Assembly (NCBI GenBank): GCA_903885375.1
Contig: CAISIK010000015.1
Coordinates: 1-35,867, forward strand
Reading direction: 5' to 3'
DNA from: an uncultured Pseudomonadota bacterium
Lineage (GTDB): Bacteria; Myxococcota_A; UBA796; SXON01
Length of the DNA stretch: 35,867 nucleotides
Shown: one piece after another, positions 1 through 35,867 of the stretch
Layout of the letters: every line of letters begins with the position of its first letter
Numbering within the stretch: the first letter of the stretch is position 1
Position numbers and translations under genes: made by a program
Notes under the pieces: generated by a model
Seen by the model: the letters and a program-made list of their open reading frames with translations, nothing else
The model's database searches: none
What the model was told of the DNA's origin: nothing

Positions 1-507
1 CCGCCGGCGCCAGCGCCCGTCGCGGCACCCGCGGCCGCCGCGGCACTCCCGCCGAAGCCGCCGCCCGCAACGCTCGAAGAGGCCTGGACCGCCGTGCTGG
101 CCGAGCTGCCCGAGGCGGAGGCGGTCGCCATCCATGCGGTCGCGTTCCCGATCGGCGTGGTGGAGGGCACCTTCCGCGTGGGCGTGCGGCGGGAGCTCTG
201 GCGCGCGCGGGTGCGCGAGGGCATCGGCACGGTCGACCTCGCGGCCCTCGTGCCCGGCGCCCGGCGGGTGGAGGTGGTGGTCGAGGGGGAGCAGGGCGCC
301 ACGGGGCGCGAGGTCATCGCGGAGGCCGAGCTGCGGCGGCGGGTCGCCGCGCGGGCGAGCGCGGAGGGCTCGGAGGCCGTCCGCCGGCTCGTGGAGACCT
401 TCGGCGGCGAGCTGGAGGAGGTCGCCCCCTCCGCGCTCGACCTCCCGGCCGACGGTACCGGCGCCGAGGAGGAGGGGGGCGAGGCCGCCCCCCCGCTCTC
501 GTCCTGA
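1..507 (+). CDS. dnaX: DNA polymerase III subunit gamma/tau, C-terminal part (partial)
   Basis: The reading frame is open from the first base and ends in TGA at 505-507, so the gene starts upstream of the window. The visible 168 residues begin with a Pro/Ala-rich linker (about residues 1-25). A compact alpha/beta region follows (EEAWTAVLAELPEAEAVAI..., then ...GVVEGTFRVGVRRELW...) and then an acidic tail. This fits the C-terminal region of bacterial gamma/tau, the clamp-loader subunit that joins the replicative polymerase to the helicase. The ATPase domain is not visible, so the call rests mainly on context: dnaX-ybaB-recR is one of the most conserved bacterial gene clusters, and ybaB and recR follow at once on the same strand. 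The tail alone would not identify the gene. Confidence 0.75.
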   Translation, partial: PPAPAPVAAPAAAAALPPKPPPATLEEAWTAVLAELPEAEAVAIHAVAFPIGVVEGTFRVGVRRELWRARVREGIGTVDLAALVPGARRVEVVVEGEQGATGREVIAEAELRRRVAARASAEGSEAVRRLVETFGGELEEVAPSALDLPADGTGAEEEGGEAAPPLSS

Positions 508-548
508 GGGCGTGATCCATGATAGGCCACCGGCCTCCGGAGCGGTGA

Positions 549-875
549 ATGGCGAATCCCTTCGACGGCATGGGCGGCATGGGCGGGATGCTTGGCGGGC
601 TCCAGGCGCAGATGCGCCAGATGCAGGCGGATGCCGAGCGGGTCGAGGTCGATGGCAGCGCGGCCGGCGGCAAGGTGCGGATCCGCATGAACGGCACGCA
701 GGAAGTGCTCGCCGTCCACATCGACGCGAGCGTGCTGGGCGACGCCGAGCTGGTCGAGGACCTCGTGCGGGCCGCCACGAACGATGCCGTCCGGCGCTCC
801 AAGGAGGCCGTCCAGTCGAACCTGCGCGAGTTCGCCGCCCGAATGGGCTTGCCGCCCGGCATGCTCGGCCTCTGA
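549..875 (+). CDS. ybaB: YbaB/EbfC family nucleoid-associated DNA-binding protein
   Basis: This 108-residue protein matches the usual family length. It has a Gly/Met-rich start (MANPFDGMGGMGGML), a long helix with QAQMRQMQADAERV, and a central sheet with the typical pattern KVRIRMNGTQEVLAVHID. A C-terminal helix follows (LVRAATNDAVRRSKEAVQSN) and the end is Met/Gly-rich. YbaB/EbfC proteins are dimeric 'tweezer' proteins that bind DNA and are associated with nucleoid structure. The gene lies 41 bases after dnaX, and its stop (873-875) directly abuts the GTG start of recR, so the three genes are almost certainly co-transcribed. Confidence 0.95.
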   Translation: MANPFDGMGGMGGMLGGLQAQMRQMQADAERVEVDGSAAGGKVRIRMNGTQEVLAVHIDASVLGDAELVEDLVRAATNDAVRRSKEAVQSNLREFAARMGLPPGMLGL

Positions 876-1457
876 GTGGACGCCCTCCGTCGCGCCGTCG
901 TCCAGCTCGCGCGGTTCCCCGGCGTCGGGGAGAAGACCGCGCAGCGCTACGCCTACTGGCTCCTGCGGCAGCCGCCCGAGGTAGCCGACGCGCTCGCCGA
1001 TGCCATCCGCGATCTCCGCGCCGGCGTGCGCGAGTGCGAGGTGTGCTGCGACCTCACCGAGCTCGTGCGCTGTCGCCGTTGCGATGACGCACGCCGCGAC
1101 CCGGGCTGTATCTGTGTCGTCGAGCGTCCCCAGGATGTGCTCGCCATCGATGCTTCCGGGGAGTACCGCGGCAGCTTCCACGTGCTGCACGGCTCGCTGT
1201 CGCCGCTCGATGGCATCGGCCCCCCCCAGCTTCGCCTGCGCGAGCTGGTGGCCCGGGCCGCTGGCGCCGCCGAGGTCATCCTCGCCACCGACCCCGACGT
1301 GGAGGGCGATACCACCGCGCTCTACGTGGCCCGGTTGCTGAAGCCGCTCGGGGTGAAGGTCACGCGCCTGGCCCACGGCGTGAGCGTGGGCACGGCGATC
1401 GAGTACGCCGACCGCGTTTCGCTCGCCCGGGCCCTCGAAGGCCGCCAGGAGCTCTGA
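876..1457 (+). CDS. recR: recombination mediator protein RecR
   Basis: The protein has 193 residues, close to the usual ~200. The GTG start directly follows the ybaB stop. Domains in order: a helix-hairpin-helix (LARFPGVGEKTAQRYAYWLL, about 9-28), a four-cysteine zinc module (CEVC..., CRRC then CICVVE, about 50-80), a Toprim domain starting at VVERPQDVLAID with GSFHVLHGSLSPLDGIGP, and a C-terminal segment with ILATDPDVEGDTTALY and LAHGVSVGTAIEYAD. RecR works with RecO, and in many species RecF, to load RecA onto SSB-coated single-stranded DNA at gaps. All family landmarks are present, so the gene should be functional. Downstream, the opposite-strand gene ends only 3 bases away. Confidence 0.97.
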   Translation: MDALRRAVVQLARFPGVGEKTAQRYAYWLLRQPPEVADALADAIRDLRAGVRECEVCCDLTELVRCRRCDDARRDPGCICVVERPQDVLAIDASGEYRGSFHVLHGSLSPLDGIGPPQLRLRELVARAAGAAEVILATDPDVEGDTTALYVARLLKPLGVKVTRLAHGVSVGTAIEYADRVSLARALEGRQEL

Positions 1458-1460
1458 AGC

Positions 1461-1895
1461 TCAGCCGCCCGCGAGGGCGCCGGCCATGGCTTCGGAGGTG
1501 TTGCCCGCGGCATCGACCACCCAGAGCTCCACCGTGTAGTCGTAGCTGGTGATCACGTCGGGGATGGCGAGGATGAGGTGCGGGTCGGTCCAGCAGGCGC
1601 CGCTCACATCGGCGCAGGCCTCGATGCCCACCTCGAAGCCGATGGGGCTCTCGCCGTCGGCCGTGACGTCGAACTTCGCGACGCCGCCCACGAGGTCGCC
1701 CTCGGTGTCGGACACGGTGGCGTCGGCGTACATGACCACGCCTTCGTCGCCGAACTCCTGCCAGAGGACCTCGAGCGCCGAGATGACCGGCGCCGTGCCG
1801 GCGGCGGTGTCGGCGCCGGAGTCATCCACGTTTTCGGTCGAGGAGGTGTCGACCGTGGCGAGGCCGCACGCGAGCAGGAGCATCAGCATGGGCAT
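1461..1895 (-). CDS. putative lipoprotein of unknown function
   Basis: This 144-residue protein has a very short signal peptide ending in a lipobox, LLLAC, with lipidated Cys10. A low-complexity Asp/Ser/Thr stretch follows (VDTSSTENVDDSGADTAAG), typical of surface lipoproteins in uncultured myxobacteria-like genomes. The rest (about 35-140) looks like one Ig/fibronectin-like beta domain: it has alternating strands such as GVVMYADATVSDTEGDLVGG and ends SYDYTVELWVVDAAGNTSEAMAG. This resembles the extracellular beta-sandwich modules that describe thermodynamic or 'development' terms in such proteomes, but I recognise no named family. A GGATAGGA-like ribosome site lies just upstream of the ATG; a second in-frame ATG two codons later is also possible. 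It converges with recR. Confidence 0.75.
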   Translation of the reverse strand: MPMLMLLLACGLATVDTSSTENVDDSGADTAAGTAPVISALEVLWQEFGDEGVVMYADATVSDTEGDLVGGVAKFDVTADGESPIGFEVGIEACADVSGACWTDPHLILAIPDVITSYDYTVELWVVDAAGNTSEAMAGALAGG

Positions 1896-1956
1896 TCCTA
1901 TCCCTGGGTCGATCGGGAGGTGGTACGAAACTCGGCGGACATCGGATCGTTGTCGA

Positions 1957-1962
1957 GATAAT
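1957..1962 (+). promoter_or_regulatory. candidate -10 element (GATAAT) of the 1970 lipoprotein gene
   Basis: GATAAT differs from the consensus TATAAT at one base and ends 7 bases before the ATG at 1970. This would put the transcription start at or next to the start codon, so the mRNA would be leaderless or nearly so; no Shine-Dalgarno sequence is visible. No convincing -35 box is seen at 17 bases, so the call is weak. Confidence 0.35.
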
Positions 1963-1969
1963 CCATTGG

Positions 1970-2350
1970 ATGCTCTCCCGCTCCTGGCTGGTCCTCGCCA
2001 TCGTGTCCGTCTCGCTCTTCGGCTGCTCCGGCTTCATGGAGGGCGTGGAGCAAGGCTTCAATGAGGGGTTCGACAAGAGCTTCCGCCAGAGCTTCGTCGA
2101 GTCGTGCATGGCCGAGCGCGGCCCCGACCTCGACGAGGCCACCTTCCGCGCCATCTGCTCCTGCAGCGCCGACGGGATGCTCGCGCAGTATTCCGCCAGC
2201 GAGTTGATGAAGCTCTCCACGGAGGAGCCCGCCGAGATCGAGAAGCGCGCGCTGCCCATCGTCACGAAGTGCGCGTCGGATGTGATGCTCGGCCAGGGCG
2301 CCGCCCCCGGTGGCGCGCCGGCGGGCGCCCCGCAGAACCCCGGTCAGTAG
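1970..2350 (+). CDS. small lipoprotein of unknown function with conserved cysteines
   Basis: The protein has 126 residues. A positively charged N-terminus and hydrophobic stretch (LVLAIVSVSLFGC) end in a lipobox with Cys19. The mature part starts with an amphipathic repeat (EGVEQGFNEGFDKSFRQSF). A helical core follows with three cysteines (ESCMAERG..., ICSCSADGM) and a fourth later (VTKCASD). The Cys spacing and the acidic helix around LDEATFRAICSCSADGMLAQYS resemble small periplasmic helical proteins of no assigned function. The tail is Gly/Ala/Pro-rich. It is divergent from the lipoprotein gene at 1461-1895 with 74 bases between them. Confidence 0.75.
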   Translation: MLSRSWLVLAIVSVSLFGCSGFMEGVEQGFNEGFDKSFRQSFVESCMAERGPDLDEATFRAICSCSADGMLAQYSASELMKLSTEEPAEIEKRALPIVTKCASDVMLGQGAAPGGAPAGAPQNPGQ

Positions 2351-2360
2351 GCGAGGGCGT

Positions 2361-2543
2361 TCACGCGAAGAGCGCGGCGGCGGCCCACGCCAGGGCGCCG
2401 ATCGCGAACGCACCGTGAACGGCGGCCTCGGCGGCCGCCAAGCGCACGCGTCGCGCTTCCGCCCGGGTGCGGGTGCGGATGCGCTGCATCGCACCCTCGG
2501 AGAGGGCGATCGGCGGGAGCGGCGGGAGCGAATCAGGGGTCAT
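2361..2543 (-). CDS. 60-residue single-helix membrane protein coupled to an ECF sigma factor
   Basis: The start ATG at 2543 overlaps the stop of the sigma-factor gene (ATGA), so the two are translationally coupled. The protein has a Pro-rich N-terminus, a very basic stretch (MQRIRTRTRAEARRVRLAAA, about 19-38) and one hydrophobic C-terminal helix (GAFAIGALAWAAAALFA). It has no Cys or His and so is not a zinc anti-sigma factor. Its position, directly after an ECF sigma gene, is where an anti-sigma factor normally lies. I infer a membrane-tethered modulator of that sigma factor, but no family is recognised. It converges with the 1970-2350 lipoprotein gene, with 10 bases between stops. Confidence 0.6.
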   Translation of the reverse strand: MTPDSLPPLPPIALSEGAMQRIRTRTRAEARRVRLAAAEAAVHGAFAIGALAWAAAALFA

Positions 2544-3073
2544 GCGAGGGCCTCCTCCAGGTGGCGGCGGGCGCGGGCGAGGCGCTGACGAGCGTTTTCG
2601 GGCGAGATGCCCAGGGCGGCGGCGACCTCCTGCGGTTGCAGGCCCTCGCCCACCACGAGCAGGAACACCTCGCGGTGCGATTCCGGCAGGCTGGCGAGCG
2701 CAGCCTCGAGCCGGTCCCGGGTGCGTCGGGCCGTCAGGGCGTCGTCGGGACCGAACCCCACCGAAGGGCGGAGGCCGGCAAACTCGAGGAGGCGCGTGCC
2801 GTCCAGCCAGGCCCACCGGCGGTGAGAGCGCCAGAGGTTGCGCGCCACCGTGAAGCACCATGCGCCCACGCGCGAGCCGTCGGGCAGCGTGGGCGCGTGC
2901 CGCACGAGGCGGATGAACGTCTCCTGCACCAGCTCCTCCGCCACCTCCGCGCTCGCGCCCAGCCGGCGCAGGAAGCCGTTGAGCCGCGGCGCATAGTGGG
3001 TGACCAGCGCATCGATCGCGTCGGGCGCGAGTGCCCGGATGGCGGAGAGCGGCGGCTCGGGCGTGGGGTTCAC
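2540..3073 (-). CDS. ECF-type RNA polymerase sigma factor
   Basis: The protein has 177 residues from a GTG start at 3073 (VNPTPEPP...). The frame stays open further upstream, but that part is Arg/His/Gln-rich and does not look like protein. Region 2 is clear (THYAPRLNGFLRRLGASAEV, then ELVQETFIRLVRHAP, then GAWCFTVARNLWRSHRR). Region 4 is also clear (ASLPESHREVFLLVVGEGLQ, EVAAALGISPENARQRLARA). The spacer between them is short, as in the ECF (group IV) class. Such factors redirect RNA polymerase in response to envelope or stress signals, usually held by an anti-sigma factor. Here the partner is replaced by the overlapping 60-residue one-helix protein. No promoter matching an ECF autoregulatory site was recognised. 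Confidence 0.9.
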   Translation of the reverse strand: MNPTPEPPLSAIRALAPDAIDALVTHYAPRLNGFLRRLGASAEVAEELVQETFIRLVRHAPTLPDGSRVGAWCFTVARNLWRSHRRWAWLDGTRLLEFAGLRPSVGFGPDDALTARRTRDRLEAALASLPESHREVFLLVVGEGLQPQEVAAALGISPENARQRLARARRHLEEALA

Positions 3074-3187
3074 GATCCCATGAACGCACGAGGCGCGGGG
3101 TCGTGACAGCAAAGTCGCGCGGAATCTTTTTTCCCGACCGGCGTCACGCTCGCCCGCGTCGTTCGTTGGCAAGGTCGGAGGTGTTCG

Positions 3188-3538
3188 ATGGAGTTCTTTC
3201 GCATGGGCGGCTTTCCAATGCTGGTGATCGTGGTGTTCGGGCTCCTGGGGGTGGTGAACGCGGCGCGCTTCGCCTGGGCGCCGGGTCCGGGCCGGGTGGC
3301 GTACCAGGTGGCGATCGGTGTGAGCGTGCTGCTCGCGGGGGTGGGGGGGGTGGCGATCGACCTGATCGCGGTGGCCGTGCAGGTGCCGGCGCACCCCGAG
3401 TGGATCGCCGACGCCGGGCTGCCGCTCCTGCTGCTGCAGGGGCTGGGCGAGGCGCTCACGCCGCTGGTGCTCGCTTGTGGCGTGCTGATCGCCCAGTCCC
3501 TGCTGGTTGCTCTCGGCCTCCGCCGCCTCGCGGGTTGA
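3188..3538 (+). CDS. small multi-pass membrane protein of unknown function
   Basis: This 116-residue protein has three hydrophobic segments: about 8-27 (FPMLVIVVFGLLGVVNAARF), about 38-65 (VAYQVAIGVSVLLAGVGGVA...) and about 76-112 (GLPLLLLQGLGEA... then LACGVLIAQSLLVALGL). A good ribosome site (GGAGG, 3177-3181) lies 6 bases upstream of the ATG. The opening MEFFRMGGFPMLVIVVFG resembles the N-terminus of MotA/TolQ/ExbB proton-channel proteins, but the protein is far too short for that family and lacks its later helices. It may be an isolated fragment-like relative or an unrelated membrane protein. The Pho box and phosphate operon begin 49 bases downstream. Confidence 0.75.
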   Translation: MEFFRMGGFPMLVIVVFGLLGVVNAARFAWAPGPGRVAYQVAIGVSVLLAGVGGVAIDLIAVAVQVPAHPEWIADAGLPLLLLQGLGEALTPLVLACGVLIAQSLLVALGLRRLAG

Positions 3539-3586
3539 GGCGGGTGGCGGCTCCGGCGGGGGTCGGTTTGCCAAACCCTCTCCCGT

Positions 3587-3604
3587 CCGTCACCGAACCG
3601 TCAC
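3587..3604 (+). promoter_or_regulatory. Pho box (PhoB-type direct repeat) upstream of pstA
   Basis: Two identical 7-base repeats, CCGTCAC at 3587-3593 and 3598-3604, are separated by 4 bases (CGAA). This 11-base period is the classic PhoB/PhoP half-site layout (E. coli consensus CTGTCAT with 4-base A/T-rich spacers). It lies 27 bases upstream of the first gene of the phosphate operon, which supports PhoB-like induction at low phosphate. The second repeat runs into a palindrome, CACAACTTGTG (3604-3614). Confidence 0.7.
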
Positions 3605-3630
3605 ACAACTTGTGCTAAGCAGGCGTTCCG

Positions 3631-4512
3631 ATGTCCACCGCCGAAACTTCCTATGTGGAGCCGCTCGAGGTCCGGCATCGGCGTGAGTCGATCGTACGGA
3701 TGGCCCTCGCGGCAGCCACTGCGCTGGCGGCGCTCCCCGCGCTGGCCATCGTCGGGTTCATCGTGATCAAGGGGGCGCCCGCGCTCTCGTGGGGCTTCCT
3801 CACCGAGATGCCGGTCTCGGGCATGACCGCGGGCGGCATCCAGCCGGCCATCGTCGGTACGCTTTGGCTCGTGGGGGTCTCCCTCCTCTTCTCCGTGCCG
3901 GTGGGCGTGCTCGCGGGAATGTACCTCTCGGAGTACGCGGGCGAGGGCCGTCTGGCGCGCATGGTCGACCTCGCCATCGTCAATCTGGCGGGCGTGCCGT
4001 CGATCGTCCATGCCCTCTTCGGGCTCGGCGCGTTCGTGCTCTTCCTCGACTTCGGCACGAGCATCCTCTCCGGCGGGCTCACGCTCGGGGTGATGACCCT
4101 CCCGGTGATCATCACCTCCACCAAGGCGGCGCTGCAGTCCGTCCCCCACAACTTCCGTGTGGCGTGCTGGAACCTCGGCGCCACCCGCTGGCAGACGATC
4201 TGGCACGTCGTGCTCCCCAACGCGCTCCCCGGCATCCTCACGGGCGTGATCCTCCAGGTGAGCCGCTCCGCCGGCGAAACGGCGCCCGTGCTCTTCACCG
4301 GCGCCGCGTTCTACCTCCCCATCCTGCCCACCTCGGTGTGGGACCAGACGATGGCGCTCTCCATGCACGTATTCGCGCTGGTCACGCAGGTGCCGAACGT
4401 GTCGGAGGAGCTCAAGTACGGAACGGCGCTGGTGCTGGTTGGGGTCGTGCTGCTCTTCAACAGCTTCGCGATCGGCCTGCGGCTCTACCTGCGGAGGAAC
4501 CGGCGGTGGTAG
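3631..4512 (+). CDS. pstA: phosphate ABC transporter permease PstA
   Basis: The protein has 293 residues. After a short cytoplasmic N-terminus come six membrane segments. PstA hallmarks are GGIQPAIVGTLWLV, AIVNLAGVPSIVHALFGL, the coupling-helix EAA region (VPHNFRVACWNLGATRWQTI...VVLPNALPGILTG), and SRSAGETAPVLFTGAAFYL. PstA pairs with PstC to form the channel that carries phosphate across the inner membrane, powered by PstB. Unusually it is the first gene of the operon, ahead of the ATPases and the binding protein. The ATG at 3631 has only a weak AGG upstream. The last 7 bases overlap the GTG start of pstB1. Confidence 0.95.
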   Translation: MSTAETSYVEPLEVRHRRESIVRMALAAATALAALPALAIVGFIVIKGAPALSWGFLTEMPVSGMTAGGIQPAIVGTLWLVGVSLLFSVPVGVLAGMYLSEYAGEGRLARMVDLAIVNLAGVPSIVHALFGLGAFVLFLDFGTSILSGGLTLGVMTLPVIITSTKAALQSVPHNFRVACWNLGATRWQTIWHVVLPNALPGILTGVILQVSRSAGETAPVLFTGAAFYLPILPTSVWDQTMALSMHVFALVTQVPNVSEELKYGTALVLVGVVLLFNSFAIGLRLYLRRNRRW

Positions 4513-5261
4513 GCGACGATCTCGTGCGGATGGAGAACCTCACCATCCGCTACGGCGATCGCGCCGTGGTGCGCGATGTCACGCTCGCCGTGCCGCGAAA
4601 CGGCATCCTCGGCATCGTCGGCCCCGCGGGATCGGGCAAGAGCTCGTTGCTCACCGCGTTGAACCGGACCATCGACTTACACCCGAGCGCTCGGGTGGAG
4701 GGGAGGGTCACGCTCGATGGCACCGACGTTCGCCAGATGGAGCTGAGTGACCTTCGTCGCCGCGTGGCGATGGTGCTCCCGCTGCCGGTCGGCCTGCCGA
4801 TGTCCATCTACGAGAACGTGGCCTTCGCCCCCCGGATGGTGGGGGTGCGTCGTCGTTCGGAGCTCGACGAGATCGTCGAGCGTTGCCTCACCCAGGCGGC
4901 CCTCTGGGATGAGGTCAAGGACCGGCTCGACATGCTCGGAACGCGGCTGAGCGGTGGCCAGCAGCAGCGGCTCACGCTCGCGCGCGCGCTCTCCACCGAC
5001 CCCGACGTGCTCTGCCTCGATGAGTTCTCGATCGCGATCGATCCGGTCACCACGATGCGGATCGAGGCGGTGCTGATGGAGCTCAAGTCGCAGATGGCGA
5101 TTGTCATGGTCACCAACCTGCTCATGCAGGCCCGCCGCATCGCCGACGTCACCGCCTTCATGCTCAACGGCGAGCTGGTGGAGAGCGGCCGTACCGGCGA
5201 TCTCTTCGTCTTTGCCCGCGACCAGCGCACCAACGACTACCTCGCCGGGAAATTCGGATGA
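4506..5261 (+). CDS. pstB: PstB-type ATPase 1 (signature intact, Q-loop and switch His lost)
   Basis: The protein has 251 residues from GTG 4506, preceded by GGAGG (4493-4497) and overlapping pstA; ATG 4530 is an alternative. Motifs: A-loop Tyr16; Walker A GPAGSGKSS (39-47); signature LSGGQQQR (147-154), perfect; Walker B VLCLDE with Asp171/Glu172 present. Three positions deviate from PstB. The Q-loop reads MVLPLPVGLPMS, with Pro91 where Gln is expected. The Walker B proline is Phe173 (DEF, not DEP). The switch-histidine motif VTHNMQQA reads VTNLLMQA, with Asn203 for His. It would therefore supply a good signature to its partner but should hydrolyse ATP poorly at its own site. This is complementary to the next gene, which suggests a PstB1-PstB2 heterodimer driving PstA/PstC. 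The family call is firm; the asymmetry is inference from motifs. Confidence 0.9.
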   Translation: MVGDDLVRMENLTIRYGDRAVVRDVTLAVPRNGILGIVGPAGSGKSSLLTALNRTIDLHPSARVEGRVTLDGTDVRQMELSDLRRRVAMVLPLPVGLPMSIYENVAFAPRMVGVRRRSELDEIVERCLTQAALWDEVKDRLDMLGTRLSGGQQQRLTLARALSTDPDVLCLDEFSIAIDPVTTMRIEAVLMELKSQMAIVMVTNLLMQARRIADVTAFMLNGELVESGRTGDLFVFARDQRTNDYLAGKFG

Positions 5262-6019
5262 GCGAAGCGGCCAGCATCCGTGCCCGCGGGCTCTCCCTCT
5301 GGTACGGGTCCTTCCGGGCGCTCGACTGTGTGTCGCTCGAGGTGAAGCCGGGCGAAATCCTCGGGCTCATCGGCCCCTCGGGCTGCGGCAAGAGCACGCT
5401 CTTGCGCTGCTTCAACCGCATGAACGACCTCCCCTACGTGCGCACCGAAGGCGCGCTGGAGGTGGCTGGTTACGACTGCATGAGCCGCGAGGTCGACACG
5501 CTCGCCCTGCGGCGCGACGTGGGCATGGTCTTCCAACGCCCGAACCCCCTGCCGATCTCGATCCGCGACAACGTGCTCTTCGGCCTGCGGCTCCACGCGC
5601 CGAAGACCCCCCCGTCGGTCCAGGAAGGGCTGATGGTGGCGGCGCTGGAGCGGGTTCAGCTGTGGGAGCAGGTCAAGGACAAGCTCCACCACGATGGCGA
5701 GTCGCTCTCGCTCGAAGCCCGCCAGAAGTTGTGCATCGCCCGCCTCCTTCCGCTGAAGCCTCGGGTGCTCCTGCTCGACGAGCCCTGCAGCGCGCTCGAT
5801 CCGGAGGGCACCCGCGCCGTGGAGGAGCTGATGGACCAGCTCCGCGGTGAGTTCACGCAGGTGTGCGTCACCCACAACATGCAGCAGGCCCGCCGCATCT
5901 CCGACCGCTGCGTCTTCATGCTGATGGGTGAGCTGGTGGAGGTGGGGGTGACCTCCGAGCTCTTCACCCGGCCCACCGACGACCGCACCGCCCGTTACAT
6001 CGAGGGCCGGTATGGGTAG
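5258..6019 (+). CDS. pstB: PstB-type ATPase 2 (catalytic motifs intact, ABC signature degenerate)
   Basis: The protein has 253 residues; its ATG overlaps the stop of pstB1 (ATGA). It keeps A-loop Tyr16, Walker A GPSGCGKST (39-47), Q-loop MVFQRPNPLPISI with Gln93, Walker B VLLLDEPCSALDP with Asp174/Glu175, and the switch histidine in VTHNMQQA (His206). These are textbook PstB sequences. The ABC signature, LSGGQQQRLCIAR in PstB, reads LSLEARQKLCIAR (150-162), so both glycines and the glutamine of LSGGQ are replaced by Leu, Glu and Ala. Such a protein cannot contribute a normal signature to a partner's ATP, but it can hydrolyse ATP when the partner has one. PstB1 does. The frame is intact around the change, so this is not an obvious frameshift. 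Confidence 0.92.
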   Translation: MSEAASIRARGLSLWYGSFRALDCVSLEVKPGEILGLIGPSGCGKSTLLRCFNRMNDLPYVRTEGALEVAGYDCMSREVDTLALRRDVGMVFQRPNPLPISIRDNVLFGLRLHAPKTPPSVQEGLMVAALERVQLWEQVKDKLHHDGESLSLEARQKLCIARLLPLKPRVLLLDEPCSALDPEGTRAVEELMDQLRGEFTQVCVTHNMQQARRISDRCVFMLMGELVEVGVTSELFTRPTDDRTARYIEGRYG

Positions 6020-6030
6020 CGTTGCAGAAT

Positions 6031-6042
6031 CGTCACCGAACC
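6031..6042 (+). promoter_or_regulatory. possible Pho half-site upstream of pstS
   Basis: CGTCACCGAACC (6031-6042) is identical to the core of the Pho box upstream of pstA (3588-3599). The base before it is T rather than C, and the second repeat 11 bases on is poor (CCCGCGC), so at best this is a weak or single site. It could give pstS an internal phosphate-responsive promoter, which would make sense because binding protein is needed in excess. Confidence 0.4.
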
Positions 6043-6094
6043 CGCGCAAGGGCGCAACGTTCGCCGCTTAGTGTCGAAAAACCCTGGAGTTTTC

Positions 6095-7102
6095 ATGTCC
6101 CGCTTCGGTCTGTTCGCGTTTCTCGCCCTCGCCGCCTGTTCCCGCCCCGAAACCAACAAGGACGGCACCGAGGGTTCCGTCGGCAAGCCCGTGGTGGCCC
6201 AGGTGAAGGGCAGCGACACGATGGTGAACCTGATGCAGGCCTACTCCGAGGCCTACTCCAAGAAGAACCCGATGCTCGTCGTGGCCGTGACCGGCGGCGG
6301 CTCGGGTACGGGCATCAAGGCGCTGATCGACAAGACCACCGACATGGCCTCCTCCTCGCGCGCAATGAAGGAAGACGAGAAGGCGCTCGCCACCGGCAAC
6401 GGGGTGAACCCCGTCGAGACGGTCGTGGCCTACGACGGCCTCAGCATCTACGTGCACAAGGAGAACCCGATCGCACAGCTCGACTTCAGCCAGCTGAAGT
6501 GCATCTACACCGCCGATGGTGCCTGCAGCCACTGGAAGGACGTGGGCGTGACGCTCGACTGCGATGGCAAGGGCGATGACACCATCGTGAAGACCGGGCG
6601 CCAGAACAACTCGGGCACGTACGAGTACTTCAAGGAGCACGTCATCGGCAAGGAAGGCAAGTTCGCCGCCACCATGGACCAGTCTGGCACGCAGCAGGTG
6701 GTCGACGTGGTCGCCACCACCAAGTGCGCCATCGGCTACGGCGGCATGGGCTACCACCACGAGAACGCCCGCTCGGTCTGCCTCGCGAAGGAGGCCGCCG
6801 ACACCTGCGTCGAGCCCACCGAAGCCAACGTGCTCGCCGCGAAGTACCCCTTCAGCCGGCCGCTGTTCATCTACACCAACGGTGCGCCCTCGGGCGCCAT
6901 CGCCGAGTTCCTCGGCTGGGCGAAGGGCCCGGAGGCCAAGGATGTCGTCGTGACCGCCGGCTTTGTGCCCACCCCCGAGGCGAGCGGCGCTTCGGCCACG
7001 CCGATCCCCGCGGCTCCGGCCCCCGAAGGCGCCGCCCCGGCTCCGGAAGGTGCTGCGCCCGCCCCGGAAGCCGCTCCTGCCGCGGCGCCTGCGAGCCACT
7101 GA
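6095..7102 (+). CDS. pstS: phosphate-binding lipoprotein PstS
   Basis: The protein has 335 residues from ATG 6095, chosen over an upstream GTG (6071) because it has GGAG at 6086-6089 and begins a proper lipoprotein signal (FLALAAC, Cys15). Phosphate-contact motifs of the PstS fold are visible: KGSDTMVNLMQAY, TGGGSGTGIKALID, ASSSRAMKEDE and TGRQNNSGTYEYF. It captures phosphate outside the inner membrane and delivers it to PstC/PstA. Odd points: about six cysteines in the mature domain (KCIYTADGACSHW, LDCDG, TTKCAIGYGG, SVCLAKEAADTCVEP), which may form disulfides, and a C-terminal Ala/Pro tail with two PAPEGAA repeats (about 295-335) after the folded domain. It lies between the ATPase genes and pstC. 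Confidence 0.95.
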   Translation: MSRFGLFAFLALAACSRPETNKDGTEGSVGKPVVAQVKGSDTMVNLMQAYSEAYSKKNPMLVVAVTGGGSGTGIKALIDKTTDMASSSRAMKEDEKALATGNGVNPVETVVAYDGLSIYVHKENPIAQLDFSQLKCIYTADGACSHWKDVGVTLDCDGKGDDTIVKTGRQNNSGTYEYFKEHVIGKEGKFAATMDQSGTQQVVDVVATTKCAIGYGGMGYHHENARSVCLAKEAADTCVEPTEANVLAAKYPFSRPLFIYTNGAPSGAIAEFLGWAKGPEAKDVVVTAGFVPTPEASGASATPIPAAPAPEGAAPAPEGAAPAPEAAPAAAPASH

Positions 7103-7105
7103 ACG

Positions 7106-8005
7106 ATGGTCGCTGCTCCCGCACGTCGGCGCCCCTCGAAGCTGACTCGACCCGTCGAGTTCGTGATCGAGGGGCTGATCCGCCTGTGCGGGCTGTCGGC
7201 GATCGTGTTCATCCTCGCGATCTTCGTGTTCATCGGCAAGGAAGGCATCGTATTCCTGCTGGGCCACATCGGCGGAATGCTCTCGTCCACCGATTGGAGC
7301 CCCACCCACGAACCGCCTGAGTTCGGCCTGCTGGCCCTCCTCGCGGGTACGGCCTGGTGCGTGGGGCTCTCGCTGATCGTCTCGGTGCCGATCGGCCTCG
7401 CGGCGGCCGTCTTCCTCAGCGAGTTCGCGAGCGAAGGCTGGCGCGAGTTCCTGAAGGTGGTGGTGGAGCTCCTCGCCGCCATCCCCAGCGTGGTTTGGGG
7501 GTTCATCGGCGTGATGATCCTCAACCCGCTGCTCCAGTGGGCCGGCGCCCAGGTAGGCCTCAACGGCCTCAACGGCGCCATCGTGCTGGCGTTGATGACG
7601 CTTCCGCTGCTGGTTTCGCTCGGTGAGGACGCGCTCCGCGCCGTACCCGAGAGCTACCGTCAGGCGGCGATCGCGATGGGCGCCACGAAGTGGGAGATGG
7701 TGTGGCGGGTGCTCCTGCCCGCCTCGCGCCGCGGCTTGCTCGTGGCGGTCCTCCTCGGCGTGGGGCGGTGTGTCGGCGAGACCATGGCGGTGCTCATGGT
7801 CACCGGCCATGCCGCACGCATCCCGCATTCGCTGTACGACCCCGTCCGCACCCTCACGGCCACCATCGCCGCCGAGCTCGGCGAGGCCGTGCGCGGTGGC
7901 CAGCACTACCAGGCGCTCTTTGCGCTCGGCATCCTCTTGTTCTTCATGACGTTTGTCGTCAACCTCATCGCGGACCGCGCGGTTCGCGCCCGGAAAATCG
8001 GGTAG
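7106..8005 (+). CDS. pstC: phosphate ABC transporter permease PstC
   Basis: The protein has 299 residues and starts 3 bases after the pstS stop. A basic N-terminus is followed by six membrane segments. PstC features include the first helix (LCGLSAIVFILAIFVFIGKE), GTAWCVGLSLIVSVPIGLAAA, VELLAAIPSVVWGFIGVMIL, the EAA coupling region (VPESYRQAAIAMGATKWEMV...VLLPASRRG) and GVGRCVGETMAVLMVTGHA. It forms the transmembrane pathway with PstA. Placing pstC after pstS and far from pstA is a rearrangement of the usual pstSCAB order, but the full subunit set is present. Confidence 0.95.
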   Translation: MVAAPARRRPSKLTRPVEFVIEGLIRLCGLSAIVFILAIFVFIGKEGIVFLLGHIGGMLSSTDWSPTHEPPEFGLLALLAGTAWCVGLSLIVSVPIGLAAAVFLSEFASEGWREFLKVVVELLAAIPSVVWGFIGVMILNPLLQWAGAQVGLNGLNGAIVLALMTLPLLVSLGEDALRAVPESYRQAAIAMGATKWEMVWRVLLPASRRGLLVAVLLGVGRCVGETMAVLMVTGHAARIPHSLYDPVRTLTATIAAELGEAVRGGQHYQALFALGILLFFMTFVVNLIADRAVRARKIG

Positions 8006-8016
8006 CTGGGAACATC

Positions 8017-8697
8017 ATGCAGACACCGCACCTCGATGCCGTCTACGAGCTGGAAATTCAGGCCATCCGCACGCGGCTGGCGCGTACCGGCGCTCGGGCC
8101 GAGCAGATGGTGCGGGATTCCGTGCGGGCCCTGCTGGACCGCGATCCGGCCCTCGCCCGGCAGGTCATGGCCACCGACCGCGAGCTGAACCGCCTCGAGC
8201 TCGAGCTCGACTATGAGTGCGTCATGCTCCTCGCGCGGCGCTCGCCGGTTGGAGAGGACCTCCGCCTCGTGCTCACCGCCCTGAAAGCCGACGTGGACAT
8301 GGAGCGCATCGGCGATCTCGCGGTGCACGTGGCCGAGAGGGCCATCGAGCTGGCGAGCGGCCCCGGCGTGGAAGCGCTGCCCGAGCTGGTAGAGCTGGCC
8401 GAACGGTCGTCGGAGCACCTCGAGCGCACCATGCGTGCCCTCGCCGAGAAGGACAGCATCGTGGCCCGCGAGGTGATCGGCTACGACAAGCAGCTCGACG
8501 TGCTGCACGGCGATCACATGCGGCGCATCATCCAGGTGGCGAAGGACCACCCCGACCAGCTCGAGCGTGTGCTCGCGTGGTCGAGCGTGTCGCGACACCT
8601 CGAGCGCATCTCGGATCACGCCTGCAACATCGCCGAGATGGTGGTTTTCCTCGCCGAAGGGCAGGTTGTTCGCCACGGTGGGCACCAGGCACCGTAG
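8017..8697 (+). CDS. phoU: phosphate signalling protein PhoU
   Basis: The protein has 226 residues, the usual PhoU length, and ends the pst operon 11 bases after pstC. It has two repeated three-helix bundles, each with the conserved metal-binding motif: VDMERIGDLAVHVAE (about 95-109) and SRHLERISDHACNIAEMV (about 192-209). PhoU links the Pst transporter to the PhoR sensor kinase and represses the phosphate regulon when phosphate is plentiful. No phoR/phoB genes are in this window; the kinase and receiver at 26-28 kb lack a DNA-binding output and are not obvious candidates. Confidence 0.95.
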   Translation: MQTPHLDAVYELEIQAIRTRLARTGARAEQMVRDSVRALLDRDPALARQVMATDRELNRLELELDYECVMLLARRSPVGEDLRLVLTALKADVDMERIGDLAVHVAERAIELASGPGVEALPELVELAERSSEHLERTMRALAEKDSIVAREVIGYDKQLDVLHGDHMRRIIQVAKDHPDQLERVLAWSSVSRHLERISDHACNIAEMVVFLAEGQVVRHGGHQAP

Positions 8698-8752
8698 AGG
8701 GCTCATCCCCGGCAGCGTTCGTGCCGATCGAGGAGGCGAGCCTGGAGAGACG

Positions 8753-8932
8753 ATGTCCGCAGCCCCCCCGAGCCACAGCTATTCCCACGCACGCCGTCGC
8801 CGTGCGATCGGCCAGCTCTACGTGGAGCTCGGGCTGGTCACGCGGCGGCAGCTCAACGACGCGCTGGTGGAGTGCGCGCGCAGCCGGATCACGCTGCCGG
8901 AGTCGCTTCGTGCGCTCGGCTACCTCGGCTGA
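8753..8932 (+). CDS. 59-residue protein resembling an isolated GspE/MshE N-terminal domain
   Basis: The ATG at 8753 has GGAGA (8744-8748) just upstream. After a short polar start and a basic run (HARRRRA) the rest reads IGQLYVELGLVTRRQLNDAL...SLRALGYL. This fits the first half of the GspE-N/MshEN fold (pattern IGelLve.GLIteeQL.eAL), normally found at the N-terminus of type II secretion and type IV pilus ATPases and in some c-di-GMP-binding proteins. Here it stands alone, with no ATPase attached, and ends 39 bases before a tRNA gene. Whether it is a free regulatory module or a remnant cannot be told from sequence. The similarity is by pattern only. Confidence 0.6.
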   Translation: MSAAPPSHSYSHARRRRAIGQLYVELGLVTRRQLNDALVECARSRITLPESLRALGYLG

Positions 8933-8934
8933 CC

Positions 8935-8961
8935 TTGCGGGCCGGCGCGGGCGCGTATAGT
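8935..8961 (+). promoter_or_regulatory. promoter of tRNA-Met
   Basis: TATAGT (8956-8961) is a good -10 box. TTGCGG (8935-8940) is a weak -35 with a 15-base spacer. The predicted start, about 7 bases after the -10, lies just before the tRNA 5' end at 8972. The position directly before a stable RNA gene in otherwise very GC-rich sequence supports the call. Confidence 0.55.
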
Positions 8962-8971
8962 AGGCGCGCGC

Positions 8972-9048
8972 GGCTTTGTAGCTCAGTTGGTTAGAGCACG
9001 CGGTTCATACCCGCGGTGTCGCAGGTTCAACTCCCGCCAAAGCCACCA
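8972..9048 (+). tRNA. tRNA-Met (anticodon CAU), elongator type
   Basis: This is a 77-base cloverleaf with an encoded CCA end (9046-9048). The acceptor stem GGCTTTG (8972-8978) pairs with CAAAGCC (9038-9044). The D-arm has GCTCAGTTGGTTAGAGC. The anticodon stem CGCGG/CCGCG encloses loop TTCATAC with CAT at 9006-9008. The T-loop is TTCAACT. The T-stem GCAGG/CCCGC has one A-C mismatch (9023 with 9035). A fully paired first base pair (G-C) argues against initiator tRNA, which has a mismatch there. A tRNA-Ile with modified CAU anticodon cannot be excluded from sequence alone. Confidence 0.93.
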
Positions 9049-9051
9049 TCT

Positions 9052-9092
9052 CCGGCCCCGCAGGCCTCGCCCGCGGGGCCGGTTGGCGTTTT
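9052..9092 (+). terminator. Rho-independent terminator after tRNA-Met
   Basis: A perfect 10-base-pair stem, CCGGCCCCGC (9052-9061) with GCGGGGCCGG (9073-9082), closes an 11-base loop and is followed by TTGGCGTTTT. It begins 4 bases after the tRNA CCA and separates the tRNA from the downstream transporter operon. Confidence 0.8.
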
Positions 9093-9120
9093 GGTCCCCC
9101 GCCTCGGTGTCGCGGCGGTC

Positions 9121-10323
9121 GTGAGGTTAGCCAGCGGCGTGCTCGTCGCGCTTCTCCTCGCCTGCTCCGATCCGCCGGCCCCCGCCGACCCCACGCCCGC
9201 GTCCTCCCCATCGGCGCCCGCGCCGGCTCAGGTCTCCCCCGAGAGCGTGGCCTTCCTGCAGGCGAAGGGGTGGTGGCCCCTGGAGGTGGGCTACTTCGCC
9301 GACGTGCCGGGCTTCTCCGCCCACTGGGCCGTGATGTGCGCCGATCGGCTTCTGCAGGCCCGCGGCATCGAGGCCAACTGCCAGAGCTTCAACTCCGGGC
9401 CGCCCATCCTCGAGGCCTTCCTCTCCGGTCAGACCCAGCTCACCCACTACGGCGACTTCCCGTTCTGGAACACGGTCGACAAGGGCGTGGGCGCCGTGGC
9501 CTTCGCGGTGACCGGCGTGAACAACGAGGTGGCCCTCGTGGTGCCCGTTGACTCGCCCTTTACCTCGCTCGATGACCTCCGCGCCGCCGACCACGAGCTG
9601 GTCATCGGCACCACGCTCGGGAGCTACGCGGAGTTCTACCTCGCGTCGATCCCGGGGCTGAAATACCGCATCGCGGGCATGTCCATGCGGGATGCCCAGC
9701 TCGTGCCGAAGGGCGTGGATGCCGTGGCCGTGTGGGATCCGCACCTCTCCCTCACGCTCGATCGGGGCCTCGGCCGCAAGGTCGACAACGTGTTCCCCTG
9801 GTACGTGCCTACCGCCTACGAGTTCGTCCGGCGCGAGCTCCACGAGTCGGCGCCCGACGTGGTGCAGGCCATCGCCGATGCTTCGCTGGAGGCGCTCCTC
9901 GCGGTCCGGGCCGATCCGGCCCGCGCCGCGAAGCTCCAGGTCGCCGACCCCCGCGCCCGCGGGTGGACGGAGGCGCAGGCCCGCGCCCAGATCGACCGCT
10001 ACCTCCTGCTCTACAAGCCCACCTACAAGTACCTGCACGCCGACTTCTGGGCGGCGGAGGATGCCCGGGTGGTGGCCTCGCAGTTCGCGGCGGGCCGGCT
10101 CACCCGGGCGCGCTCGGCCGAGGACCTGAAGCACGACTTCGTGCCCGAGTACATGGCGCGTAGCCTCGCCGCGCGCGGCTGGCGTGTGCCGACGGCCCCC
10201 GTCTTCCTGCCCCAGGGCTGGTCGGGCGTGGTGGGCTCGCCGCCCTACCCGCCCACGCTCAACGCGGGCACGCTCACCGATCCGCAACCCTTTCCCGAGC
10301 CGGGCGACCTTGCCGGCCCCTGA
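9121..10323 (+). CDS. substrate-binding lipoprotein of a nitrate/sulfonate/taurine-type ABC importer
   Basis: The protein has 400 residues from GTG 9121; the open frame further upstream runs through the tRNA and terminator and is rejected. The signal VRLASGVLVALLLAC ends in a lipobox at Cys15. A Pro/Ala linker follows, then a two-lobed periplasmic-binding domain of the SsuA/TauA/NMT1 class (VGYFADVPGFSAHWAVMCAD, AFLSGQTQLTHYGDFPFWNT, ALVVPVDSPFTSLDDLRAAD, VIGTTLGSYAEFYLASI, KGVDAVAVWDPHLSLTLDR). The family binds small anions or organosulfur and related compounds; the ligand cannot be read from sequence. The C-terminal ~80 residues (about 320-400) extend past the usual fold. Permease and ATPase genes follow with overlaps. 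Confidence 0.88.
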   Translation: MRLASGVLVALLLACSDPPAPADPTPASSPSAPAPAQVSPESVAFLQAKGWWPLEVGYFADVPGFSAHWAVMCADRLLQARGIEANCQSFNSGPPILEAFLSGQTQLTHYGDFPFWNTVDKGVGAVAFAVTGVNNEVALVVPVDSPFTSLDDLRAADHELVIGTTLGSYAEFYLASIPGLKYRIAGMSMRDAQLVPKGVDAVAVWDPHLSLTLDRGLGRKVDNVFPWYVPTAYEFVRRELHESAPDVVQAIADASLEALLAVRADPARAAKLQVADPRARGWTEAQARAQIDRYLLLYKPTYKYLHADFWAAEDARVVASQFAAGRLTRARSAEDLKHDFVPEYMARSLAARGWRVPTAPVFLPQGWSGVVGSPPYPPTLNAGTLTDPQPFPEPGDLAGP

Positions 10324-11062
10324 GCGCGCGGCGGCCGGCTGGGCGGTCGCCGGGTTCGTGGCCTTCGTGGGGCTCTGGGCGCTGGCGTCCGGGTGGATCG
10401 CGCGGCCGCAGGTTTTCCCGGGGCCGCTCTCGGTGGCGGCCACGGCGTGGGAACGCCGCCTCGATCTCGTCGACGCGGCGGGCCGCTCCGGCTTGCGGGT
10501 CGGCGTCGGCTGGGTGGGCGCCAGCGCCCTCGCGGTGCCGCTCGGCTGGGCGGCGGGCGCGGTGCCGCCGCTCGACGACGAGCTCCGGCGGTTCACCGGG
10601 CTGGTGCGGTCGATCCCCCCCTTCGCCTGGCTCCCGCTGCTGCTGCTCTGGGTCGGCATCGGCGACACCACCTCCGTCCTCGTGTGCGCGCTGGGCGCGT
10701 TCTTCCCGGTGCTCGAGGGCGCTCGAACAGGCTCCTCGCAGGCTCCCCCGGCGCTCTTGCACGCCGCCCGCAACCTCGGGGCGTCGCCCGCGCGCGTGCT
10801 GCTCGCCGTGCGCATCCCCGCCGCGCTGCCCGGCACCTTCACCGGCCTCCGCACCGGCGCCACCTTCGCCTGGATGAGCCTCGTGGCCGCCGAGCTGGTG
10901 GGCGCCGACGGTGGCCTCGGCCAGCTCATCCTCGACGCCCGCAACCTCGCCCGCCCCGACCTCGCCATCGCGGGCATGCTCTGCATCGGCGCCATCGCGT
11001 GGAGCGTGTCGGGCGTGCTGCACCAGCTCGAACGCGGCGCGCGGCGTTGGGGGGTGGCGTGA
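10310..11062 (+). CDS. ABC importer permease 1 (SsuC/TauC type)
   Basis: The protein has 250 residues if it starts at TTG 10310, which overlaps the end of the binding-protein gene by 14 bases; no in-frame ATG lies near, so the start is uncertain. The length fits the family. It has about six membrane segments and the coupling region (ARNLGASPARVLLAVRIPAA...). Other landmarks are LRRFTGLVRSIPPFAWLPLL, LLWVGIGDTTSVLVCALGAF and AWMSLVAAELVGADGGLGQL, all typical of SsuC/NrtB-like permeases. It is followed by a second, different permease (GTGA overlap), so the channel is probably a heterodimer, whereas SsuC or TauC is a homodimer. Confidence 0.88.
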   Translation: MPAPERAAAGWAVAGFVAFVGLWALASGWIARPQVFPGPLSVAATAWERRLDLVDAAGRSGLRVGVGWVGASALAVPLGWAAGAVPPLDDELRRFTGLVRSIPPFAWLPLLLLWVGIGDTTSVLVCALGAFFPVLEGARTGSSQAPPALLHAARNLGASPARVLLAVRIPAALPGTFTGLRTGATFAWMSLVAAELVGADGGLGQLILDARNLARPDLAIAGMLCIGAIAWSVSGVLHQLERGARRWGVA

Positions 11063-11769
11063 GGTTGCTCCTGCTCCTCCTCGCGCTGTGGGAGGTAGCG
11101 GGGCGCGTGTGGCCGCCGGGGCCGCTCGTGCCGCTGCCGAGCGCGATCGTGCTCGATGCGGCCTCGCTGCTCGCCAGCGGCGAGCTGTTCGTGCACGTGC
11201 TGCGTTCCGCGGTGCGGGTGGCGTTGGGCGGCGGCGTGGGGGCGGGGGTGGGGGTGCTCGTGGGGGTGGCGCTGGCGGCAGGCGGTCCGGGGCGCCTCTT
11301 CGACGTGCCCGTTGCGCTCGCGCGGCCGATCCCGTCCCTCGCCTGGATCCCGCTCACGCTGCTCTGGTTCGGGGTCGGCGAGGGCCAGCAGATCGCCATC
11401 CTCGCGCTGGCAACCTTCGGCGTGGTGGTGGCGGGAACGCGGGATGCGATCGGGGCGGTGCCGACGGCGTGGCTGCAGGCCGCCGAGAACCTCGGCGCCA
11501 GCCGGGGCGCACGGCTCGGGGTGCGGGCGCAGGCGGCGCTGCCGGGCGTGCTCGCGTCGGTGGCGGAAGGTTTTGCGGCGGCGTGGTTCGTGCTCGTGGC
11601 CGCGGAGTTCGTGTCGGCCACCGAGGGGCTCGGCGTGCTGGTGCTCGCCGGGCGCGACCTCATCCTGCCGGCGCGCACCTTCGTGGGGGCCGCGGGGCTC
11701 GCGGCGTCGGCCGGGCTGACGGCCTGGGCGCTCCGGGCCCTCCGAGGGCGGCTCACGAGGTGGGCATGA
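11059..11769 (+). CDS. ABC importer permease 2 (SsuC/TauC type)
   Basis: The protein has 236 residues from GTG 11059, which overlaps the stop of permease 1 (GTGA). It begins directly with a hydrophobic helix (RLLLLLLALWEVAGRVW) and shows the family layout: PLPSAIVLDAASLLASGELF, LARPIPSLAWIPLTLLWFGV, the coupling loop AENLGASRGARLGVRAQAAL, and AWFVLVAAEFVSATEGLGVL. It is clearly related to permease 1 in pattern but differs through most of its length. Its last bases overlap the ATPase gene (ATGA), so the four transporter genes form one coupled operon. Confidence 0.9.
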   Translation: MRLLLLLLALWEVAGRVWPPGPLVPLPSAIVLDAASLLASGELFVHVLRSAVRVALGGGVGAGVGVLVGVALAAGGPGRLFDVPVALARPIPSLAWIPLTLLWFGVGEGQQIAILALATFGVVVAGTRDAIGAVPTAWLQAAENLGASRGARLGVRAQAALPGVLASVAEGFAAAWFVLVAAEFVSATEGLGVLVLAGRDLILPARTFVGAAGLAASAGLTAWALRALRGRLTRWA

Positions 11770-12494
11770 TCCGCGTTCGCGGCGTGTCGCGCACCTTCGT
11801 GGAGGCCCGGACCTCCGCGCGCGTACCGGCGCTCGATGGCTTCGAGCTCGAGGTTTCCCGAGGCGAGTTCCTCGCCATCCTCGGACCGAGCGGCTGCGGG
11901 AAGAGCACGCTGCTGCGCCTGCTCGCCGGCTTCGACCGGGCGGACGCCGGCCTCGTGGAGGTGGACGGCGCGCCGGTCACGGCGATCTCGCCGCGACGCC
12001 TCCTCGTCTCGCAGGACCCGGCGCTCTTCCCGTGGCTGACCGCCGCCGAGAACATCGGCTTCGGGCTCCGCGCCCAGGGCCGGGCGGACCCCGCGCGGGT
12101 GGAGGCGTTGCTCGTCGAGTTCGGGCTCGCGGGGGCCGGCGGGCGCTACCCGCGCGAGCTCTCCGGCGGCATGCGGCAGCGGGTGGCGCTCGCCCGGGCC
12201 CTGGCCGTCCGCCCCGACGTGCTGCTGCTCGACGAGCCCTTCGGCGCCCTCGACGCCCTCTCCCGCGAGTCCATGCAGGCGCTGCTCGAGGCCACATGGC
12301 TTGCCAGCGGGGCCACCGTCGTGCTCGTCACCCACTCGGTCGACGAAGCGTTGCGCCTGGCGGACCGCGTGGTGGTGGTGAGCCCGCGGCCGGCGCGCGT
12401 CGTGGGGAGCGTCGTCGTGGAGAGCGCGCGCCCCCGGCGGGCCGGAAGCCACCCCGAGCTGCGCGAGAGACTGATGGGTTGGGCGGTGCCGTAG
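11766..12494 (+). CDS. ABC importer ATP-binding protein (SsuB/TauB type)
   Basis: The protein has 242 residues; ATG 11766 overlaps the stop of permease 2. All motifs are intact: Walker A GPSGCGKST, Q-loop LLVSQDPALFPWLTAAENI, signature LSGGMRQRVALARAL, Walker B VLLLDEPFGALDALSRE and the switch histidine in VLVTHSVDEALRLADRV. The DEPFGALD/THSVDEAL pattern is typical of the nitrate/sulfonate/taurine class. As the only ATPase gene in the operon it should act as a homodimer, unlike the paired PstB proteins upstream. It is the last gene; 62 bases separate it from the methyltransferase gene. Confidence 0.93.
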   Translation: MIRVRGVSRTFVEARTSARVPALDGFELEVSRGEFLAILGPSGCGKSTLLRLLAGFDRADAGLVEVDGAPVTAISPRRLLVSQDPALFPWLTAAENIGFGLRAQGRADPARVEALLVEFGLAGAGGRYPRELSGGMRQRVALARALAVRPDVLLLDEPFGALDALSRESMQALLEATWLASGATVVLVTHSVDEALRLADRVVVVSPRPARVVGSVVVESARPRRAGSHPELRERLMGWAVP

Positions 12495-12529
12495 GCCCGG
12501 ATGCGGGTGCCCACGGGGTCCGTTCGGCA

Positions 12530-12543
12530 CCGCGGCGCCGCGG
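12530..12543. repeat. 14-base perfect palindrome upstream of the methyltransferase gene
   Basis: CCGCGGCGCCGCGG is self-complementary over all 14 bases and ends 13 bases before the ATG at 12557. It could be an operator or a small hairpin, or simply chance in GC-rich DNA. No T-run follows, so it is not a clear terminator for the ABC operon. Confidence 0.35.
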
Positions 12544-12556
12544 GATAGCTTGCCGC

Positions 12557-13030
12557 ATGGCGAGCCCGGAACTCCCCCGTCGCATCTTCGCCTCCGCCGT
12601 GGGTCCCCTGCTCGCCGAGCTCAACGGCGAAGGCGCGCTGGCGAAGCTGGGCCGGGCGCGCATCGAGCTGGCCGGGCGGCCGGTGGCGCATCCCACCTTC
12701 GATCAGCTCGCGGGCGAACTGGATGCCTACTTCCGGGGCGAGCCCGTGCGCTTCTCGGTACCGACGGCGCCGGCGGGCTCCCCCTTCCAGCAGCGCGTCT
12801 GGGCCGAGCTCGCTCGTCTCGAATGGGGCCGGATGGTCAGCTACAGCGAGCTCGCCGAGCGCGTGGGGTCCAACCCCCGGGCGGTGGGGCAGGCCAACGG
12901 CGCCAACCCCGTGGCCATCGTCATTCCGTGCCACCGCGTCGTGGGCAAGGATGGCAGCCTCGTGGGCTACGCCGGCGGGCTCGACATGAAGCGGGCGCTC
13001 CTGCGGCTGGAGCGCTGCCTGCTGTTCTAG
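12557..13030 (+). CDS. ogt: methylated-DNA-[protein]-cysteine S-methyltransferase
   Basis: The protein has 157 residues. It takes alkyl groups from O6-alkylguanine (and O4-alkylthymine) in DNA onto its own cysteine, a suicide repair reaction. The active site is the textbook NPVAIVIPCHRVVGKDGSLV, with acceptor Cys125. The DNA-binding helix and arginine finger are seen in SYSELAERVGSNPRAVGQAN. A reduced N-terminal domain occupies about 1-70. The C-terminal GYAGGLDMKRALLRLE is also standard. The ATG at 12557 follows a 14-base palindrome; no good ribosome site is visible. The TAG stop shares a CTAG palindrome with the stop of the convergent anti-sigma gene. Confidence 0.95.
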   Translation: MASPELPRRIFASAVGPLLAELNGEGALAKLGRARIELAGRPVAHPTFDQLAGELDAYFRGEPVRFSVPTAPAGSPFQQRVWAELARLEWGRMVSYSELAERVGSNPRAVGQANGANPVAIVIPCHRVVGKDGSLVGYAGGLDMKRALLRLERCLLF

Positions 13031-13263
13031 GTGGGCGGGCGCATCGCGGTGAGGATCATGTCGTCGAACTCGCGCGCGAGCTCGTCGGGAACCTGCACGT
13101 CCGCGAGCTCGGCGGACATCTCCACCAACGTGTCATACGAGGTGAGCAGGTTCCGGCAGCACGGGCACATGGCCGCGTGAAACTGCAGCGAGAGCCGCGT
13201 GGAGAGCGGCAGCTCGCGGTCGCGGAACGCCATCACCCGCTCGGTGAGCTCCTTGCACGTCAT
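13027..13263 (-). CDS. zinc-binding anti-sigma factor (zf-HC2 type)
   Basis: The protein has 78 residues with a His-x3-Cys-x2-Cys motif (FHAAMCPCC; His29, Cys33, Cys36) and an upstream Cys3, as in ZAS-domain anti-sigma factors. There is no membrane segment, so it should be a soluble cytoplasmic regulator. Its ATG overlaps the stop of the ECF sigma gene (ATGA), the usual sigma/anti-sigma pairing. The family often releases its sigma when the zinc-ligand cysteines are oxidised, so redox control is possible but not shown by sequence. The gene tail overlaps ogt by 4 bases, tail to tail. Confidence 0.88.
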   Translation of the reverse strand: MTCKELTERVMAFRDRELPLSTRLSLQFHAAMCPCCRNLLTSYDTLVEMSAELADVQVPDELAREFDDMILTAMRPPT

Positions 13264-13886
13264 GCCGGCCTCCCGATCTCGGCGCCGAGCCGCTCGCGAA
13301 GGAGCAGGCGCGCCCGATGAAGTCTGGTCTTCACGTTGGCCAGATGCAGGCCCGTGAGGTCCACGATCTCCTGCATCGAGAGATGCTGCACGTCGGCGAG
13401 CGCCCAGACCACGTGCAGCTCCTCGGGGAGGCCGGCGGCCAGCTCGCCGAGGCGGTTGGCGAAGCGGGCGCGATCGATCGCATCGTCGGCGCGCGGCCAG
13501 ACGGGGGGATCGCTGGCGCGGTGGCCGTCGGCGGAGAACCAGGTCTCGAAGTCGTCCACCAGCTCCATCGGCTTGCGTCTGCGCGAGCGCAGGCGCATCC
13601 GGGCGTGGTTCAGCACGATGCGGCCGAGCCAGGCGCCGAGGGCCGTGTCGTCCTGCAGCTGGTCGATGCTGCGCCAGGCGCTCGTGAGCGTGTCCTGGAG
13701 GGCATCGCGGGCCTCTTCGCGGTCGCGGAGCACGGACAGCGCAATGGCGTACAGCCGGTCGCGATGGCTGTGGCAGAGCTCGGTGAAGGCGGCCCTGTCG
13801 CGACGCCGGAGCCGCTCGACGAGCGAGCCGGAGAGAAGCTGTGCCACGGGGTGCAGGTAGCGTTGGGGGAGCGCGGTCGCCATCAT
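13260..13886 (-). CDS. ECF-type RNA polymerase sigma factor
   Basis: The protein has 208 residues. Region 2: RDRAAFTELCHSHRDRLYAI, LSVLRDREEARDALQDTL, TSAWRSIDQL and LGAWLGRIVLNHARMRLRSR. Region 4: GELAAGLPEELHVVWALADV, LSMQEIVDLTGLHLANVKTR, then LHRARLLLRERL. It is followed, with an ATGA overlap, by its zinc anti-sigma factor. The linker between regions 2 and 4 (about 105-150, acidic and Trp-containing) is long for the class. Upstream is an AT-rich stretch with TTGACA on this strand at 13933-13938, but a convincing -10 was not found. It is divergent from ftsQ. Confidence 0.92.
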   Translation of the reverse strand: MMATALPQRYLHPVAQLLSGSLVERLRRRDRAAFTELCHSHRDRLYAIALSVLRDREEARDALQDTLTSAWRSIDQLQDDTALGAWLGRIVLNHARMRLRSRRRKPMELVDDFETWFSADGHRASDPPVWPRADDAIDRARFANRLGELAAGLPEELHVVWALADVQHLSMQEIVDLTGLHLANVKTRLHRARLLLRERLGAEIGRPA

Positions 13887-13931
13887 TCTCCCCTCAAGAT
13901 GCCGGACGCAAAAAAAAGTTCTTCTCTTGTC

Positions 13932-13960
13932 TTGTCAAGGGATGAGCGATCCTGTATCCA
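13932..13960 (+). promoter_or_regulatory. candidate promoter of ftsQ
   Basis: TTGTCA (13932-13937) and TATCCA (13955-13960) are spaced exactly 17 bases, with TG directly before the -10. The predicted start is near 13967, 15 bases before the ftsQ ATG. The match is partial, and the same AT-rich patch may serve the divergent sigma gene (TTGACA on the other strand). Confidence 0.4.
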
Positions 13961-13981
13961 TCAGATTCCAGAGCCATCCGC

Positions 13982-14689
13982 ATGTTCCGCCACCTCCGCA
14001 CCGTCGCTGCCATCCTCGCGCTCATCGCGGCGGGTGGAGGGCTGTCGTGGCTGCTCGTGGCCTCCCCGTGGCTCCGGTACGAATCGCTCGTGGTCGAAGG
14101 CGCCGTTCATGCGAACGCGGCCGAGCTGCGGCACCTCGCCGATCTCTCCACCGGAGCCCCGCTGGTGGAGCTCGATCTGGATGCGGCGGCGGTCGGTGTG
14201 GCGCGGCACCCCTGGGTGAAGTCGGTCACGGCGAGCCGTCAGTTCCCCAACGGCGTGCTGCTCACAGTCGTGGAGCGCGCGCCCGTGGCGCTCCTGCTCA
14301 CCGATGCGCTCTACCTGGTCGACGATACGGGCGTTCCCTTCATCCGGGCGAAGAGCGGCCAGCTCGACCTGCCCGTGCTCACGGGCCTCGGCGGGCTTGC
14401 CGAGAGCCAGCCCGAGCTCGCGCGTCGCCTCGTGGCGGAGGGGCTCGAGTGGCTCCGCGCCGCAGAACGCGACGGTGGCGTGCCAATTTCCGAGATATCC
14501 GAGCTGCGCTTCGCCGCAGAGTCGGGTTATACGCTGTTTCTTCGCAACGGGGGCGAATTGCTCCTCGGCTTCGCCGAGCCCGAGCGCGTCGCCCGGCTCC
14601 CCCGGCTGGTTGCGCATGGCCTCGATCTTTCGGTTCCCCACCGCATCGATCTGGTCTCGACCGAGCTCGCGGTCGTCACGCCTCTCTGA
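13982..14689 (+). CDS. ftsQ: cell division protein FtsQ/DivIB
   Basis: The protein has 235 residues with one N-terminal membrane anchor (VAAILALIAAGGGLSWLLVA, about 8-27). A POTRA domain follows (YESLVVEGAVHANAAELRHL ... PLVELDLDAAAVGVARHPWV, then KSVTASRQFPNGVLLTVVER). A beta domain follows that (APVALLLTDALYLVDDTGVP). This is the FtsQ pattern, a bitopic divisome scaffold that bridges early and late division proteins in the periplasm. ftsZ follows 93 bases later, but ftsA, usually between them, is absent. No mur or ddl genes lie upstream, so the division cluster has been broken up. The spacer to ftsZ contains a long C/T-rich run (about 14696-14746). Confidence 0.9.
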   Translation: MFRHLRTVAAILALIAAGGGLSWLLVASPWLRYESLVVEGAVHANAAELRHLADLSTGAPLVELDLDAAAVGVARHPWVKSVTASRQFPNGVLLTVVERAPVALLLTDALYLVDDTGVPFIRAKSGQLDLPVLTGLGGLAESQPELARRLVAEGLEWLRAAERDGGVPISEISELRFAAESGYTLFLRNGGELLLGFAEPERVARLPRLVAHGLDLSVPHRIDLVSTELAVVTPL

Positions 14690-14782
14690 ATCCCGCCTCC
14701 CCCCTTCCTTTCTCCTTCCCCGTCTCCTTCCCCGCTCCCCTCCCCGGCATGCAGGCCGGACCAGCCCCCCGCAGAGGTAGTC

Positions 14783-15907
14783 ATGATCGACATCGTAGAG
14801 AACGAACTCGTTGGCGCACGCATCAAGGTGGTGGGCGTCGGCGGCGGCGGCGGCAACGCCGTGAACCACATGGTCCGGGCCGGCCTCAGCGGCGTGGAGT
14901 TCGTGGCCATGAACACCGATGCGCAGGACCTCAAGCGGTCCCTCGCGCCCCGTCGGTTCCAGCTCGGCCAGCAGCTCACCAAGGGCCTCGGCGCGGGCGC
15001 CGATCCGGAAGTGGGCCGCGAGGGCGCCCTCGAAGACCGTGACCGGATCGCCGAGCTCCTCGCCGGCGCCGACATGGTGTTCGTGACCGCCGGCATGGGC
15101 GGTGGCACCGGCACCGGCGCCGCGCCGGTCGTCTGCGAAGTGGCCCGTGAGATCGGCGCCCTCACCGTGGCGGTCATCACCCGCCCGTTCGCCTTCGAGG
15201 GGCGCCGTCGGCGTCGTCAGGCCGAAGAAGGCATTGAGGCGATGATGCAGCACGTCGATACGCTCATCACCATCCCGAACCAGCGCCTGCTCGCCATGAG
15301 CACCGAGCGTACGCTCATGACCGAAGCCTTCGGCATGGCCGACGACGTGCTCTACCAGGCCGTCAAGGGCATCAGCGACCTGATCAACGACCAGGGCGTG
15401 ATCAACGTGGACTTCGCCGACGTGCGCACCATCATGGCGAACAAGGGCCGCGCCCTCATGGGCGTGGGTCGTGGCTCGGGCCAGCACCGCGCGGTCGATG
15501 CCGCCCAGCGCGCCATCTCCTCGCCGCTGCTCGATGACCTTAGCATCTCCGGCGCCACCAGCGTGCTCCTCAACTTCACCGGCGGTCCGAGCCTCGCGCT
15601 CTACGAAGTGAACGAAGCGGCGCAGATGGTCGCCGAGGAAACCGCGGAAGACGAGAACGTCATCTTCGGCCTCGTCATCGACGAGACGATGGGCGACGAG
15701 GTGAGCGTCACCGTGGTGGCCACCGGCTTCCAGGAAGCCCGCCAGCGCGGCACCCCCTCCATCCCCGCCGAAGTGCGCATCGCCAAGGCGGTCAACGCGA
15801 ACACCTCCCCCAACCGGGGCGGCGGTCGCGGCGGCCTCTCCAGCGGGTTCGACACGCTGCGGAGCGATGACTACGACATCCCGACCTTCTTCCGCGGTCG
15901 CGACTAG
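14783..15907 (+). CDS. ftsZ: cell division GTPase FtsZ
   Basis: The protein has 374 residues, with AGAGGT (14773-14778) before the ATG. The GTPase domain has IKVVGVGGGGGNAVNHMV, MNTDAQDL, the tubulin signature GGGTGTGAAPVV, the T7 loop region NVDFADVRTIMANKGRALMG and the helix around EEGIEAMMQHVDTLITIPNQ. A short linker leads to a conserved C-terminal peptide (DYDIPTFFRGRD), which in other bacteria docks FtsA, ZipA or SepF-like tethers. FtsZ polymerises into the ring that organises division. Since ftsA is not next to it, the membrane tether must be encoded elsewhere or be different. Confidence 0.98.
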   Translation: MIDIVENELVGARIKVVGVGGGGGNAVNHMVRAGLSGVEFVAMNTDAQDLKRSLAPRRFQLGQQLTKGLGAGADPEVGREGALEDRDRIAELLAGADMVFVTAGMGGGTGTGAAPVVCEVAREIGALTVAVITRPFAFEGRRRRRQAEEGIEAMMQHVDTLITIPNQRLLAMSTERTLMTEAFGMADDVLYQAVKGISDLINDQGVINVDFADVRTIMANKGRALMGVGRGSGQHRAVDAAQRAISSPLLDDLSISGATSVLLNFTGGPSLALYEVNEAAQMVAEETAEDENVIFGLVIDETMGDEVSVTVVATGFQEARQRGTPSIPAEVRIAKAVNANTSPNRGGGRGGLSSGFDTLRSDDYDIPTFFRGRD

Positions 15908-15924
15908 GCCCGGGGGCCCACGGC

Positions 15925-16179
15925 ATGCCCAGGGCCCTCTTCCCCCACTCCATGGGGGATGTCACCCACGCCGCCGACGGTCCCTTCGGGCTCGTCGTCG
16001 GCGATCTCCCCGACGGCTCCATCTGGGTGCTGAAGCGGGGCCGGCGCGAGCCGGGGTACACGCTCACCCACTACGCCGATTCCGCCCGTTCGCGGGAGCT
16101 GGCGGTGGAGCGGGTGGCGGAACGCCGCGAGGCCATCAACCGCTTCGCGGCCCTCATCCTGCTGGGCGAGAGCCTTTGA
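15925..16179 (+). CDS. small protein of unknown function
   Basis: This is an 84-residue open frame 17 bases after ftsZ; an internal ATG at 15952 is an alternative start. A beta-rich first half (GLVVGDLPDGSIWVLKRGRR, GYTLTHYADS) is followed by a helix (ELAVERVAERREAINRFAAL). No family is recognised. The TGA stop overlaps the TTG start of the HutD-like gene, which supports its being translated. Codon use matches its neighbours. Confidence 0.55.
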   Translation: MPRALFPHSMGDVTHAADGPFGLVVGDLPDGSIWVLKRGRREPGYTLTHYADSARSRELAVERVAERREAINRFAALILLGESL

Positions 16180-16709
16180 GGCTTCGGCGGCTCGCCGACG
16201 CCGAGCCCGTTCCCTGGAAGAACGGTGGCGGGCTCACGCGGGAGCTCCTGCGCGAGCCGGCGGAGGGCCCGGTGCGCCTGCGCATCAGCGTGGCCGACGT
16301 GGCCTCCGAGGGGCCGTTCTCGCTGTTTCCGGGCGTGGAGCGCGTCATCACGCTCCTCTCCGGCGCCGGCTTCCGGCTGCGGGGGCTGGCGTGGGAGGCC
16401 ACCCTCACGGGCGCGTCGCCGCCGTTCCGCTTCCCGGGCGACGTTCCCGTGACCTGCGACCTCCTCGATGGCCCCATCCGCGATGTGAACGTGATGTGGA
16501 CGCGCTCGCTGGCCGACCACCACGTTCGCCGGCGTCGCACGGGCGCCGTGAAGGCGGGCTCCGTGATCGTGGCGTTGGGGCCGCGCGAGGTCGGGGTGAC
16601 CGGGGAGAAGGTGCAGCTCGCCGCCGGCGATGTGCTCGCGCTGGGGGCCGAGGAGCCCGCCGAACTGCGGGCGGGCCGCGCCGCCGTGTTGGTCGTTGCG
16701 CCCCGCTGA
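16176..16709 (+). CDS. HutD/Ves family cupin-like protein
   Basis: The protein has 177 residues from TTG 16176 (TTGA overlap with the previous gene). This start gives (M)RLRRLADAEPVPWKNGGG, and PWKNGGG.TRE near the N-terminus is the family hallmark. Further motifs are VADVASEGPFSLFPGVERVI, LLSGAGFRL, PGDVPVTCDLLDGPIRDVNV and GDVLALGAEEP. The fold is a bicupin. HutD is thought to modulate histidine utilisation and Ves is a cold-induced protein; the reaction or ligand of the family is unsettled. No hut genes are nearby. It ends 23 bases before the first ATP-grasp gene and may be in the same transcript. Confidence 0.82.
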   Translation: MRLRRLADAEPVPWKNGGGLTRELLREPAEGPVRLRISVADVASEGPFSLFPGVERVITLLSGAGFRLRGLAWEATLTGASPPFRFPGDVPVTCDLLDGPIRDVNVMWTRSLADHHVRRRRTGAVKAGSVIVALGPREVGVTGEKVQLAAGDVLALGAEEPAELRAGRAAVLVVAPR

Positions 16710-16732
16710 GGCCGGCGCGATACGTCGCCCGG

Positions 16733-17941
16733 ATGCGTACGGTTTTCTTCGTGGCTCCATTCCTCATGGAGGCCACCCTGAAGTACATTCAGGCCGCGAA
16801 CAGCGTGGCGGGCACGCGCCTCGTGGTGCTCACGCAGGACAGCGCGGCCAAGCTGCCGGCGGGGGCCATGCACTACGCGGTGCAGAACGCGCTCGACCCG
16901 GCCTGCCTCGTGGCCGCCTGTCGCGACGTGATGCGCCACACCGGCGGCGCGCACCGGGTGATCGGCATCCTCGAGAACGCCCAGGAGACCATCGCGGAGG
17001 TGCGCGAGGCCCTCGGGCTGCCGGGGCTGCGGCTGGATGCCGCCGCCCGGTTCCGCGACAAGGGCCTCATGAAGCAGGCCCTGCGCGATGCCGGGCTTCC
17101 TTGCGCCCGCTACGCGCGGCTGCATTCGGAGGCCGATGCGCGCCGCTTCATCGCCGAGGTCGGCTACCCGATCGTGGTGAAGCCGCCCGACGGCGCGGGC
17201 TGCAAGGGCACCTACCAGGTCACCGACGAAGCCTCGCTCCAGGCCGCCCTGCGGGACACGCGGCCGAGCGCGCAGAACGAGGTGCTCGCCGAGGAGTTCG
17301 TCCAGGGCGAGGAGTACAGCTTCGACACCATCGTGATCGACGGGGTGGTGCGCTTCCACAACATCCTGCGCTACCTGCCCGGCCCGCTCGACGTGATGCG
17401 CAACGACTGGGTCCAGTGGTGCACGCTCGCCCCGCGCGACATCTCCGGCCCCGAGTTCGATGCCATCCGCAAGGTGGGCGTGGCCGCCGTGGAAACGCTC
17501 GGCCTCCGCACGGGCATGACCCACATGGAGTGGTTCCGGCGCCCCGATGGTAGCGCGGTGGTGAGCGAGGTGGGGGCACGGCCGCCCGGCGCGCAGTTCA
17601 CCTCCATCATGGGCTACGCCTACGACCGCAGCCTGTACCATGCATGGGCGCAGGCGGTGATCAACGAGACGGTGACCGGCCCTTTCGAGCGGAAGTACGC
17701 CGCGGGCTGCGCCTACTTCCGGGGCCCGGGTCAGGGCCGCGTGGCGCGCGTGGATGGGCTCGACGAGGCCCAGCGCCTCGTCGGAAAGTACGTCGTGGAA
17801 ACCAGCCTGCCCCGCGTCGGCGCGCCCAAGGCGGGCGGATACGAAGGCGAGGGCTTCGCCATCGTGCGCCATCCCGACACGGCGGTCGTCACCGCCGCCC
17901 TCCGCACCCTGATCGAGACCGTGAAGGTCCGGTACGAATAG
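16733..17941 (+). CDS. ATP-grasp ligase-like protein 1
   Basis: The protein has 402 residues. The N-terminal domain is MRTVFFVAPFLMEATLKYIQ..., unlike the two paralogues here. The ATP-grasp core has RFRDKGLMKQALRDAGLPCA, EVGYPIVVKPPDGAGCKGTY (Lys150), EEFVQGEEYSFDTIVIDG, GMTHMEWFRRPDG (Glu266) and SEVGARPPGAQF (Glu279), which are the nucleotide- and Mg-binding residues. A C-terminal domain follows (GRVARVDGLDEAQRLVG ... FAIVRHPD). Such enzymes join a carboxylate, through an acyl-phosphate, to an amine or other nucleophile. Substrates cannot be read from sequence. It is followed 22 bases later by a paralogue and then an acyltransferase, suggesting a small biosynthetic operon. Confidence 0.85.
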   Translation: MRTVFFVAPFLMEATLKYIQAANSVAGTRLVVLTQDSAAKLPAGAMHYAVQNALDPACLVAACRDVMRHTGGAHRVIGILENAQETIAEVREALGLPGLRLDAAARFRDKGLMKQALRDAGLPCARYARLHSEADARRFIAEVGYPIVVKPPDGAGCKGTYQVTDEASLQAALRDTRPSAQNEVLAEEFVQGEEYSFDTIVIDGVVRFHNILRYLPGPLDVMRNDWVQWCTLAPRDISGPEFDAIRKVGVAAVETLGLRTGMTHMEWFRRPDGSAVVSEVGARPPGAQFTSIMGYAYDRSLYHAWAQAVINETVTGPFERKYAAGCAYFRGPGQGRVARVDGLDEAQRLVGKYVVETSLPRVGAPKAGGYEGEGFAIVRHPDTAVVTAALRTLIETVKVRYE

Positions 17942-17963
17942 CCTTCCCCCCTCCGGAGTCCCC

Positions 17964-19187
17964 GTGCACGTTCTTTTCATGGCGCCGAACTTCCCGGCAA
18001 ACCAACGCTTTTTCGTTCGGGCGCTGCACCAGGCCGGCGCGAAGGTGACCGGCATCGGCGATTCGCCGCCTGAGTACCTCGACAGCGAGCTGAAGAGCTG
18101 GCTGCACAACTACGAGTACATCCCGTCGATGGCCAACGAGGGCGCGCTCATCGACTGCGTGCGCAAGATCCAGCGGCGCGAGTGGGTGGACCGCCTCGAG
18201 TGCACCGTGGAGGCCATCATGACCCCCACGGCCACCGCGCGCGCGGCCTGCACCATCCCGGGCCTCACGCCCGAGCAGGTGAACCTCTGCCGCGACAAGT
18301 TCGTGATGAAGCAGTTCCTCCGCAGCCGGGGCATCCCCTGCGCGAAGAACGCCGACGTGGAGTCCCTGGAGGACGCCGCCCGCTTCGTGGCCGAGGTGGG
18401 GTACCCGGTCATCGTGAAGCCCCGTGATGGTGCGGGCGCCGCGGGCACCACGCGCGTGGAGAGTGATGCCCAACTCAAGACCGCGCTCGCCGAGGCGGGC
18501 TTCGGCGCGCGTCCGGCGAAGGTCACGATGGAGGAGTTCATCTCCGGCCACGAGGGCTTCTACGACACGCTCACGGTGAACGGTCAGGTCGTCTTCGAAG
18601 CGGTCTGCCACTACTACCCGAACGTGCTCGACGCGATGCGCAACCGGTGGATCAACCCCTACGTGATCGTCACCAACCGCATCGACGCTCCCGGCTACGA
18701 CGAGCTCAAGGTGATGGGTCGCAAGGTCGTGCGCGAGCTCGGGCTCCACACCTCGCCCACCCACATGGAGTGGTTCTACGGCCCCAAGGGCCTCTCGTTC
18801 TCCGAGATCGGCGCCCGGCCTCCCGGCGTGCGCTTCTGGGACCTGTACTGCTGGGCCAACGACATGGACCTCTACCTGGAATGGGCCAACGCCCTCGTTC
18901 ACGGCGAGTGTCACCCCAAGCCGAGCCGTCGTTTCTCGGCCAGCCTGCTCTCGCTGCGGCCGAACCAGGACGGTCGGATCCAGGGCTACACCGGCCTCGA
19001 GGAGGTGCAGCGCGAGGTGGGCGCGTGCATCGGCGAGGTGCACCTGCCCGCCGTCGGCAGCCGCACCGCCGATGTGAGCGCCGGCTACATGGGCCACGCC
19101 TGGATGCACCTGCGGCACCCCGACTACGACAAGTGCCGGGAGATCACCGAGTACGTGGCGCGCACCGTGCGCGTGTGGGCCGGCTGA
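17964..19187 (+). CDS. ATP-grasp ligase-like protein 2
   Basis: The protein has 407 residues from GTG 17964. Its N-terminal domain, VLFMAPNFPANQRFFVRALH..., then GIGDSP, closely matches paralogue 3 at 32960-34168 (VLFLAPNYPVEMQDFTRGLA..., GIGDGP). Core motifs are LCRDKFVMKQFLRSRGIPCA, EVGYPVIVKPRDGAGAAGTT, EEFISGHEGFYDTLTVNG, SPTHMEWFYGPKG and SEIGARPPGVRF. The C-terminal part has GRIQGYTGLEEVQREVG and AWMHLRHPDYDKC. All catalytic ATP-grasp residues seem present. It probably activates a carboxylate for amide-type bond formation together with paralogue 1 and the following acyltransferase. Confidence 0.85.
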   Translation: MHVLFMAPNFPANQRFFVRALHQAGAKVTGIGDSPPEYLDSELKSWLHNYEYIPSMANEGALIDCVRKIQRREWVDRLECTVEAIMTPTATARAACTIPGLTPEQVNLCRDKFVMKQFLRSRGIPCAKNADVESLEDAARFVAEVGYPVIVKPRDGAGAAGTTRVESDAQLKTALAEAGFGARPAKVTMEEFISGHEGFYDTLTVNGQVVFEAVCHYYPNVLDAMRNRWINPYVIVTNRIDAPGYDELKVMGRKVVRELGLHTSPTHMEWFYGPKGLSFSEIGARPPGVRFWDLYCWANDMDLYLEWANALVHGECHPKPSRRFSASLLSLRPNQDGRIQGYTGLEEVQREVGACIGEVHLPAVGSRTADVSAGYMGHAWMHLRHPDYDKCREITEYVARTVRVWAG

Positions 19188-19202
19188 GCGGGAGGTTCAG
19201 CG

Positions 19203-20057
19203 GTGCCCAGGCCCAACGTCGTCCGCCGCACGGTGGTGTGGTGGTTCCAGCCGCCGTCCAGCCCCTTCGTCACGTGCAACTTCGCGGTGGATGCCACCGC
19301 GGCGCGGGCGTACCTCGCCGGGCTCGCGGCGGGTGGCTCGCGCGTCACCCTCAACCACCTCGTGGCGGCCTGCGTGGCCCGCACGCTCACCGAGCACCCG
19401 TACGCCAACGGCCGCGTGATCGGCCAGCGGATCGTCACCCACCCCCACGTGGGGCTGGCCATGCCGGTCAACCTGCTCGATGGCACCGGCCTCGATCGCG
19501 AAATCTCGATGGCGATGATCTCGGGGATCGATGAGCTCACGCTCCTCGAGCTCGCCGAGCGGGCCGGTCGCACCCTCAACGCGGAGCGCTCCGGCAAGTC
19601 GGAGACCCCGCTCGTGAAGCAGATGCTCGGCCTCGGGAGCCGCATGCCGCACACGGTTCTGCGGGCCTGCCTCCGCGTGGTCGATGCGGGGGTGAACACC
19701 CCCGGCTTCGGCGACTACTTCTTCCACAAGTACGGCGTGACCAGCGCGCTCTCCAACGTGGGCTCCACGCTCAAGCCGGTGGATGGCCTGCTCTTCCGGG
19801 GCGCCGACGTGCACCTGCCTCCGCGGCTCTTCCAGGTCGGCACCTTCTGGGGAACGAGTGTCGTGCAGGACGAGGTGGTGGCGGTGGCGGGCGTGCCCAC
19901 CGTCCGGCCGATGCTCCCCGTGCTGCTCCTCTTCGACCACCGCCTGGTGGACGGCGTGCGCGGCTCGCGCATCGTCCGTTCGTTCAGCGAGATCTTCCAG
20001 AACCCCGCCCACCACTTCGGGGAGGCGGGGGGGCGCCGCATCGGCGCGCTCGACTAG
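19203..20057 (+). CDS. stand-alone 2-oxoacid dehydrogenase E2-type acyltransferase
   Basis: The protein has 284 residues from GTG 19203 with GGGAGG upstream (19191-19196). It comprises only the catalytic domain of E2/chloramphenicol-acetyltransferase-like trimers. It has VTLNHLVAACVARTLTEHPY, GLAMPVNLLDGTGL and the active-site motif LFDHRLVDGVRGSRIV with His246 and Asp250. The lipoyl and peripheral-subunit-binding domains of real dehydrogenase E2 are missing, and no E1 or E3 gene is nearby. It therefore probably uses acyl-CoA or another carrier rather than a lipoyl arm. It follows two ATP-grasp ligases by 15 bases. Its TAG stop shares a CTAG with the convergent CotH-like gene. Confidence 0.85.
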   Translation: MPRPNVVRRTVVWWFQPPSSPFVTCNFAVDATAARAYLAGLAAGGSRVTLNHLVAACVARTLTEHPYANGRVIGQRIVTHPHVGLAMPVNLLDGTGLDREISMAMISGIDELTLLELAERAGRTLNAERSGKSETPLVKQMLGLGSRMPHTVLRACLRVVDAGVNTPGFGDYFFHKYGVTSALSNVGSTLKPVDGLLFRGADVHLPPRLFQVGTFWGTSVVQDEVVAVAGVPTVRPMLPVLLLFDHRLVDGVRGSRIVRSFSEIFQNPAHHFGEAGGRRIGALD

Positions 20058-21370
20058 AGGCCCTGCCGGTCCCGCAGCCAGTCGGGGTACATCTCGATGC
20101 GGTAGTTCAGCTTGTCGCGCGCCTGGCTCACCTCCGAGGTGGTGAGCGGCGTGCCGTTGAGGTTCTTGCGGCTGTCGTCCTGCATCGCCGCGTCGCTCAG
20201 CACCTGCGTAGCCTCGGCGAACGCGAGGATGTCGGAGCTCTCGTAGAAGTCGACGGACTCGGTGAGCGCGGCCCGGTAGCGGTCGGGGCAGGTGTCGTCG
20301 TAGTAGAGGCAGAAGGCCGCGACCGAGCCGGTCACGTAGGCGGCGTACACGGGCGTGCCCGTGTCGAAGCTCTCCTCCATGCTGCCGGGGCTGAAGACGA
20401 GCCGCTCATCCTCGGGGTTGTAGTAGGTGTAGAACCCGCCGAGGTGGAAGGGGTAGCCGCCGCGGTTGCCGGTGGCGATGGAGAGCGTCCAGAAGTCGAG
20501 GAAGTTCTCCATGTCGAGGACGTCGTTCGCGTCTTCGTAGAAGTCCTCGCCGTGGCCCTGCAGCGCGCGACGCACGTGGTCGAGCGCGGCCACATCGCCC
20601 TCGCCGGCGGCCAGCGCGAAGTGGGTGACGCCCGCGCTGGTGAAGTCGGCCGAGTCGAGGCCCTCCCACAGGTCGCCGCCGTCGTCGTCGAAGTTGCGGG
20701 AAACCCAGACCGAGTCCAGCTCCTCGAGGTTGGTGTACAGGCCGAGGTACTCCGGCGCGGCGCCATCCACGCTCACGTAGACCTGTGCGTAGTTGGCCTG
20801 GGGGGCGGCCATGCCCGCCTCGCGCCAGAGGTGGTAGCCCACCACGGCCCGCGACATCGAGGCATCGCCCACCATGTTGTCGAGGTTCACGCGCTTGAGC
20901 CCCGCATAGCGCCGGCCCGCCTCGAACTCGTCGAACTTCACCTTCAGCGAGGGCTTCTCCGACCAGTACTGGAAGGAGCCCTTGCCCTTGTAACGAACGC
21001 CCACGTTCTCGATCAGCTCGTCGTTGATGGTGACCGATGCGGTGACGTAGCTGTACGTGGGATTGTCGGGGTGGGCGGCGCGCTCGGCTTCGGCCTCGGT
21101 GTCCATGAGGGCCTGGTCGGCCGCGGTGATCCCGATGGTGAGCACCTGCACGGTTTCCGGATCGTAGAAGGCCTCGTAGGCCGCCTCGTCGCGCTCATCG
21201 TCGGCCGTGTCCTTCTGCTCACCGGTGTCGTCGGTGTCGGGCGAGGTGTCCCCGCCGATGATGTTCGAGCCGGTGTCGGTGTCGGAAACGCCGGTGTCGC
21301 CGGTCCCGCCGGTCTCGCCAGGGTCGTTCGTTGCAGGGGCGCAGGCCAGCAGGAGGAGAAGCGTCACCAT
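20054..21370 (-). CDS. CotH kinase family lipoprotein, possibly catalytically degenerate
   Basis: The protein has 438 residues. A short signal ends at LLLLLAC (Cys10). A low-complexity Asp/Thr/Gly segment follows (DTGVSDTDTG, PDTDDTGEQKDT, about 15-55), then a CotH-type domain: VGVRYKGKGSF, KPSLKVKFDEF, LKRVNLDNMVGDASMSRAVV, LWREAGMAAPQANYAQVYVS, YLGLYTNLEELD. CotH proteins are protein kinase-like; spore-coat CotH phosphorylates coat proteins. The two catalytic aspartates expected near the pattern (n)DG...H.Ny.lY...iPWDlD are not seen: the segment reads ATGNRGGYPFHLGGFYTYYN, then VFSPGSMEESF. It may be inactive or a binding module. It is surface-exposed and lipid-anchored. Confidence 0.82.
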   Translation of the reverse strand: MVTLLLLLACAPATNDPGETGGTGDTGVSDTDTGSNIIGGDTSPDTDDTGEQKDTADDERDEAAYEAFYDPETVQVLTIGITAADQALMDTEAEAERAAHPDNPTYSYVTASVTINDELIENVGVRYKGKGSFQYWSEKPSLKVKFDEFEAGRRYAGLKRVNLDNMVGDASMSRAVVGYHLWREAGMAAPQANYAQVYVSVDGAAPEYLGLYTNLEELDSVWVSRNFDDDGGDLWEGLDSADFTSAGVTHFALAAGEGDVAALDHVRRALQGHGEDFYEDANDVLDMENFLDFWTLSIATGNRGGYPFHLGGFYTYYNPEDERLVFSPGSMEESFDTGTPVYAAYVTGSVAAFCLYYDDTCPDRYRAALTESVDFYESSDILAFAEATQVLSDAAMQDDSRKNLNGTPLTTSEVSQARDKLNYRIEMYPDWLRDRQGL

Positions 21371-21418
21371 TTCTCTCGGGGTCGTAGGCGCCCATCATAG
21401 CCGGGATACCTGTCGAGC

Positions 21419-22888
21419 GTGCGGTGGCTGGTCGCTGCAGAACTCGTTGCCGTCGCCACGCTGGTCGGCTCGTTGGTTTGGCCTTCCGGGCAGGACAGCT
21501 CGGGCATGGCGGCGATCGACCCTGCGGCGCTCACCCTCGGCCCTTCCGAGGAAACGTGGACGGGCATCTTCATCGGCGGCGTGCACGTGGGCTACGGCGT
21601 GTCGCGGCAGAGCGCCACCACCGACGGCGGCACGCTCTTCGAGGAGCGGTCGAGCTTCGCCCTGGGGGCGATGGGCCAGAGCCAGCAGGTCACCACCGCG
21701 AGCGTGGCGGTGGCGGATTCGCTGGGCAACCTGAAGTCCTTCGACCTCGTGGTCGACACGGTGCAGCGCCTCGTGGTGCGGGCCGAGATGCGCGGAAAGG
21801 TGCTCCACGCGGAGGTCGAGATGGGGGGCGAGCCGGTGGTCATCGATGAGCCGATGGACACCCCGCCTTCGCTTCTGCAGACCGCCAACGCCCGCCTTCG
21901 CGGCGTGGAGCTCCACCCGGGCGACACCTTCGAGGTGCCGTTCTTCCAGCCGCTCACGATGCAGGCGAGCACGATGGTGATCACCGTCGAGGCGCCCGAG
22001 CTCCTCGCGAACGGCACCGTCGGGCACTGGGTCCGCCTCGATGGCGGCGGGAGCGCCATCCGCCGCCTGGTAGACGAGCGGGGCGACACGGTGCGCGAAG
22101 AGGGCGCCATGGGCATGAGCACCGTGCGCATGACGCGCGAGGCGGCGATGGCGGTCGACGACGTCGAGCCCCCCGACCTCGTGAGTACCTCGAGGGCGCG
22201 CCTCACCGGATTCATCGACCCTGCGCGGCCCATGGGGCCCCTGGCGCTGCGCATCGTGGGGATCGACCCGGCGCGTGTCCCCGACGAGCCGGGCCTGCAG
22301 GTGCGGTCGGGCGAGGTGGTGGTGCTCACCGCCTCGGAGCGCGCCTCCTGGCCGGTGCTGCCGGTCGCCGGGCAAGGGGACCAGGAGGCCACCCTCAGCC
22401 TGCCGGTCTTCGAGGCGGAAGTGCAGGCCAAGGCCGCCGAGGTGGTCGGCGATGCGGCCGATCGGGCCGAAGCCGCGCGGCGGCTGTACGATTTCGTGTA
22501 CGAGGGCGTGCAGAAGGCGCCCACGATCGGCATCCCCAACGGCCTGCAGGTGCTCCGCACCATGCGCGGCGACTGCAACGAGCACACCGCGCTGTACGTC
22601 ACGCTGGCCCGGGCCGCCGGAATCCCGAGCCGCATCGCGGCCGGCGTGGTGTACAGCTCGGCGTTGGGGCCCGGCTTCTACTACCACGCCTGGCCTGAGG
22701 TTCGCCTGGGCGAGGGGGAGGCGTGGGTGTCGATCGATCCCACCCTGGGCGAGTTCCCCGCCCGCGCAACGCACCTGAAGCTGGTGACCGGTGATCTCGA
22801 CCGGCAGATCGAGATCATCGGGGCCATCGGCCGCCTGGCGCTCGAAGTCGTGCCCGCGCCGCCCCCGGCCTCGGGCGCGGCCGGATAA
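21419..22888 (+). CDS. transglutaminase-like cysteine protease-fold protein, membrane-anchored
   Basis: The protein has 489 residues from GTG 21419. An N-terminal hydrophobic anchor or signal (WLVAAELVAVATLVGSLVW) has no lipobox cysteine. A long beta-rich region follows (about 35-340; EETWTGIFIGGVHVGYGVSR is typical of the N-terminal part of bacterial transglutaminase-like proteins). The transglutaminase core has RAEAARRLYDFVYEGVQKAP, then LRTMRGDCNEHTALYVTLAR (Cys386), YYHAWPEVRLG (His423) and WVSIDPTLGEFP (Asp440), a complete triad. It probably acts in the periplasm as a protease, amidase or cross-linker; the substrate is unknown. It starts a same-strand run of five genes ending in mlaF. 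Confidence 0.88.
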   Translation: MRWLVAAELVAVATLVGSLVWPSGQDSSGMAAIDPAALTLGPSEETWTGIFIGGVHVGYGVSRQSATTDGGTLFEERSSFALGAMGQSQQVTTASVAVADSLGNLKSFDLVVDTVQRLVVRAEMRGKVLHAEVEMGGEPVVIDEPMDTPPSLLQTANARLRGVELHPGDTFEVPFFQPLTMQASTMVITVEAPELLANGTVGHWVRLDGGGSAIRRLVDERGDTVREEGAMGMSTVRMTREAAMAVDDVEPPDLVSTSRARLTGFIDPARPMGPLALRIVGIDPARVPDEPGLQVRSGEVVVLTASERASWPVLPVAGQGDQEATLSLPVFEAEVQAKAAEVVGDAADRAEAARRLYDFVYEGVQKAPTIGIPNGLQVLRTMRGDCNEHTALYVTLARAAGIPSRIAAGVVYSSALGPGFYYHAWPEVRLGEGEAWVSIDPTLGEFPARATHLKLVTGDLDRQIEIIGAIGRLALEVVPAPPPASGAAG

Positions 22889-22900
22889 GGGCGGCGCTCG

Positions 22901-23614
22901 ATGATCAGCGCGCGGCAGGTCGAGAAGCGGTACGCGGGGTTCCAGGCCCTCCACCCCCTCGATCTCGATGTTCGGGCGGGCGAGGTCTTCGGCTTTCTCG
23001 GCCTCAACGGCGCGGGAAAGACCACCACGCTGCGCATGCTCGCCGGCGTGCTCCCCGTCACCGCCGGCGAAATCCGCATCAACGGGCTCGATCTGCAGCG
23101 CGAACCTGTCGAGGCCAGGCGCGTCATGGGCTTCATCCCCGACCGACCCTACCTGTACGACAAGCTCACGGCGCGGGAGTTCCTCCAGTTCATCGGCGAG
23201 CTCTACGGGATGGGCGGGCCCGCGCTGCAGCACCGGATCGATCAGGTGCTCACCGAACACGCGCTGCAGGACTGGGGCAATGCCCTCATCGAGTCCTTCA
23301 GCCACGGCATGAAGCAGCGGCTGGTGCTGTGCGGAGCGCTCCTCCATCACCCCCTCCTGCTCATCGTGGATGAGCCAATGGTGGGGCTCGATCCCAGCGG
23401 GGCGCGGCAGATCAAGCAGACCTTCCGAACCTTCGCGGCGCAGGGGCGCACCGTCTTCCTCTCCACCCACACCCTCGCCGTGGCCGCCGAGGTTTGCGAC
23501 CGGATCGCGATCATCCACCAGGGGCGCATCGCCACCATGGGCACGCTCGATGAGGTCTGCGCCGGTCGTCCGCTGGAGGAGGTCTTCCTCCGCATCACGG
23601 GTAGCGAGGCATGA
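22901..23614 (+). CDS. ABC transporter ATP-binding protein (ABC-2/CcmA type), no permease nearby
   Basis: The protein has 237 residues. Motifs: Walker A GLNGAGKTTTLRM, Q-loop region MGFIPDRPYLYDKLTAREFL, signature ESFSHGMKQRLVLCGALL, Walker B LLLIVDEPMVGLDPSGARQI and switch His in VFLSTHTLAVAAEV. The sequence type (CcmA/EcsA-like) normally pairs with an ABC-2 membrane protein encoded next to it. None is present here: upstream is a transglutaminase-like protein and downstream a lipoprotein. The Q-loop glutamine position reads Asp-Arg (PDRPYL), as seen in some of this subfamily. Its stop overlaps the next start (ATGA). Confidence 0.92.
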   Translation: MISARQVEKRYAGFQALHPLDLDVRAGEVFGFLGLNGAGKTTTLRMLAGVLPVTAGEIRINGLDLQREPVEARRVMGFIPDRPYLYDKLTAREFLQFIGELYGMGGPALQHRIDQVLTEHALQDWGNALIESFSHGMKQRLVLCGALLHHPLLLIVDEPMVGLDPSGARQIKQTFRTFAAQGRTVFLSTHTLAVAAEVCDRIAIIHQGRIATMGTLDEVCAGRPLEEVFLRITGSEA

Positions 23615-24105
23615 GCCGTTCGCCCGCCTTGGCGGCCCTCGCCCTGCTCCTCGCGGGCTGCATGCCCGTGGGGTGGCAGCAGGCGAAGCTCCTCGAAGGA
23701 AAGTACGCCATCGGCACGCCCGGTGGGAGCTGGGTGTCCGTGGCGCCGGGCGGCGCCGACCATGCCTGGATCGAGCGCGCCGAGGGCGCCTCCATCTACA
23801 CCGACTCCAACTGCGGGAGCCGCTTCCGCGAGGCCCGCACGGTGGATCTCGCCACGGAGCTCGTGGCCGGCTTGCAGGGTGCCACCCTCGACCTCGAGGT
23901 GGAGCGTGGCATCGGACCGCGCGAGGGGGTCGTGCGCACCCACAGCGGCCGGCTGGATGGCGTGCCGGTGCGCCTCGGCATCGCAGTCGTCAACCATGAC
24001 TGGTGCACCTACGACTTCGTGCTGATCGCCCCCGTCGGCTCGCTCGACACGCTCTGGCCCGCGTTCGAGCGCGTGCTCGACGGGTTCGACCCCGTGCGGC
24101 GTTGA
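23611..24105 (+). CDS. lipoprotein of unknown function in an Mla-like operon
   Basis: The protein has 164 residues. The signal PALAALALLLAGC ends in a lipobox at Cys17. The mature domain is mixed alpha/beta (YAIGTPGGSWVSVAPGGADH, ASIYTDSNCGSRFREARTVD, GVPVRLGIAVVNHDWCTYDF, LWPAFERVLDGFD) with two cysteines. No named family is recognised; the layout resembles small outer-membrane-associated lipoproteins that accompany Mla/ABC systems in myxobacteria. The ATG overlaps the ABC ATPase stop and its own stop overlaps the TTG start of mlaE, so it is coupled on both sides and probably belongs to the lipid-transport operon. Confidence 0.78.
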   Translation: MSRSPALAALALLLAGCMPVGWQQAKLLEGKYAIGTPGGSWVSVAPGGADHAWIERAEGASIYTDSNCGSRFREARTVDLATELVAGLQGATLDLEVERGIGPREGVVRTHSGRLDGVPVRLGIAVVNHDWCTYDFVLIAPVGSLDTLWPAFERVLDGFDPVRR

Positions 24106-24860
24106 ACGGCTTCCGTGGCCTGCTCGCCGACGCCGGCGGCATCGCCATCCTCTCCGGGCGCGCCTTCGTGGCCTTCTGGCGCTCGCCAGTGGAGTGGGCG
24201 CCGGTACTTCACCAGATCGACCACGCCGGCATCCGGAGCTGGTCGATCACGGCGCTGACGGCGGTGTTCACGGGCATGGTGCTGGCGCTGCAGTTCGCCA
24301 CCGGCCTCGAGTCCTACGGTGGGAGCATGTACACCGGCAAGCTCGTGGCGCTCGGCATCGTGCGCGAGCTCGGCCCCACCCTCACGGCTCTCCTCGTGGG
24401 CGGGCGGGTGGGCAGCGGCTTCGCGGCTGAGCTCGGTTCGATGGTGGTGAACGAGCAGGTCGATGCGATCCGGGCCCTCGGCGCCGACCCGGTGAAGAAG
24501 CTGGTGGCCCCGCGGGTCCTCGCTTGCATCATTGCGCTGCCGCTCCTCACCATGCTGGCCGACATCGTGGGGCTCTTCGGTGGACTCCTGATCACGATGC
24601 GGGAGGTGGGAGTCACCCGCAAGTTCTTCTTCAGCCAGGTCACCGAAACCCTGGGTTTTGTCGACCTCGCCCATGGCCTCGGCAAGAGCTTGTTCTTCGG
24701 CTACTTCATCGGCGTGATCGGGTGTTTCGTGGGCCTGCGCACCACCGGCGGCACCGAGGGGGTGGGCCAGTCCACCACCCGTGCGGTGGTCAACATCTCC
24801 ATCACCGTGCTCGTGTCGAACTACTTGCTCTCCACCATCTTCGTGGCCCTCTATGGTTGA
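24102..24860 (+). CDS. mlaE: MlaE family lipid ABC transporter permease
   Basis: The protein has 252 residues from TTG 24102 (TTGA overlap with the lipoprotein gene); this gives (M)NGFRGLLADAGGIAIL, a sensible MlaE N-terminus. Family motifs: FTGMVLALQFATGLESYGG, KLVALGIVRELGPTLTALLV, GRVGSGFAAELGSMVVNEQV, DAIRALGADPVKKLVAPRVL, SLFFGYFIGVIGCFVGLRTT and GVGQSTTRAVVNISITVLVS. MlaE forms the inner-membrane part of the MlaFEDB complex, which moves phospholipids between inner and outer membranes. The next gene encodes MlaF; no mlaD is found in the window. Confidence 0.95.
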   Translation: MNGFRGLLADAGGIAILSGRAFVAFWRSPVEWAPVLHQIDHAGIRSWSITALTAVFTGMVLALQFATGLESYGGSMYTGKLVALGIVRELGPTLTALLVGGRVGSGFAAELGSMVVNEQVDAIRALGADPVKKLVAPRVLACIIALPLLTMLADIVGLFGGLLITMREVGVTRKFFFSQVTETLGFVDLAHGLGKSLFFGYFIGVIGCFVGLRTTGGTEGVGQSTTRAVVNISITVLVSNYLLSTIFVALYG

Positions 24861-25650
24861 GCCCGGCCTCGACGTCACCGACAGCGGCGTGCCCGTTCCG
24901 CTGATCTCCTTCCGGGGCGTGAAGAAGGCGTTCGGGCCGAAGATCATCTTTGACGATGCCACCCTCGACGTGTACCCCGGCGAAACGCTGACCATCCTCG
25001 GCGGCTCCGGCACCGGCAAGAGCGTGCTCATCAAGATGCTGATCGGCCTGCTCAAGACGGACGGCGGTAGCATCCAGGCGTTCGGACAGGAGGTCACGAC
25101 CCTCTCCGAGGCTGGCCTGATCGAGATCCGGAAGCGCATCGCGATGCTCTTCCAGTCGGGGGCGTTGTTTGACTCCTTGAGCGTGGCGGACAACATCAAG
25201 TACCCGCTCCGGGAGCACGGTTGGGGGCTCGAGTCGGCCATGAACGACCGGGTGGCGGAGGTGCTCGACATGGTGGGCATGACGGGCAGCGAGAAGTTGA
25301 AGCCGGCGGAGCTCTCCGGCGGCATGCGCAAGCGGGTGGGGCTCGCCCGCGCCATCGCCATGAAGCCGGAGGTGATCCTCTACGACGAGCCCACCACCGG
25401 GCTCGATCCGGTGAACGTCCGCCGCATCAACGGCTTGATCCTTTCCCTGCAGGCCCGGCTGGGCGTCACCAGCATCGTGGTGACCCACGACATGGACAGC
25501 TGTTTCACCGTGAGCGATCGCATCGCGATGCTCTACGAGCGGCGGATGGCCTTCGTGGGTAGCGCCGAGGCCACGCAGGACTGCGAGATCCCGTACGTGC
25601 GGGAGTTCACGCGGGGCGGAAAGGGCACGCTGGATACCGACGTCACCTGA
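24853..25650 (+). CDS. mlaF: MlaF family lipid ABC transporter ATPase
   Basis: The protein has 265 residues; its ATG lies inside the last codons of mlaE. Motifs: Walker A GGSGTGKSVLIKMLIGLL, Q-loop IAMLFQSGALFDSLSVADNI, signature LSGGMRKRVGLARAIAM, Walker B VILYDEPTTGLDPVNVRRIN and switch His in SIVVTHDMDSCFTVSDRIAM. LFQ(S/G)GALFDS is a hallmark of MlaF/Ttg2A. It powers the MlaE permease. An unusually long N-terminal extension (about 15 residues) precedes the first strand. After its stop a GGGGCG/CGCCCC hairpin (25652-25668) may mark the end of the operon. Confidence 0.95.
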   Translation: MVEPGLDVTDSGVPVPLISFRGVKKAFGPKIIFDDATLDVYPGETLTILGGSGTGKSVLIKMLIGLLKTDGGSIQAFGQEVTTLSEAGLIEIRKRIAMLFQSGALFDSLSVADNIKYPLREHGWGLESAMNDRVAEVLDMVGMTGSEKLKPAELSGGMRKRVGLARAIAMKPEVILYDEPTTGLDPVNVRRINGLILSLQARLGVTSIVVTHDMDSCFTVSDRIAMLYERRMAFVGSAEATQDCEIPYVREFTRGGKGTLDTDVT

Positions 25651-25651
25651 G

Positions 25652-25668
25652 GGGGCGGCTGGCGCCCC
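25652..25668 (+). other. small GC-rich hairpin after mlaF
   Basis: GGGGCG (25652-25657) pairs with CGCCCC (25663-25668) around a 5-base loop, starting 1 base after the mlaF stop. No T-tract follows, so it is at best an attenuating or RNA-end-protecting hairpin, not a proven terminator. Confidence 0.3.
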
Positions 25669-25694
25669 ACAGCGGCGTGGCTATGGTGCAGCCG

Positions 25695-26054
25695 ATGTCC
25701 ACCGACCCGAAGCCGCCGGCCGTCCCCGCCCGACTCTCCGCGAAGGCCGCGCAGCTGGCCGCGGAAGCTGCCGCCAGTCGTGCCTCGGCGGCGCTCGAAG
25801 ATGCGGCCCACGGCGTGCTCGACGACATGGAGCGGCTGCTGTTCGGGGCGGTGGGCGGGGCGGAGGCGGCCATCCGGGCCGAGGAGGCTTCGGGCAGCGC
25901 GCTCGACCGGGCGCGGGCGGCCCATGGCCTGGAGGCCGGGCCCCCGCCGCCCCCGCGAGAGGACCCGGTGGCACGTGCCCGGCAGCAGCTCGCGGAGCTC
26001 AAGGCGGCGCGGGCCGCGGGGGCGGCAGAGCCGGAGCGAAAGAAGACCCTGTAG
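25695..26054 (+). CDS. small alanine-rich helical protein of unknown function
   Basis: This open frame encodes 119 residues from ATG 25695; ATG 25683 and GTG 25677 are alternatives. Long Ala-rich helices (LSAKAAQLAAEAAASRASAA, LDRARAAHGLEA, ARQQLAELKAARAAG) are separated by a Pro stretch and end in a basic tail (ERKKTL). It has no signal peptide, membrane segment or known motif. It sits where mlaD would be expected after mlaF but has no MCE domain. High Ala content could reflect either a real helical protein or GC-driven coding noise; the position between two same-strand boundaries and normal codon use favour a real gene. Confidence 0.55.
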   Translation: MSTDPKPPAVPARLSAKAAQLAAEAAASRASAALEDAAHGVLDDMERLLFGAVGGAEAAIRAEEASGSALDRARAAHGLEAGPPPPPREDPVARARQQLAELKAARAAGAAEPERKKTL

Positions 26055-26060
26055 GCCGCC

Positions 26061-26456
26061 CTAGGCGGGAGAGGCGTGGAACTCTGCCCACAAGCGCTGC
26101 AGACGCGAGGTGAGCGAGACGGGGTCGAAGGGCTTGGCGATCACGGCCAGCACCCCGGCAGGCGGGTTGGCCTGCCCGTAGAGTTGGACCCGCGCGGTCA
26201 TGAAGACCACGGGCAGGGTGGACGTGGCGGGATTGGCGCGGATGGCCTGCAGCGTTTCGGGGCCATCCATCCCGGGCATCATCACGTCGAGCAGGACCAT
26301 GTCGATGGCCGCGCGCTCAAGCACGCCGAGCGCCGTGCGGCCCTCGCTGGCCACATGCACCTCAAGGCCGCCGAGGCTCCGAAGCGCGAGGGAGACGACC
26401 GCGAGGATGTCGGGGTCGTCATCGACGCAGAGCACGGTCGTCAGCGGGCGAATCAT
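26061..26456 (-). CDS. single-domain response regulator (receiver only)
   Basis: The protein has 131 residues, only a CheY-like receiver with no DNA-binding or enzymatic output. Landmarks: TVLCVDDDPDIL with acidic Asp12-14, the phospho-acceptor Asp57 in MVLLDVMMPGMDGPETLQAI, Thr in VVFMTARVQ, and the conserved Lys in VIAKPFDPVSLTSRL (about 110). Its ATG overlaps the stop of the PAS histidine kinase (ATGA), so the two form a cognate pair. The receiver probably acts through protein contact or as a phosphorelay intermediate. No output gene is in the operon. Confidence 0.93.
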   Translation of the reverse strand: MIRPLTTVLCVDDDPDILAVVSLALRSLGGLEVHVASEGRTALGVLERAAIDMVLLDVMMPGMDGPETLQAIRANPATSTLPVVFMTARVQLYGQANPPAGVLAVIAKPFDPVSLTSRLQRLWAEFHASPA

Positions 26457-28189
26457 GTGGGGTACGCCGGGAGGGTGAGCCAGAAAACCGACCCGCGAAC
26501 CGGGTGGGATTCGAATCCTACCTCACCGCTGAGCGCTAGGGCGAGCGCCTTGCAGATGGAGAGGCCCAAGCCCGCGCCGCCGCGGGCCCCCGAGGGGTCG
26601 GCCTGGGCGAAGCGCGTGAAGAGACGCGGTCGAAATGCCGGCGGAACGCCCGGTCCTTCATCGCGCACGGCCATGCGGACCTCGTTTCCGACGCGGGTGG
26701 TGGTGACCTCCACCCGATTGCCCGCCTCGGATTGTTGCACCGCGTTCGCGAGGAAGTTGCCGAGGACTTGCGCAACGCGGTCGGGGTCGGTGAGCACGAG
26801 GTCGTCCGACTCCTTCCCGGCGAGCACGGCGACTCCCTTGATCCGGGCCGCCGGCGCGATCGCCTCGACGGCGTGGCGAACCAGATCGTGCACCCGATGC
26901 ACGCTGGGCTTGAGGGAAATCCCGCCGCCTGTGATCCGCTCGAGGTCCAGGACGTCGTTCACCAATCGGGTGAGGCGCGTGGCGCTGCGCGTGCAGATCT
27001 TGACCAGCCCGTCGGTCTGGGCTGGGTTTCCCTCGCCGAGTCCGGCCTGGAGAAGGGCCAGCGCACCGGCCAACGACGTGAGCGGGGTGCGCATCTCGTG
27101 GCTGAGCGTGGAGATGAACTCGTCCTTGCGCTGCTCCATCTCCTCCGTGGCGCTCTTCACGCTCGTGAAGTCCATCGTGGAGGCCACGACGCGGCCGTCG
27201 GGGAGGGGAACGGCGGAGTTGAGGTACCAGCGCATCCCGCCGCGCCGGTTCCGGATGCCGAGCACCACGCCGGTCACGGGCCGCCCCGAGCGGCGCGCGG
27301 CCTGGAAGGGGAGTTCGCTCACGGGGCGCAGCTGCTCATCGACCGCCGGGGGCGCGTTCGGCTCGACGGGGCCGTCCCGCACATCGGCCTGCCGCACGCC
27401 CAGCACCTCCTCGGCGGCCGCGTTCAGTTGTTCGACACGGCCCTGTACGTCGAACAACACTACGCCCTCGTGAAGGGCATCCACGAGCGCCTGCCAGGTT
27501 CGGAGGTGGTCCTCGCTGGCGGCCCGGGCCTCGTGGAACTCCGTCAGATCGGCGATCGACACCACGGCGCCCGCCGAGACCGGCGCCGCGCTGATGAGCA
27601 GCCATCGCAACTGGCCGTCGCGCCGGCGGAACTGGAGCAGCTCGCCGTTGGTCCACTCGCGGCCCCACACCGCCCGATAGGCCGGCCACTCCTCCCGGCT
27701 GAGCGCCGTGCCGTCGGGTCGGTAGGCCCGCGGCGGGCCATCGCCAGCTCGGCCGATCTCGCCACGGTCGACCCCCAGCATGCGCACGGCGGACTCGTTG
27801 CATTCCACCAGCTGCATTTCGCGGTCGTAGAGCAGCACGCCGTCGGTGAGGGTCATCAGCACGCTGCGGAGGAGCGCCTCCTGCTTCGCCGCCTCGTCGC
27901 GGGCGGCGGCGAGCTCCTGCACGTCGGCGCTCGCGGCGAGCACATCGTCGCACCAGGCGATGGCGTCGTTGAGCTCGCCGGGATCGAGCGCGCCGTGGTG
28001 CTGGACGGAGAGGGTGGCGCCGGAGCGGCCGATGTCGCGCTCCAACCAGTGGTAGCTGGCGTCGGCCTCGCGGATGCGGTGGTCGAGCAGGACGTCGTCT
28101 CCCCGACGCACCACCACCGCCGACACGGAGGCCTGGGCGGCCAGTCGCCGCACGGCCCGCTCGAGCCGCCGCGCGCCTTCCGCGTTCAC
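26453..28189 (-). CDS. PAS-domain sensor histidine kinase (cytoplasmic)
   Basis: The protein has 578 residues from GTG 28189, which overlaps the reductase stop (GTGA); reading further upstream would run through the reductase gene. Domains: an N-terminal region (about 1-100), PAS 1 (about 105-215, LMTLTDGVLLYDREMQLVEC), PAS 2 (about 225-345, LVDALHEGVVLFDVQGRVEQ), then HisKA with FISTLSHEMRTPLTSLAGAL (His364). The ATPase has N-box VLGNFLANAVQQSE, G1 VRDEGPGVPP, F-box LFTRFAQAD and G2 GAGLGLSICKAL. No membrane helices are seen, so it should sense a cytoplasmic signal through its PAS domains. It phosphorylates, most likely, the overlapping receiver gene product. Confidence 0.93.
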   Translation of the reverse strand: MNAEGARRLERAVRRLAAQASVSAVVVRRGDDVLLDHRIREADASYHWLERDIGRSGATLSVQHHGALDPGELNDAIAWCDDVLAASADVQELAAARDEAAKQEALLRSVLMTLTDGVLLYDREMQLVECNESAVRMLGVDRGEIGRAGDGPPRAYRPDGTALSREEWPAYRAVWGREWTNGELLQFRRRDGQLRWLLISAAPVSAGAVVSIADLTEFHEARAASEDHLRTWQALVDALHEGVVLFDVQGRVEQLNAAAEEVLGVRQADVRDGPVEPNAPPAVDEQLRPVSELPFQAARRSGRPVTGVVLGIRNRRGGMRWYLNSAVPLPDGRVVASTMDFTSVKSATEEMEQRKDEFISTLSHEMRTPLTSLAGALALLQAGLGEGNPAQTDGLVKICTRSATRLTRLVNDVLDLERITGGGISLKPSVHRVHDLVRHAVEAIAPAARIKGVAVLAGKESDDLVLTDPDRVAQVLGNFLANAVQQSEAGNRVEVTTTRVGNEVRMAVRDEGPGVPPAFRPRLFTRFAQADPSGARGGAGLGLSICKALALALSGEVGFESHPVRGSVFWLTLPAYPT

Positions 28190-29064
28190 CGGCGGCCTCG
28201 CGGAGCGTCGAACGCGCGGTCGAGCGTGGCGGTGATCTCGGCGGGAAGCGCGAGATCCCGCGCCGCCAGACTGGCGCGGAGGGTCTCGATCCGGCTGGCG
28301 CCCGGGATGGCGACGAGGTTGGGGGAGAGCGTGAGGAGCCAGGCGAGGGCCACGGTGCCGGGGCCGACCCCGAGCTGGGCACCCGCCCGGACCAGCGCGG
28401 GGTGCGCGAGCACCGCCTCCCGGTCGTGGCGCCCGCCCACCGGCGAGTAGGCGATGAACGTGACGCCGGCCTGCTCGCACGCGCGAAGCACCCCATCCTC
28501 CAGCGCGGTCAGGTCGAGGGGGTGGAGCTGGTTCTGCACCGACACCACCGGGCCGAGCGCGAGGGCCTCCGCCAGCTCCTCGGCAGAAACGTTGGAGAGC
28601 CCCACGTGCGCGATCTTGCCCTCGCGCTGCAGCTGGAACAGCGTACCGACCGAGTCGGCGAAGGGAACCTCCGGGTCGGGGGCGTGGAGCTGGTAGAGCG
28701 CGATCTGCTCCACTTCGAGCGCGACCAGGCTCCGCTCGCAAGCGGCCCGCAGCGCTTCGGGCCGGCCGGCCTCGACCCAGGCTCCGCCGGGGCGCCGGAG
28801 CCCACCCTTGGTGGCCACCAGCACCTCGCCGCGCCCGGGATGACCCCGGAGGGCCTCGGCGAACAGCCGCTCGTTGTGACCGAGGTCGTGGTCATCCCGA
28901 CAGTACACGTCGGCGGTGTCGATGAAGTCGACCCCCAGCGCGAGCCCCTCGCGCACGAGCGCCACCGCCTCCTTCGGGCCCGGGCGGGGCGGGAGGGAAA
29001 GGGGCATGCCGCCCCAGCCGATGCGGGAAACCTCACGACCGCTCGACTCCAGCACACGACGCAT
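28186..29064 (-). CDS. aldo/keto reductase
   Basis: The protein has 292 residues, a TIM-barrel NADPH-dependent oxidoreductase that reduces aldehydes or ketones. Catalytic tetrad: Asp and Tyr in VDFIDTADVYCRDD, Lys in LVATKGGL and His in LYQLHAPDP. Other family motifs: GKIAHVGLSNVSAEELAEAL, VVSVQNQLHPLDLTALEDGV, FIAYSPVGGRHD and NLVAIPGASRIETLRASLAA (cofactor site). It is the first gene of a minus-strand operon with a histidine kinase and a receiver (GTGA then ATGA overlaps), an unusual partner for a two-component system. The promoter region is shared with the divergent radical SAM gene. Confidence 0.93.
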   Translation of the reverse strand: MRRVLESSGREVSRIGWGGMPLSLPPRPGPKEAVALVREGLALGVDFIDTADVYCRDDHDLGHNERLFAEALRGHPGRGEVLVATKGGLRRPGGAWVEAGRPEALRAACERSLVALEVEQIALYQLHAPDPEVPFADSVGTLFQLQREGKIAHVGLSNVSAEELAEALALGPVVSVQNQLHPLDLTALEDGVLRACEQAGVTFIAYSPVGGRHDREAVLAHPALVRAGAQLGVGPGTVALAWLLTLSPNLVAIPGASRIETLRASLAARDLALPAEITATLDRAFDAPRGRR

Positions 29065-29126
29065 TTGCTCCTTCTATTCGGATGGCGACGTGGTTGCCGT
29101 CGATTCGAGTGGCCGGTTGTGGATGG

Positions 29127-29140
29127 TGAACATATGTTCA
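29127..29140. promoter_or_regulatory. LexA-type palindrome (GAAC-N4-GTTC)
   Basis: TGAACATATGTTCA is a perfect 14-base palindrome. Its core GAACATATGTTC (29128-29139) fits the GAAC-N4-GTTC SOS box of Gram-positive and actinobacterial LexA. It ends only 4 bases before the ATG of the radical SAM gene, where it would block transcription or initiation. It lies 62 bases upstream of the divergent reductase operon and could control that as well. Confidence 0.55.
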
Positions 29141-29144
29141 GTTC

Positions 29145-30224
29145 ATGAAGCTCGCGACCGCCAACCCGCCCTCCCCGTGGCGGGGCCACACCGAGTGGGA
29201 GGAAGGCCCGCCGCCCGCGGAGCCGCAGGTGTTCGTGGATCACTCCACCTCGATCCTGTCGCGCAACGACAGCCCCGACCTGCCGTTCCGTTGGAGCTGC
29301 AATCCCTACCGCGGCTGCTTCCATGGCTGTGCGTACTGCTACGCGCGCCCCTCGCACGAGTACGTCGGACTCGGCGCCGGCTCCGACTTCGAGCGGAAGC
29401 TGCTGGTGAAGCCCGAGGCGGCGCGCCTCCTCGCCGCCGCGCTGCGCTCGCCCCGCTGGGAGCCCGAGGTGATCCTGTTCTCCGGAAACACCGACTGCTA
29501 CCAGCCGCTGGAGCTCCGCTACCGGCTCACGCGGGCCTGCCTGGAGGTGTGCGCCGAGGCCCGCAACCCGGTCAGCATCATCACCAAGGCCGCCCTCGTG
29601 GCGAGGGATGCCGACCTGCTGGCCGCCATGGCCGCCTGGGATGGAGCGCATGTCACCTTCTCGATCCCGTTCTTCGACCCGGTCGCGTGCCGGCTGGTCG
29701 AGCCGGGCGCCCCTCCGCCGGCGCGGCGGTTCGCGGCGATGGCGTGCCTCAGCGCGGCCGGGGTCCCGGTGGGCGTGAACATCGGTCCGATGATCCCTGG
29801 GCTCACCGACCGGGACATCCCCGCGATCCTGAAGGCGGCGCGGGCGGCCGGAGCCACCTGGGCGCACCTGATGCCCGTTCGCCTGCCCGGCGCGGTGGAG
29901 GAGGTGTTTCGCGCGCGCATCGCGGAGGCCTTCCCCGACCGCGCCGAGGCCATCCTCGCCAAGGTTCGCCGCATGCGCGGCGGCCAGTTGAACGACTCGC
30001 GATTCGGGGAGCGCTTTCGCGGGCAGGGGCAGGAGTGGGAGGCCACCCGCGCGCTCTTCACCGTGTGGCGGTCGCGGCTGGGGTTCCGCGAGCGGCCTGG
30101 GCTGCCCGTGGCGCCTCCGAAGCCGCGCGCGCCGGGTGGGCGGTCCCCTCGCGGTCGGGCGGAGCCCCCCGGGGTGACCGCACCGGGCCAGCTCCCGTTG
30201 TTCAGCGGCCTGCGATCCGGGTGA
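29145..30224 (+). CDS. PA0069/Rv2578c-type radical SAM protein
   Basis: The protein has 359 residues. The FeS site is Cys58-x3-Cys62-x2-Cys65 in NPYRGCFHGCAYCYARPSHE, with HEYVGLGAGSDFERKLLVK following; this is the hallmark of the PA0069/Rv2578c family, related to spore photoproduct lyase. Later motifs: VILFSGNTDCYQPLELRYRL, ARNPVSIITKAALVARDADL, VTFSIPFFDPVACRLVEPGA, and the C-terminal GQLNDSRFGERFRGQGQEW. The tail is Pro/Arg-rich. The family reaction is unproven; a role in DNA damage repair is often suggested. The LexA-like palindrome at its start supports this. It has no clear ribosome site. The 3' end overlaps the pseudo-receiver gene by 23 bases. Confidence 0.92.
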   Translation: MKLATANPPSPWRGHTEWEEGPPPAEPQVFVDHSTSILSRNDSPDLPFRWSCNPYRGCFHGCAYCYARPSHEYVGLGAGSDFERKLLVKPEAARLLAAALRSPRWEPEVILFSGNTDCYQPLELRYRLTRACLEVCAEARNPVSIITKAALVARDADLLAAMAAWDGAHVTFSIPFFDPVACRLVEPGAPPPARRFAAMACLSAAGVPVGVNIGPMIPGLTDRDIPAILKAARAAGATWAHLMPVRLPGAVEEVFRARIAEAFPDRAEAILAKVRRMRGGQLNDSRFGERFRGQGQEWEATRALFTVWRSRLGFRERPGLPVAPPKPRAPGGRSPRGRAEPPGVTAPGQLPLFSGLRSG

Positions 30225-30648
30225 GGAGCTTCCGCAACCCGGAGTGGCGCCCTTCCGGCCAGGGGTGCGGGAGGGGCTTCTCGCCGCGGGCCAGGGCAAG
30301 CGCGAACGCGAACAGCGCGCCGGGCGCATCCACGTCGTGAAGGAAACCGTCGGCGCCCACGTCGGCCACCGCGGCGGCCGAAGGACCCCGTTGCCCGGCG
30401 TGGGTGTACAGGCCGAGGGCGGGGACCATCCGCACGTCCGTCTTCAGCACGCGGGCGAGGCGAACGGCCTCCCGCCGTTGGTGGTCGCCGGCGGCGAAGA
30501 GGGCAACATCGGGCCGCTGCGCGCGAGCGAGGCGCAGGATGTCGTCCGGCCGGTCGGGCACCTGGACATCGAACGCATCGCGGAGCGCCGCGATCGCACC
30601 GAGACGAAACGCCGGATCGGGTTCGATCAGCAAGAGCCGCGGGCGCAT
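30202..30648 (-). CDS. pseudo-receiver domain protein
   Basis: The protein has 148 residues with a receiver-like alternation (LLLIEPDPAFRLGAIAAL, RPDVALFAAGDHQRREAVRL, VPALGLYTHAG, VGADGFLHDVDAPGALFAFA). The phospho-acceptor Asp is replaced: the strand reads DVALFAAGD where LLDxxMP is expected. The acidic pair is IEPD and the conserved Lys is Asp (FLHD where LTKP is expected). It therefore cannot be phosphorylated in the normal way and probably works by protein binding. The basic tail (PEGRHSGLRKLLTRIAG) may bind nucleic acid or protein. It is convergent with, and overlaps, the radical SAM gene, and divergent from the coiled-coil gene. Confidence 0.7.
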   Translation of the reverse strand: MRPRLLLIEPDPAFRLGAIAALRDAFDVQVPDRPDDILRLARAQRPDVALFAAGDHQRREAVRLARVLKTDVRMVPALGLYTHAGQRGPSAAAVADVGADGFLHDVDAPGALFAFALALARGEKPLPHPWPEGRHSGLRKLLTRIAGR

Positions 30649-30732
30649 TCGCGCTGCTTAGCGTGGTTGCGGCGCCGAGGGTTGCGGCCGCGCGGCTCTT
30701 GACGTTACCCGACCGTGCCCCCCCGGAAGATC

Positions 30733-31239
30733 ATGGCTGCCGACGCTGCTCGCATCACCCAACTCACCGATGAACTGAAGGCGATCCTCGAGGCGCGGCT
30801 CACGGAGCTGGCCGCCGCGATGAAGGGCGCGGAGAGCGCCACGCGGCAGATCGTGGCCGCTGAGCTGGAGATTGGCCGGTATCGGCAGCTGCAGGAGTCG
30901 CTCGGCGCCGAGGCGGTCGAGGTCAAGCGGGAGATGGCGGCGTTGAAGGCCCGGGCCGACGAGGCGCGCAGCTCCCACGGCGGCCTCATCGGCGAGCGCG
31001 ATGCGCTCCGCGCCGAGGTGGCCCGGCTCGAAGGGGCCGCGCGCGAAGGCGGGGGCGAGCTGGAGCGGCTGCGGGTGCGCGCCCAGGCGCTCGAGTCCGA
31101 AACCGAAGCCGGTGCCGCCGAAAACGAGGCGCTCCGCGCCAAGATCAAGAAGCTCGAGGAGAACCACGCCAAGCTCCGCAAGCTCAAGGAAGAGCTCAAG
31201 GCCCAGCTCGCGGCGATCAGCGCGGGCGAGAAGGAGTAG
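30733..31239 (+). CDS. coiled-coil protein of unknown function
   Basis: The protein has 168 residues from ATG 30733; GTG 30715 would add six residues. Nearly the whole length is heptad-like helix: ITQLTDELKAILEARLTELA, then ELEIGRYRQLQESLGAEAVE, LRAEVARLEGAAREGGGELE, and a basic/acidic C-terminal coil (ALRAKIKKLEENHAKLRKLK). It has no signal peptide or membrane segment and no recognised family. Its TAG stop directly abuts the GTG start of the TPR gene, so the two should be co-translated and may form a complex. Confidence 0.75.
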   Translation: MAADAARITQLTDELKAILEARLTELAAAMKGAESATRQIVAAELEIGRYRQLQESLGAEAVEVKREMAALKARADEARSSHGGLIGERDALRAEVARLEGAAREGGGELERLRVRAQALESETEAGAAENEALRAKIKKLEENHAKLRKLKEELKAQLAAISAGEKE

Positions 31240-32883
31240 GTGTCCGTGGTCGCTTCGGACACGGTGGAGGCCGCTCGGGCCCTGTTGGCCACGCTCGGAG
31301 CCGGGCGAACGGGAATCCTGCACCTCGCATCGCTGCACCTCTCCTTCCGGGAGCTCGATCGGGTGAACCAGGCGCTGTGCGCCGACGTGGAGGAGATCGA
31401 CCTCCCGCTCGCCTCGATGGCGCGCAGCCTCGAAGTGGCGCGTGGGCGCCTCGCTCGCCCGATGCCGGAGCACACCGACGATGACCGCACCCCGGTCGAT
31501 GCCGGCGTGCCGCTCGATGGCGGTCGGGGTTCCGGCCCCAGTCGCCTCCAGCGGGCCCTCGCGCGCACGGAAGGCGTCCGGCGCGTGCCCGGTCCGCCGC
31601 GGGCCGACCGGGTGGACTGGGTCGAGCGCCGCGCGGTCCAGCCGGCGGCGGAGGCCGTGGCCGCCGAAGCGCCCGAGCTGGCCGCCGAAGCGCCCGAGCT
31701 GGCCGCCGAAGCGCCCGCCGATCCGCCCGAGCTGGTCCTCGCGGCGCCCGCGCCGGAGCCCCCGGCGGTCGTGGCGCCCGCGGAGCCGGAGCCCGAACCC
31801 GCGCCGATCGAAGTCGCCGCGCCCCCCGAACCGGAGTCCGCGCCCGAACCCGCGCCCGCAGCGATGGAGGCCGCCGCTCCGGCCGCCGACGAGCCCGAGG
31901 CGGACCTTGAGCTCGTGCCCCTCGGCGATGACGCCGAGGCCCTGGGCGCGATGGAGGCCGACGTCGACCACGAACACACGCTCACGGCGCAGCTGTCCTT
32001 CGCGGCCCTGCCCGAAGCGCCGCCCGAGCCGGCGCCGGCGCCCGTTGCGGCCCCCGCCCCCGCCCCCCGGGCCGCTCCCGCGCCCCGGCTGGCGGCGCTC
32101 AACACGGATGCCGACGAGGCCGACGATCTCCCGCCGCCCGTGCGCGCGGTGGCGCCCGTCGGTGTGCGTGCCGCGGGTCCCAGCGCCGGCGAGGACAGCC
32201 TCGCCGCCGGCAGCGGCGACGACGACGAGGATGTGGGCGGCGTGGGCGTGGCCACCGCCAGCGGCGGCCTCCGTCTCGGCCGTCCCGCGCCGCCGCCTTC
32301 GGGTCGGCGGAGCGCCCCCTCCACCGAGGCCCCGCAGCTCACCGACGAGCCCGAGGAGAGCCCCTCGGCCACGCAGCCGCAGATCGCGCATATCCTCCCC
32401 GCCGGCGAGGATGGGCGCGTAGCCCGACTCATGGACGATGCCGTGGTGGCCGCTGGCCGGGGCGACATCGTGAAGGCCATCCAGGCCTTCACCGATGTGC
32501 TCGACCTCCGCCACGATCGCAGCGATGCCCACATCGGCCGCGGTCGCTGCTACCTCGAGCTGGGCGACTACAGCTCGGCGATGAGCGACTTCCAGCGCGC
32601 GGAGGACCTCCACCCCAACCGCCCCGACCCGCACGTGGCGATGGGCGACCTCTACTTCGCGCGCAAGGAGTACCGTCGCGCGATCGAGTTCTACGACCAG
32701 GCGGTCGAGCTCGACGGCAGCCACGCCATGGCCCGCTGCCGCCGCGGCATCAGCCATTACTACCGGAAGAACTTCCGCCAGGCCTTCCAGGACCTGCAGC
32801 GCGCCTACTCGCTCGACCCCGAAATCCCGAACATCCGCAAGTACGTGCAGATGGCCGTGAAGAAGCTGGAGCGGGGCGACTGA
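31240..32883 (+). CDS. TPR protein with a long Pro/Ala-rich linker
   Basis: The protein has 547 residues from GTG 31240. A small N-terminal helical domain (about 1-70; ILHLASLHLSFRELDRVNQA) is followed by a disordered, Pro/Ala/Glu-rich linker (about 80-400). The linker includes a 21-base tandem repeat (AAEAPEL, two full copies and a partial third, 31660-31719). At the C-terminus (about 415-545) are about four TPR units: AIQAFTDVLDLRHDRSDAHI, LELGDYSSAMSDFQRAEDLH, ARKEYRRAIEFYDQAVELDG, RKNFRQAFQDLQRAYSLDPE. Such proteins are scaffolds. No signal peptide is seen, so it is probably cytoplasmic. It follows the coiled-coil gene without a gap. Confidence 0.85.
   Translation: MSVVASDTVEAARALLATLGAGRTGILHLASLHLSFRELDRVNQALCADVEEIDLPLASMARSLEVARGRLARPMPEHTDDDRTPVDAGVPLDGGRGSGPSRLQRALARTEGVRRVPGPPRADRVDWVERRAVQPAAEAVAAEAPELAAEAPELAAEAPADPPELVLAAPAPEPPAVVAPAEPEPEPAPIEVAAPPEPESAPEPAPAAMEAAAPAADEPEADLELVPLGDDAEALGAMEADVDHEHTLTAQLSFAALPEAPPEPAPAPVAAPAPAPRAAPAPRLAALNTDADEADDLPPPVRAVAPVGVRAAGPSAGEDSLAAGSGDDDEDVGGVGVATASGGLRLGRPAPPPSGRRSAPSTEAPQLTDEPEESPSATQPQIAHILPAGEDGRVARLMDDAVVAAGRGDIVKAIQAFTDVLDLRHDRSDAHIGRGRCYLELGDYSSAMSDFQRAEDLHPNRPDPHVAMGDLYFARKEYRRAIEFYDQAVELDGSHAMARCRRGISHYYRKNFRQAFQDLQRAYSLDPEIPNIRKYVQMAVKKLERGD
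31660..31719 (+). repeat. 21-base tandem repeat inside the TPR protein gene
   Basis: Unit 1 (31660-31680) and unit 2 (31681-31701) are identical 21-base copies encoding AAEAPEL; a partial third copy starts at 31702. Identity at the DNA level, not only the protein level, suggests recent slippage or duplication, so copy number may vary between strains. Confidence 0.8.
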
Positions 32884-32897
32884 GCCTCGGAGGCGCC

Positions 32898-32948
32898 GCG
32901 ATGCCTGGCCCTGCCCGCCCGATGAGGGGCCGGGCAGACGGGCATCGC
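32898..32948. terminator. large hairpin between convergent genes, probable bidirectional terminator
   Basis: An outer 8-base stem GCGATGCC (32898-32905) pairs with GGCATCGC (32941-32948). An inner stem CTGCCCG (32911-32917) pairs with CGGGCAG (32931-32937), with possible further CCC/GGG pairing. It fills most of the 76 bases between the stops of the TPR gene (+) and ATP-grasp 3 (-). No T-run is present, so it may act with Rho or as an end-protecting structure. Confidence 0.6.
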
Positions 32949-32959
32949 CCCCCCGACCT

Positions 32960-34168
32960 TCACTCGGCGTAGAGCTGCACGCGCTCGCCGAACTCGTCGG
33001 CCATCTCGAGGGTGGCGGCGAGGTCGGGGTGGCGCAGGATCATGTAGCCGTCGCTCACGAGGGTCTGCTTCCAGTCGCGCCGACGGGTGCCGGGGCGGAG
33101 GAGCTCCTCCACGGCCACGTGTCGGCCGTACTTCTGCATGAAGGTGTCGAGGCCGTCGATCTTCGTGATGCGCCCCTCGCCGTGCGCGCGCTTGAAGATG
33201 ATGGCCACGTTGTACTTGCGCTCCACACGGGCCTCGAAGCTGCCCCAGCACACGGCGCGTGCCCACTCGCGGAAGAGGTCGCCATCGATGGAGTAGTTCA
33301 TCTGGTCCACCAGCCGCGCCCCGCCCGGTCGCGCGCCGATCTCGCCGAAGACGACCTCGCCGTCCTGCTTCTTGTACCACTCCATGTGGGTGTACCCGCT
33401 CCCCATGTTCAGGGCCGCGAGCACGCCGTGACCGAGCTGCACGCCGCCGCGTAGCTCGGCCTGCTCGGGGTGGCGGAGCACCACCACCTGCGGGCTGATC
33501 CACTCGTTGGTGCGCGAGATGAGGGGGCGCGGGCGGTACCAGGCCACGTTCCAGTAGGCGGGCTTTCCGTTGATGCAGATGGTGTCGAAGGTGAACTCGT
33601 CGCCGTCTACGAACTCCTCGACGCTCAGCTCCTTGACGTGCTGGGTCTTCGCGAGGGCGGCTTCGAGCTCGGCGGCATCGTCGCAGCGGAAGGTGTCCGC
33701 GCTGCCGGCGCCGGCGATGGGCTTGATGATGAGCGGGAAGCCCACCACGGCGGCCGCGGCCCTCACCTCGGCGGCGGAGCTGGCGCGGGCGTGATGGGGA
33801 ACACGGAGGCCGGCGGCTTCGACCCGCTCCTTCATCAGCTCCTTGTCGCGGAAGCCGCGCGCGGTGTCGAGCGACATGCCGGGCACGCCGAGCTGCTCGC
33901 GCAGGTCGGCGGCGAGCTCCACGAAGGGCTCCCACAGGCACTCCACGCGGTCGAAGCGCGCGCCGAAGCTGCGCGCGGCGGCGAGGGTGGCGTCGCGGTC
34001 GAAGAGCTGGGCCTGCCGGTAGGCCGCCAGCGACCGGTGCACCTTCGGCACCAGGGAACGAACCGGGCCATCGCCGATGCCGTACACGCGGGCGCCCACC
34101 TCGGCGAGACCGCGGGTGAAGTCCTGCATCTCGACGGGGTAGTTCGGGGCAAGGAAGAGTACGTTCAT
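32960..34168 (-). CDS. ATP-grasp ligase-like protein 3
   Basis: The protein has 402 residues. The N-terminal domain (VLFLAPNYPVEMQDFTRGLA, VYGIGDGP) closely matches ATP-grasp protein 2. Core motifs: GFRDKELMKERVEAAGLRVP, VVGFPLIIKPIAGAGSADTF, EEFVDGDEFTFDTICING, SGYTHMEWYKKQDG and GEIGARPGGARL. The C-terminal part has GRITKIDGLDTFMQKYG and GYMILRHPDLAATLEM, sharing the GRI..GL and RHPD layout of paralogues 1 and 2. It lies 6 bases after the PP2C gene, so it is in an operon with FHA-like and phosphatase genes rather than with the other ligases. The substrate is unknown. Confidence 0.87.
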   Translation of the reverse strand: MNVLFLAPNYPVEMQDFTRGLAEVGARVYGIGDGPVRSLVPKVHRSLAAYRQAQLFDRDATLAAARSFGARFDRVECLWEPFVELAADLREQLGVPGMSLDTARGFRDKELMKERVEAAGLRVPHHARASSAAEVRAAAAVVGFPLIIKPIAGAGSADTFRCDDAAELEAALAKTQHVKELSVEEFVDGDEFTFDTICINGKPAYWNVAWYRPRPLISRTNEWISPQVVVLRHPEQAELRGGVQLGHGVLAALNMGSGYTHMEWYKKQDGEVVFGEIGARPGGARLVDQMNYSIDGDLFREWARAVCWGSFEARVERKYNVAIIFKRAHGEGRITKIDGLDTFMQKYGRHVAVEELLRPGTRRRDWKQTLVSDGYMILRHPDLAATLEMADEFGERVQLYAE

Positions 34169-34174
34169 GGAGCT

Positions 34175-35035
34175 CTAGATGGGGATGATGGTGTCGTCGT
34201 CGTCGACCACCTCGTCGGAGTCCTCGTCGAGGCGAAGGACGAGGGCGGTGATGTTGTCGTCGCTCTGGTGCGCGATGGCCCGGTCGCAGAGGGCGGCCGC
34301 GCAGGCTTGCGGCTTGGGCACGTGGGAGAGGGTGTCGCCGATCTGGGCGTCGTCGAGGCGGCCGTGGAGGCCGTCGGAAGAGAGCAGGAGCCGATCGCCC
34401 GGGCGGAGGGTGAACGAGCCCGTGTCGAGGCCGCGGTCGATGCGGAGCGCGGCGTCGTTGCCGAGGCCCCGGCTGCCGAAGATGAAGTTCTGCGCGAGGT
34501 AGCGGGGGTGGGAGGGCACGGGCCGGCGATCGCGGTTCGCGAACTCCTCGCGGGTCTGGTCGCGGCTGATCCGGGTGATGCGGTCGGCCCGCCAGTGGTA
34601 CAGGCGGCTGTCGCCCACGTGGGCCCAGTACACCCGATCGCCCACCAGCCAGGCCACGGTGAGGGTGGTGCCCATCTTCACTTCGCCGTTCTGCTGCACC
34701 CGCTCCCGCACCCGCGCGTGGGCCTCGTGGAGGAACTCGCGCAGCTCGGCTTCGGGCGAATCGGGCAGCGGCCGGGCGTAGATGCGGCTGAGCGCCTGCA
34801 CCGCGGCTGCGGCGGCGATCTCGCCATCCTCATGTCCGCCCATGCCGTCGGCCACCGCGAGCAGGACCTCGGGGCGGTCCACGGTGTCGAGCACCTCCTC
34901 GGACTCCCCGGAGCGCCACCGGATCGAGCCGCCGCGACACACGAGGTAGTTGTCCTGGTTGGTGGCGCGCCCGCCCCGGGCGCTGCCGATGCCGACCGAA
35001 CAAACCACCCCGATTTCGACGCGCGGCAGGGCCAC
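34175..35035 (-). CDS. PP2C-type serine/threonine protein phosphatase
   Basis: The protein has 286 residues with all PP2C landmarks: RATNQDNYLV (metal Asp), LLAVADGMGGHEDGEIAAAA (metal-binding Asp and Gly), VKMGTTLTVAWL, YWAHVGDSRLYHWRADRITR, RLLLSSDGLHGRLDD (metal Asp) and SDDNITALVLRLDE. It removes phosphate from Ser/Thr residues, using Mn/Mg, and opposes Hanks-type kinases. The C-terminal tail is very acidic (DSDEVVDDDDTIIPI). No kinase gene is in the window. It follows the FHA-like gene directly (stop at 35036-35038, start at 35035) and precedes ATP-grasp protein 3. Confidence 0.95.
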   Translation of the reverse strand: MALPRVEIGVVCSVGIGSARGGRATNQDNYLVCRGGSIRWRSGESEEVLDTVDRPEVLLAVADGMGGHEDGEIAAAAAVQALSRIYARPLPDSPEAELREFLHEAHARVRERVQQNGEVKMGTTLTVAWLVGDRVYWAHVGDSRLYHWRADRITRISRDQTREEFANRDRRPVPSHPRYLAQNFIFGSRGLGNDAALRIDRGLDTGSFTLRPGDRLLLSSDGLHGRLDDAQIGDTLSHVPKPQACAAALCDRAIAHQSDDNITALVLRLDEDSDEVVDDDDTIIPI

Positions 35036-35867
35036 CTACGCCACCTCGAACTTGTACACGTTGGTGCCAGCGAGGAGGCTGTCGCCCGGGCTCAGCGCGA
35101 GCGGGCTCCCATCCTCGGGCATGGTGCGCCACGGCTTCGATCCCTGCTGGTAGAAGAAGGGCACGTAGCCGCTGGCGCCGGTGCGGTAGCTGTCGAGGTA
35201 GTTCGACACCGTGGCCGTGGCCCCGTCGAAGTGGAACGTGGCCGTGACCGGACCCAGCTTGAGGCGGCGGTCGCTCCGCTGCGGGAGGCCGCTGGTGAAG
35301 AGGGCCGCCACGAGGCGGTCGCTCACGTCGATCTCGAGGAGCTGCGCCCGCGGGTCGGCGAGGCCGGGGTTCTCGTTGAAGCGCAGCGACACGTCGAAGT
35401 CGGGCTCGAGGTGCTGGTCGCGACGGATGATCTGGACCTTCACGTCGGCCAGGCTCTCGGCGCTCCGAACGGCCTTGCCACCCTGGTGCACCGAGGCTTC
35501 GCCCGGCTGCAGCAGGTCGACCCGCCCCTTCCGGCCCCGCGCATACACCCGCACGTAGTCGAGCGTGAGGAAGGCCTGCTCGGGGAAGGCGCGCACCTCC
35601 GGCACAACCATGTCGGCTCCGCAGTGGTTGCCGAGCGTGAACTCGCCGTGCACCGACCATCCCTGCTGCACGAGCCGGGCCGGGCGGGCGAGCTCCCGCT
35701 GCCATTCCTTCTCTTCCACGCTCACGACGGGGTCGAGGTCGTGGTCGTCGAGCAGCATCGGGGGCGCCACCTTCGGGGGTGGCGCCTCGGGCGCAGGCGC
35801 GGGCGGCGGGGTGATCGCGCTGGGCGCGGGCGCGCGGGGGGGAGCGGGCGGCCGCGGCGGCGGGGCG
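35036..35867 (-). CDS. FHA-like signalling protein, C-terminal part (5' end outside window)
   Basis: The frame is open to the window edge. The first visible ~35 residues are a Pro/Ala linker, so an N-terminal part lies outside; GTG 35770 could be an internal start but is not preferred. Two beta-rich segments follow. One (about 70-115 of the visible part) has GEFTLGNHCGADMVVPEV and DYVRVYARGRKGRVDLLQPG. The other, at the C-terminus, has VTATFHFDGATATVSNYLDS, then SPLALSPGDSLLAGTNVYKF. The latter ending (L..GD.L..G...F.) is like the last strands of FHA domains, which bind phosphothreonine. The assignment is by pattern and by the adjacent PP2C gene, so it is moderate. Confidence 0.6.
   Translation of the reverse strand, partial: APPPRPPAPPRAPAPSAITPPPAPAPEAPPPKVAPPMLLDDHDLDPVVSVEEKEWQRELARPARLVQQGWSVHGEFTLGNHCGADMVVPEVRAFPEQAFLTLDYVRVYARGRKGRVDLLQPGEASVHQGGKAVRSAESLADVKVQIIRRDQHLEPDFDVSLRFNENPGLADPRAQLLEIDVSDRLVAALFTSGLPQRSDRRLKLGPVTATFHFDGATATVSNYLDSYRTGASGYVPFFYQQGSKPWRTMPEDGSPLALSPGDSLLAGTNVYKFEVA

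Follow-up and report, generated by a model that had tools for sequence, protein, structure and literature searches.

The window, i.e. the whole analysed stretch of 35,867 nucleotides, carries a pst operon in which the genes for a permease (pstA), two ATPase subunits (pstB1 and pstB2), a phosphate-binding protein of the PstS type, a further permease (pstC), and PhoU follow one another on the same strand (Table 1). The pstA, pstS, pstC, and phoU products all score above the cut-offs of their NCBIfam families; PstB1 and PstB2 both fall below the cut-off of the PstB equivalog TIGR00972, yet this is the top-scoring family for each of them, and annotation pipelines may therefore name them loosely. 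The two ATPase genes are adjacent but separate open frames. The start of pstB1 is likely the GTG at the first position of the gene, pstB2 starts with an ATG, and the four bases shared by the stop codon of the former and the start codon of the latter are consistent with translational coupling of the two genes. The presence of PstS and PhoU makes phosphate the likely substrate of the pump.

Table 1. Genes and features of the pst operon, with positions counted from the first letter of the window.
Feature	Position	Strand	Evidence
pstA, permease	3631..4512	+	TIGR00974, 263.9 bits (cut-off 193.45)
pstB1, ATPase subunit	4506..5261	+	top family TIGR00972, 284.2 bits (below cut-off 343.2)
pstB2, ATPase subunit	5258..6019	+	top family TIGR00972, 294.1 bits (below cut-off 343.2)
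ATGA overlap of pstB1 stop and pstB2 start	5258..5261	+	read in the sequence
pstS-type phosphate-binding protein	6095..7102	+	TIGR02136, 226.9 bits (cut-off 206.6)
pstC, permease	7106..8005	+	TIGR02138, 266.3 bits (cut-off 196.45)
phoU	8008..8697	+	TIGR02135, 175.1 bits (cut-off 130.25)

No further PstB-like gene is found in the genome of the window (6.0 Mb in 224 contigs, 90% complete), in which the scores obtained with a PstB2 query drop from 153.6 to 96.6 bits once past the pair. The predicted monomer folds of PstB1 and PstB2 are confident (pLDDT 94.0 and 94.9, respectively), and the best structural match of both is E. coli PstB, with a TM-score of 0.92 for each against 9k3x_C.

The two ATPases retain different sets of ATP-site motifs. 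Specifically, PstB1 reads GPAGSGKSS, MVLPLP, LSGGQQQR, VLCLDEF, and VMVTNLL at Walker A, Q-loop, signature, Walker B, and switch region: the signature is kept (positions 4947-4970), Pro replaces the Q-loop Gln, Phe follows Walker B, and Asn replaces the switch His. Conversely, PstB2, with GPSGCGKST, MVFQRP, LSLEARQK, VLLLDEP, and VCVTHNM at the same places, is intact at Walker A, Q-loop, Walker B, and switch His, and its signature is LSLEA, with Glu at position 4 (residues 150-154; positions 5705-5719). A gap-free alignment to E. coli PstB (9k3x) sets MVLPLP against MVFQKP, VTN against VTH, and LSLEARQK against LSGGQQQR, and places LDEP and VTHN as well. The reading and the alignment confirm the initial annotation, which had described PstB1 as keeping LSGGQQQR and lacking the Q-loop Gln (Pro91), the Walker B proline (Phe173), and the switch His (Asn203), numbers that hold when counting begins at codon 4509, and PstB2 as having Walker A, Gln93, Asp174, Glu175, His206, and the signature LSLEA. 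The same annotation took LSLEA to stand in place of LSGGQ; the change is real, but it is not a mere loss, as the position holds an acidic residue that is conserved across relatives. Neither chance nor a sequencing slip accounts for these states: all of the best 120 of 7999 scored matches of PstB1 have Pro for the Q-loop Gln, Asn for the switch His, and an unchanged LSGGQ. The best 120 of 8000 scored matches of PstB2 all retain Gln and His, and 118 of them carry an acidic residue at signature position 4, which is Ala in P0208 and a gap in P0194; both sets of 120 include the window's own cluster. One PstB2 match (P0131) has a garbled Walker B. Close matches bear names that indicate Myxococcota.

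The distribution of such pairs was followed in the genomes of 58 relatives, 282 members of the phylum, 199 Acidobacteriota, 274 members of the class of an Accumulibacter MAG, 247 Bacteroidota, and 246 Planctomycetota. The top matches were fetched and the motifs were read by one script over 209 loci, some of them overlapping (L119, L121, and L122, which are not PstB-like, lie outside this number), each pair taking the group label of the genome that served as the search centre. These loci hold 94 same-strand adjacent pstB pairs, of which 92, all from separate loci, have a first gene without the switch His. The 92 pairs comprise at least 33 from Planctomycetota, at least 25 from Myxococcota (the window included), at least 18 from Acidobacteriota, at least 11 from Bacteroidota, and at least five from the Accumulibacter class, the counts being lower bounds because the phylum searches yielded top-scoring places only. 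Strict complementarity, in which PstB1 keeps SGGQ and loses the Q-loop Gln and the switch His and PstB2 is intact at Walker A, Gln, Walker B, and His, is found in 87 of the 88 fully readable pairs, a set that excludes four pairs truncated at contig borders (L228, L234, L259, L267). The complementary motif loss first noted in the window thus holds in related adjacent pairs, none of the 92 pairs contains a protein with all motifs, and the pattern reaches far beyond what the initial annotation knew.

In the 92 PstB1s, the Q-loop Gln position is occupied by Pro (57), Ala (28), or Ser (7), the signature is LSGGQ in 91 and ISGGQ in one, the switch position is always Asn, the Walker A Lys is kept in all 91 readable cases, and the Walker B Asp and the catalytic Glu are kept in 92 of 92 each; this conservation is partly built in, because the pairs were collected by similarity to PstB1 and defined by a first gene without the switch His. 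The motif state of PstB2 is free of that selection: the Q-loop Gln and the Walker A Lys are present in 92 of 92, all 91 readable sequences have an acidic residue at signature position 4 (Glu 85, Asp 6; one further sequence is unreadable), and the switch His is found in 88 of 89 readable cases, the exception being an Asn in L161. The genome of L161 is a draft with 7% estimated contamination. PstB1 occurs in two subtypes, PLP with DEF (57) and Ser or Ala with DEP (35), both of which are present in Planctomycetota, Bacteroidota, and Acidobacteriota. In the acidobacterial locus L047, the PstB1 (P0243) and its best 120 matches all have Ser in place of the Gln and all read VTN (121 each), and the signature is LSGGQ in 120 and LSAGQ in one. 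The genomic setting is also shared: for 89 of the 92 pairs, the first pst gene detected upstream of pstB1 is pstA, and the other three begin at contig ends. A scan of genome contigs with an alignment returned 80 loci, mainly ordinary PstBs, with three pairs showing complementary loss (L043, L047, L118).

The single PstBs of the same loci serve as a control. Among 114 of them, the switch His is present in 114, the Q-loop Gln in 112, and a signature of the form L/M/I-SGGQ in 108, and an acidic signature residue occurs in none; the remaining signatures are LSIGQ (L107, L108, L112), LSAGQ (L103), and LTTGQ and LGPGQ accompanied by a change of the Gln to Ala (L033, L035). The 114 exclude L162, the second copy of one locus, and four pair halves, with a contig end at or near the gene in L130, L147, and L148 and 456 bases beyond it in L247. 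The other two tandem pairs, L046 from the Firmicute Ammoniphilus and L257 from Bacteroidota, have all motifs in both genes, which rules out that every tandem pstB shows complementary loss.

A reciprocal search, in which the PstB2 profile was run against the 282 genomes of the phylum, finds PstB2 in 23 genomes (at least 405 bits; next score 381), and PstB1 is likewise found in 23, namely in 22 at no less than 277 bits (next score 240) and as a truncated gene in G280. Both genes are present in 22 of the 24 carriers, and in the other two, G280 and G027, a contig border lies where the partner gene would be. In one genome (G052), the PstB1 and PstB2 genes lie on different contigs.

A FastTree tree built from 293 sequences groups 87 PstB1s into a single clade (local support 0.998) and 87 PstB2s into another (0.973). 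The tree leaves out L228, L234, L259, L267, L236, the singles L130, L147, L148, L247, and L162, and single domains shorter than 215 residues; L033 appears in it under another label, and L035 is entered twice. The two clades are not sisters in this tree and are both placed among single PstBs, with weak deep nodes (supports from 0.119 to 0.929), and the intact tandem pairs L046 and L257 sit outside both. The distances among PstB1s are matched by those among PstB2s (Mantel r 0.916, a value that none of 2000 permutations reaches), and co-inheritance of one old pair that was moved or retained as a unit fits best with these data. The pairs are not independent events, because all stem from one origin. 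A recent duplication within the genus of the window is ruled out by the mean identity of 43% between PstB1 and PstB2 of a pair, by the single clade formed by each protein, and by the fact that the two together are not a clade; an old duplication may lie behind the pair, the deep nodes being weak.

The ATP sites of ABC proteins are composite, the A-loop, Walker A, Walker B, and H-loop of one NBD facing the signature and D-loop of the other (excerpts of PMC9867378), and in LSGGQ the second Gly touches the gamma-phosphate through its backbone (excerpts of PMC9599529). If the NBDs of PstB1 and PstB2 pair, one complete and one incomplete composite site result by sequence. Site A would join the A-loop, Walker A, Q-loop, Walker B, and switch His of PstB2 to the LSGGQ and D-loop of PstB1, so as to hold all catalytic elements. 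Site B would join the Walker A and B of PstB1, where the Gln is missing and Asn replaces the switch His, to the PstB2 signature, in which the second Gly, the gamma-phosphate contact, is Glu or Asp. A homodimer of either protein would have zero complete sites, and mixed PstB1-PstB2 pairing is predicted because complementary loss recurs in matched pairs of five groups. On these grounds, it is quite probable that PstB1 and PstB2 work only as a heterodimer, with one hydrolytic site and one likely non-hydrolysing site, for the likely import of phosphate. Site A would hydrolyse ATP and drive import; site B would likely bind nucleotide without hydrolysis, and PstB1 retains the Walker A Lys, the Walker B Asp, and the catalytic Glu, so that nucleotide can probably still occupy this site. 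If the analogy with heterodimeric exporters holds, site B would keep the NBDs touching during the turnover of site A, as nucleotide at the degenerate site of TM287/288 holds the NBDs in contact (excerpts of PMC5216877).

Sequence variation partly follows this division. The mean entropy over 23 motif columns is 0.19 bits at site A versus 0.55 bits at site B, Walker A variants number four in 92 PstB2s versus 30 in 91 PstB1s, and the A-loop position holds Tyr in all of 91 PstB2s, compared with an aromatic residue in 75 of 91 PstB1s. Against the trend, the variable D-loop is that of PstB1, which is counted to site A and accounts for about three quarters of the entropy of that site, and the PstB2 D-loop, counted to site B, is nearly fixed. 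Further exceptions to the heterodimer model are the Asn at the switch position of PstB2 in L161 and the Ala at signature position 4 in P0208. Moreover, the joint retention of Lys, Asp, and Glu in PstB1 exceeds the needs of a dead site and counts against the model.

That same retention is what would be expected if both sites of the heterodimer were active but unequal, with site B hydrolysing slowly beside a fast site A. This is improbable, as the Gln, the switch His, and the signature Gly supplied by the partner are all changed at site B in the 91 pairs with a readable signature, and in ABCB10 a change of the second signature Gly to Asp (LSGDQ) or Val lowers hydrolysis (excerpts of PMC4459825). 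A stricter version of the one-site heterodimer, in which the pump uses one ATP per cycle and the acidic residue of PstB2 mimics the gamma-phosphate, forms a pair with the PstB1 Walker A Lys, and locks the silent site, is speculative and rather unlikely; if true, each phosphate would be imported at half the textbook ATP cost.

The two proteins could also serve separate assemblies, with PstB2 homodimers driving uptake and PstB1 acting as a regulatory or signalling subunit, e.g. for PhoU. Tandem pstB genes with non-equivalent roles are indeed described in E. faecalis, where pstB2 is needed for phosphate import and pstB1 is accessory, but both E. faecalis proteins have all motifs (excerpts of PMC12096839). 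A PstB2 homodimer would lack LSGGQ altogether and carry an acidic signature at both sites, and PstB1 retains SGGQ in 92 of 92 pairs despite variation elsewhere in its own site, as would fit a function in trans; separate assemblies are accordingly given a very small probability. Decay or an assembly error that left one or both genes degenerate and non-functional, for which the draft state of the genome in 224 contigs could speak, is refuted for the motif states and has practically no probability left, since the same states are found in 87 of the 88 fully readable pairs from five groups and in the closest matches (the best 120 of each), the frames are open, and the predicted monomers are confident. 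The recurrence of the motif states across five groups likewise rules out a pseudogene or a sequencing slip.

With the canonical PstSCAB of E. coli (PDB 9k3x, 9k3s), the pump of the window shares the fold and the partners PstS, PstC, PstA, and PhoU; unlike E. coli PstB, which has all motifs, it has two PstBs with complementary loss. ATP-site asymmetry of this kind is familiar from other ABC proteins. TAP and CFTR also have one degenerate ATP site, and in the heterodimeric ABC exporters the NBDs are fused to membrane domains. As predicted for the window, the exporters TM287/288 and BmrCD have one consensus and one degenerate site, the signature of the latter deviating from LSGGQ, but in TM287/288 the Walker B Glu of the degenerate site is replaced by Asp (excerpts of PMC5216877), a Glu that PstB1 keeps in all 92 pairs. 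One-site asymmetry, which the initial annotation described as well known in exporters, is not confined to them: the B. subtilis importers RbsA and NupO also have one degenerate site (excerpts of PMC11466899). In these importers a single chain contains both NBDs and the Lys of the second Walker A is lost, whereas the window has separate genes and keeps the Lys. In addition, a supplementary figure sets DppD/DppF side by side with consensus and degenerate sites (excerpts of PMC12136057).

Among Pst systems, the E. faecalis pstB1-pstB2 genes, an example of the tandem pstB of Firmicutes, resemble those of the window in being adjacent within one pst operon and differ in that both products keep Walker A, LSGGQ, Walker B, and His; the authors of that study state that tandem pstB paralogs had no earlier published study (excerpts of PMC12096839). 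PstBA-PstBB of B. subtilis has been modelled as one complex (excerpts of PMC11466899). The initial annotation knew of no described asymmetric Pst case, and the open-licence literature searched here likewise yielded no report of a degenerate or heterodimeric Pst ATPase. Within that literature, the predicted asymmetric ATPase pair appears to be new among Pst systems; asymmetric importers with fused NBDs (RbsA, NupO) are already known.

Whether an ABC importer needs to hydrolyse one or two ATP per cycle would become open to test in a natural importer whose sites have been split by evolution. A homodimer is poorly suited to this question, because any change strikes both sites, and PstB1-PstB2 would put each half of the separated sites on its own gene. 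Moreover, 91 natural PstB2s are acidic at the second Gly of the signature, the residue that the gating mutation G551D alters in CFTR (excerpts of PMC4459825); the conservation of the acidic residue across five groups implies that it is probably useful there. One carrier of the pair is the Accumulibacter MAG itself (L043). The genus Accumulibacter is known for polyphosphate storage.

Pst systems of both kinds can coexist, since at three of the fetched loci (L170, L215, and L239) a complementary pair, that is, pstB1 and pstB2 in tandem, shares its stretch with a PstB retaining all motifs. An Accumulibacter MAG (L043), belonging to a genus known for polyphosphate storage, carries a complementary pair and a further PstB-like match on a separate contig. 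In G006, a 92% complete genome from the genus of the window, a PstB-type match was sought at E-values of 1e-30 and 1e-25, and none was found.

Among the PstB2 sequences read from complementary pairs, a single one replaces the switch His with Asn (L161:3976-4728); its source, G007, is a draft genome with an estimated contamination of 7%. The Walker B motif is garbled in another PstB2 match, P0131, perhaps owing to a frameshift in the source sequence.

According to the motif reading, the single PstBs of L033 (G034; L162 is a second copy of this locus) and L035 (G025) have Ala in place of the Q-loop Gln, retain the switch His, and display an LTTGQ or LGPGQ signature. Upstream of these genes, each contig extends for only a few hundred bases, and a partner may therefore be missing at both loci. 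These proteins possibly represent another kind of altered Pst ATPase. LSIGQ signatures combined with an LGDE Walker B, with Gln and His retained, were observed in the PstBs of L107, L108, and L112, which by their record titles belong to an Omnitrophota MAG, a Cytophagales MAG, and Mucilaginibacter.

Beyond pstB1 and pstB2, the window contains three ABC ATPase-like stretches.

Additional ABC ATPase-like stretches and their positions in the window
Feature	Position
ABC ATPase-like stretch	11763-12380
ABC ATPase-like stretch	22901-23581
ABC ATPase-like stretch	24904-25560
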